This document shows, piece by piece, positions 1 through 40,017 of a stretch of DNA of 40,017 nucleotides. How positions within the stretch are numbered: the first letter of the stretch is position 1; the number at the start of each line of letters is the position of its first letter. The position numbers were made by a program, and so were the translations under genes. The stretch spans positions 1 through 40,017 of the forward strand of contig JALSNF010000033.1 of NCBI GenBank assembly GCA_026987115.1. The letters run 5' to 3'. Below the pieces are notes generated by a model. It saw nothing but the letters and a program-made list of their open reading frames with translations, made no database searches and was not told the DNA's origin. This stretch comes from Desulfurobacteriaceae bacterium. Its GTDB lineage: Bacteria; Aquificota; Aquificia; Desulfurobacteriales; Desulfurobacteriaceae.

Positions 1-1323
1 TAGGTAGATAACTAATGATATTGCTATTGAGAAGATTAAGTTAAGTATAAGGCCTACTTTTAGCATAGAGCTCCTTTTTACCATTCCCGTTCCGTAAACT
101 ATTGCGTTTGGCGGTGTCGCTACAGGTAGCATAAAGGCACAGGAGGCAGCTATTCCTGCAGGTATGGCTAAGGTTTGGGGAGGGAGGTTGAGGTTGTTGG
201 CTGCTGTAATTAGTATGGGGACAAATATTGCAGCTGTTGCTGTGTTGCTCATTAGTTCAGTTAAGAAAATCATAAAGAGGACTACTGAGAACACTAGTAA
301 AATCACTGGTAAGCCGGAAGTTAGGTTTATAAACCAGTTTGCCAAGAATTTGCTTGCTCCTGAAGTTTTAAGGAAGTGAGATAGAGTAATGCCTCCTCCA
401 AAGAGGTAGAGGGTTCCCCAGTCTGTTCCTTCTTCTATCTCCTTCCAGTTAACTAGTTTAAGTGCAAAGAGTGCTACAACTGCCATAACGGCTACTAGGG
501 CGTCAAAGTACTTTCCTATTGCAAGGAGCGTAGAGAGTTTTTTGCTAAAAAGCCATCCCAGCACAGTTAGTGTGAATGTAAGTAGTAGAAGTTTTCTTTC
601 TTTTGTGAATTTAAGTTTAAACTCTTCAATCTGTATTTTTCTGTTTCCTCTCGGCTTAAAGTAGAGATAGAGGACGAGGAAGAGGAGGGGCAGTAAAACT
701 GCTACCGTTGGAAGCCCTACTTTCAGCCAGTCTGAAAAGCCCCATCCTAGTTCCGCTGCCGTTATTCCGTTGGGAGGGCTTCCAACTAAGGTTCCTATGC
801 CTCCTACGCTTGAGGAATAAGCTATTCCAAGGAGTAGGAAGTTTTTTATCCTGTCTTCAGGGTTGGGAAGCGTTCCTAAAAGACCAAGTGCCAGTGGAAG
901 CATCATTGCCGTTGTAGAGGTGTTGCTTATCCACATTGAGACTAAAGCGGTAGCTATAAAAAGGAGAAACGAGGTTATTATAAAGGAGCCTTTTGAGAGG
1001 GATACTATTTTGTAGGCAATGAACTTGTCTAGGGAGTATTTTGACAGTGCAGTTGCCAGTGCAAAGCCTCCGAAGAACAGGAAAATTATAGGGTGGGCAA
1101 AGGAGGAGAAGGCTTCTTTTACCCCTGCAAGTCCTAGGAAGCATCCTATTACCGGTATAAGTAAGGAGGTAATTGCAAGGGGTAGGGCTTCTGTTATCCA
1201 AAAGAGAGCTCCAAACTCTAAAATTATCAGCCCCTTTTTCACGCTTTCAGTTGTATTTAAGGTAAGGGTTAGTCCGGCTAAGACTGCAAAAACGATAACC
1301 GTAGTTAGTAGCTTACTTTTCAT
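1..1323 (-). CDS. DASS/SLC13-family anion symporter (partial, C-terminal end cut by window edge)
   Basis: An open frame of 441 codons runs from an ATG at 1323 off the left edge without a stop. The product is an inner-membrane, Na+-coupled carrier of the divalent anion symporter family. Both halves of the inverted repeat carry the Ser-Asn-Thr sodium/substrate motif (residues 133-135 and 359-361). The second half ends in the family signature PVATPPNAIVYGTG (about 400-413). About a dozen hydrophobic helices are spread over the length. Family members are about 450-480 residues, so only a few tens of residues are missing. The two SNT motifs fit a C4-dicarboxylate carrier (VcINDY type), but sulfate cannot be excluded; the substrate is inference. 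The ATG overlaps the pyk stop as ATGA and has only a weak ribosome site, so translation is probably coupled to pyk. Confidence 0.88.
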   Translation of the reverse strand, partial: MKSKLLTTVIVFAVLAGLTLTLNTTESVKKGLIILEFGALFWITEALPLAITSLLIPVIGCFLGLAGVKEAFSSFAHPIIFLFFGGFALATALSKYSLDKFIAYKIVSLSKGSFIITSFLLFIATALVSMWISNTSTTAMMLPLALGLLGTLPNPEDRIKNFLLLGIAYSSSVGGIGTLVGSPPNGITAAELGWGFSDWLKVGLPTVAVLLPLLFLVLYLYFKPRGNRKIQIEEFKLKFTKERKLLLLTFTLTVLGWLFSKKLSTLLAIGKYFDALVAVMAVVALFALKLVNWKEIEEGTDWGTLYLFGGGITLSHFLKTSGASKFLANWFINLTSGLPVILLVFSVVLFMIFLTELMSNTATAAIFVPILITAANNLNLPPQTLAIPAGIAASCAFMLPVATPPNAIVYGTGMVKRSSMLKVGLILNLIFSIAISLVIYL

Positions 1324-2723
1324 CTTACTGTTAAAACCTTAAGTAGGTTTGTAGTTCCCGGAACTCCCGTTGGAGCTCCCGCAAGGACTATTATCCTATC
1401 TCCTTTCTTTGCTATTCCCTTTTCCTTGGCAACTTTCATTGACTCTTCAATTACTTTGTCGGTTGTCGTTGCAGGGAGAGTCAAGAAGGGATAGACTCCC
1501 CAGTTAAGGTTTAGTCTCCTGAAGGTCTGTAAGTCGTGGGTGACGGCGTAGATTGGAACGGGAGGTCTATACTTTGAAACCGCTATTGCAGTAGCTCCGC
1601 TCCTTGTGAAAGGAACTATTGCCTTTACCTTTATTTCCCTCGTTAGGTTGCAGGCAGACTTTGCTAAGGAGTCTTGAAGGTTCTCTGCTGGAAATTGGGA
1701 GTACCTTTCGTAAGGGTATATCTTTTCCGCTTCGTAAGCTACCCTTGCCATCGTTTTTATAACCTTTACGGGGTACTTCCCAACTGCCGTTTCCTCTGAG
1801 AGCATTAAAGCGTCTGTTCCGTCAAGCACTGCGTTTGCTATGTCTGTAACTTCTGCTCTCGTTGGCGTTGGAAGGTCAACCATAGTTTTAAGCATTTGAG
1901 TTGCGGTTATTACAGGTTTTCCTGCTCTGTTGGCTTTCCTTATTAGCTCTTTCTGAATTACCGGAACTTTTTCTATTGGGAGCTCCACTCCCAAGTCTCC
2001 CCTTGCAACCATTATCCCGTCTGCTACTTTAAGGATTTCGTCTATGTTCTTTACCGCTTCCGGCTTTTCTATTTTCGCTATTACGGGTATTTCTGCCGAG
2101 AGCTCCCTTAAGAAACTCTTTAACTCCAGTATGTCTTGGGCCTTCCTCACAAAGGAGAGGGCCAAAAAGTCTGCTCCTACCTCTACTGCAAACTTAACGT
2201 CCTCCTTATCTTTTTCGGTAAGAGCGGGGACGGAAAGTTTCGTGTGGGGAAGGTTTACTCCCTTGTGGGAAGTAAGGGGCCCTCCTACTAAAACTTCGCA
2301 AACGATGTCCTTTCCCGATACCTTTTTTACTTTTAACCTGAGAGCTCCGTCTGCAAGGAGTATAACTTCTCCCTTCCTTACCTCGTTGTGAAGGTTAGGA
2401 TAGTTAACGGTTATTTTATCTCCTTCCGCTTCCTTTTCCGTGGTTAAAACTACCGTGTCCCCTCTGTGAAGGAAGAGGGGCTCTCTTTTTAGCTTTCCTA
2501 TCCTTATTTTAGGCCCGCAAAGGTCTATTAAAACTGGTATAGGGACTTTTAACTTCTCTTCAACTTTCCTAACCAGTGAAAGCCTTTTCCTATGTTCTTG
2601 GTGGGTGCCGTGGCTCATGTTGAGGCGAACTACGTTGAGACCTGCTTTAACCATTCTCGTTAACACCTCTTCTTTGGAAGAAGCAGGCCCTAAAGTTGCA
2701 ACTATCTTTGTTCTCTTTTTCAT
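1320..2723 (-). CDS. pyk: Pyruvate kinase
   Basis: Pyruvate kinase converts phosphoenolpyruvate and ADP to pyruvate and ATP in the cytoplasm. The 467-residue length matches the family. Seen are the N-terminal RTKIVATLGPAS motif, the NMSHGTH loop, the metal/substrate region around IAKIEKPEAVKNIDEIL, the VARGDLGVELP motif and the TATQMLKTM signature, followed by a C-terminal regulatory-type domain. The frame stays open ten codons further upstream, but ATG at 2723 is chosen because GAGGGG sits just in front of it and the protein then begins MKKRTKIVATLG as in the family. It is the first gene of a two-gene unit with the DASS transporter (4-bp overlap). In an autotroph using the reductive TCA cycle it would act at the pyruvate/PEP branch point. 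Confidence 0.96.
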   Translation of the reverse strand: MKKRTKIVATLGPASSKEEVLTRMVKAGLNVVRLNMSHGTHQEHRKRLSLVRKVEEKLKVPIPVLIDLCGPKIRIGKLKREPLFLHRGDTVVLTTEKEAEGDKITVNYPNLHNEVRKGEVILLADGALRLKVKKVSGKDIVCEVLVGGPLTSHKGVNLPHTKLSVPALTEKDKEDVKFAVEVGADFLALSFVRKAQDILELKSFLRELSAEIPVIAKIEKPEAVKNIDEILKVADGIMVARGDLGVELPIEKVPVIQKELIRKANRAGKPVITATQMLKTMVDLPTPTRAEVTDIANAVLDGTDALMLSEETAVGKYPVKVIKTMARVAYEAEKIYPYERYSQFPAENLQDSLAKSACNLTREIKVKAIVPFTRSGATAIAVSKYRPPVPIYAVTHDLQTFRRLNLNWGVYPFLTLPATTTDKVIEESMKVAKEKGIAKKGDRIIVLAGAPTGVPGTTNLLKVLTVR

Positions 2724-2769
2724 TTTCCCCTCACTTATACTAAATTTTATCATTTAAAAGGAGGTCAAG

Positions 2770-3315
2770 TTGAAGAGGAGGCTTTTCGTAGGGGTTTTTA
2801 CTCCTTTTGACTTTTCCTTTTTAAAAAGGGAACTTAACCATTTAGGAATAGAGGGAAAGTGGGTAGAAGAGGAAAACCTTCACCTGACTTTTAGGTTTTT
2901 GGGAGAGGTTGAAGAGGAGAGGATTTCCCTTATCTGTCGCTCCCTTTCCCTTAAGCTTAAACTTGCAAGGCCGTTAAACTTAAAGTATGTTGGCTTGGGA
3001 ACTTTTAAGAAGAACGGTTTAGATAAGGTCCTTTGGGTTGGAGTTAAAGGGGAAGGGTTAAGTTTAGTTAAGCAGAAGGTAGATGAAGCTCTTTTACCTT
3101 TTGGCTTTCAGCTTGAAAAGGACTTTAAACCCCACATTACTCTTTTAAGGATAAAAAGACTGAAGAGGAGGGGAAAGTTCGCCCAACTCCTCTTTAAACT
3201 GAGGGAACACTTTTTCGGAGAGAAGTTTATTAACAAAATCTTTTTAATAGAGAGTAAGCTTTCCCAAAGTGGACCTACCTATACCGTTTTGGAGGAGTTT
3301 GGCGTTGGTTATTAA
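2770..3315 (+). CDS. thpR: RNA 2',3'-cyclic phosphodiesterase (LigT/ThpR family)
   Basis: This is a 181-residue member of the 2H phosphoesterase superfamily. It shows the two diagnostic His-x-Thr-x motifs, HLTF at residues 38-41 and HITL at 122-125, in the typical spacing. The family opens 2',3'-cyclic phosphates and can ligate 2'-5' RNA in vitro; the physiological role is uncertain. The start is TTG at 2770, with AAAAGGAGGT seven bases upstream. It is divergent from pyk with only 46 bases between them. Its last 11 bases overlap the preferred start of the DUF445 gene. Confidence 0.9.
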   Translation: MKRRLFVGVFTPFDFSFLKRELNHLGIEGKWVEEENLHLTFRFLGEVEEERISLICRSLSLKLKLARPLNLKYVGLGTFKKNGLDKVLWVGVKGEGLSLVKQKVDEALLPFGFQLEKDFKPHITLLRIKRLKRRGKFAQLLFKLREHFFGEKFINKIFLIESKLSQSGPTYTVLEEFGVGY

Positions 3316-4471
3316 TTATGTTGTCCCTCCTTTAGTTGGAGCTCTAATAGGCTACTTTACTAACTATGTAGCTATAAAAATGCTCTTTAAGCCTACCAAG
3401 CCTTACTACTTACTCGGTAAAAAACTTCCCTTTACTCCCGGCCTAATTCCCTCAAAGAGGGAGAAGTTGGCAGAGGCGATAGCTAAAGTCGTTAAGGAAA
3501 ATCTATTGACTGAAGAGGTGTTAAGAAATCGTCTAAATTCAGAAGAGGTGAAGGAGACCTTGGCCAACTTTGTTGACTCTTTCTTAAGGGAGCTCTCAAC
3601 TAAAAGCACCTCTTACATCTCTCACTTTGTTGAAAAGTTTGAGGAGAAAGAGCTCTCTGAGGTTTTCCCCCTTGACCTTTTAGAGGTAAAAATAACAGAA
3701 GCGGTAGATAAGCTCTTTTCGGGACTTGACGGCAAGAGAATTGAGGAGCTTCTCCCGGAGAACCTAAAAAGGAAACTAGAGGACCTATTTAACGAAAAAG
3801 TTGAAGAGCTAGTTGACATCCTCGTTGAATACCTTAAAAGCAGGGAACTTGAAGAGCTTATCTACTCTGCTGCCTATTCCAACTTAGAGAGGCTGAGGCT
3901 CTTTATACCCTTTGTAAACGAAGGACTCCTTTCTTACTTTGCACAGAAAGCTACTCAGCTTATAAGGGAGGGAGTGGAAAAGCTCTCTCAAGACCCAAAC
4001 TTTAAGACGAAGGTAGTAAAGCTCCTTTGGTTTAAATTTCAAGACTTGTTAAAAAGTGAGCTTAAGACATCCGGAGAAATCCCCCAAAGACTTAAGTCCC
4101 TTTTAAAAGACGCTCTATCCTCCTACTTGAAAGGGCTTTCATTAAAGAAACTCTCTCAGGTTCCCTCTCTTAACTCCTTTTTAAAGAAAGAGCTCCCCCC
4201 TCTCCTTTCCTACCTTATTGATTCTTACAGGGAGGAGATAAGAGCTCTTTTAACTGATAAGCTTTACCTGGTAATAGAGAGGGAGCTCCCGGTAATTATG
4301 GAGTCCCTAGACCTAGAATCTATGGTTAAAGAGAAGATAAACTCTCTTCCAATAGAGGAGGTAGAGGCCATAGTTTTAAAATTAATAAATGAAGAGCTTA
4401 ACCACATTACCTTATTGGGAGGATTGTTGGGGTTTATAATAGGACTGTTCCAGTTAATTTTTCTATTTTAG
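3305..4471 (+). CDS. DUF445 family membrane protein (YheB-like)
   Basis: A 388-residue protein with a hydrophobic N-terminal helix followed at once by the conserved DUF445 signature (GALIGYFTNYVAIKMLF) and the motif LPFTPGLIPSKREKLA. A long, charged, alpha-helical middle (about residues 50-365) leads to a C-terminal membrane helix. Bacillus YheB is a relative; the molecular function of the family is unknown. An earlier GTG at 3269 is open, but TTG at 3305 is preferred because GGAGGAG ends seven bases before it and the protein then begins at the conserved hydrophobic segment. The gene overlaps thpR by 11 bases. Confidence 0.85.
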   Translation: MVINYVVPPLVGALIGYFTNYVAIKMLFKPTKPYYLLGKKLPFTPGLIPSKREKLAEAIAKVVKENLLTEEVLRNRLNSEEVKETLANFVDSFLRELSTKSTSYISHFVEKFEEKELSEVFPLDLLEVKITEAVDKLFSGLDGKRIEELLPENLKRKLEDLFNEKVEELVDILVEYLKSRELEELIYSAAYSNLERLRLFIPFVNEGLLSYFAQKATQLIREGVEKLSQDPNFKTKVVKLLWFKFQDLLKSELKTSGEIPQRLKSLLKDALSSYLKGLSLKKLSQVPSLNSFLKKELPPLLSYLIDSYREEIRALLTDKLYLVIERELPVIMESLDLESMVKEKINSLPIEEVEAIVLKLINEELNHITLLGGLLGFIIGLFQLIFLF

Positions 4472-4487
4472 CTTTTAAGGAGGGGGT

Positions 4488-5870
4488 ATGATTAAGTTTG
4501 GAACTGACGGCTGGAGAGGCGTTATATCAAAAGACTTCACCTTTGAGAACTTAAGGAAAGTTGCAGTAGCCCACGGTCTTTTCCTTAAAGAAAAGGGAGC
4601 AAAGAGGGTAGTTGTAGGATACGACCTTCGCTTCCTCTCTGAGGAGTACGGAAAGTTCGTTGCAGGAATTTTAAGCGGTATGGGCCTTGAAGTGGTCTTA
4701 TCAAAGGGATTTTGCCCTACTCCCGCAGTCTCCTTTAACACAAAATACGGCAATTTTGATAACGGGGTCGTTATTACTGCATCCCATAATGTAGGGAAGT
4801 ATAACGGCTACAAGGTAAAAGAGGACTTTGGAGGTGCTGCAAGGACCGAGATAACTAAAGAAATAGAGGCTAAACTTAAAGAGGCTGAAAACTTCCCCGT
4901 TGAAAAGGGAAGCTATAAAGAGGAGGACTTAAACGAGCCTTACGTTAACGGGGTGAGGTCTCAGCTGGAGCTCTCCCTCTTTAAAGAAAGGGAGGTAAAG
5001 ATTGTCCATGACCCTATGTACGGGGCTCAGCAAGGCTTAATGTATAAGGCCCTCCTTGGAACTAAAGCTCAGCTAACAGAAATACACGCTTATAGAGACC
5101 CACTTTTTGGTGGTAAACACCCAGAGCCCATAGTTGAAGAGAACATAGGAGCCCTTAAAGAAAAGGTAAGGGCCGTTAAGGCAGACATAGGAATAGCAAA
5201 CGACGGAGACGGAGACAGGGTAGGAATAGTTGATGAGAAGGGAGAATTTGTAAACTCCCAGATAGTCTATGCTCTACTGCTACTTCACATTCTAAGGAAT
5301 AAGGGCAAGAGAGAGGGAGTCGTTGTAAAAACTGTCAGCACTGGCTACTTGGTTGACAGGGTTTGCAGGGAGTTTGGCATAGAGCTCCTAGAAGTTCCCG
5401 TGGGCTTTAAGAACATCTCAGAGGTTTACCTAAAGAGGAAAGTCCTTTTTGGAGGAGAGGAAAGCGGTGGATACGCCCTTATGGACTACCTTCCAGAAAG
5501 GGACGGCCTGTTAATGGGTCTTTTAATAGTTGAGAAAATGCTTGCAGAAGGCAAGAGCGTTTCCCAGATGGTCAACGAGCTCTTTAAAGAGTTTGGAACT
5601 GCTTACTACAAAAGAATAGACCTTCCGGTTAGTCAGGAAGAGAAAGAAAAACTTGAAACCCTAAAAGAAAACCCTCCTGAAAAATGGAAAGAGCTAAAAG
5701 TTAAAAAGGTTCTAACGATAGACGGCCTCAAGCTAATATTTGAAAACGACTCTTGGATACTCTTTAGACCTTCCGGAACGGAACCTGTTTTCAGAGTGTA
5801 CGCTGAAACTCCAAGGGAGGAAGAAACTTTAGAGCTTTTAGAGTGGGGAGTTAAGCTTATTAAGGAATAG
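4488..5870 (+). CDS. Alpha-D-phosphohexomutase (phosphomannomutase/phosphoglucomutase)
   Basis: The 460-residue protein has the four-domain phosphohexomutase layout. The phosphorylated catalytic serine is S99 in TASHN, the Mg2+ loop is DGDGDR (D239, D241, D243), the sugar-specificity loop is GGEESGG (about 322-328) and the phosphate-binding loop is RPSGTEP (427-433). It interconverts hexose 1- and 6-phosphates; glucose, mannose or glucosamine cannot be told apart from sequence alone. A GGAGGGGGT ribosome site lies just before the ATG. The KaiC-like gene follows nine bases downstream, so the two are probably cotranscribed. A precursor role for the nearby sugar-transfer genes is inference. Confidence 0.93.
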   Translation: MIKFGTDGWRGVISKDFTFENLRKVAVAHGLFLKEKGAKRVVVGYDLRFLSEEYGKFVAGILSGMGLEVVLSKGFCPTPAVSFNTKYGNFDNGVVITASHNVGKYNGYKVKEDFGGAARTEITKEIEAKLKEAENFPVEKGSYKEEDLNEPYVNGVRSQLELSLFKEREVKIVHDPMYGAQQGLMYKALLGTKAQLTEIHAYRDPLFGGKHPEPIVEENIGALKEKVRAVKADIGIANDGDGDRVGIVDEKGEFVNSQIVYALLLLHILRNKGKREGVVVKTVSTGYLVDRVCREFGIELLEVPVGFKNISEVYLKRKVLFGGEESGGYALMDYLPERDGLLMGLLIVEKMLAEGKSVSQMVNELFKEFGTAYYKRIDLPVSQEEKEKLETLKENPPEKWKELKVKKVLTIDGLKLIFENDSWILFRPSGTEPVFRVYAETPREEETLELLEWGVKLIKE

Positions 5871-5879
5871 GAGGGAGAG

Positions 5880-6773
5880 ATGGCAGAGGGACAGTTCTCA
5901 GAGAGGAAACCTCAAGTTATGAAAGAGTACGTTTACGTTTTAGGGGAGGCCGTAAAAAAGGCTCCCGAGCTCAAAGGAGTTCCGACTGGAATAAGCGGTT
6001 TAGACGACCTCTTCTTTAAAGTTGAGATTGAGGAAGGAAAGCCCGTTAGGAAGCCTTTAGGGGGGATTCCAGAGTACGCGGTTGTTAACCTTACTGGAAT
6101 GCCCGACACGGGAAAGAGCTTAATGGTTGAACAGTTTACCATAAAGCAAGCCTCTTTGGGACAGAAGGTCTGCTTCGTTACCGTTGAAAGTCCTGCAAGC
6201 TTTGTTGCGGCTGGTTTAAGGCAAAGAGCGGCAGCAATGGGAGTAGATTTTGAAGAAGTAGAAGACAACATAATACTCATAGACGCTGCAAGCAACGCAA
6301 GGCTCAGGGACGACATACCCACTATGCTTGATACTTTAGCCTACGTTTACAGAACCTACCACTGCCACAGAACGGTTATAGACTCAATAACCGGTCTTTA
6401 CGAATCAAAGGAGATGCTTGCCCGCTCTGTAGTTAGGGCGTTTTTCAACTTTATGAAAAAGTGGTATCAGACCGCAATTTTCGTTTCCCAGAAAAGGAGC
6501 GGCCACGACGAGCTCTCGGCAGAGGCTGCAGGAGGGTATGCAGTTGGCCACATAGTTGACTGCACAATGGTTCTCTCTAAGGAAATCCTCCTTTCTGCAA
6601 GTAGGGCAAGGCTTTTTAAAAAGGAAGTTGGAGACATACTGAGGCTCTTTAGAATAGACGGTTGTAGGCTCTGCGGCCATGACACGAGGCTTCACCTTAT
6701 GGAGATAAATGAGTTGGGTCTTGTAGAGATAAAGGAGCCCCTCGTGGAGTATTTAAGGTCTAAGAGAAAGTGA
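5880..6773 (+). CDS. Single-domain KaiC-like RecA-superfamily ATPase
   Basis: A 297-residue ATPase of the KaiC/RadA group with one RecA fold. It opens with the KaiC-type segment GVPTGISGLDDLF, then Walker A GMPDTGKS (73-80), a candidate catalytic glutamate E103 in VTVESP, and a Walker B strand ending at D168 in HRTVIDSITGLY. Near the C terminus is a short C-x2-C-x-H element (C262, C265, H267) that could bind a metal. There is no second KaiC domain and no KaiA/KaiB nearby, so a clock role is not supported. Such stand-alone KaiC-like proteins are usually of unknown signalling function. It lies between the phosphohexomutase (9-base gap) and the LOG-like gene (GTGA overlap). Confidence 0.85.
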   Translation: MAEGQFSERKPQVMKEYVYVLGEAVKKAPELKGVPTGISGLDDLFFKVEIEEGKPVRKPLGGIPEYAVVNLTGMPDTGKSLMVEQFTIKQASLGQKVCFVTVESPASFVAAGLRQRAAAMGVDFEEVEDNIILIDAASNARLRDDIPTMLDTLAYVYRTYHCHRTVIDSITGLYESKEMLARSVVRAFFNFMKKWYQTAIFVSQKRSGHDELSAEAAGGYAVGHIVDCTMVLSKEILLSASRARLFKKEVGDILRLFRIDGCRLCGHDTRLHLMEINELGLVEIKEPLVEYLRSKRK

Positions 6774-7267
6774 GCTTGGAGAGGGAGTTGAGGAGCGTTT
6801 CTGTTATAGGTAGTGGAGACGTTCCTCCTTCAGACTTCCTTTATCAAGTTGCCTTTGAAGTTGGCAGGTTGATAGCGAGGAAGGGATGTCTCCTTGTCTG
6901 TGGGGGTCTTTTTGGTATAATGGAGGCTGCCTGTAAAGGGGCTAAAGAAGAGGGGGGAATTACATTAGGAATACTTCCCAATTATGAATTCTTTTCTAAT
7001 AGTTATGTTGACATAAAACTGCCTACCGGTTTAGGACATGCCAGGAATGTTTTGGTTGCTGCAGCCTCACCTTTGGTTGTAGCAGTTGGCGGCAGCTACG
7101 GGACTTTAAGCGAATTGGGAATCGCCCTTAAGCTAAAGAGAAAGGTTGTAGGCTTTAAGACTTGGAAAGTAGAGGGAATTGAGAATTATGAAGAGCTTGA
7201 AGCTTTTATTGGTTCTCTTTCTCGTCTTTTGGACTCTCCCTTTAAAGGCTCAGGAGGTTTCCCTTAA
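6770..7267 (+). CDS. LOG/TIGR00725-family nucleotide-binding protein
   Basis: A 165-residue Rossmann-like protein of the Lysine decarboxylase-Like/LOG superfamily, closest in pattern to the TIGR00725 group. Recognisable are the N-terminal strand SVSVIGSGD, the motif GGLFGIMEAACKGA and the loop VGGSYGTLSELGIAL, which corresponds to the PGGxGTxxE phosphoribohydrolase motif. The first proline of that motif is replaced, so LOG-type nucleotide phosphoribohydrolase activity is only possible. The start is a GTG at 6770 overlapping the stop of the KaiC-like gene. The last 80 bases overlap, in another frame, the signal-peptide region of the next gene. Confidence 0.78.
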   Translation: MSLERELRSVSVIGSGDVPPSDFLYQVAFEVGRLIARKGCLLVCGGLFGIMEAACKGAKEEGGITLGILPNYEFFSNSYVDIKLPTGLGHARNVLVAAASPLVVAVGGSYGTLSELGIALKLKRKVVGFKTWKVEGIENYEELEAFIGSLSRLLDSPFKGSGGFP

Positions 7268-8435
7268 AGGAGCCCTGTTAAAGTTTGAAAGGGACTTAAA
7301 AAGTGGAGCTCCTAAAGAAGTTTTAGCGAATGACTTAAAGGAGATAAGAAGTTTAAAAAGGGTATATCCCGTTTACTATCTACCTGAACTTAACTATTTA
7401 ACTGGAAAGGAGATTGAAAAGGTTCCTTCTTCATACATAACCTTTTTGAGGAAACTTTACTTTTTTGGGGCTTCCCTTGAAAACGCTTTAAAGGTTGTTT
7501 TATTGTCCCTCGCTTTTTACCTGTTCTTGTTTTACATTCAAGGAATTGGCTTGAGTCTGAGCTTAAAGAGGCTTTTTTCCTTTTTGTTAGTTGTTTTCCT
7601 TTTACTTGCAACCGTAGTTAACTTAAGTCCTCTACTTTTTCTCCTTGGAGGTTTAGCCGTCAGCTTCTCTTTCTCTGTCGGCAGGCGTTATCTTTCCTTC
7701 TTTCTGTTGGGAGCTCTCTTATCCCTTTCCTTTCTCATCTCTCTAAAGGAAAACGTCTCTTCCCTTTTAACTTCTCCCTCTTACCTTTACTCCTTAAAGG
7801 TAGAGAGAGACGGCTATTGCCCTGAGTATTTAATATCGGAGGCTGTCTCTTCTGAAATTCCCAAAGAAATTGAGTTTATTACTAACTCTTTTGCTCTCGG
7901 TGATTTCTCTCCTGTTAAGAAGTTAAAGAGTATCAAACCAAAGTCTCCTTACCTGAAAGCCGTTGTTTACAACGACTTAGGCTACTTCTACTTTTATAAA
8001 GGCGATTTTAAGAAAGCTCTTAATGTCTTTAAGGAGGCTCTTAACTACTATAAATCTCCGGTTATTCAGTTTAACCTTTACCTTACTTATTCCTCACTCT
8101 TAAAATTTAACAAGGCAAACGCTATAAGAAGAAAACTCCTAAAAGACAACCCAAACATACTTAAGGCCTTACCAGTTCCTCTCCTCCTCCATGTTAAAGG
8201 AAAGAGCTTTAAGCTATTTTTGCCCTATTTATCTCTCTTTTCTCTGGTGTGTGGAATTGCCTTAGGCTTTTTTGTAAGCAGTAAGGTAACTTTTGCTTTA
8301 CCTTTAGAGGAATCATTCTTAAAGTTCCCCGGGATGCTGAGCTTTATTAACCAGAGGTACCATCCTTTTCTTGTTCTCTTTTTCGTTTCTCTTCTTTTAA
8401 ACCTGCTCATTGGGAAACTAATATGGGGTACATAA
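7188..8435 (+). CDS. Secreted/membrane TPR-containing protein of unknown function
   Basis: A 415-residue protein with a cleavable-looking signal peptide (lysine start, hydrophobic core, likely cut near the alanine of PLKAQ). After about 75 residues come closely spaced hydrophobic helices. A periplasmic-type stretch follows with at least one clear TPR-like pair (NDLGYFYFYKGDFKKALNVF, then a second helix pair) at about residues 265-325. Two more membrane helices lie near the C terminus. The start is ATG at 7188; TTG at 7179 is also open. It overlaps the LOG-like gene by 80 bases and the next gene by 13. I do not recognise the family. TPRs at the membrane suggest a scaffold, but that is inference. 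Confidence 0.72.
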   Translation: MKSLKLLLVLFLVFWTLPLKAQEVSLKGALLKFERDLKSGAPKEVLANDLKEIRSLKRVYPVYYLPELNYLTGKEIEKVPSSYITFLRKLYFFGASLENALKVVLLSLAFYLFLFYIQGIGLSLSLKRLFSFLLVVFLLLATVVNLSPLLFLLGGLAVSFSFSVGRRYLSFFLLGALLSLSFLISLKENVSSLLTSPSYLYSLKVERDGYCPEYLISEAVSSEIPKEIEFITNSFALGDFSPVKKLKSIKPKSPYLKAVVYNDLGYFYFYKGDFKKALNVFKEALNYYKSPVIQFNLYLTYSSLLKFNKANAIRRKLLKDNPNILKALPVPLLLHVKGKSFKLFLPYLSLFSLVCGIALGFFVSSKVTFALPLEESFLKFPGMLSFINQRYHPFLVLFFVSLLLNLLIGKLIWGT

Positions 8436-9262
8436 AGGGAAAGCTTAACAATCATAACGATATCTTTATCTTCCTTGATTTTCTAAAAGAGAAGAGAGGA
8501 AGAATTGATTTCTACCTTCCTCTGGACGGTTTTTCTATTTCGTTATGCTACGACGGAAATTTTTTTCGCTTGTCTAGCGATAAAGGTTCTAAAAATCCAA
8601 AGTTTGAATTGATTAAGTTCATTGAGGAGTGGCTAATTTCGGGAGTTAAGCCCAATTTTGTGTTTTTTGAAGGAGAAAGCTGCAAAGGAGGAGTTCCCCT
8701 TACGGAAGAGGAGCTTACTCTACTTTTGAGAGATAAAGACCTGTTAAAGGTAAAGGAACTGCCACCTTCCTTTCTTATTACTGACTTGAAAGTCACAGTT
8801 CTTCCCAGCTTTCTCGTTGCTCACTGGAGAGCTGCTAAGCCTTTAAGCAGGGAAGACCTTTACCGCTACGGTATGACTTACACGGACCTTATTAAGCTTA
8901 TAGAGAGTAAAGCTTTGGAGATAGAGCCTTTCTACCAGGTAGAGGTTTTTCCTCAAACTTTTAGGCTTTTCCTTTTCTCTCTCTTCGCCGTTTCCTTAGT
9001 TTACCTCTTTTTTCCCTTTTACCTATTTAACGTTCCCCTTTTTACTAAGGCTTCCGCTTTAAACTGGGGTTTAACCTATAGGCTGTTGGATAAGCAAGAG
9101 GGAAAGGAGCTCCCCTTTAAGTGGGGGTTCTTTAAGTTTTACTACTTTGGAGATAAAGTGGTGAGTCCCGGTCTTGACGGTAAAATTGGAACGGAGGACG
9201 ACATAGTTATAAATTTACCTAAAAGAGGGTACTCTCCGGTCTTTACGGTTCCTGAAAGATGA
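8423..9262 (+). CDS. Single-pass membrane protein with pseudopilin-like DGxxGTxDD tail, unknown function
   Basis: A 279-residue protein. Residues 1-115 are soluble and begin with a segment reminiscent of a DUF4388/PATAN fold (resemblance only). A basic, helical middle (about 120-175) follows, then one strong membrane helix (about 180-203) and a short extracytoplasmic tail. The tail ends in SPGLDGKIGTEDDIVI (248-263), strikingly like the calcium-binding C terminus of type II secretion major pseudopilins. There is no prepilin leader, so it is not itself a pilin. It overlaps the TPR gene by 13 bases and touches aroK through an ATGA overlap, so it belongs to the same transcript. No function is assigned. 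Confidence 0.68.
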   Translation: MGYIKGKLNNHNDIFIFLDFLKEKRGRIDFYLPLDGFSISLCYDGNFFRLSSDKGSKNPKFELIKFIEEWLISGVKPNFVFFEGESCKGGVPLTEEELTLLLRDKDLLKVKELPPSFLITDLKVTVLPSFLVAHWRAAKPLSREDLYRYGMTYTDLIKLIESKALEIEPFYQVEVFPQTFRLFLFSLFAVSLVYLFFPFYLFNVPLFTKASALNWGLTYRLLDKQEGKELPFKWGFFKFYYFGDKVVSPGLDGKIGTEDDIVINLPKRGYSPVFTVPER

Positions 9263-9759
9263 AAGTCTCTTTAGTTGGCTTTATGGGAAGCGGAAAGAGT
9301 AGCGTTGGAAAGGAGCTCTCTAACCTCCTTGACCTTCCTTTCGTTGACCTGGACGAGGAGATAGTAATTAGGACAGGTAAGAGTATCCCCTCCCTTTTTA
9401 AGGAGGTTGGAGAAAAGGGGTTTAGGGAGATAGAGAGGGAGCTCCTTTTAGAGCTTTTAAAGTTAAAGAAGGACTTTATACTTTCCACCGGCGGGGGAAC
9501 TCCAACTTATAAGGATTCAATGGAGCTTATTAACCGATATTCAAGCTCTTTTTACCTTAAAACTCCCTTTTCGCTTCTTTGGGAGAGGATAAAGGAGGAT
9601 AAAAACAGACCCCTGGTTTCTTTAGGAAAGGAGAGGGTTAGGGAGCTCTTTAAAGAAAGGGAAAAGTTTTACGAAAAGGCAAAGTTTACTCTTGACTGTG
9701 AAGGTAAAACTCCACAGGAGGTTGCAAGGGAGATTGCCCTTATACTCTCTTCACTTTAA
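9259..9759 (+). CDS. aroK: Shikimate kinase
   Basis: A 166-residue P-loop kinase that phosphorylates shikimate at O3 in the route to chorismate. Walker A is GFMGSGKSS (residues 7-15), followed by the shikimate-binding DLDEEIVIRTGKSI segment and the STGGGTP motif. The lid region contains the conserved arginine of KEDKNRPL. The length is typical. ATG at 9259 overlaps the stop of the preceding gene (ATGA). Its 3' end overlaps the convergent flippase-like gene by 20 bases. Confidence 0.95.
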   Translation: MKVSLVGFMGSGKSSVGKELSNLLDLPFVDLDEEIVIRTGKSIPSLFKEVGEKGFREIERELLLELLKLKKDFILSTGGGTPTYKDSMELINRYSSSFYLKTPFSLLWERIKEDKNRPLVSLGKERVRELFKEREKFYEKAKFTLDCEGKTPQEVAREIALILSSL

Positions 9760-10642
9760 GTGAAAGATAGCCCCATCCCAAAAGAGCAAGCAGGGCAGAC
9801 ATTGCAAATAAAACCAAGTGGAAGTAGAAAGCTACAGTTAAAGCATAGCTTGTTTTTATCCCAAGTAGTTTAAACCCTCCGACCAGTCCTGCCTCGTAGG
9901 TTCCAAATCCCCCTATACTGTGGATAGGCAAGACCGTCGTTAACTCTCCAAAGGTTGAGACGAACACCGTTTGGAAGAAGTTAATGTTTATGCCTCCTCC
10001 CTTTAGGATAAAGTAGAAGGAAGTAAACTTAAAGAGCCAAGTTAAGACTGAATAAGTGCCTATTAGGAAAAGTTTTCTAAAGGATATAAAACTGTTGAAA
10101 AAGAGGAAAAGGGCTTGAGCAAAGAGGAATTTTTCCTTTATCTTCCCCAATAGTTTCATTGCAATGAATACAAATAGGCTCAAAGTAAAGAGGGCTAAAA
10201 GGGGAATTACCAGGAGCTCCTTCCTGTGAGTGGCAACTGCAACTGCTGAGAAGAGAAAGAAGGCGGAAAGGGAGAGGAGGTCCAGTATCCTTGCAAAGAC
10301 TAGAGCTCCTGAGGAGACGGTAGCGTCAACTTTAAACAGTTTTTTAAGTATTATAGGGAAAGATGCCTCTCCTGAGCGGAAAGGTAGGGCGTTGTTAAAA
10401 AAAGTATGAACCATCATTACTGCAACCAATTCCCCCGTTTTAATTTGGGGGAACATAACTTTAAACCTTTTGGCCCTAAATAGGTAGGTTGTTAAGTAGG
10501 TAATTAGGGACAGGAGAAGGTAGAAGGGATGGAGTGAGGAAATTAATTCCTTTAGGTTTCTAAAGACCTTATACTCGTATAGGAAGTAAGCAAATGTTGC
10601 GATGATTAAGAGGGAGACTAAGAGACTACCTTTCTTCTTCAA
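9740..10642 (-). CDS. Flippase-like membrane protein (LPG_synthase_TM / UPF0104 family)
   Basis: A 300-residue polytopic membrane protein, with about seven or eight hydrophobic segments, of the lysylphosphatidylglycerol synthase transmembrane family (YbhN/AglD-like). The conserved family segment is seen as FFNNALPFRSGEASFPIILKK (about residues 82-102), and a later glycine-rich stretch reads IHSIGGFGTYEAGLVGG. Members often sit beside polyprenyl-phosphate sugar transferases and are proposed lipid flippases. Here it overlaps the GT2 gene by 17 bases and completes a three-gene unit with GT2 and GT39. A role in flipping the lipid-linked sugar is inferred from context. Its 3' end overlaps aroK tail to tail. 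Confidence 0.83.
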   Translation of the reverse strand: MKKKGSLLVSLLIIATFAYFLYEYKVFRNLKELISSLHPFYLLLSLITYLTTYLFRAKRFKVMFPQIKTGELVAVMMVHTFFNNALPFRSGEASFPIILKKLFKVDATVSSGALVFARILDLLSLSAFFLFSAVAVATHRKELLVIPLLALFTLSLFVFIAMKLLGKIKEKFLFAQALFLFFNSFISFRKLFLIGTYSVLTWLFKFTSFYFILKGGGININFFQTVFVSTFGELTTVLPIHSIGGFGTYEAGLVGGFKLLGIKTSYALTVAFYFHLVLFAMSALLALLGWGYLSLKVKRV

Positions 10643-11591
10643 GGTTTAAAACTCTCCTTATAACGTACGGTTTTTTGTTTTGGGATTCGTAGTATATTCT
10701 CATTAAAATCTCGCTGAGTATTCCTACTGTAAACATCTGAAGCCCTGCAAGTATAAAAAGAACAGATATTATGAGAAGAGGTCTTTGGCCTATTGAGTGT
10801 CCGGTCAGCTTAAGGGCTATTAAGTAAGTAAAAGGAACTATCCCTGAAATTAAAAGAACCAATCCTAAAAGGCCGAAAAAGTGAATCGGCTTTTGCATAA
10901 ACTTCTTTAAAAACCAAATAAAGAGGAGGTCTGATATTACTTTAAAGGTCCTTGAGATTCCGTACTTTGACTTCCCGTAAATTCTTGGATGGTGCTTTAC
11001 GGGTATTTCAACTATCTTGTCAACTGACGTAACCGTTGAGATTAGGGCGGGAATGAAACGGTGGAGCTCCCCGTAAAGCCTTATCCTTTTAATTACCTCG
11101 CTTCTATACGCCTTTAAGGTGCATCCGTAGTCGTGAATTTTAACTCCCGTAAGCTTTCCAATGAGCCAGTTTGCAATCTTTGACGGTAGCTTCCTGCTTA
11201 CCGCTGCGTCTTTTCTGTCTTTCCTCCAGCCGCTTACTACGTCGTACCCTTCCTCTATCTTTTCAATGAGCCTTGGGATGTCTTCTGGGTCGTTTTGAAG
11301 GTCTCCATCCATAGTTATTATTACATCCCCTGTTGCAAGGTCCAGCCCTGCGGCCATTGCTGCCGTTTGGCCAAAGTTCCTTGCAAAGTCTATAACTTTT
11401 ACCTTCTTATCTTTTCTTGCTATCTCTTCAAGTTTCTTTGCCGTTCCGTCGGTGCTTCCGTCGTTAACGAAGATTATCTCGTAGTCGTAGGGCTCTTTGT
11501 TTAGAACTTCCTTTAGCTTTTCGTAGAGAATGGGGATGTTCTCCTCTTCGTTGTAAAGGGGAATTACTACGGAAACCTTCTTAACAGCCAT
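10626..11591 (-). CDS. GT2 polyprenyl-phosphate glycosyltransferase with two C-terminal membrane helices
   Basis: A 321-residue family 2 glycosyltransferase of the dolichyl/undecaprenyl-phosphate sugar synthase type (ArnC, GtrB, DPM1). The N-terminal GT-A domain has SVVIPLYNEEENI, FVNDGSTDGT, the DxD-type MDGDLQNDPEDIP, and the family motif RKDRKDAAVSRKLPSK. Two membrane helices lie at about 228-255 and 262-290. It would move a sugar from a nucleotide donor to undecaprenyl phosphate on the cytoplasmic face. It overlaps the GT39 gene upstream by 11 bases and the flippase-like gene downstream by 17, which argues for coordinated synthesis, flipping and transfer. The sugar cannot be read from the sequence. 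Confidence 0.9.
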   Translation of the reverse strand: MAVKKVSVVIPLYNEEENIPILYEKLKEVLNKEPYDYEIIFVNDGSTDGTAKKLEEIARKDKKVKVIDFARNFGQTAAMAAGLDLATGDVIITMDGDLQNDPEDIPRLIEKIEEGYDVVSGWRKDRKDAAVSRKLPSKIANWLIGKLTGVKIHDYGCTLKAYRSEVIKRIRLYGELHRFIPALISTVTSVDKIVEIPVKHHPRIYGKSKYGISRTFKVISDLLFIWFLKKFMQKPIHFFGLLGLVLLISGIVPFTYLIALKLTGHSIGQRPLLIISVLFILAGLQMFTVGILSEILMRIYYESQNKKPYVIRRVLNLEEER

Positions 11592-13131
11592 TTTCTATCT
11601 CCTTATTGGAAATTAGTACTAGAGAGTGGTTGGTAAGGAGCTCCTTTTTCCTGTCAATTACCTTAAATCCTATGCCTTTAAGCTTTTTGAGCCTGTTTTC
11701 TCTAGTTATCACTACTACGGGCTCTTTTCCCTTTAACAGCTTTAATACCTCTTTCTTTCCTAAGTCTTTAATCTGTCCTAGCCTGTAAGCATATACTATC
11801 TCGGGGCTCGTGTAGTCAAAGAATACGACCTTAATGTTTTTACACCTACTTTTGAGCTCTTTGACTTCTTTTGCTATTGCCTCTTTGGCTCTTAAAGGTT
11901 GAAGAGAGGGTAGGGTTAGCCACTTGAAAAGGAGCATTCCGACTAAAAAGCCGTAGGCAAGGCCTTTGTACTCTGCCCTGTAAAGGGAAAAGAGAGCTCC
12001 TAAAAGAGGGGGAATTAAAAAGAGAGCTCCCACCAAGGGCCACCCTTTGTAATGCCAAAAGGCAACTCCTAGAGCTCCTACGAGGAAGGCTAAAACTGCG
12101 GTTAAGGCGTAGGGAGCTCTTTCCCTATACCTTTGAATGTACCAGGCAGTAATAACCGAGAATGCAGGGAAAGAAGGAAGGAGGTAGTGGGCCAACTTCG
12201 TGTGTGCCACTTGAAAGAAGGCAAATACCGTGAAAAACCATACTACGGCAAAGTTTAGTAGTTCATCAGTTATTACTTCCTTCTCCTTAAGGAGCTTTCT
12301 TAGTGCAAAGGGAAAGACCAACGACCAAGGAAAGTAGAGCCAGAAGTAGTTTGCCAAGTAATACCACCACTGGGTAGGGTGTCCGGGTATTTTCCCCGTA
12401 AACCTGTGGATGTTGTGGAAGACGATAAAGTCCATAAAGAACTCTCTTCCGTGCTTTAAGAAAATCGCTCCATACCAAGGAAGGACTACAAGTAAGTAAA
12501 GGCCCAGCCCGCTAGTCCACGGAATCTCTTTAAGAGTTCTCATTAAAGACCTGTGGAGGATGAGGAACATTACTGCTACTAGTCCTGGAAGAACTAGTCC
12601 TACAGGTCCCTTTGTTAAGGTTGCAAGTCCGGAAAAGAGAAAGGCTAAGTTGTAGTAGCTCTTTTTCTTCTCCTTATATCCTAAGAAGAAGAAAATTAAA
12701 GCACCGCTTATAAAGGAAGTTAAGGCTACATCTGGCATCGCTACTGAAGACATAACTATAAAGTCCAGGCTCGTTAAGAGGACCAATGAGGATGTGAAGG
12801 CAAGCTCTTCTCCTTTAAACCTCTTTATCCACCAGTAAAGGAGTAGAACCGCTAAAACTCCACAGAGAGAAGAGAAGAACCTTCCTCCAAACTCGTTAAC
12901 TCCAAAGAGCTTGTAGCCTAAGGCTATTAGCCAGTAAATCAGGATAGGTTTGTCAAACCTCAACTGGTAGTTGTAATAGGGAGTTATGTAGTCTCCACTT
13001 TTTACCATCTCCCAGGCTGCTTCAAGGTATTTGGGCTCGTCCTTGTCAAAGGCGTAGTAAAGGCCGTTTGGGAGCACCAGTAAAAGGAGCGATAAAATAA
13101 GTAATATCCAAAAGCGTCTATCCTTAAGCAT
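11581..13131 (-). CDS. ArnT-like GT39 (PMT_2) membrane glycosyltransferase
   Basis: A 516-residue integral membrane transferase of the GT39/PMT_2 clan. The first periplasmic loop carries the acidic catalytic-type motif DKDEPKYLEAAWEM, followed by FDKPILIYWL, both typical of ArnT. About twelve hydrophobic helices precede a soluble C-terminal domain of about 100 residues. Such enzymes take a sugar from undecaprenyl phosphate and attach it to lipid A or another periplasmic acceptor. It is the first gene of the GT39-GT2-flippase unit. The start at 13131 has a modest AGGG ribosome site. Whether the donor is aminoarabinose is not known; no other arn gene is present in the window. Confidence 0.88.
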   Translation of the reverse strand: MLKDRRFWILLILSLLLLVLPNGLYYAFDKDEPKYLEAAWEMVKSGDYITPYYNYQLRFDKPILIYWLIALGYKLFGVNEFGGRFFSSLCGVLAVLLLYWWIKRFKGEELAFTSSLVLLTSLDFIVMSSVAMPDVALTSFISGALIFFFLGYKEKKKSYYNLAFLFSGLATLTKGPVGLVLPGLVAVMFLILHRSLMRTLKEIPWTSGLGLYLLVVLPWYGAIFLKHGREFFMDFIVFHNIHRFTGKIPGHPTQWWYYLANYFWLYFPWSLVFPFALRKLLKEKEVITDELLNFAVVWFFTVFAFFQVAHTKLAHYLLPSFPAFSVITAWYIQRYRERAPYALTAVLAFLVGALGVAFWHYKGWPLVGALFLIPPLLGALFSLYRAEYKGLAYGFLVGMLLFKWLTLPSLQPLRAKEAIAKEVKELKSRCKNIKVVFFDYTSPEIVYAYRLGQIKDLGKKEVLKLLKGKEPVVVITRENRLKKLKGIGFKVIDRKKELLTNHSLVLISNKEIENGC

Positions 13132-13205
13132 CTTTTAAACCCTAAATTTTAGTTTTAGAAGTTTAGCAGAATGTTAATATTTTAGGTCTCTTTTGGGAGG
13201 TTAGC

Positions 13206-13454
13206 TTGGGCTTAAAGTATAAGAGGATTTTAAAGTGTTCAAGTTGCGGGAACGTTGGAGAGTTTGTCTATTTAGGTTCAAGGAACGTTAACGAGAAAGG
13301 AGAAGTTTCAGAAATTGTTGGGGAGACCTCAATGTGGATAAGCTACTTTAGGTGCCCTAACTGTGGTTCTATTGATGTTGAATTTCATCCCTTGGGAGAA
13401 GAGCCGGACATCCCTAAAGAGTTTTTTAAAGAGGTTAAAGGAGATGGGAAGTAA
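13206..13454 (+). CDS. Small zinc-ribbon protein, unknown function
   Basis: An 82-residue protein with two CxxC knuckles (CSSCG at about 13-17, CPNCG at about 57-61) about 40 residues apart. This forms a C4 zinc-ribbon around a small beta-rich core that ends in an acidic tail. It starts with TTG at 13206 behind GGGAGGTT. It overlaps the second GT39 gene by 11 bases, so the two are probably cotranslated. The family is not recognised. A nucleic-acid or protein-binding adaptor is plausible from the fold but unproven. Confidence 0.72.
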   Translation: MGLKYKRILKCSSCGNVGEFVYLGSRNVNEKGEVSEIVGETSMWISYFRCPNCGSIDVEFHPLGEEPDIPKEFFKEVKGDGK

Positions 13455-15012
13455 GCTTTTAAGGTGGTTTCTCTTTTTCCTGCTTCTTGCTTTTATTATA
13501 AACATTGGAACTTTGGTTTTGATTCACGAAGAACCAAGGCGGGGAATAATCACTTTTGAGCTTTTAAAGAGCCACAACTTCTTCCAGCCTACGGTTTTAG
13601 GAGAGCCTTACTACAAAAAGCCCCCTTTTCACAATTGGGTTTTGGCCGTTTCCTCTCTCTTTTTTGGCTCTGTCAGCGAAGCCTCCTTAAGGTTTCCTTC
13701 TGCGCTGGCGGTCGTTTTAACTTCCCTCGTTATCTACTTTTTTGGAAAGTCTTTCCTCTCTAGAGAGGGTGCCCTTTTTGGAGCTCTGATTTACCCTACC
13801 TCTTACCTCGTTTTAATAGGCTACGGAACAAAGTGTGAGCCTGATGTCCTCTTTACTTTGCTTGTTTCCCTTTCTACCTTTGCTTGGCTCTACTTTTGGG
13901 TTTCAGGTCGCCAATTCCTTGGCTGGCTTTTAGGCTACTTCTTCCTCTCTCTGGCTTTTTTAACCAAAGGGTTTCCCTCTTTACAGTTCTTTTTGGTCTT
14001 CGTTCTTTCTTACCTGTTTTACACTAAGAGCTTAAGGAGTTTTTTTACCTTCCGCCACCTCTTGGGAGCTCTCTTAGGCCTCTTCCCGCTCTTTTTCTGG
14101 CTTTTTGAAGTCAACTTCTTGGTTGCTCTTAAAACTCTCTCTTTAGAGGTCGTTTCAAGGGCTCCCGGAGAGCTCCCTCTCCTTAAAAGCTTCCTTAGGT
14201 TTGCCTCTTACCCTTTTAGGTTTGCTGCTGCCTTTTTCCCTTGGTCCCTTGTCATCATTTACTTACTTTACAAAAGGGAGTTTAAACTGCCTGAAAACCC
14301 TTTAATTAAGGTTTTCCTTTTGGCTTTTTCCCTTGACTTTCTAATATACTGGCTATTCCCTGGAAGCAGGTTAAGGTATTTGATGCCGGCTTTTCCCATC
14401 CTTTCCCTTATTTTAGGGGAGCTCCTTAAAAGTAGGAAGCTCCTTCACAAGAGGACCGTTGAGATAATTAAGTTTACCTTTCAGTTAATCGTTCCCTTGG
14501 GAATAGTTGCAGCCCTCGTAGCAACGAAAAGTCCCTCGTTTACTTTAAAAATCACCCTTCCCTTTGTTCTGTTCCTCTACGGCGTTTACTTTTTCTTCGT
14601 TCCAAAGTTTAACCATACCTACTTGGTCGTTTTGATTTCAACTTTGATGTTGGCCTTTCGCGCCTTTTACAGCTCCTACTTCTTGCCAATTGCCCAGTTT
14701 AACTATCCCCCTGTAAGGAAGGTTGCCTCTTCCATAGTTAAAGACTCTCTGGGTTATCCCCTCTTTACTAAAACCAAGTATCTACAGCTCTGTTTTTACG
14801 TTGAAAGAGGAAGGGGAGAAATTCTCAAGTTTACCGCTAAACCTCCTTTAAACTCCCTTTTCCTTTCTCAAAAACCTGAAGGAAGGGTCGTTAAGTCTTA
14901 TCGTTTGGGGAAGCACCGCTTCTTCCTCTGCTCTTACGGAGCTCCTTTAAAAGAAGAGGGAGCAGTTGAGAAGCCCTCTGGCGGAACGAGTAATCACAGT
15001 AAGGAGAGATAG
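13444..15012 (+). CDS. Second GT39 (PMT_2/ArnT-like) membrane glycosyltransferase
   Basis: A 522-residue polytopic membrane glycosyltransferase. The N-terminal helix is followed by a loop with EEPRRGI in the position of the ArnT acidic motif and then by GEPYYKKPPFHNW, a hallmark of one bacterial GT39 subgroup. About ten more helices and a short soluble C terminus follow. The frame is open 27 codons upstream, but ATG at 13444 is preferred: a GAGG lies about eight bases away and the membrane helix then begins directly. The last 122 bases are antisense to the sirtuin gene, and the final roughly 25 residues (after FLCSYGAP) are hydrophilic and may be a late-stop extension. It is distinct from the gene at 11581-13131 and not a recent copy. 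Confidence 0.85.
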   Translation: MGSKLLRWFLFFLLLAFIINIGTLVLIHEEPRRGIITFELLKSHNFFQPTVLGEPYYKKPPFHNWVLAVSSLFFGSVSEASLRFPSALAVVLTSLVIYFFGKSFLSREGALFGALIYPTSYLVLIGYGTKCEPDVLFTLLVSLSTFAWLYFWVSGRQFLGWLLGYFFLSLAFLTKGFPSLQFFLVFVLSYLFYTKSLRSFFTFRHLLGALLGLFPLFFWLFEVNFLVALKTLSLEVVSRAPGELPLLKSFLRFASYPFRFAAAFFPWSLVIIYLLYKREFKLPENPLIKVFLLAFSLDFLIYWLFPGSRLRYLMPAFPILSLILGELLKSRKLLHKRTVEIIKFTFQLIVPLGIVAALVATKSPSFTLKITLPFVLFLYGVYFFFVPKFNHTYLVVLISTLMLAFRAFYSSYFLPIAQFNYPPVRKVASSIVKDSLGYPLFTKTKYLQLCFYVERGRGEILKFTAKPPLNSLFLSQKPEGRVVKSYRLGKHRFFLCSYGAPLKEEGAVEKPSGGTSNHSKER

Positions 15013-15736
15013 GCGTCTCTTCCGGGTTTACTTCAACTATTAGAGCTCCTTTTCTCTTTGCAGTTATCGGAAGGGAGGCTGCAGGGTAAACTACCCCCGA
15101 AGTCCCTATTGAGAAAAAGACATCACAGTTTGAGGCAAATTGAAGTGCCTTTTCTAAAGCTTCCTGTGGGAGGCTTTCTCCGAACCAAACCACTCCCGGG
15201 CCCACTATTTCTCCGCATACCCTGCACTTTGGGAGCTCCCCTCTTTCAACCTCTTTAAACACCTTTTCCGTTAGCTCCTTTTCAGGAAGTTCCTTTAGGA
15301 ACTCCCGTGAAGCAAAGGGGTAAATCTTTGAAAACTCCTCTTCTTCGTACTCTTTCCCGCAGAACCTACACTTTCCCTTAAAGATGTTTCCGTGTAGTTC
15401 CACTACCTTTCTTGAGCCTGCTTTCTGGTGAAGCCCGTCAACGTTTTGGGTTATTAAGAGGAATTGGGGAAAAACCTCTTCCATCTCTTTTAGTGCCAGG
15501 TGGCCACTGTTTGGCCGTGCCTTGGCTACTTTTAACATTCTCCACAGATACCACTTCCACACCAGCTTAGGGTCCTTTAAGAAAGCCTCGTAAGTAGCCA
15601 GCTCTTGGGGGTTAAACTTGTTCCACAGGCCGTCCTTTCCCCTAAAAGTGGGTATTCCACTCTCAGCGCTAATTCCCGCTCCTGTTAAAACGCAGACCTT
15701 CTTAGACTTTAGGAGTTTACCTATTAGCTCTTTCAC
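14891..15736 (-). CDS. cobB: Sirtuin, NAD-dependent protein deacylase (class III-like)
   Basis: A 281-residue Sir2 protein that removes acyl groups from lysines using NAD. Seen are GAGISAESGIPTFRG (19-33), the TQNVDGLH motif (96-103), catalytic H115 in ELHGN, and a zinc site from two CxxC pairs (C123/C126, C171/C174). Y63 and R66 form a YxxR pair in the place where class III sirtuins (CobB, SIRT5) recognise succinyl- or malonyl-lysine, which suggests acidic acyl substrates (inference). A zinc-domain insertion makes it a little longer than usual. It overlaps the TolC gene by 4 bases, an unusual partner, and its 3' 122 bases are antisense to the GT39 gene. Confidence 0.92.
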   Translation of the reverse strand: MKELIGKLLKSKKVCVLTGAGISAESGIPTFRGKDGLWNKFNPQELATYEAFLKDPKLVWKWYLWRMLKVAKARPNSGHLALKEMEEVFPQFLLITQNVDGLHQKAGSRKVVELHGNIFKGKCRFCGKEYEEEEFSKIYPFASREFLKELPEKELTEKVFKEVERGELPKCRVCGEIVGPGVVWFGESLPQEALEKALQFASNCDVFFSIGTSGVVYPAASLPITAKRKGALIVEVNPEETPISPYCDYSFRQRASQLLPLLLKELRKSRGRSGASPNDKT

Positions 15737-17058
15737 TTTACCAGTTGTGAGTAATTTTTAGGTAGCAGTCCTGCTGCGTAGTATATCTCGGCAACTGCCA
15801 ACCTGTAGGCAGAAAGGGCTGCAACGAAAGAGCTCCTTGCCCTGTTTAGTGCCGTTTGGGTGTCTAGGAGCTCTGTAATGTTGGCAACGCCGTTTCTATA
15901 CCTTTTCTCTACTATTCTTAAAGACTCCTCTGCAGCTTTAAGGGCCGCCCTTGCTAAGTCAACCCTCTTTTTGGCAGAGAGGAAGTTGTAGTAAGCTCTT
16001 GACACCTCAAAGGCTATTCCCTTTTCGGCTCTTTCTTTATACTCTTTAACTTTCAGCTGAGCTATTTTGGTTTCCCTTAGCCTGTAAAACTTCTCTCCAC
16101 CGTTAAAGAGGTTTAAAGAGGCTGACACTCCAACCATCCAGCTTGAGTTTTCTTTGTTCCAGGGAGCCGTATCGTCTGCCATGAAGAGGTCTCCGAAGGC
16201 TCCTATTTGAGGTAAGAAGTCGGCTTTGGCCATTTTCTCCATGTCCTTAGCCTGGGAGAGCCTTACTTTAAGCTCTTTAAGTTCCGCTCTGTTTTTGAGG
16301 GCCTCTTTTATTAACTGGTCTAGGTTAAAGTTAAATTCCCTGTAAGTTAGCTCTCCGTCAACTTGGAGCTCTCCTTTAGGGAATTCCCCCATTGCAACCT
16401 TTAAGGCTTTTAAAGCTACTTGGTAGTTGCTCTGGGCCTTTACTAAGTTCTCCTCCATTTGTTCAAGATAGACCTTGGCCCTTAAAACGTCAGACTTTAT
16501 CCCCATTCCTGCTTTATATACCGTTTCTGCGTCTTTTAGGTGTTTCTCTGCGTCTCTGACTGCAAGTTGGGCTGTTTCTACAAAGGCTCTCGCCGTTAAG
16601 ACGTTGTAGTAAGCCTTAACAACGCTGTAGATAACGTCGTTTTCACTCTTTCTTAACTGTTCTTTTGCAGCCTTTACCTCTTTCTTGCTTAGGTCAACAG
16701 CTATTCTCAGTTTCCCTCCCATCCATATGGGAGCTTGAACTCTCAGTCCCGTTTTAAAGAGCTGTGATTTCCCCGGGTCGTTAAAGTTTGTGTTGAACAT
16801 GTCAAGCTTTTTAACTTCCATCCTGTTCATTATTGCATATGGCGGGTCTGTGGTTTTGTTGTATTGGGTGTAAAGCTCTACTTTCGGAAGCAGCCTCGCC
16901 TTTGCGCTTTTTAGCTGGTAGAGCCTTTCCTGTATTTCTTCTTTTTTGGCCTTTAAAAGGTTGTTTTTCTCAAGGGCGCTTCTAACTGCGTCTTCAAGTG
17001 TTATCCCGTAAGCGTTCCCTACGAGAAGGAAACTAAGGGCTATCAGTTTAAGTTTCAT
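15733..17058 (-). CDS. TolC-family outer-membrane efflux protein
   Basis: A 441-residue outer-membrane channel protein. It has an 18-residue signal peptide ending in NAYG, then ITLEDAVRSALEKN, which is the standard mature N terminus of TolC-family proteins. Two repeated halves of long amphipathic helices follow, with the typical end YRNGVANITELLDTQTALNRA. It would form the outer-membrane exit duct of an efflux or type I secretion system; no inner-membrane pump or adaptor is in this window. A sigma-70-like promoter is upstream (17093-17122). The sirtuin gene follows with a 4-base overlap. Confidence 0.92.
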   Translation of the reverse strand: MKLKLIALSFLLVGNAYGITLEDAVRSALEKNNLLKAKKEEIQERLYQLKSAKARLLPKVELYTQYNKTTDPPYAIMNRMEVKKLDMFNTNFNDPGKSQLFKTGLRVQAPIWMGGKLRIAVDLSKKEVKAAKEQLRKSENDVIYSVVKAYYNVLTARAFVETAQLAVRDAEKHLKDAETVYKAGMGIKSDVLRAKVYLEQMEENLVKAQSNYQVALKALKVAMGEFPKGELQVDGELTYREFNFNLDQLIKEALKNRAELKELKVRLSQAKDMEKMAKADFLPQIGAFGDLFMADDTAPWNKENSSWMVGVSASLNLFNGGEKFYRLRETKIAQLKVKEYKERAEKGIAFEVSRAYYNFLSAKKRVDLARAALKAAEESLRIVEKRYRNGVANITELLDTQTALNRARSSFVAALSAYRLAVAEIYYAAGLLPKNYSQLVK

Positions 17059-17092
17059 AACTTCTCCCCTTTAATTCAAATATTGCAATTAA

Positions 17093-17122
17093 GTTATACT
17101 TAATGGACTTTTTTTAAGTCAA
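17093..17122 (-). promoter_or_regulatory. Sigma-70-type promoter for tolC-cobB
   Basis: On the minus strand TTGACT (17122-17117) and TATAAC (17098-17093) are separated by 18 bases, 35 bases ahead of the TolC start codon. It sits in the only gap between the UPF0280 stop and tolC. A short A-tract with GACTT/AAGTC arms lies within the spacer and could also serve as a weak terminator for proC-UPF0280. Confidence 0.55.
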
Positions 17123-17853
17123 GCTCCCTTTATAAGGTAAGGTTTTGCTATTTCTCCCTTAATTACAAACTTCCCGTCAATTACGATGAGAGCTCCCTTT
17201 ACTTCCCCCGGGAGCTCTTTTACCTTTTCTAAAGCCTCTTCTACACTTTTTGAATTACCTAAATGTGTTGCACAACAATCGCTGAGGATTGGGTCTTTAG
17301 CTATTACTGTTGCAATCTCAGTGTTCCCTAGGCTCAATGAGTGGCCTATCTTACTTGAGGAGGAGGAAATTCCCCACTCTCCCGGGGGTATTCTAAGTGC
17401 ATATCTTTTCTCCCTTGACGGGGGAAGTAGCAGTACAAGGGTTTCTAACTTCCTTTTTATGTAAATGTCTCCTCCGTTTTCTATTAAAAACTCTTTAACC
17501 CCAACCTCTTCAAGCTTCCTTCCCACGAAGAAGTTAAAGGCTCCTGCAACTCCGGCCATGGGGCCTACGCTACAGTCTTTGCACCTTTGGGCCATTACTT
17601 TGGCTATTAAGGGAGACAGCTCTTCAACTTTAACTGGCTTTAAAGAGCGCAGGAACTCTGGGTGCTTCTCTATGTAGAAGTTAAGTTGCGCTCTAAGGTC
17701 TCTAACTAAGTTCTCAACCTCTCTCTTTAAGGCTTTACAGTCAAACTTCTCGGGGACGCCAATCCAGAGGTCGCTTTCCCCTACTATGACTTCAAAGCTT
17801 TTAAATCCTTCTGGTTTCTGGAGTTTCCTGTAGCTCCTCTTTTCAGGTTTCAA
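17119..17853 (-). CDS. UPF0280 family protein (ApbE-related)
   Basis: A 244-residue protein matching the UPF0280 family, which is distantly related to ApbE flavin transferases. Family features are AQRCKDCSVGPMAGVAGA (a Cys-rich stretch leading to a conserved Gly/Ala segment), ENGGDIYI, and WGISSSSSKIGHS near the middle. The biochemical activity of the family is unknown. The start is TTG at 17853, immediately after the proC stop codon (TAATTG) with GAGGAA as ribosome site, so it is translated as the second gene of a proC-UPF0280 unit. Confidence 0.85.
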   Translation of the reverse strand: MKPEKRSYRKLQKPEGFKSFEVIVGESDLWIGVPEKFDCKALKREVENLVRDLRAQLNFYIEKHPEFLRSLKPVKVEELSPLIAKVMAQRCKDCSVGPMAGVAGAFNFFVGRKLEEVGVKEFLIENGGDIYIKRKLETLVLLLPPSREKRYALRIPPGEWGISSSSSKIGHSLSLGNTEIATVIAKDPILSDCCATHLGNSKSVEEALEKVKELPGEVKGALIVIDGKFVIKGEIAKPYLIKGA

Positions 17854-18669
17854 TTAGAGTTCCTCTATGAGCTTTGAAATCTCTTCAGAGCGTTTCTTTG
17901 CGCTCTCTACAGCTTTTATAAGGGAATACCTTACCCTTCCCTCTTCAAGGGAGGTAAGTCCTTCTATGGTGGTTCCTGCTGGAGAAGAGACCTTGTCTTT
18001 TAGGACTTCCGGGTGCTCGTTCCTTGCAAGGAGGGAGCTCCCTTCCATAACTTGAAGGATAATCTCCTTTGCTGTTTCCCTGTTTAAGCCTACTTTGACT
18101 CCCCCGTCTGTTAATGCCTCTATTATGAGGAAGATAAAGGCGGGGGAGCTCCCGGCAACTGCAGTTATCCCGTCAAAGAGTTTCTCTTCCACCTCAAAGA
18201 CCTTTCCCGTGTAGCTAAGGAGCTCTTTAACTAACTTTCTCTCCTCGTCTAAGAGCCTTTTGTTGTCCCAAAGGGCTATAACTCCCTTCCTAACTTTCAC
18301 TAAAATGTTTGGCATTATCCTTACTACCTTTTTGTCGTCTCCGATTACCTCCTCAATTTTCCTTATTGGAAAGCCTGCTGCCATAGATACAATCAGTTGT
18401 GCAGGAGTTATTACCCCTCTTATCTCCTCAAGAACGGACTTTAAAACCTGAGGCTTTACTGCCAAGAAGACTATGTCGCTGTTTAAAACCACCTCTTCGT
18501 TCTTTAGAAAGGTCTTTATTCCGTATTTTTCTCTTAAGTAAGAGAGCCTATTTAAATTGGTGTCAGAAACCGATATCTGAGAAGGAAGGAGGAATTCTCC
18601 TTCAACGAAGGCGGATATAAAGGCTTCTGCCATGTTCCCGCCGCCAATAAAACCTACTTTCCCGTTCAT
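17854..18669 (-). CDS. proC: Pyrroline-5-carboxylate reductase
   Basis: The last enzyme of proline synthesis, reducing pyrroline-5-carboxylate with NAD(P)H. The N-terminal Rossmann motif is VGFIGGGNMAEAF, followed by VFLAVKPQ and IVSMAAGFPI. The C-terminal signature appears as DKVSSPAGTTIEGL. ATG at 18669 is preferred to a TTG at 18687 because GGGGGAG directly precedes it and the protein begins MNGKVGFIGGG like its relatives (271 residues). It is followed without a gap by the UPF0280 gene. Confidence 0.95.
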   Translation of the reverse strand: MNGKVGFIGGGNMAEAFISAFVEGEFLLPSQISVSDTNLNRLSYLREKYGIKTFLKNEEVVLNSDIVFLAVKPQVLKSVLEEIRGVITPAQLIVSMAAGFPIRKIEEVIGDDKKVVRIMPNILVKVRKGVIALWDNKRLLDEERKLVKELLSYTGKVFEVEEKLFDGITAVAGSSPAFIFLIIEALTDGGVKVGLNRETAKEIILQVMEGSSLLARNEHPEVLKDKVSSPAGTTIEGLTSLEEGRVRYSLIKAVESAKKRSEEISKLIEEL

Positions 18670-18716
18670 CTCTCCCCCATTTTTCAAATGATGCCTATAT
18701 TATATTTCCTACATAG

Positions 18717-18802
18717 GCCCGGGTGGCGGAACTGGCAGACGCGGGGGACTCAAAATCCCCTGGGCTTTGCCCGTGCGGGTTCAAGTCCCGCCCCGGGCAC
18801 CA
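18717..18802 (+). tRNA. tRNA-Leu (anticodon CAA), CCA encoded
   Basis: An 86-base class II tRNA. The acceptor stem GCCCGGG (18717-18723) pairs with CCCGGGC (18792-18798), followed by discriminator A and encoded CCA (18800-18802). The anticodon stem GGGGA/TCCCC encloses loop CTCAAAA, giving anticodon CAA for UUG leucine codons. A long variable arm (TGGGCTTTGCCCGT) and the T-loop GTTCAAGTC are present. It lies alone on the plus strand between two minus-strand genes. TATATT at 18701-18706 is a plausible -10 box. The thiD stop codon begins at the very next base. Confidence 0.97.
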
Positions 18803-19528
18803 CTAAAGTAAAGAATATCCTTGCTTCCAGCCTTTAAGTTTAAAGCTCTTCTTCCTGTATTCCCTTACGAAATTAACGGCTTCCTTGAAGGCTTCTCTAA
18901 GTTTACTCCCTTTTACAAGAAGACAGAGAAAGGCAGAGGAGAAAGCACAACCTGTTCCCCTTACTTCTAAACTATCCTTTTGATGCTCTACTTTAGCTAA
19001 AACTTTCCCCCTTTCTATAAGTAGGTCGTAAACCCTATTTCCTTCTTTTATCCCCTTTACTATTAATCTCTTCCCGCTGACTTTCTCTTTAAAGAAGTCC
19101 TTTAAAAGGGTATATTCTCTTTCGTTTGGAGTTAAGAAATCTGAAGCGTCTATTAAAGGTTCAATAGCTTTTAAGTTATTTACGAACTCTTTGCCGAAGG
19201 TTGGAGCAACTACCGGGTCAAAAACTATCGGAACTTGTAATTTCTCTAACTTTTCCTTTATGTAAAGGTTAACTTTTAGCTCTCTATGAGGAAGTCCAAC
19301 TTTTACGCCTAAAACTGGCACCTCTTCAAGGACTTTCTCAATTTGGGAGATTAGGAATTCCCCTTTAACAAACTCTACCTCTTTAACCCCTTTAGTATTT
19401 TGGACCGTGTTTGCAGTGAGAGCTCCACACCCTAAAAAGCCAAAGTTCCAGAAAGTCCTAATGTCTCTTAAAATCCCTGCTCCTCCCGTTGGGTCAAAAC
19501 CGGCAATTGACATTAAGAACTCTTCCAT
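18803..19528 (-). CDS. thiD: Hydroxymethylpyrimidine (phosphate) kinase
   Basis: A 241-residue ribokinase-fold enzyme that phosphorylates 4-amino-5-hydroxymethyl-2-methylpyrimidine (phosphate) for thiamine synthesis. The N-terminal SIAGFDPTGGAGILRDI matches the ThiD signature, with TPNEREYTLL in the middle and VRGTGCAFSSAF at the anion hole. In ThiD proteins that last motif is GTGC rather than the GTGD of sugar kinases, which supports ThiD over a sugar kinase. It is slightly shorter than typical ThiD (about 260). ATG at 19528 follows GGAGGGG. It ends one base past the tRNA-Leu on the opposite strand and is divergent from rpiB. Confidence 0.9.
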   Translation of the reverse strand: MEEFLMSIAGFDPTGGAGILRDIRTFWNFGFLGCGALTANTVQNTKGVKEVEFVKGEFLISQIEKVLEEVPVLGVKVGLPHRELKVNLYIKEKLEKLQVPIVFDPVVAPTFGKEFVNNLKAIEPLIDASDFLTPNEREYTLLKDFFKEKVSGKRLIVKGIKEGNRVYDLLIERGKVLAKVEHQKDSLEVRGTGCAFSSAFLCLLVKGSKLREAFKEAVNFVREYRKKSFKLKGWKQGYSLL

Positions 19529-19557
19529 TTTACCCCTCCAACTGTAGGTAATATAAT
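19529..19557 (+). promoter_or_regulatory. Sigma-70-type promoter for rpiB-glyA
   Basis: TTTACC (19529-19534) and a consensus TATAAT (19552-19557) are spaced by 17 bases, 30 bases ahead of the rpiB start. The -35 hexamer matches the consensus at four of six positions. The region is shared with the divergent thiD start. Confidence 0.6.
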
Positions 19558-19586
19558 TTCCTTGCCAAGATACCGGGAGGTAGGTT

Positions 19587-20042
19587 ATGAAAATAGCCCT
19601 TGCCTGCGACCACGGAGGTTTTCACTTAAAGGAAGTTATTAAGTCTTTCCTTGAGGAACTCTCTATTGAATACGTGGACTACGGAACTTACTCGGAAGAA
19701 TCCGTTGACTACCCAGACTTTGCTTACAGAGCGGCTAAGGCCATAGTGGAAGGGGAGGCAGACAGGGGAATATTTATCTGTGGAACTGGTATAGGGATTT
19801 CAATTGCGGCAAACAAAGTTAAAGGCATAAGGGCAGCCCTTTGCTACAATGTCTATGCCGCAGAGATGAGCAGGCGCCACAACGACGCCAACGTTTTGTG
19901 TTTAGGGGGAAGGGTTCTCGGCAGTGAGCTTGCAAAGAGGATAGTTAAAGCGTGGCTTGAGACTCCCTTTGAGGGAGGAAGACACAAAAGGAGAATAGAC
20001 AAGATTTCTAAGATAGAAAATGATGAGTGTGGAGGAAGGTAA
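19587..20042 (+). CDS. rpiB: Ribose-5-phosphate isomerase B
   Basis: A 151-residue RpiB enzyme interconverting ribulose 5-phosphate and ribose 5-phosphate. It opens with [13 protein letters not shown] and contains [16 protein letters not shown], the active-site cysteine in [17 protein letters not shown], and the conserved ARRHN-like segment [16 protein letters not shown]. Length and start are standard; GGGAGG precedes the ATG. The stop overlaps the preferred glyA start by one base (TAATG), linking pentose phosphate and one-carbon metabolism in one transcript, a pairing seen in many bacteria. Confidence 0.96.
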
Positions 20043-21298
20043 TGGAGAACTTAAAGAAGGTTGACCCTGAAGTTTTTGAGGCTCTCAAGTGTGAGTATAA
20101 GAGGCAGAACGAACACTTAGAGCTTATTGCCTCTGAGAACTTTACCTCTCCTGCTGTTATGGAAGCCCAGGGAAGCGTTTTAACAAATAAGTACGCTGAG
20201 GGCTACCCGGGAAAGAGGTATTACGGAGGCTGTGAGTGCGTTGACGTGGCAGAAAGACTTGCAATTAAAAGGTGTAAAGAGCTGTTTAACGCAGAGCACG
20301 TTAACGTTCAACCCCATTCTGGCTCTCAGGCGAACCAGGCAGTTTACCTTGCAGTTTTAAAGCCTGGCGATACTATACTCTCTATGAACCTGTCCCACGG
20401 AGGCCACCTCTCCCACGGCTCGCCTGTTAACATGACAGGTAAGTACTTTAACGTTGTTCAGTATGGAGTAAGGAAAGACACAGAGACCATAGACTTTGAC
20501 CAAGTTTACTCCCTTGCAAAGGAGCACAAGCCCAAGCTTATAATCTGCGGTGCTTCAGCTTACCCCAGGGTTATTGACTTTGATAAGTTTAGGGAAATTG
20601 CCGATGAGGTTGGAGCTCTCCTCCTTGCTGACATAGCCCACATTGCAGGTCTCGTCGTTGCTGGTCTCCACCCTTCACCAATTGAGGCTTGCCACTTTGT
20701 AACTACCACCACCCATAAGACCTTAAGGGGGCCAAGGGGTGGAGTTGTAATGTGTAAGGAAGAGTTTGCAAAGGACATAGACAAGGCAGTCTTCCCTGGC
20801 CTTCAGGGAGGGCCCTTAATGCACGTTATCGCTGCCAAGGCTGTTGCCTTTAAAGAAGCCCAAAGTGAGGAGTTTAAAAAATATCAGGAGCAGGTTGTAA
20901 AAAACGCTAAGGCGATGGCTGAAGAGCTACAAAGACAGGGATTTAGGCTCGTTTCAGGGGGAACCGATAACCACCTTATGCTTGTTGACTTGAGCGACAA
21001 GGGAATTACCGGTAAAGAGGCTGAAGCTGCCCTTGGAAGGGCAAACATAACCGTTAACAAGAACACGATTCCCTTTGACACGAAGAGTCCTTTTATCACA
21101 AGCGGTATAAGGATAGGAACCCCCGCAATAACGACAAGGGGCATTAAGGAAGATGAGGCTAAAAGGATAGCTCAGTTAATAGCTGAAGTTTTAAACAACA
21201 TCTCAAGAGAGGATGTTATTGAGAAGGTAAAAGCTGAAGTTCTTGAAATCTGCGGTAAGCATCCCCTTTACCCTGAGCTAAAGGAGTTTTATTCATAA
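20042..21298 (+). CDS. glyA: Serine hydroxymethyltransferase
   Basis: A 418-residue PLP enzyme converting serine and tetrahydrofolate to glycine and methylene-tetrahydrofolate. Recognisable are [19 protein letters not shown], the substrate segment [11 protein letters not shown], the PLP-lysine motif [15 protein letters not shown], and the C-terminal [14 protein letters not shown]. The frame is open five codons upstream, but ATG at 20042 is correct by family alignment and by GGAGGAAGG just before it. It overlaps the rpiB stop by one base. A separate promoter for hisD follows. Confidence 0.97.
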
Positions 21299-21312
21299 AA
21301 GATTTTAATTGC

Positions 21313-21318
21313 TATAAT
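21313..21318 (+). promoter_or_regulatory. Candidate -10 box for the hisD-pyrB-pyrC run
   Basis: A consensus TATAAT lies in the 41-base gap between glyA and hisD, 22 bases before the hisD ATG. A good -35 hexamer is not evident at 16-18 bases upstream, within the glyA 3' end, so the promoter may be weak or regulated. It is the only visible promoter-like signal before the nine-gene run that ends at 28935. Confidence 0.4.
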
Positions 21319-21339
21319 TTTGCAGCTTAAGGAGCAAAA

Positions 21340-22665
21340 ATGCGTTTAGTTGACCTACGCACCCAGGGTTGGGAGAAGAACAAAGAGCTTTTAAGGATAA
21401 GGAACAGGGGACAGGGACTAGAGAGAGAATACGCACCTGCAGTCTTAGAGATAATAGATAACGTTAGGGAAAAGGGGGACGAAGCCCTCTTTTACTACGC
21501 CAAAAAGTTTGATAGGGTAGAGCTCTCCCCTGACAACGTTAAGGTCTCCGAAGAGGAAATAGAGGAGGCCTTTAAAAGAGTTCCTGCCGAGGTTATAGAG
21601 GCCCTTAAGTTCGCCGTTGAGAGGGTAAAGAAGTTCCACGAGCACCAGAAGGAGAACTCTTACTTTATTACTGAACCTGGAATTCTCTTAGGTCAAAAGG
21701 TTTTACCCCTTGAAAGAGTAGGAGTTTATGTCCCCGGAGGGAAGGCTTCTTATCCTTCCTCTGTCGTTATGAACGTGGTTCCTGCAAAGGTTGCCGGCGT
21801 TGAGAAAGTTATCATGATAACTCCTGCCGTCGGCACTTTAGAGGTTAACCCTTATACTCTGGTTGCCGCTAAGCTCTCTGGAGTTGACGAAATTTACAGG
21901 GTCGGAGGAGCTCACGGAATTGCTGCCGTAGCTTTGGGAACAGAGACGCTACCCAAAGTTGACAAGATAGTTGGCCCGGGGAACATCTACGTTGCACTGG
22001 CAAAGAAGTTCCTCTTTGGAACTGTTGACATAGACATGGTTGCCGGCCCCAGCGAGATATTGGTCATTGCCGATGAAAGCGCAAATCCCGATTGGGTGGC
22101 TACAGATTTACTCTCTCAAGCAGAGCACGACGAGCTTGCAGGCTCTTTCCTTGTAAGCCACAGTGAAGAGTTGGTTTTAGAGGTAGTAGAGAAGTTAAAG
22201 GAGAAGTTAAAAAGCCTTAAAAGGAGGGAGATAGCCCAAAAGTCAATAGAGAGGTTTGGGACCGCCTTTATAACTAGGGATGTTTACCACTCTTGCCAAG
22301 TTTCAAACCTTATAGCTCCTGAGCACTTAGAGGTTGTAGTTAGAGAGCCTTTCTCCCTTTTAGACTACATAAAACACGCTGGAGCTATTTTCCTTGGCCA
22401 TTACACTTGTGAGAGTTTGGGAGACTACGTTTTAGGCCCCAACCACGTTCTTCCTACAGGCGGTAGTGCAAGGTTCTTCTCTCCTTTAGGGGTTTACGAC
22501 TTTGTTAAGAGGTCTTCCGTTATATACGTTAGCCAAGAAGGTTTTAAAAGGGTCTCTTTTGCTGCAAGGGAGCTTGCCCAGTGTGAAGGTCTTGAAGCCC
22601 ACAGGTTGGCAGTTGAGGTTCGGGAGGCGTTTAAGCTGTTAGCTAAGGAGGCAGAGAGGGTTTAA
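21340..22665 (+). CDS. hisD: Histidinol dehydrogenase
   Basis: A 441-residue zinc enzyme catalysing the last two oxidations of histidine synthesis. Seen are VYVPGGKASYPSSVVMN, GPGNIYVALAKKFLFG, DMVAGPSEILVIADESANP, QAEHDELAGS with metal-binding Gln and His, and the late HAGAIFLGHYTCESLGDY. The ribosome site AAGGAG is seven bases before the ATG. The stop overlaps the pyrB start (TAATG). It heads a long run of same-strand genes with gaps of at most about 15 bases; no other his gene is near. Confidence 0.97.
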   Translation: MRLVDLRTQGWEKNKELLRIRNRGQGLEREYAPAVLEIIDNVREKGDEALFYYAKKFDRVELSPDNVKVSEEEIEEAFKRVPAEVIEALKFAVERVKKFHEHQKENSYFITEPGILLGQKVLPLERVGVYVPGGKASYPSSVVMNVVPAKVAGVEKVIMITPAVGTLEVNPYTLVAAKLSGVDEIYRVGGAHGIAAVALGTETLPKVDKIVGPGNIYVALAKKFLFGTVDIDMVAGPSEILVIADESANPDWVATDLLSQAEHDELAGSFLVSHSEELVLEVVEKLKEKLKSLKRREIAQKSIERFGTAFITRDVYHSCQVSNLIAPEHLEVVVREPFSLLDYIKHAGAIFLGHYTCESLGDYVLGPNHVLPTGGSARFFSPLGVYDFVKRSSVIYVSQEGFKRVSFAARELAQCEGLEAHRLAVEVREAFKLLAKEAERV

Positions 22666-23600
22666 TGAGAAACCTCCTTTCTGTTTCTCAGGTTTCTAAG
22701 GAGCTCTTTTACGAAATTTACCAAACGGCTCTTCTTGTTAGGGAGCTCCTTCGGAAAGGAGAGAAGAAATTCCCAGTTTTAAGGGGAAAGTGCGTAGTTA
22801 ACTTGTTCTTTGAGCCTTCAACTAGAACCCGTTCTTCCTTTGAGAAGGCGGGGAAATTCCTCTCTGCAGACGTTATAAACATATCAACCTCCCAGAGCTC
22901 CGTTAGAAAAGGGGAGAGTTTAATTGATACCGTTAAGAACTTGGACATGATGCACCCGGACGTTATAGTCCTTAGGCACCCTTGCGAGGGAGCTCCAGAC
23001 CTTGCCCAGAAATTTATAAGTGCTAGCGTGGTAAACGCCGGAGACGGCCGCCGAGAGCACCCTACCCAAGCCCTTCTAGACTGCTCAACTCTAACGGAGC
23101 ACTTTGGTTCTTTAAAAGGGAAGAGGATAACCATAGTAGGAGACATTGCAAACAGCAGAGTGGCCCGTTCAGACTCTATCCTCTTAAGGGAGCTCGGGGC
23201 TAGCGTTTTCTGCTACGGCCCTTCAACTATGATGCCAAGGGTAGTTGAAGCTTTGGGAATAAAAAGGCTTAGCTCTTTTGAAGAGGTTGTTGAAGTCTCT
23301 GACGCTGTTATACTCTTAAGAATCCAGCTTGAAAGACAGGCTGCAAAGAAGGTTTTTCCTTCAATCAGGGAGTACTCGGAGCTCTTTGGCTTAAACTTAA
23401 AGAAACTTAAAATGTTTAAGCCTGATACCGTTATCCTTCATCCGGGGCCCTTTAATAGGGGCGTTGAGATAACGGGAGAAGTGGCCTATTCAACGAGGTC
23501 TTTAATATTTCCCCAGGTAGAGATGGGCTTAGCAGTTAGAATGGTAATTCTCTCCCTTCTGTGTAATCGTTTAAATAAACTTAAGGAGGTACTACTGTGA
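22665..23600 (+). CDS. pyrB: Aspartate carbamoyltransferase, catalytic chain
   Basis: A 311-residue enzyme joining carbamoyl phosphate and aspartate in the first committed step of pyrimidine synthesis. The carbamoyl-phosphate site FFEPSTRTRSSFEKA, the motif DGRREHPTQALLD, and ILHPGPFNRGVEI near the C terminus are all present. No regulatory pyrI chain is in the window. ATG at 22665 overlaps the hisD stop by one base; the stop (TGA) overlaps the GTG start of the triheme cytochrome by four. Confidence 0.97.
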   Translation: MRNLLSVSQVSKELFYEIYQTALLVRELLRKGEKKFPVLRGKCVVNLFFEPSTRTRSSFEKAGKFLSADVINISTSQSSVRKGESLIDTVKNLDMMHPDVIVLRHPCEGAPDLAQKFISASVVNAGDGRREHPTQALLDCSTLTEHFGSLKGKRITIVGDIANSRVARSDSILLRELGASVFCYGPSTMMPRVVEALGIKRLSSFEEVVEVSDAVILLRIQLERQAAKKVFPSIREYSELFGLNLKKLKMFKPDTVILHPGPFNRGVEITGEVAYSTRSLIFPQVEMGLAVRMVILSLLCNRLNKLKEVLL

Positions 23601-23932
23601 GGAAAGGGGTTATTACAGTTTCAGTTCTCGCTCTGACTGCAACTTTAGTTGGGTGTTTTAAGGGAGGGGTTTTAAATAGGGACCTTGTGTTTAAAACGAA
23701 AATGGGGGATGTTCACTTTAGCCACGTCTATCACGTAAAGGTAAAAAAGATGCACTGCTCTTACTGCCATCCAAGGCTCTTTAAAAAGAGGTTTGGAGCT
23801 GACAAGTTCACTATGAGGGACATCTGGCAGGGTAAGTACTGTGGAGCTTGCCATAACGGTAGGATTGCCTTTGACGCTAGAAACAGGAACAACTGCTCAA
23901 GGTGCCACAGACAAGGAGGCGGAGAGTCCTAA
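23597..23932 (+). CDS. Triheme c7-type cytochrome lipoprotein
   Basis: A 111-residue secreted protein. The signal peptide ends in the lipobox LVGC (Cys20), so it is probably lipid-anchored. Three CxxCH heme c sites are seen: CSYCH (54-58), CGACH (82-86) and CSRCH (100-104). H40, H43 and H46 could be distal ligands, giving bis-His hemes as in c7 cytochromes. The pattern matches the small triheme domain family found in metal-reducing and deep-branching anaerobes. It would shuttle low-potential electrons in the periplasm. The GTG start overlaps the pyrB stop and its own stop overlaps the pyrC ATG (TAATG), so it is embedded in a pyrimidine operon, an unexpected setting for an extracytoplasmic electron carrier. 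Confidence 0.88.
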   Translation: MRKGVITVSVLALTATLVGCFKGGVLNRDLVFKTKMGDVHFSHVYHVKVKKMHCSYCHPRLFKKRFGADKFTMRDIWQGKYCGACHNGRIAFDARNRNNCSRCHRQGGGES

Positions 23933-25209
23933 TGAGGCTTTTAATAAGGGGAGCCCTTGTAGTTGACCCTTCTCAGGGGATAGAAGAGGTTTTAGACCTC
24001 TTTATTGAAAACGGCGTAATTGCCGACTTGGGGAAGGGGCTTCCCAAGTCCCTTTCTACTGAAACTATTGATGCCGACGGGTTAGTTTTAACTCCCGGCT
24101 TTATAGACCTTCACTCCCATTTAAGGGAGCCTGGGCAGGAGTGGAAAGAGGACATAGAGAGCGGTTCTCAAGGGGCGGTTGCAGGAGGGATAACTTCTGT
24201 ATGCTGTATGGCAAATACAGACCCTGTAAACGACAACCCAGCCATAACCAGATACATAATTGACAGGGCCAAAGAGGTTGGCCTGTGCGACGTCTTCCCC
24301 GTAGGTGCTATGACTAAAGGCCTTAAAGGAGAAGAGCTTGCAGAGATAGGCTTAATGGTGAAGGCCGGGATAGTTGCCATATCTGACGACGGGGAAACCC
24401 CAAAGGACTCTAAAGTTTTAAGAAGTGCAATGGACTACGCCAGGAGTTTAGGGATTCCCGTCTTTACCCACTCTGAAGATAAGAGCCTCTCTGAAGGGGG
24501 CCACATGAATGAAGGTTATCTCTCAAGCCTTCTTGGGATTCCGGGAATTCCTAAAGAAGCTGAAGAGATAGGAACATTAAGGGACTTGGTTATAGCTAAG
24601 TTAACCGGAGCTCACATTCACGTTTGCCACGTTTCAACAGAGGGAGCCCTAAAAGCAATTGAAGCCGCAAAGAAAGAGGGGGTAAGGGTTAGCTGTGAGA
24701 TAACTCCTCACCACTTTACCTTAACTGAAAGGGCGGTTGAAGGCTTTAATACCAACGCTAAAATGTGTCCTCCTTTAAGGGACGAAAACGACGTTAAGGC
24801 CTGTAGAGAAGCTCTAAAGAGGGGAGTTGCTGAAGTTATAGCTACAGACCACGCTCCCCACTCAGAGGACGAGAAAGCAGTAGAGTTTTGCCAAGCTCCC
24901 TTTGGGATTATCGGTTTTCAGACTCTCCTTCCCCTCTCTCTGGAGCTGGTTAGGAAGGGATATTTAACTTTAAGTCAAATGGTTGAAAAACTTACTTTGA
25001 ACCCTGCCAAGATAATAAGGAAAAGGGACATTGGCACTTTAAGGAGGGGAGCCAGGGCCAACTTAACCCTCTTTGACCCTAACGAGGAGTTTACCCTTAC
25101 AAGGGAAGAGATTAGGTCAAAGAGTTTCAATACGCCTTTTTTAGGGTGGAGATTAAAGGGGAAAGTGAAATTTACGGTATATGATGGTAGAATAGTCTAT
25201 AAATCTTAA
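23932..25209 (+). CDS. pyrC: Dihydroorotase (type I)
   Basis: A 425-residue amidohydrolase closing carbamoyl aspartate to dihydroorotate. The metal motif is H61-x-H63 in DLHSHLREPGQEWKED; the later ligand histidines lie in THSED and CHVST, and the catalytic aspartate in TDHAPHSEDEK. An upstream frame extension exists, but ATG at 23932 is chosen by the family N terminus (MRLLIRGALVVDP) and by AGGAGG 14 bases upstream. It overlaps the cytochrome stop by one base. A single-pass protease gene follows 13 bases downstream. Confidence 0.96.
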   Translation: MRLLIRGALVVDPSQGIEEVLDLFIENGVIADLGKGLPKSLSTETIDADGLVLTPGFIDLHSHLREPGQEWKEDIESGSQGAVAGGITSVCCMANTDPVNDNPAITRYIIDRAKEVGLCDVFPVGAMTKGLKGEELAEIGLMVKAGIVAISDDGETPKDSKVLRSAMDYARSLGIPVFTHSEDKSLSEGGHMNEGYLSSLLGIPGIPKEAEEIGTLRDLVIAKLTGAHIHVCHVSTEGALKAIEAAKKEGVRVSCEITPHHFTLTERAVEGFNTNAKMCPPLRDENDVKACREALKRGVAEVIATDHAPHSEDEKAVEFCQAPFGIIGFQTLLPLSLELVRKGYLTLSQMVEKLTLNPAKIIRKRDIGTLRRGARANLTLFDPNEEFTLTREEIRSKSFNTPFLGWRLKGKVKFTVYDGRIVYKS

Positions 25210-25222
25210 GTTCGGAGAGAGA

Positions 25223-26101
25223 ATGGCTCAGCCTTCTGCCGGCGTGAACTTCTTTGACATCTTTTGGCTCTTAATTATCCTCTTTTCTCTGTGGCCTCTG
25301 TTTCAGCAGAAAAGCCTTGAGTGGGCCAGGCTCAGGTTAATTCGGGAGATTGAGAAGAAGAGGAGCTCCAGAGTAATAACTATGATTCACCGACAAGAGA
25401 GACTTGCCTTTATGGGCTTTCCCCTTGTAAGGTTTATAACCATTGAGGATTCAGAGAGGGTTTTAAGGGCTATCAGGATGACTCCTCCCGACATGCCCAT
25501 AGACTTTATAATCCACACTCCGGGAGGTTTAGCTTTAGCTGCTACCCAGATAGCCTCTGCCCTTGCTAAAAGGAGAGCTCCCGTTAGGGTAATAGTTCCC
25601 CACTACGCAATGTCAGGTGGGACTTTAATAGCCTTGGCTGCTGATGAAATAATTATGGATGAGAACGCAGTTTTAGGTCCTTTAGACCCTCAGCTTGGCC
25701 AGTTTCCGGCTCCTTCAATTTTAAGGGCAGTTAAAGAAAAGTACAGAGAGGACAAAGGGGGAATTAAGGACGAAACCCTTATACTTGCTGACGTTGCCGA
25801 AAAGGCGCTGTTTCAAATGAAGTCAACGATAGTAAAAATATTAAAGCTTAAAGGCTACGGGGAGGAAAAGGCCAGGGAGATTGCCCACCTTTTAACTTCC
25901 GGATACTGGACCCACGACTACCCCTTAACCGTTGAGGTTATAAGCTCTTTAGGTCTTAAGGTCTCAACTAGCGTTCCAAAAGAGGTTTACGACCTTATGG
26001 AGCTCTATTATCAGCCTTCAGGACAAGCCTCTGTTCAATACATTCCCGTTCCTTACGGGGAGCCTAAAAAAGGAGAAGTGCCCGTTAGGAAACCCCATTA
26101 G
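25223..26101 (+). CDS. Membrane-anchored SDH/SppA-type (ClpP-fold) serine protease
   Basis: A 292-residue protein of the serine-dehydrogenase-proteinase (DUF114) branch of the ClpP/crotonase fold. It has one N-terminal membrane helix (about 9-27), then FIIHTPGGLALAATQIASA, where the glycines form the oxyanion hole, and the nucleophile S131 in HYAMSGGT. DAxxxLGPLDPQ-like ENAVLGPLDPQLG also matches the family. It probably cleaves membrane-associated peptides or signal-peptide remnants; the substrate is unknown. ATG at 25223 is nine bases before the end of a weak GGAGAGAGA ribosome site. The CarD gene follows nine bases after its stop. Confidence 0.87.
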   Translation: MAQPSAGVNFFDIFWLLIILFSLWPLFQQKSLEWARLRLIREIEKKRSSRVITMIHRQERLAFMGFPLVRFITIEDSERVLRAIRMTPPDMPIDFIIHTPGGLALAATQIASALAKRRAPVRVIVPHYAMSGGTLIALAADEIIMDENAVLGPLDPQLGQFPAPSILRAVKEKYREDKGGIKDETLILADVAEKALFQMKSTIVKILKLKGYGEEKAREIAHLLTSGYWTHDYPLTVEVISSLGLKVSTSVPKEVYDLMELYYQPSGQASVQYIPVPYGEPKKGEVPVRKPH

Positions 26102-26110
26102 GAGTTTAAA

Positions 26111-26602
26111 GTGTTTAAAGTTGGAGACAAGGTTGCCTACCCTCCCCACGGAGTTGGGATTATTGAGGGTAAAGAGGAAAGGGAGGTAGGCGGGAAAGTT
26201 GTAGTCTATCTTAAGATAAACCTAATAGGCAAAAACATGTCAATTTTGGTTCCAGAATCCCACCTTGAAACTTCCGGCGTAAGGCCTGTCTTGTCTGAAG
26301 AGGAGATAGAGGAGCTCTTTTCCTACCTTTCTGAGGTTCCAACTAACATTAGCCAGAAGTGGACCGTTAGGCACAGGTTAAACGTTGACAGGCTCAAAAC
26401 TGGAAACGTTAAGGAACTTGCCACGGTAGTTAGGAACCTCTCTTACCGCTCAAAGGACAAGGAGCTCTCTTACTCTGAAAAGAGGATGTTTGAAGAGGCC
26501 TTTAACAAGCTCTCTGAAGAGATAGCCCTTTCTTTAAACGAGCCTGTTAGGAGCGTAAAGCAGAGGATAAGGAAAATACTAAAAGAGGTTAAGAAGAAGT
26601 GA
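26111..26602 (+). CDS. CarD/CdnL-family RNA polymerase-binding regulator
   Basis: A 163-residue member of the CarD_CdnL_TRCF family. The N-terminal RNA-polymerase-interacting domain begins FKVGDKVAYPPHGVGIIEG, with a beta-rich segment to about residue 60. The C-terminal helical DNA-binding part carries ALSxxRPVL-like SGVRPVLSEEEI and the later YSEKRMFEEAFNKL. These proteins bind the beta subunit and stabilise open promoter complexes. The start is GTG at 26111. It overlaps the PIN-TRAM gene by 4 bases; carD next to a YacL-like gene and ispD is a recurrent order in bacteria. Confidence 0.9.
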   Translation: MFKVGDKVAYPPHGVGIIEGKEEREVGGKVVVYLKINLIGKNMSILVPESHLETSGVRPVLSEEEIEELFSYLSEVPTNISQKWTVRHRLNVDRLKTGNVKELATVVRNLSYRSKDKELSYSEKRMFEEAFNKLSEEIALSLNEPVRSVKQRIRKILKEVKKK

Positions 26603-27576
26603 GTAAACTTATAGGAGGCTTCCTCCTACTTCTTATTTTCATCTCAGTAGTAATTTTCAAGAGCTACGGATTTACCTTAACCCAGTCCTTAATTTTAGGC
26701 ATTTTTCTCTCTGCAGCCTCTTTCCTCTTCTACCAGTTTATTTTAAGGAAAAAGATTACCGTAAAAATAGTTCTCCTCTTCTCTGCAGGTTTCTTTTTAG
26801 GTTTGTGGCTTGCCAAGGGTATAACCCTATCCCTTTATTCCCTCTTTACCAACTTCCCTTACCTTCAGGAGATACTCTTTATAACTCTTCCCTACCTTTT
26901 TGGTTTCCTTGCAGTTGAAGTCGGCAGAAAGAAACCTTTAAGCGAGCTCTTAAAAGACGAGAGCTCCCTTTACTGCACCTTAAAAGTAGTAGATACGAGT
27001 GTTTTAATTGACGGCAGAATATACGAGATTGCAAGGTTGGGCTTTATTGAGGGAAAGATAATAATTCCTAGGTTCGTTCTTGAAGAGCTCCAGACCTTGG
27101 CAGACTCTACAGACCACCTAGTTAGAACCAAGGGCAAGAAAGGTCTTGAAATAGTTGCAAACTTAAGGAACCTTGAAAAACCCCCTGTGGAGATATACGA
27201 GAGGGACATACCCTGGATAAGGGAAGTTGACGCTAAGCTGGTTGAGCTCTGTAGGCGCCTTAAGGCAAAGCTTATTACTACAGATTACAACCTAAACAAA
27301 GTTGCGACAATTAAAGGAGTTGAGATACTAAACATTAACGACTTGGCAAATGCCCTAAAACCCGTCGTTGCAGTTGGAGAGGAGCTTGTAATCTTCCTCG
27401 TAAAGGAAGGGAAGGAGAAAAATCAGGGAGTTGGCTATTTAGACGACGGGACTATGGTTGTGGTTGATAACGCAAAACACCTAATAGGCCATAAAGTTAA
27501 GGTTCTGGTTAACAACATCCTCCAGACTTCTGCCGGGAAGATAATATTTGGAAGGCTTAAAGAGGTAGTAAAGTGA
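26599..27576 (+). CDS. YacL-like membrane PIN-TRAM domain protein
   Basis: A 325-residue protein with four membrane helices in the first about 108 residues. A PIN nuclease-fold domain begins VVDTSVLIDGRIYEIA (acidic D132 and D138) and ends near LITTDYNLNKVA, and a C-terminal TRAM-type RNA-binding domain occupies about residues 255-320. Bacillus YacL is the model. An RNase function is inferred from the PIN acidic residues. The GTG start at 26599 overlaps the CarD stop and its own stop overlaps the ispD start, so translation is coupled on both sides. Confidence 0.9.
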   Translation: MSKLIGGFLLLLIFISVVIFKSYGFTLTQSLILGIFLSAASFLFYQFILRKKITVKIVLLFSAGFFLGLWLAKGITLSLYSLFTNFPYLQEILFITLPYLFGFLAVEVGRKKPLSELLKDESSLYCTLKVVDTSVLIDGRIYEIARLGFIEGKIIIPRFVLEELQTLADSTDHLVRTKGKKGLEIVANLRNLEKPPVEIYERDIPWIREVDAKLVELCRRLKAKLITTDYNLNKVATIKGVEILNINDLANALKPVVAVGEELVIFLVKEGKEKNQGVGYLDDGTMVVVDNAKHLIGHKVKVLVNNILQTSAGKIIFGRLKEVVK

Positions 27577-28283
27577 GGGTTGCAGTAATACCTGCCGCAG
27601 GCGTTGGCAGGCGTTTTGGAGGTAAAAAGCAGTTCTTTAAACTCCTTGGTAGGGAAATAGTTGAGTTTCCCTTAACTGTGTTCTCAAAAAGCGAGTTCGT
27701 TGACGGAATTGTTCTTGTTCTCCCAGAGGAGGATTTAAAAAGGGGAGAAAGGCTAAAAGAAAAGTACCCTAAACTCTTGAAAGTTGTTCCCGGAGGTGAA
27801 GAGAGGCAGAGCTCTGTTTATAAAGGACTGATGGCTGTTTCTCCTTTAAACCCCAAAGAGGTCTTCATTCACGACGGCGTTAGGCCGGTGTTGGAGCTTT
27901 CAACTTTAAAGGACATGGTAGTTGCTCTGTCAGACTATCAAGTGGACGGAGTAATTTTAGGGGTAAGGCCTAAGGATACGGTTAAAGAGCTTGGAGCTCC
28001 TTTAGAGCCTGGAGACTTCTTGATTAAGGGAACCCTTGAAAGGGATAAGCTTATCCTTGTCCAAACTCCTCAGCTTTTTAAGTTTGAAGTTATCCTAAGT
28101 TGTCATGAAAGGGCTTTAAAGGAGAGCTTCTTCGCAACTGACGACTCGGCGCTTCTTGAAAGGTACGGCTACAGCGTTGTCTCTGTTCCCGGAGACTACA
28201 AGTACATAAAGATTACGACTCCTGAAGACTTGAAAGTTGCAGAGCTCTTTTTAAAGGAATTGGGCTTCCTTTACGGTATTTAA
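27573..28283 (+). CDS. ispD: 2-C-methyl-D-erythritol 4-phosphate cytidylyltransferase
   Basis: A 236-residue cytidylyltransferase of the non-mevalonate (MEP) isoprenoid pathway. The N-terminal CTP-binding loop is PAAGVGRRFGGKKQFFKLLG, followed by GGEERQSSVYKGL, IHDGVRPVL and the TDDSALLERYG motif. The C-terminal stretch YKYIKITTPEDLKVAE is standard. The GTG start overlaps the PIN-TRAM stop by four bases. It shows the organism makes isoprenoids by the MEP route. Confidence 0.96.
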   Translation: MRVAVIPAAGVGRRFGGKKQFFKLLGREIVEFPLTVFSKSEFVDGIVLVLPEEDLKRGERLKEKYPKLLKVVPGGEERQSSVYKGLMAVSPLNPKEVFIHDGVRPVLELSTLKDMVVALSDYQVDGVILGVRPKDTVKELGAPLEPGDFLIKGTLERDKLILVQTPQLFKFEVILSCHERALKESFFATDDSALLERYGYSVVSVPGDYKYIKITTPEDLKVAELFLKELGFLYGI

Positions 28284-28293
28284 GGAGGTTAAG

Positions 28294-28935
28294 TTGGAGC
28301 TCCTTAAAGAGGTCCCTTTGTTTTCAAACCTCTCTGAAGACCAGTTAGAAAGGATAGGGCGACTTTTATTTTCAAAGAAATACCTAAAAGGTGAAGTTAT
28401 CTTCTCTCCCAACGAAAAGGCAGAATTTTTCTTTATCCTTAAGCGGGGAAAGGTAAAGGTCTTTAAAACCCTGAACGGGAAGGAGCAGATAATAAAGGTC
28501 TTTGAAAAGCCTGCGCTTTTTGGAGAAGCGGCAAGCTTTACTGGGAGTTGCTTCCCTGCTTGGGCTGAAGCTATTGAGGACTCAGAAGTTCTTCTCGTTT
28601 CTCGGAAAAGTTTCCTTAACCTCTTAAAGGAAGAGCCAGAGCTAGGTATGAACCTTATGGCAGTAATGGCTCAAAGACTCTTTTACCTTACAACCTTAGT
28701 AGAAAACCTTTCTTTAAAAAGTGCCCTATCTAAACTCTCCTCTTACATCCTTTCTAAACTTGAAGGCGAAGAAGAGATAAACTTTAGCACCAGCCTTGCT
28801 GCAATGGAGCTTGGACTTACAAAAGAGACCGTGTCAAGGACGCTTTCTAAGCTTAAAGCTTTGGGAGTTATTGAAAAGAAGAAAAGCAAAATAAGAGTTA
28901 AAAATAGGAAAGCTTTACAAGAGCTGTCTTGCTAG
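28294..28935 (+). CDS. Crp/Fnr-family transcriptional regulator (HcpR/DNR-like)
   Basis: A 213-residue regulator. Residues 5-120 form a cyclic-nucleotide-type beta barrel (LKGEVIFSPN, ILKRGKVKVFK, LFGEAASFTG), then a dimer helix (about 118-140) and a Crp-type winged helix. The recognition helix KETVSRTLSKL has E178, S181 and R182 in the E-xx-SR pattern by which FNR reads TTGA half-sites. Only two cysteines exist (C86, C213), so there is no FNR [4Fe-4S] cluster; a heme or NO-sensing DNR/HcpR type is plausible but inferred. The TTG start follows AAGGAGG. It is the last gene of the long run. Its stop shares a CTAG with the convergent ygbA stop. The likely target is the operator at 31325-31338. 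Confidence 0.88.
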   Translation: MELLKEVPLFSNLSEDQLERIGRLLFSKKYLKGEVIFSPNEKAEFFFILKRGKVKVFKTLNGKEQIIKVFEKPALFGEAASFTGSCFPAWAEAIEDSEVLLVSRKSFLNLLKEEPELGMNLMAVMAQRLFYLTTLVENLSLKSALSKLSSYILSKLEGEEEINFSTSLAAMELGLTKETVSRTLSKLKALGVIEKKKSKIRVKNRKALQELSC

Positions 28936-29240
28936 GAGATTTTCTCTTTTAGCTCGTGGACAATCCAACTTAAAGGGGAGAAGATTAAAAGCCTTGGACC
29001 GCTAAACCTCATAACCTCCTTTATTTTTTCCCTCATCTTTGGAGAGTAGCAGTGAACTTTACACTTCTTGCAAGTCGGTTTTTCTTCGCCAAAAGGGCAC
29101 TTTTCAAGCCTTTCGTAGGCGTACTTTAAAAGCTCTGAACACTCCTTGCAGAGCTCTCCCCTTTTCCTTTTGTGTTTTCTCCAGCAGTATATCTCAATCA
29201 TCTTCCTTATTGTCTCTTTTTCCCTTTCAATTTCTCTCAA
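28932..29240 (-). CDS. ygbA: YgbA-family protein (nitrosative-stress linked)
   Basis: A 102-residue cytoplasmic protein of the family named nitrous-oxide-stimulated promoter (YgbA). It has seven cysteines, C19, C31, C34, C48, C57, C60 and C64, in the family pattern LCKECSELL, then CPFGEEKPTCKKCKVHCY, then the conserved REKIKEVMRFSGPRLL. In E. coli ygbA is induced by nitric oxide through NsrR and has been tied to Fe-S cluster protection under nitrosative stress. The TTG start at 29240 follows AGGAGG by six bases. It lies 73 bases after the CooS-like gene on the same strand, behind a terminator hairpin, so it may be expressed by partial read-through. Its tail overlaps the Crp/Fnr gene by four bases. 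Confidence 0.9.
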   Translation of the reverse strand: MREIEREKETIRKMIEIYCWRKHKRKRGELCKECSELLKYAYERLEKCPFGEEKPTCKKCKVHCYSPKMREKIKEVMRFSGPRLLIFSPLSWIVHELKEKIS

Positions 29241-29253
29241 CCTATGCCTCCTT

Positions 29254-29283
29254 TAATAAAAGCCCCTCCCTTTAAGGGAGGGG
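29254..29283 (-). terminator. Hairpin terminator or attenuator between the CooS-V-like gene and ygbA
   Basis: CCCCTCCC (29263-29270) and GGGAGGGG (29276-29283) form an eight-pair stem with a five-base loop. Read on the minus strand the stem is followed by CTTTTATTAAAGG, a U-rich tract typical of intrinsic termination. It lies 31 bases after the CooS-like stop and about 20 bases before the ygbA start, too close for a separate full promoter. Partial read-through into ygbA is therefore likely (inference). Confidence 0.8.
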
Positions 29284-29313
29284 AAATCCTCTAAAAGGGA
29301 GGAGATGGATAGT

Positions 29314-31266
29314 CTATATCCCGAGAAGTTCCCTCTTCTTCTCTATGTGCTCCTCAATTCCGTCTGCAGCTTGGAGCGGGTCGTCTCCTACGGCTATTTT
29401 ACCTCCGGTTAGCCCTTCAACTTCCTCTGTTAGGAGTTTAACCACTTTGTCTGAACCTGTAACCGGAGGAACCGGTGAAACGTGGGTGTAAAGTCCCATA
29501 GCAACTGCAGAGAACCCGTCAATTACGGCTTTCTGTTCCATGTATTCTGGAGCCGTAACTGCTACTGGTAGCTGTGAAGGGTCCACTCCAAGGGCGTTTG
29601 CTATTGCAACTACCGTCATGATAATTCTACCTGTATCTGTGCAGGTTCCAAAGGAAAGGACGGGAGGAATACCCAATGCCTTGCACACCCCTTTTAGTTT
29701 TGCACCTGCGTATTTATCTGCGGCCTCCACCGTTTCAAGGCCTGCCTTTTGAAGTCCTCCGTTTCCGCACCCTGCACCTATTACTAAAATGTCCCTCTTT
29801 ATTAGCTCTTTCGCTATTTGAACGGTCATACTGTCTTGTGGGCCGTTGCCTAGGGAGGTGCAGTTTACTAGGGCTACTACTCCCTTAATGTCTCCAGACT
29901 TAATAACGTCAAGTAGGGGCTGTAGGCTTCCTCCCAAGGCGTTTACTATGGCTTCAGCAGAAAAACCTACCATTGCTTTCTGTTTAAACTTGCTTACGTC
30001 GGTTTTCGGAGCTCTCTTCCTCTCTTTAAAGTTCTCTACTGCCAGCTTTATTATCTCTTTTGCAATCTCTTCTTCCTTGCCTGGTTTGTATTCAAGCCTT
30101 ATGGAGCCGGGAACTCCTATTATGTTTGATACTGCTATTAACTTAAAGTTATACTTGTCTGCATACTCCTTAAGGTTTGCAAGTGAACAGTTCATGTCCA
30201 TTACAAAGGCGTCAACGGCACCTGTTGAGAGGAAGTACTCAATAGATATCCAGTTTGAAGTTAGGCCGGGGAAGACATCAGAACACTCAAGTCTTGCCAT
30301 CATCTCTTGTCCAGTCTCAATTGAGCCGACTATCCTTATACCTTTAGCTCCCGCTTCCCTTGCCATTTGCTGGAACTTTTCGTCTTTTGCCAGCTTAACT
30401 AAAGCCATTCCTACGAAAGGCTCGTGGCCGTTAGGCAGTATGTTTACGTAGTCTGGGTCTAAGACTCCAAAGTCAACGGTGCACTCGTGGGGAGAAGGAG
30501 TTCCGTAAAGGGCATCCTGTATCATCTCAAGGGGAACGAGAGCTCCAAAGGCAGAAGCAACTCCGTTTCTAAGGGCAGCAAGGGCTAAGGTAATGTAATC
30601 ACCGTCAATGTTCGTCATTGACCTTGCAACAGAGTCAACAAGCTCGTTCATAGGTCCTTTAGGCATTATTCCAAGTTTCCTAAATACCTCTTTCCTGCTT
30701 TCTGGAGCCAGCTTTTCCACGAAAACGGAGTAGTTGTTTTCAGATAGGCTCTTTAGTACTCCCTCTGCTACTGCTTGAGCTTTCCTGTCTAAGGGTAGGT
30801 TTTCGTCAACGCCTAAAACCTGTGCAAGGGCGTCAATTTTTGAAGGGTCCTTAATTTCGTAAACCGTATTTCCCTTTGCAGTTTCAAGTAAAGTTAACGC
30901 CGCTTCCCTACAGTGATAGGTGTAGGCTGCAAGCCCCATGTTGGCTTTAATTAGTAAGTTCCTCATTACTATTCCGTGGGCATCTATTCCGCACACGCCC
31001 CTTGGCGTCTTTGATGTAATCCTGCACGGTCCCATTGAGCACAGTTGACAGGAAACTCCCTCTTTACAGAACTTACACCTTACCTTTTCCATTGCCTCAA
31101 ACCTGTCTGCAACGTTTGACAGGCCGGCCTCTTTGACCTTTTTATACATAAAGTTGACGCTCTCGTGGAAGGAGGGCATTTTTAAACCAACTCCTTGGGA
31201 AAGGTCAGACTCAACGCAGAAGCTTTCTTGTTGCTTTCCGTTGTTTTTCTTAAAAAACCCAAACAT
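29314..31266 (-). CDS. CooS-V-like protein: CODH scaffold with altered (hybrid-type) active-site cluster
   Basis: A 650-residue protein of the anaerobic CO-dehydrogenase CooS family. The B-cluster cysteines C73, C76, C81 and C92 are present. The D-cluster site is CxxC (C64, C67) with S72 in place of the usual second cysteine, as in the [2Fe-2S] D-cluster type. Of the C-cluster set, H281, C360, C469, C500 and C542 are conserved, as are K579 and H118. The remaining ligand (Cys295 in C. hydrogenoformans CODH-II, motif CCTGNE) is replaced: here the motif reads GSIETGQE, placing E317 there. Loss of this Cys marks CooS-V-type proteins, shown in the literature to hold an Fe-S-O hybrid cluster, to lack CO activity and to react with hydroxylamine. 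I therefore do not call it a CO dehydrogenase. No cooC, cooF or acs gene is near. The ribosome site is AGGAGG before ATG 31266. Confidence 0.88.
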   Translation of the reverse strand: MFGFFKKNNGKQQESFCVESDLSQGVGLKMPSFHESVNFMYKKVKEAGLSNVADRFEAMEKVRCKFCKEGVSCQLCSMGPCRITSKTPRGVCGIDAHGIVMRNLLIKANMGLAAYTYHCREAALTLLETAKGNTVYEIKDPSKIDALAQVLGVDENLPLDRKAQAVAEGVLKSLSENNYSVFVEKLAPESRKEVFRKLGIMPKGPMNELVDSVARSMTNIDGDYITLALAALRNGVASAFGALVPLEMIQDALYGTPSPHECTVDFGVLDPDYVNILPNGHEPFVGMALVKLAKDEKFQQMAREAGAKGIRIVGSIETGQEMMARLECSDVFPGLTSNWISIEYFLSTGAVDAFVMDMNCSLANLKEYADKYNFKLIAVSNIIGVPGSIRLEYKPGKEEEIAKEIIKLAVENFKERKRAPKTDVSKFKQKAMVGFSAEAIVNALGGSLQPLLDVIKSGDIKGVVALVNCTSLGNGPQDSMTVQIAKELIKRDILVIGAGCGNGGLQKAGLETVEAADKYAGAKLKGVCKALGIPPVLSFGTCTDTGRIIMTVVAIANALGVDPSQLPVAVTAPEYMEQKAVIDGFSAVAMGLYTHVSPVPPVTGSDKVVKLLTEEVEGLTGGKIAVGDDPLQAADGIEEHIEKKRELLGI

Positions 31267-31296
31267 TCTTGCCTCCTTGAAGTTTCTTTTCCTTCT

Positions 31297-31302
31297 ATTT
31301 TA
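31297..31302 (-). promoter_or_regulatory. -10 box for the CooS-V-like gene
   Basis: TAAAAT on the minus strand (31302-31297) predicts a start site near 31290. The -35 position (31325-31320) reads AGGATA, far from consensus, which fits an activator-dependent promoter. The operator at 31325-31338 is centred 41.5 bases upstream of the predicted start. Confidence 0.55.
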
Positions 31303-31324
31303 AAAAGCCCTTCTTAACTTATCC

Positions 31325-31338
31325 TTGACTTAGGTCAA
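31325..31338. promoter_or_regulatory. Crp/Fnr-type operator TTGAC-N4-GTCAA
   Basis: The sequence TTGACTTAGGTCAA has perfect 5-base inverted arms around four bases. It has the FNR/HcpR layout (TTGAN6TCAA core) and lies in the 134-base divergent region between the CooS-V-like gene (minus) and the NifX-like gene (plus). For the minus-strand promoter its centre (31331.5) is at -41.5, the class II activator position. The nearby Crp/Fnr protein (28294-28935) has the matching E-xx-SR recognition helix. Confidence 0.75.
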
Positions 31339-31400
31339 TGTAGGTTTAATATTTGAATAGAGGATTAATTGTAATTTAAGAATTAAATTAGGAGGTAAAA

Positions 31401-31775
31401 TTGAAAGTAGCAGTTCCAGTTTTAGAGACTGAAGTTAACGGTAGGAGGCTTGTAAACGCCCACTTTGGTAAGTCAAATCTGTTTGCCGTAGCTGACCTTG
31501 ATTCGGGGGAGGTTGAATTTTTTGAGAACCCTGCCCTTCACTTAGAAAGGGGAAGGGGAGTTTACATTGCTCAGTCTTTTTACGATAGGGGAGTTGAAGC
31601 GGTTTTGGTTAAGGAAATGGGGCCCGGTGCTTTTGATAAGGTGAGAAACAGGTTTGGAATGAAGGTTTACTTAATTCCCTCTAAGGTTAAGTTTTTAGAC
31701 GAGGCTTTAACTCTCTTTAAGGAGGGAAAGCTTCAAGAGCTCTTGGAACCTAACGAAGAAGAAGGGAAACACTAA
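31401..31775 (+). CDS. NifX/NifB-type Fe-Mo cofactor-binding domain protein
   Basis: A 124-residue single-domain protein of the dinitrogenase iron-molybdenum cofactor family (MTH1175-like, ribonuclease-H-like fold). It shows the family pattern: MKVAVPVLE start, VNAHFGKSNLFAVADL with the conserved His-Phe-Gly, a glycine-containing GVYIAQSFYDRGVEAVLVKEMGPGAF, and a C-terminal acidic tail. Such proteins bind metal clusters or their precursors; no nif genes are here, so nitrogen fixation is not implied. The TTG start at 31401 follows GGAGGT. It is divergent from the CooS-V-like gene and shares its operator region; a cluster-delivery role is inference. Confidence 0.85.
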   Translation: MKVAVPVLETEVNGRRLVNAHFGKSNLFAVADLDSGEVEFFENPALHLERGRGVYIAQSFYDRGVEAVLVKEMGPGAFDKVRNRFGMKVYLIPSKVKFLDEALTLFKEGKLQELLEPNEEEGKH

Positions 31776-31781
31776 AAAGAA

Positions 31782-31803
31782 GCCCCCACCACCTTATGGG
31801 GGC
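31782..31803. terminator. Convergent hairpin terminator
   Basis: GCCCCCA (31782-31788) pairs with TGGGGGC (31797-31803) around an eight-base loop. On the minus strand it is followed by CTTCTTTTTAG, a good U-tract for terminating sfsA. On the plus strand, after the NifX-like gene, the tract is weaker (AGCCTGTTTAG). Bases 31804-31900 hold no gene I can support; they contain a short GGAGGG-ATG-four-codon-stop string and A/T-rich DNA. Confidence 0.7.
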
Positions 31804-31900
31804 AGCCTGTTTAGAGGAGGGAGAGATGGAGCATATTTGAGAAGGAAATTATAGTTAAACTTTTGAAAATTTCAAGATGTAGTGAGATTTTACAAAATTT

Positions 31901-32596
31901 TCAACAGAGTTTTAACTTTGAGTTAAGTAGGATTTCTCCTGTTTCTGGGTTAAAGGAGAGCTTGATGCCAAAGAACTTTACTCCTTCTCTTAGAGCATCT
32001 TTAAATGTCTTAGCAAATAGGCTGTCCCTTTTCTCGTTTGGCGTAAAACAGCTACAGTTTCTAAAGGCCAGGAAGAGGATTCCACAGGAATAGCCTTTCT
32101 TTTTTAGCGTTATTAGTTCTTGAAGGTGTTTTCTCCCCCTTTTGGTTGGGGCGTCTGGAAAGAGGCACTTTCTAAACTCTACCAGGTTGCACCCCTTTAC
32201 TTCTATAAAGAGCTCCCCGTCAACTAGGAAGTCTATCCTGCTATTTCCTACCTTTACTTCCCTTTTTACTTCCTTAGGTTTAAAGCCTAAAAGCCCTTCC
32301 CTTATAGCCCTTTCTGCGATTTTACTGTGCACTTGAGTATTTAGTAAGACCCACTCTCTACCCTTTTTAACGGATACGAGCTTGTAGTCAAGCTTGCCTT
32401 TTGGGTTGTGGGCAAGTATGAGGGGAGCTCCCTTTTTTAAGAGCTCCCTTAACCTACCAGTATCTGCAACGTGAGCCCTTGCCTTCCTGCCGTCTACTAA
32501 AACTTTAGCGGTAAACCTGTTTTCCCTCTCTAGGAACTCTCCTTTTAAGAGCTCCCCAAAGTGCTCCTTTAAGTTAAAGAGACTTTTGAACCTCAA
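31901..32596 (-). CDS. sfsA: SfsA family protein (sugar fermentation stimulation protein homolog)
   Basis: A 231-residue SfsA-family protein. The family features are the N-terminal LLKGEFLERENRFTAKV, the ssDNA/RNA-binding-type HVADTGRLRELLKKGAPLIL, the endonuclease-like core SRIDFLVDGELFIEVKGCNLVE, and FPDAPTKRGRKHLQEL. The fold suggests a nuclease-related nucleic-acid-binding role; the name is historical. The start is TTG at 32596 inside the end of the upstream phosphatase gene (23-base overlap), with a modest GGAAGGAAA ribosome site. It is probably cotranscribed with the phosphatase. Confidence 0.9.
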   Translation of the reverse strand: MRFKSLFNLKEHFGELLKGEFLERENRFTAKVLVDGRKARAHVADTGRLRELLKKGAPLILAHNPKGKLDYKLVSVKKGREWVLLNTQVHSKIAERAIREGLLGFKPKEVKREVKVGNSRIDFLVDGELFIEVKGCNLVEFRKCLFPDAPTKRGRKHLQELITLKKKGYSCGILFLAFRNCSCFTPNEKRDSLFAKTFKDALREGVKFFGIKLSFNPETGEILLNSKLKLC

Positions 32597-33221
32597 AGTC
32601 TATTTCCTTCCCTAAGTGGCCTGTAGCGTTTGCTACGTGAACTACAACTTTTCTACTTGCCGGTGAGTACTCTAAAACTGTTATCCCACAGTTTGCCTGT
32701 TTAAACGCCCAGAACTTGTCAAGGTCCGTTCCTAAAAGGTGGCACATTAAGACTTTATTTGTGGCGTCGTGGCCTACTATAACTATTAAGTCCTCATCCT
32801 TGTGCTCCTTTACTACCTCTTCAAAGGCTTTGACCGCTCTTTGGTAAACATCTCTTAAGCTCTCTCCCTTTGGCATTTTTACTTGACTTGGTTTTTCCCT
32901 CCAGAGTTTAAGGAGCTCCGGGTACTTCTTTTCAACCTCAGAGGCCAACATTCCTTCCCACTCTCCGTGGTCTATCTCTTTAAAGCCTTCTTTTACTTTA
33001 ACTTCCAACTTGTGGTGTTTTGCTATCTCCTGTGCGGTGCTTTTGCACCTAGATAGGGGACTTGAGTAAACGGCTTTAACCGGGAACTCCTTTAAAGCTT
33101 CTCCTACCCTCCTTGCTTGCTCCTTCCCTTCCTCGTTTAAGGGAATGTCCATCTTCCCTTGATACCTTCCTTCTGCGTTCCAGACTGTTTTTCCGTGTCT
33201 TACTAAGACTATTTTTGGCAT
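32574..33221 (-). CDS. Histidine phosphatase family protein, possibly metal-independent phosphoserine phosphatase
   Basis: A 215-residue member of the histidine phosphatase superfamily. The catalytic RHG is at residues 8-10 (VRHGKTVWNAEGRYQG), followed by YSSPLSRCKSTA, the acidic IDHGEWEGML, and the second histidine in VGHD. The C-terminal stretch with LLGTDLDKFWAFKQANCGITVLEY and the TGHLG motif resembles PspA of Hydrogenobacter, a metal-independent phosphoserine phosphatase, more than the glycolytic mutases. A cofactor-dependent phosphoglycerate mutase or CobC-like role remains possible. It is divergent from the GltD-like gene; a consensus TATAAT lies upstream at 33259-33254. Confidence 0.85.
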   Translation of the reverse strand: MPKIVLVRHGKTVWNAEGRYQGKMDIPLNEEGKEQARRVGEALKEFPVKAVYSSPLSRCKSTAQEIAKHHKLEVKVKEGFKEIDHGEWEGMLASEVEKKYPELLKLWREKPSQVKMPKGESLRDVYQRAVKAFEEVVKEHKDEDLIVIVGHDATNKVLMCHLLGTDLDKFWAFKQANCGITVLEYSPASRKVVVHVANATGHLGKEIDFEVQKSL

Positions 33222-33253
33222 TTTTCACTCTCCCTTTGGTTTTTGAGAGGGAA

Positions 33254-33259
33254 ATTATA
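33254..33259 (-). promoter_or_regulatory. -10 box for the histidine phosphatase-sfsA unit
   Basis: A consensus TATAAT reads on the minus strand at 33259-33254, 33 bases before the phosphatase ATG. TTAATT lies 16 bases upstream as a weak -35. Arms GTTAA and TTAAC (33271-33275 and 33278-33282) flank it further upstream and could be an operator for this divergent region. Confidence 0.45.
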
Positions 33260-33309
33260 AGCCTTGTCTTGTTAAAATTAACCTCAATGATAAACAGGGG
33301 AGGTTGAAA

Positions 33310-34740
33310 ATGAAGAAGAGATTAGATAGGTGGATGGATAGGATGCCCATGCCTGTTCTCCCTCCTGAAGTTAGGAAGAGGGTTTTTAACGAGTATGTCC
33401 TTGGATACGGCCACACCGCTGCAAAAGACGAGTCTTTAAGGTGTCTTCTCTGTAAGACTCCTACCTGTATGGACTCCTGTCCTGTAAGCAGTAAGATACC
33501 TAACTGGATTGAAACTATTCAGAAGGAAGGCGTTCTTGAAGGCTACAAAATCTTAAGGGAGAGGAATCCCTTTAGTTCAGTGTGCGGAAGGGTCTGTCCG
33601 CAAGAGAGGCTTTGTGAGAGCACCTGCATACTACTTAGGAGAAAAGACGGAGAAGCTGTTGCGATAGGAGGACTTGAAAGGTTTATAGCCGATAACGTTA
33701 GGATGTCCGGCGTTAACTGGGTTGATGAGAAAGAGCTCCCAGACAGCGGTAAAAGAGTGGCAATTATAGGGGGAGGACCTGCAGGGCTTGCCGCAGCTTA
33801 CTTCTTAGCTAAGAAGGGCCACAAGATAACCATATTTGAAGCCCTTCCTTACTTAGGAGGGGTTATGAGGTACGGTATCCCGGAGCCTAGACTTCCAAGA
33901 GAGGCTTTAGACTGGGACATTAACCTTATACTCAATTTGGGAGTTGAAGTAAAAACGGGAGTGGTAGTTGGAGAGGACATTACCTTAGACGAGATAAGAA
34001 AAAGCTACGACGCCGTTTTCATAGCTGTTGGTTCTGGTAAGGGTAAGAAGATGGAGATTCCCGGAGCTGACCTTAAGGGAGCTTACTCTGCTATTGGCTT
34101 TTTAATGAAGGTAAACACAGGTGAGATTCATCCCCTCCTTTCTCCCGACAAGGAGATAGAGCTCCCTAAAGACAGCAAAGTAGTAATTGTTGGGGGCGGT
34201 TTTACTGCCGTTGACTGTGCTTTAGTTGCAGTTAGACTTGGAAATGAGGTAGAAGTGGTTTACAGGAGAACTAAAGACTCCTCCTCTGCCAGAGAAGACG
34301 AGTGGGAAATGCTTGAAGAAGAAGGGGTTAAGATAAACTGGCTTACTCAGCCTGTAGAGGTTCTTGGAGACGACAGCGGTAAGGTAAAAGCCCTTAAGTG
34401 TGTTAAGATGAACCTAATTAAAGAGGAAGGGAAAAGGCCGAAAGTTGAGCCAATCCCGGGAAGCGAGTTTGAAATACCTTGCGATTACGTTATTTTCGCC
34501 ATAGGTCAAGCCTACAACGATACTGCCTATAAAGACCTGGAAGGCTTGGAAGTTGACAAGTGGAACAACCTTTCAACAGTTGACGACGAGTTTAGGACAA
34601 ACGTTGAAGGAGTGTGGGCTGGAGGAGATGTTGTAAACGGCGGGGACTTGGTCGTTACTGCCATAAAGCACGCTCAGGTTGCCGCCGCCTCAATTCACAA
34701 GTACCTTGTTAGCGGTAAGTGGGAATACAAAGGAAAGTAG
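33310..34740 (+). CDS. GltD-like NAD(P)H/FAD oxidoreductase (glutamate synthase small-subunit type)
   Basis: A 476-residue flavoprotein of the GltD/NfnB family. The N-terminal helical domain has two sets of cysteines for [4Fe-4S] clusters (CLLCKTPTCMDSCP and CGRVCPQERLCESTC). The FAD-binding GGGPAGLAAAYFLAKKG and NADPH-binding VGGGFTAVDCALVA Rossmann motifs follow, and the C terminus has the family motif VWAGGDVVNGGDLVVTAIKHAQ. It passes electrons between NAD(P)H and ferredoxin or a partner subunit. No GltB or NfnA gene is adjacent, so a stand-alone glutamate synthase or NfnB-like role is undecided. ATG at 33310 is chosen: GGGGAGG ends six bases before it. Confidence 0.9.
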   Translation: MKKRLDRWMDRMPMPVLPPEVRKRVFNEYVLGYGHTAAKDESLRCLLCKTPTCMDSCPVSSKIPNWIETIQKEGVLEGYKILRERNPFSSVCGRVCPQERLCESTCILLRRKDGEAVAIGGLERFIADNVRMSGVNWVDEKELPDSGKRVAIIGGGPAGLAAAYFLAKKGHKITIFEALPYLGGVMRYGIPEPRLPREALDWDINLILNLGVEVKTGVVVGEDITLDEIRKSYDAVFIAVGSGKGKKMEIPGADLKGAYSAIGFLMKVNTGEIHPLLSPDKEIELPKDSKVVIVGGGFTAVDCALVAVRLGNEVEVVYRRTKDSSSAREDEWEMLEEEGVKINWLTQPVEVLGDDSGKVKALKCVKMNLIKEEGKRPKVEPIPGSEFEIPCDYVIFAIGQAYNDTAYKDLEGLEVDKWNNLSTVDDEFRTNVEGVWAGGDVVNGGDLVVTAIKHAQVAAASIHKYLVSGKWEYKGK

Positions 34741-34744
34741 TTTT

Positions 34745-34764
34745 TAGGGGGGGCTTTCCCCCTA
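34745..34764. terminator. Hairpin between convergent GltD-like and methyltransferase genes
   Basis: TAGGGGG (34745-34751) pairs with CCCCCTA (34758-34764) around GGCTTT. The stem includes the stop codon of the minus-strand gene. Neither side has a clear U-tract, so it is a weak or mRNA-end-protecting structure rather than a canonical terminator. Confidence 0.4.
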
Positions 34765-35313
34765 CTTACCAAGTAGTCTGTCTAATATTATTGACGCAGC
34801 AGAGCGAACTGATAGGTGGTTGTACTCTGTTGGTCCTAAAATTGGCTCTAAAATGTAGTCTGAAGAGTCTAAAAACTCTTTCGTTAGCCCCCATCCAGTT
34901 CCAAAGCAGATTATAAAGTCCTCCCCTTTTTCTATTTTCTTCCTGAGTTCTTTAAAGCTTATTGAGTTTGGAACTTCTCTTGCTGTGGTTGAGACCACTT
35001 TAGGGACTGTGCCGTCCTTTTCTTTTATGTCTTTTAGGGCGTCTTCAAAGTAGGGAACTGCCTTGACGATTTTGAGGGCTTCCCACCTTTTCGGGTTATA
35101 TTCCCTTCCGTGGCCTCCCTGCCAGAAGTTTAAGAGCTTGTTGGCAAGCCACAGGTGGTTTTCAATAGGTTGAACTACGTAATACCTTTTTACCCCGTAA
35201 GTCCTTGAGGCTCTTGCTATGTCGTGGATGTCAAGGGTAGTTAAGGAAGTTGACACTACCTTACCGCTTTTGTTGTAAACTGGGTAGTGGAGAATTGCCG
35301 TGTAAACTGCCAT
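34762..35313 (-). CDS. SPOUT-type RNA methyltransferase (Methyltrn_RNA_4 family)
   Basis: A 183-residue protein of the SAM-dependent RNA methyltransferase family typical of Aquificota and Desulfobacterota. The first half opens with VYTAILHYPVYNKSGKVVSTSLTTLDIHDIAR and HLWLANKLLNFWQGGHG. The second half has the knot-type segment FIICFGTGWGLTKEFLDSSDYILEPI and the ending YNHLSVRSAASIILDRLLG, where the SAM-binding loop resides in SPOUT enzymes. The target RNA position is unknown. It starts 18 bases after the ubiB stop and is the third gene of the phasin-ubiB unit. Confidence 0.85.
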   Translation of the reverse strand: MAVYTAILHYPVYNKSGKVVSTSLTTLDIHDIARASRTYGVKRYYVVQPIENHLWLANKLLNFWQGGHGREYNPKRWEALKIVKAVPYFEDALKDIKEKDGTVPKVVSTTAREVPNSISFKELRKKIEKGEDFIICFGTGWGLTKEFLDSSDYILEPILGPTEYNHLSVRSAASIILDRLLGK

Positions 35314-35331
35314 TTCTCTTCCTCTAGGTTT

Positions 35332-36843
35332 TCAGGAATTATAGCTTTTCCTGGACATTTTATCTGCAAACACCAGTGCAGGAATGTAGGCAAGTAGGAG
35401 TTTTGGAGAGAAGATAAGGGTAATTGAAAAACCTATTAGAGCCATTCCCCAAAAGAGCTCCCTATAACTCTGTTTCTGATAGTTTACGGCGTCCTTAACG
35501 AGCTTTGGCCCCTCTTCTAAGAGCTCTCCGTACTTCATGGCCAAGTTTAGACTTTTCCTCTTTACAAACTGGTAGGCAAACTTTGGGGCAAGACTTTTAA
35601 GGTAGGGCTTTAAAAGCGGAGGGAGCCTAAAGTCGGGGTATATTAGCCTTGCTATTGACTCTGTATGGGCTATAGTCTTCATAAGTATTACGAGTTCTTC
35701 TGGGAGAACTATCTTAAACCTCCTTGCAGTTGAGAGTTCTTCGTAAAAGAGCTTTTCGGCGTCTATTTGGGATAGGGGCTTGTTGTAGTACTTGTCAAGG
35801 AAGATTAAGATTTCCCTTTTAAGTAGCTTCTCGTTTATCCCTTCCGGGAGAGCTCCTATCCTCCTTAAAGAGTTAACTATTAGGTCTGGGTCCTTGTTCA
35901 TAACTCCCAGCGAGAAGAGGAAAAATTCCTGTAGCGTGTCTGGAGAGAGCCTTCCTACTATTCCAAAGTCAACGAATGCAAACTTCCCTCCCTCAACTAA
36001 GAAGATGTTTCCAGGATGGAGGTCTCCGTGGAAGACTCCGAGCTCAAATATTGTCCTGTGGACTATGTGAACAAACTTCCTTGCAAGCTCTTTTCTTTCT
36101 TCTTCTCTTATCTTTGCGCAAGTTAGCTTCTCTCCTTTAACAAACTCCGTTATTAAGTAGTTCCTTGAGCTAAACTCCCAGAAAACTCGGGGTATAAAGA
36201 GGTTAGGTTCCTTTTTTGAGAACTTTTTAAAGAGCTCCATGTAGGCACCTTCCCTTGAAAGGTCAAGCTCCTCGCGAAGCATCCTTTCTATCTCTTGGGC
36301 TACTTCTCTTACCCTAAAGTCCTTAAGGGGAGGGTATAAGAGGGTGGCTAGACTTGCCAGTGCCTTTAAGACTGCCGTGTCTTGAGAGATTAACTTTGCC
36401 GCGTTTGGCCTTATTATCTTTACTGCTACCTCTTTACCGCTTTTTAAAACTGCTTTGTGAACCTGTGCAACGGAGCCTGAGCCTATGGGTTCTCTCTCTA
36501 TTTTTAAGAAAATCCCTTTAAGTTCCGGATAGTGCTTTAAGAGCTCTTTTAAGTCTTGGGGAGGAACCTTATCTTGAAGAGACTCAAGCTCTTTTATGAA
36601 CTCTGTAGGCAAAAGGTCAACTCTCGTAGATAGGAGCTGTCCTATCTTTAAGAAAGCTCCTCCAAGCTCTTCAAAGGCTATCCTTAGCCTTTTTGGGGGA
36701 GGGTACTTTAATAGTTCCCTTTTTCTCCAGAAAGGAAGGGAGAGAAGGTAGGCAAGTGAACTTCCAAGCTTTTGGGAAACCTCTTCGTAGAAACATAGGT
36801 ATAGGTAAGCTAAGAGCTCCCAAAGTCTTTTAAGGCGACTCAT
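35332..36843 (-). CDS. ubiB: UbiB/ABC1-family atypical kinase
   Basis: A 503-residue ADCK/UbiB protein. The family KxGQ motif is K66-I-G-Q69 in GGAFLKIGQLLSTR. The kinase-like core has an alanine-type nucleotide loop GSGSVAQVHKA, lysine in VAVKIIRP, the catalytic-loop-like HGDLHPGNIF and DFG in FVDFGIVG. Two C-terminal membrane helices (about 460-495) anchor it. UbiB proteins support isoprenoid-quinone synthesis as ATPases; here the quinone is probably menaquinone-like (inference). The start overlaps the phasin-like gene by 14 bases, a pairing that resembles the quinone-accessory arrangement of other bacteria. Confidence 0.93.
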   Translation of the reverse strand: MSRLKRLWELLAYLYLCFYEEVSQKLGSSLAYLLSLPFWRKRELLKYPPPKRLRIAFEELGGAFLKIGQLLSTRVDLLPTEFIKELESLQDKVPPQDLKELLKHYPELKGIFLKIEREPIGSGSVAQVHKAVLKSGKEVAVKIIRPNAAKLISQDTAVLKALASLATLLYPPLKDFRVREVAQEIERMLREELDLSREGAYMELFKKFSKKEPNLFIPRVFWEFSSRNYLITEFVKGEKLTCAKIREEERKELARKFVHIVHRTIFELGVFHGDLHPGNIFLVEGGKFAFVDFGIVGRLSPDTLQEFFLFSLGVMNKDPDLIVNSLRRIGALPEGINEKLLKREILIFLDKYYNKPLSQIDAEKLFYEELSTARRFKIVLPEELVILMKTIAHTESIARLIYPDFRLPPLLKPYLKSLAPKFAYQFVKRKSLNLAMKYGELLEEGPKLVKDAVNYQKQSYRELFWGMALIGFSITLIFSPKLLLAYIPALVFADKMSRKSYNS

Positions 36844-37159
36844 CTTTGCCTTTTAAGAGGGCCTTAAGGGTATCAACTTCAGCTTTTAAACTCTCAACCT
36901 CTTTTCTCAGCTCCTCAAACTCTTCTCTGGTTATTAAGTTCATCTCCTTTAAGACCTTTTCAACCTCTCTTGAGAGCTCTCCCTTCTTCTTTTCTAGGCT
37001 TTCCTTAAGCTCTTTAAGGAACTTCTTTCCCTCTTCTTGGGAGAGCTTCCCCTTCTCCTCAAGCTCTTTTACGAACTCTTCAACCTTTTCAGAAGCAAGG
37101 GCTATAAAACCTATTTGTAGGAGTGCTAACTTCCTTATTAGTTGAGCAGGACCTTTCAT
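36830..37159 (-). CDS. Phasin-like coiled-coil protein
   Basis: A 109-residue, highly charged protein. After about 30 residues with a hydrophobic helix (LIRKLALLQIGFIALASEKV) it is a long coiled coil rich in Lys and Glu. This is like the poly(3-hydroxyalkanoate) regulator phasin (PhaF/PhaI-type) and small accessory factors such as UbiK. It lies directly upstream of ubiB with a 14-base overlap, so a lipid- or membrane-associated helper of UbiB is more likely than polyester storage. ATG at 37159 follows AAGGAGG. Confidence 0.75.
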   Translation of the reverse strand: MKGPAQLIRKLALLQIGFIALASEKVEEFVKELEEKGKLSQEEGKKFLKELKESLEKKKGELSREVEKVLKEMNLITREEFEELRKEVESLKAEVDTLKALLKGKDESP

Positions 37160-37225
37160 CTTGCCTCCTTTAAACCTTTTAAGTTTAAAATTAAGCTACA
37201 AAGTCTAAAAAGGGGAAGGAGTTTG

Positions 37226-39151
37226 ATGTTAATTCTGTGCTTACTTTTCCTTCTTTTTTCCGTTAGTGCCTTTGCTTCTAAGCCTCCTGTTTTAATCTCT
37301 GCCGACTTAATTAAGGGCAGCGTAAACAGCAAACTGGAAGCAAAAGGGAATGTAGAAGTTAAATTTAAGGACGTAGTAATAAAAGGAGACTACGGATTAT
37401 ACGATAGGAGTAAAGGGCTTTTAAGGGTTTGGGGGAAGGTTTTAATTAAGGAGGGGGGAGCTCTACTTCACTGTAAGAACCTAGTTTACAACTTAAAGAC
37501 TAAAAGGGCGGTTCTTGAAGGCGTTAGCGGTTTTATTACTCCGACAGACAGAATTAAAGCCTCCTTGATTGAGAGGCTTTCTGAAAAGGAGTGGATAGCC
37601 TACGACGGAGAGTACACTCCCTGTAGCCACGCCTGTCCAGATTGGTCTGTTAAGGCAAAGAAGTTTAAAATACTTTTGGGAGAGTCCTTTGAAGGAAAGT
37701 GGGTCTCCTTCAGGGTAAAAGAGATTCCGATATTTGTTTCTCCCTACCTCTCTGGGCCGATTGTCAGTAAAAGGAGAAGCGGTTTCCTCTTCCCCAAGTT
37801 CGGCTACGTGAGTAAAGACGGTTTCGTCTATAAGCAACCTTTCTACCTTGTTTTAGGAAGGAGCGCTGACCTAACGCTGACCTACGAGAAAAGGAGCTTA
37901 AACGGTCAAGGTAAAAGGGCAAACTTTAGGTACGTTTTGAGCCCCTATAGTAGAGGAAGCATAGACTACTATCAGCTTAATAAAAAAGAAAGGCGAGACT
38001 GGAGTTTAGAGTTTAACCATTCCTATTTCCCTTCTGACTTCCTTTACGGTAAAGTTAAAGGACAACTCGTTAGTAGTAGAGCTTACTATAAAGACTCCAC
38101 CGGTTTAATAGAGAGTAGCAAGGTATATACTAAGTCAGACATTACATTAAGTAAGTTGTGGAAGCACGCAATCTTAAACGTTAACTCTGTTTACCTTAGA
38201 TACTTAGACGGCTCAACTGATACTATCTACCAAAGGCTTCCGGAAGTAAACTTTTACCTTCTTGACACTCCTTTATTTAACCTACCTCTCTTTTTTAACT
38301 TCTACTCTCAGGCCTCTTACTTTTACAGGAAAGCGGGGGGAAGCAGTTATAGGATAAGGCTCTCCCCTTCTTTAAAGTGCGTTAAAAAACTTGGTGTTTT
38401 TAAAAATACCTCGGAGCTCCTTTACAGGTACACCTACTATCAGTTGGGAGCTCCCGTTAAACAGGTGGGCTTTAAAAACTACCTAAAACTTACAAAGTTT
38501 GTTTCCCTTGGCAACTATTCAGTTTCCCTAAATCCAGAACTAGACTTTTCTTACCTTCAAGGAAGCAGTTTCTCTTCCCACCCCAATTACGACATTACAG
38601 ATTCTTACAGAGAAGAAAAGAGTTTAACCTCTCTTTTAGAGTTTTACCTTTACAGTTCAAGGGGAAGGTTAGGAAGATTAACTCTTTCGTCAGATTACTT
38701 AGTTAAGAGTAAAAGCTGGAATAAGTTTATTTCTGACCTTGAACTTTCTCCCTTTAACTGGCTCCTTTTGAAGGAGACTGCTCTCTTTTCATTAAAAAGC
38801 GGAAGCCTCTCTTTTCTAAACTCTTACTTAAAGCTGACTAAAGAGGGCTATTCCCTTTGGCTGAACCACTACCAAAGCCCTGTAAATAAAATAACCTACT
38901 TAAAGTGGGGCTTTTCCTTGCCTCTTAACAGGTTCCTCTCCTTTAACTACTCTCAAAGGTACGACCTAAAGTTTTCTCAAGATAGGGAGCGGAGCTATTC
39001 CTTTACGGTAAATAGGGGCTGCTGGAGCGGTAGGTTCTCCTACAGGTGGGTTAAGAACTACGACAATACGATTACTTACCAGTACATGATTACAGTTAAC
39101 CTGCTTAAGCTAGGAAGCTACGGATATAAGTTCGTTGGAAAGAGGGATTAG
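37226..39151 (+). CDS. lptD: LPS-assembly outer-membrane protein LptD
   Basis: A 641-residue LptD (OstA/Imp) homolog that inserts lipopolysaccharide into the outer leaflet. A hydrophobic signal peptide is cut near AFAS, followed by a periplasmic OstA jellyroll domain (about 22-150, with LEAKGNVEVKFKDVVIKGDYG) and a beta-barrel rich in alternating aromatic residues. The typical barrel entry RRSGFLFPKFGY and the CSHACPDW cysteine motif are visible. The frame is open 28 codons upstream, but ATG at 37226 with GAAGGAG before it starts the signal peptide properly. Its stop abuts the stop of the convergent pilin with no base between. It supports a lipopolysaccharide-bearing outer membrane. Confidence 0.93.
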   Translation: MLILCLLFLLFSVSAFASKPPVLISADLIKGSVNSKLEAKGNVEVKFKDVVIKGDYGLYDRSKGLLRVWGKVLIKEGGALLHCKNLVYNLKTKRAVLEGVSGFITPTDRIKASLIERLSEKEWIAYDGEYTPCSHACPDWSVKAKKFKILLGESFEGKWVSFRVKEIPIFVSPYLSGPIVSKRRSGFLFPKFGYVSKDGFVYKQPFYLVLGRSADLTLTYEKRSLNGQGKRANFRYVLSPYSRGSIDYYQLNKKERRDWSLEFNHSYFPSDFLYGKVKGQLVSSRAYYKDSTGLIESSKVYTKSDITLSKLWKHAILNVNSVYLRYLDGSTDTIYQRLPEVNFYLLDTPLFNLPLFFNFYSQASYFYRKAGGSSYRIRLSPSLKCVKKLGVFKNTSELLYRYTYYQLGAPVKQVGFKNYLKLTKFVSLGNYSVSLNPELDFSYLQGSSFSSHPNYDITDSYREEKSLTSLLEFYLYSSRGRLGRLTLSSDYLVKSKSWNKFISDLELSPFNWLLLKETALFSLKSGSLSFLNSYLKLTKEGYSLWLNHYQSPVNKITYLKWGFSLPLNRFLSFNYSQRYDLKFSQDRERSYSFTVNRGCWSGRFSYRWVKNYDNTITYQYMITVNLLKLGSYGYKFVGKRD

Positions 39152-39523
39152 CTATTGAGGAGAGCAGCTTATAACTCCGTTTACGTCTCCGTAGTCTGTT
39201 TTTATAGTGCATATTACTTTAAGGTTTGAACTTTTAATTTTAAATGTGCAGTTTGAGTTTGCTATCTTTATGTAGTCTCCTCTTTCGCTTACGATTAAAG
39301 TGCAGGTGTCGTTTGAAAGGTTTGTTATACAGGTTTTCTCTTTAATTCCTCTATCTGCGTACTCTGCCATTAACTCTCCGGCACAACTTATTAGGTCACT
39401 TTGGATTCTACTTACTATTGCTTTGTTCTTGTATTTTAAGTAGTTTGAGATGGCTACGGCCGTGAGAATTGAAAGTATAATTGCTAATATTAACAATTCA
39501 ATTAAGCTGAACCCTTCTCTCAT
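39152..39523 (-). CDS. Minor type IV pilin-like protein
   Basis: A 123-residue prepilin. The short basic leader MREG ends in Gly before FSLIELLILAIILSILTAVA, with Glu5 of the mature form present, so it should be processed by prepilin peptidase. The helix lacks the proline at 22 seen in the major pilin (AISNY instead of AIPQY). Six cysteines in the globular domain suggest disulfide bonds. It aligns end to end with the next gene (cysteine after the helix; final VxCTxxT...C), indicating a tandem paralog. Its ribosome site is weak (GGAAATA), predicting low expression. Confidence 0.85.
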   Translation of the reverse strand: MREGFSLIELLILAIILSILTAVAISNYLKYKNKAIVSRIQSDLISCAGELMAEYADRGIKEKTCITNLSNDTCTLIVSERGDYIKIANSNCTFKIKSSNLKVICTIKTDYGDVNGVISCSPQ

Positions 39524-39544
39524 TCATTATTTCCGGTTATAGAA

Positions 39545-39559
39545 GGGGCACGAAGCCCC
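39545..39559 (-). terminator. Intercistronic hairpin between pilin genes
   Basis: GGGGC (39545-39549) pairs with GCCCC (39555-39559); on the minus strand it lies ten bases after the major pilin stop and is followed by TTCTATAA. It is likely an attenuator or RNA-stabilising stem lowering expression of the downstream minor pilin. Confidence 0.55.
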
Positions 39560-39568
39560 CAAGGTTAA

Positions 39569-39955
39569 TTAAGTGGTTGGTTCGCAAGTAATAGTGTTTG
39601 TAGCTGTGTGGGCTGTACATTTTACTTTGTGGCCTTTGATTGTTAAATTAACTGTTGTAGTTTTTGCATCTTTTGAATCTCCAATGTATTGAAGATTTCC
39701 AGTGTCATTTAGTATGATGTAGACGTCTGTTGGAGTTCCGTTTCCTTGGTCTACTTTACAGTCGTAAGTAGTTTTATTACCGTTGTCAGCAAATTGTGCC
39801 ATTGCTGCAGAGAGGCAGGAAGAGAGAGTGGCTTGAGCATTTGAGGCAGCAGCTTTACGAACGTAATTTGTGTACTGGGGTATTGCGATTGCTGCTAAAA
39901 TCGCGATGATTGCGATTACGATGAGAAGTTCTACCAGCGTAAAGGCTTTTCTCAT
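39569..39955 (-). CDS. Major type IV pilin (PilA-like)
   Basis: A 128-residue type IVa pilin. The leader MRKA precedes [20 protein letters not shown], the canonical N-terminal helix, with Glu5 and P22 present. The cleavage position (A rather than G at -1) is a known variant. The globular domain is short (about 95 residues) with four cysteines. The excellent ribosome site AAGGAGG is eight bases before the ATG. It is preceded by a sigma-54 promoter (39995-40010), a common arrangement for PilR-controlled pilA. The next gene downstream is its paralog. Confidence 0.93.
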
Positions 39956-39994
39956 CTTTATACCTCCTTAAAGTTTTGTTTCACCTTTTTAAAT

Positions 39995-40010
39995 AGCAAA
40001 GTACGTGCCA
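39995..40010 (-). promoter_or_regulatory. Sigma-54 (RpoN) promoter for the major pilin
   Basis: On the minus strand TGGCAC (40010-40005), five bases, then TTGCT (39999-39995) match the -24/-12 consensus TGGCAC-N5-TTGCW exactly. It lies 40 bases ahead of the pilin ATG. An enhancer site would lie beyond the window edge. Confidence 0.82.
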
Positions 40011-40017
40011 ATCTTGT

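Follow-up and report, generated by a model that had tools for sequence, protein, structure and literature searches.

The window analyzed here, a stretch of 40,017 nucleotides, is a contig of a Desulfurobacteriaceae assembly (1.38 Mb, 91% complete) and carries a gene whose product is annotated as a carbon monoxide dehydrogenase (CODH). The locus raises the question of whether this protein is a nickel enzyme acting on CO and, if it is not, which role it would fill in these heat-loving bacteria.

Active site and clade of the 650-residue protein

The gene and the two codons that bear most directly on its class are the following.

29314..31266, minus strand: CODH-fold protein of the CooS-V type, structural group D-1 (650 aa; TIGR01702, 801 bits)
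30316..30318, minus strand: GAG codon of Glu317, replacing C-cluster Cys295 (by alignment; Glu317 invariant in A2)
29536..29538, minus strand: Glu577, equivalent to CooS-V Glu556, a ligand of Fe3 in the hybrid cluster (by alignment; ligand role from PMC9311411)

Searching the PDB with phmmer returned CooS-V of Carboxydothermus hydrogenoformans (7b7q) as the top match (E 1.7e-202), with 52% identity to the window protein. The cluster ligands were aligned with those of 7b7q and of two CODHs, the Thermococcus enzyme (6t7j) and ChCODH-IV (6elq). Residue 317, located within IVGSIETGQE, is a glutamate and aligns with E295 of CooS-V, while both CODHs harbor there the second cysteine of MCCTGNE/ICCTGNE. 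No shifted register in this alignment brought a cysteine to position 295, confirming the claim of the earlier note that one C-cluster cysteine is missing and that Glu317 occupies the place of the Cys of CCTGNE. The remaining ligands H281, C360, C469, C500, and C542, which the earlier note had listed as kept, are indeed retained and correspond to H259, C338, C449, C480, and C521 of CooS-V. The B-cluster cysteines C73, C76, C81, and C92 are retained as well. At the site of E577, the two reference CODHs carry S/H; C67 is equivalent to CooS-V C41 of the bridging D-cluster, a position held by glycine in both CODHs, and Y115 occupies the site of the acid-base histidine. An active Ni,Fe-CODH is expected to have five cysteines and one histidine at the C-cluster, together with the acid-base histidine; here, Cys295 is replaced by glutamate and the histidine by Tyr115.

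The full signature was found in 20/20 inspected family loci, in four sequences of a sister family, and in 80/80 D-1 loci from GTDB genomes in which the ligand columns were covered, indicating that it did not arise by chance. These 80 loci encode the closest homologs of the window protein; the patterns used to search for them left out position 317, and all of them have glutamate there.

In a tree of 110 proteins (quick IQ-TREE search, SH-aLRT support, without bootstrap), a single branch with an SH-aLRT support of 99 set apart 79 rows, namely the window protein together with CooS-V and 77 further proteins carrying Glu295. This is the phylogenetic placement that the earlier note had called for and, with E577, C67, and Y115, three marks absent from that note, it agrees with the assignment to the CooS-V hybrid-cluster type made there. 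An AlphaFold model of the window protein (pLDDT 87.9) matched CooS-V best (7b7q/7b9a; TM 0.94, rmsd 1.4), the rmsd to Ni-type CODHs being about 2.0 to 2.6. Judged from its sequence, the 650-aa protein is of the CooS-V type and belongs to structural group D-1 of Inoue 2019, a group within the clade D Ni-CODHs with a Cys-to-Glu change at the first C-cluster cysteine and a tyrosine for the acid-base histidine (PMC6344411).

Two other Aquificota families harbor CODH-like proteins (L061-L067) with about 42% identity that keep Cys295 (GSLCTGQE). They are sister to D-1, on a long branch, and carry an aspartate where CODHs and D-1 proteins have a conserved lysine (K579 in the window protein), and their activity is doubtful.

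Carbon monoxide and the acetyl-CoA pathway

Giovannelli 2017 (eLife, PMC5441870) described Theam_1337 of Thermovibrio ammonificans as a "type V CodH" with conserved NiFeS ligands and used it as evidence for the acetyl-CoA pathway. A working Ni,Fe-CODH of this kind, supplying a relic reductive acetyl-CoA pathway with CO made from CO2, would be in line with the fold, with the retention of five of the six C-cluster ligands, and with the reported expression of the gene in T. ammonificans. However, a glutamate stands at the 295 site in every full-length family copy checked, including those of T. ammonificans and D. thermolithotrophum, and the NiFeS ligands of the T. ammonificans protein are, contrary to the 2017 statement, not conserved. 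The loss of Cys295 comes together with the His-to-Tyr change at the acid-base site and with the gain of E577. Moreover, CooS-V of C. hydrogenoformans has no CO activity, and the C295E variant of CODH-II loses both nickel and CO oxidation (PMC9311411). A profile search for acetyl-CoA synthase (PF03598) found none in the 22 family genomes, while the same profile detected bacterial AcsB at 235 bits, and no prismane-family protein other than the window protein was found in the window genome. Finally, the cassette around the gene lacks the CooC/CooF-type genes that adjoin the true CODH of D. thermolithotrophum. Taken together, a nickel enzyme serving a relic pathway appears very improbable. The gene should not be read as evidence for CO use or for the acetyl-CoA pathway in Desulfurobacteriaceae; the earlier note had already argued this, and the case is strengthened by the absence of acetyl-CoA synthase from the 22 genomes and of a second prismane-family protein from the window genome. 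Excluding Glu295 sequences from CODH surveys has already been advised in general (PMC13240472).

D. thermolithotrophum has, in addition to its D-1 copy, a second, true CODH with Cys295 (L052:3352-9995), whose neighbors, as read from their sequences, are CooF-like, NuoE/F-like, and CooC-like. The complete genome of this bacterium is devoid of acetyl-CoA synthase, although its Cys295 CODH was published as being of the classical bifunctional type.

A conserved cassette with an HcpR-type box

Five further genes and elements flank the CooS-V gene on its two sides.

28294..28935, plus strand: Crp/FNR-family regulator (PF00027 + PF13545), convergent; candidate regulator of the locus that would respond to NO
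28932..29240, minus strand: ygbA (YgbA_NO, PF11756, 133 bits), downstream of the CooS-V gene on the same strand
29263..29283, minus strand: terminator-like hairpin of 9 pairs between the CooS-V gene and ygbA, a possible attenuator
31325..31338, no strand assigned: HcpR/FNR-type palindrome TTGACCTAAGTCAA (minus-strand reading), matching TTGAY-N4-RTCAA, 59-72 nt upstream of the CooS-V start
31401..31775, plus strand: NifX/NafY-like protein (PF02579, 60.7 bits), divergent, on the far side of the palindrome; might carry Fe-S clusters

In 22/22 family genomes, representing 7 genera, ygbA is the gene directly 3' of CooS-V, with a gap of 57 to 108 nt (measured in 21 genomes), and in a sample of 131 genomes of the class it is confined to the two families in which D-1 CooS occurs. 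A general adjacency of D-1 genes to ygbA was rejected, since among the D-1 loci sampled it was seen only in Desulfurobacteriaceae. The Crp/FNR gene adjoins ygbA in 20/20 inspected family loci; its recognition helix KETVSR retains E181/R185, and a profile built on the family proteins scored regulators adjacent to hcp at 113 to 189 bits; its orthology to HcpR is putative. The NifX-like gene is conserved with the cassette in the family, and its product may carry the hybrid cluster. The order of the cassette survives in those inspected family loci where the outer synteny has changed. All of the 20 loci that were folded have a strong hairpin in the interval from the CooS-V gene to ygbA, its position and strength being kept but not its sequence. 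Because this hairpin separates the two genes, co-transcription of ygbA is not assured: it may be transcribed by read-through or separately, and the operon is putative.

The TTGAY-N4-RTCAA box, which matches the published HcpR1 consensus, precedes the CooS-V gene in 20/20 family loci; two of these loci have an inserted cupin-like gene, and there the box lies upstream of the insertion. In control sets, the same box preceded 15 of 23 hcp genes and none of 29 ordinary CODH genes. The window genome contains five matches, and the one at 31325-31338 is the only one outside long open reading frames. A wider regulon in this genome was rejected, the other four matches lying inside open reading frames and the total being equal to that of the reversed-pattern control.

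None of the 22 family genomes encodes a hybrid cluster protein (HCP) above the cut-off, and the window protein itself scores 51.3 bits with the HCP model TIGR01703, far below the curated cut-off of 360.8. A Nap-like gene is present in most family genomes; a strict tie of the cassette to nitrate respiration was rejected, as five genomes without NapA still keep the cassette. For NrfA, the family genomes gave partial matches only and none over the cut-off. In one genome (G004, L256:10978-14779), two octahaem c-type cytochromes of 486 and 564 aa, HAO/IhOCC-like, lie beside nap and are candidate nitrite reductases in this family without NrfA over the cut-off. Partial HAO/IhOCC-like matches occur near nap in most of 10 genomes, and no octahaem genes were found at the nap locus of T. 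ammonificans (L259). Since nap and octahaem cytochromes adjoin each other in G004, NO and hydroxylamine are to be expected in such cells.

Outside Aquificota, a ferredoxin-domain protein of about 250 aa is encoded within 4.5 kb of 20/66 D-1 genes. The same family flanks 10/23 genuine hcp genes but 0/32 ordinary CODHs (Fisher 1e-4 for D-1 and 4e-5 for hcp, with kinship ignored). By position and description it is probably the FrdX of Rodionov 2005; its presence, scored with a profile built from the D-1 neighbors, requires at least 11 changes on the tree. FrdX is absent from Desulfurobacteriaceae, where the search gave only short ferredoxin-domain matches. Other D-1 genes adjoin an Rrf2 regulator (10 genes), MsvR (9), a flavodiiron protein (9), or a Crp/FNR regulator (6). 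In eight methanogen/ANME-type D-1 loci, FTR-like and rubrerythrin-like genes accompany the flavodiiron gene. The ANME/Methanosarcinales loci (L124, L126, L129, L130, L133, L135, L137, and L138) harbor rubrerythrin-like, flavodiiron, FTR-like, and D-1 CooS genes in one direction and likely represent a detoxification cassette. HCP was found in only 3 of the 28 D-1 genomes searched, which differs from the high co-occurrence with HCP reported for clade D as a whole (eLife 2026 survey).

A proposed role in nitrosative defense and the place of the protein among known systems

Starting from the observed residues, clade, cassette, and box, and from the absence of HCP and acetyl-CoA synthase, we propose that the gene product is a homodimer with the CODH fold. 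Its active site is predicted to contain a redox-switching hybrid cluster of the Fe-S-O type, free of nickel and coordinated by H281, E317, C360, C469, C500, C542, and E577. The nickel-free cluster was shown for CooS-V of C. hydrogenoformans and should, given the identity of the ligands, also be present in the window protein. A ferredoxin is the most likely donor of low-potential electrons, which would travel by way of the intersubunit [2Fe-2S] cluster and the B clusters, and the enzyme would most likely reduce NO, hydroxylamine, or a related oxidant. It would thereby replace the HCP that is absent from the family. The adjacent Crp/FNR protein would probably sense the stress and switch the locus on from the TTGAY-N4-RTCAA box. 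This locus contains another nitrosative-stress gene, ygbA. We regard as probable this explanation as a whole, i.e., a D-1 hybrid-cluster enzyme acting as a ferredoxin-fed reductase that substitutes for HCP against NO/NH2OH-type stress, its cluster, substrate, electron donor, and regulation being deduced.

The earlier note had suggested detoxification of hydroxylamine or NO-derived species, and this role now has independent support from the gene context, but the biochemistry of CooS-V does not favor it. The C. hydrogenoformans enzyme is very slow on NH2OH (kcat 0.13 per s; 20 per M per s) and shows no NO reduction above background (PMC9311411), and its potentials lie about 300 mV below those of HCP, from which its authors deduced a different role (Jeoung 2022). 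The true substrate may therefore be another one. Counting against a substitute for HCP are, besides the slow CooS-V, the five genomes without NapA, the hairpin, the putative status of the Crp/FNR protein as an HcpR ortholog, the absence of FrdX, and the restriction of the ygbA link to the family. Nevertheless, standing in for HCP in nitrosative defense is the most likely role, and one that we hold with reasonable confidence.

Two other roles within nitrogen or redox metabolism have to be weighed against it. The enzyme could act as the hydroxylamine reductase step of nitrate ammonification, from Nap over an octahaem HAO-like cytochrome to CooS-V, in the place that Hcp takes in Nautilia. The Nap-like genes of most family genomes, the two cytochromes adjoining nap in G004, the lack of NrfA and HCP over the cut-offs, and the reverse-HURM precedent (PMC3701875) would fit such a pathway. 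However, the cassette is kept where NapA is missing, T. ammonificans has no octahaem genes at its nap locus, and the rate measured for CooS-V falls far short of what respiration would demand, so that we consider this role unlikely. Protection from oxygen or peroxide, or redox sensing, rather than a reaction with nitrogen oxides, seems equally unlikely to us. The MsvR, rubrerythrin-like, and flavodiiron neighbors found elsewhere also suit oxidative stress, the CooS-V paper connects oxidative or nitrosative stress with the Gly-to-Cys change of the bridging cluster (PMC9311411), and redox sensing is the role suggested for clade D in the eLife 2026 survey. In Desulfurobacteriaceae, however, the gene is accompanied by ygbA, which NsrR targets in Escherichia coli, and by an HcpR-type box, and both point to the nitrosative role.

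What is new here is the gene context, that is, ygbA, the Crp/FNR gene, and the HcpR-type box, the enzyme class having been known before (Inoue 2019, PMC6344411; Jeoung 2022, PMC9311411). No physiological role is known for clade D CODHs, and a survey of gene contexts from 2026 left them aside because they showed no pattern. The cassette, together with the FrdX, Rrf2, MsvR, and flavodiiron neighbors of other D-1 genes, provides a concrete and testable role. One main piece of the evidence for a relic reductive acetyl-CoA pathway in T. ammonificans and in the Aquificae ancestor is removed, and the annotation cooS (K00198, TIGR01702) is unsafe as a marker of CO metabolism unless residue 295 is checked. 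With a confidence only slightly above even, we would go further and hypothesize that D-1 "CODHs" as a class are replacements for HCP in lineages that mostly lack it, as suggested by FrdX, by HcpR/Rrf2/MsvR control, and by flavodiiron partners; that CooS-V and YgbA under an HcpR-type switch are the only hybrid-cluster defense of Desulfurobacteriaceae; and that the "type V CodH" evidence for an ancestral Aquificae acetyl-CoA pathway falls.

Among known systems, Theam_1337 of T. ammonificans is the counterpart of the window gene in another member of its genus, with 92% identity. With CooS-V of C. hydrogenoformans (7B7Q; PMC9311411), it shares all cluster ligands including E295 and E556, Cys41, the fold, and the clade. 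Unlike CooS-V, it lies on a separate branch, is the sole prismane-family gene of its genome, and stands beside ygbA and a Crp/FNR gene. It has both replacements typical of the D-1 group (PMC6344411), within which its family forms an Aquificota branch with a fixed ygbA/HcpR-box cassette, while the 2026 survey (PMC13056359) reported that the gene context of clade D followed no clear pattern. Finally, it resembles HCP (TIGR01703) in its predicted hybrid cluster, in the HcpR-type box and the Crp/FNR regulator, and, for other D-1 genes, in the FrdX-like neighbors; unlike HCP, it is built on the scaffold and dimer of a CODH.
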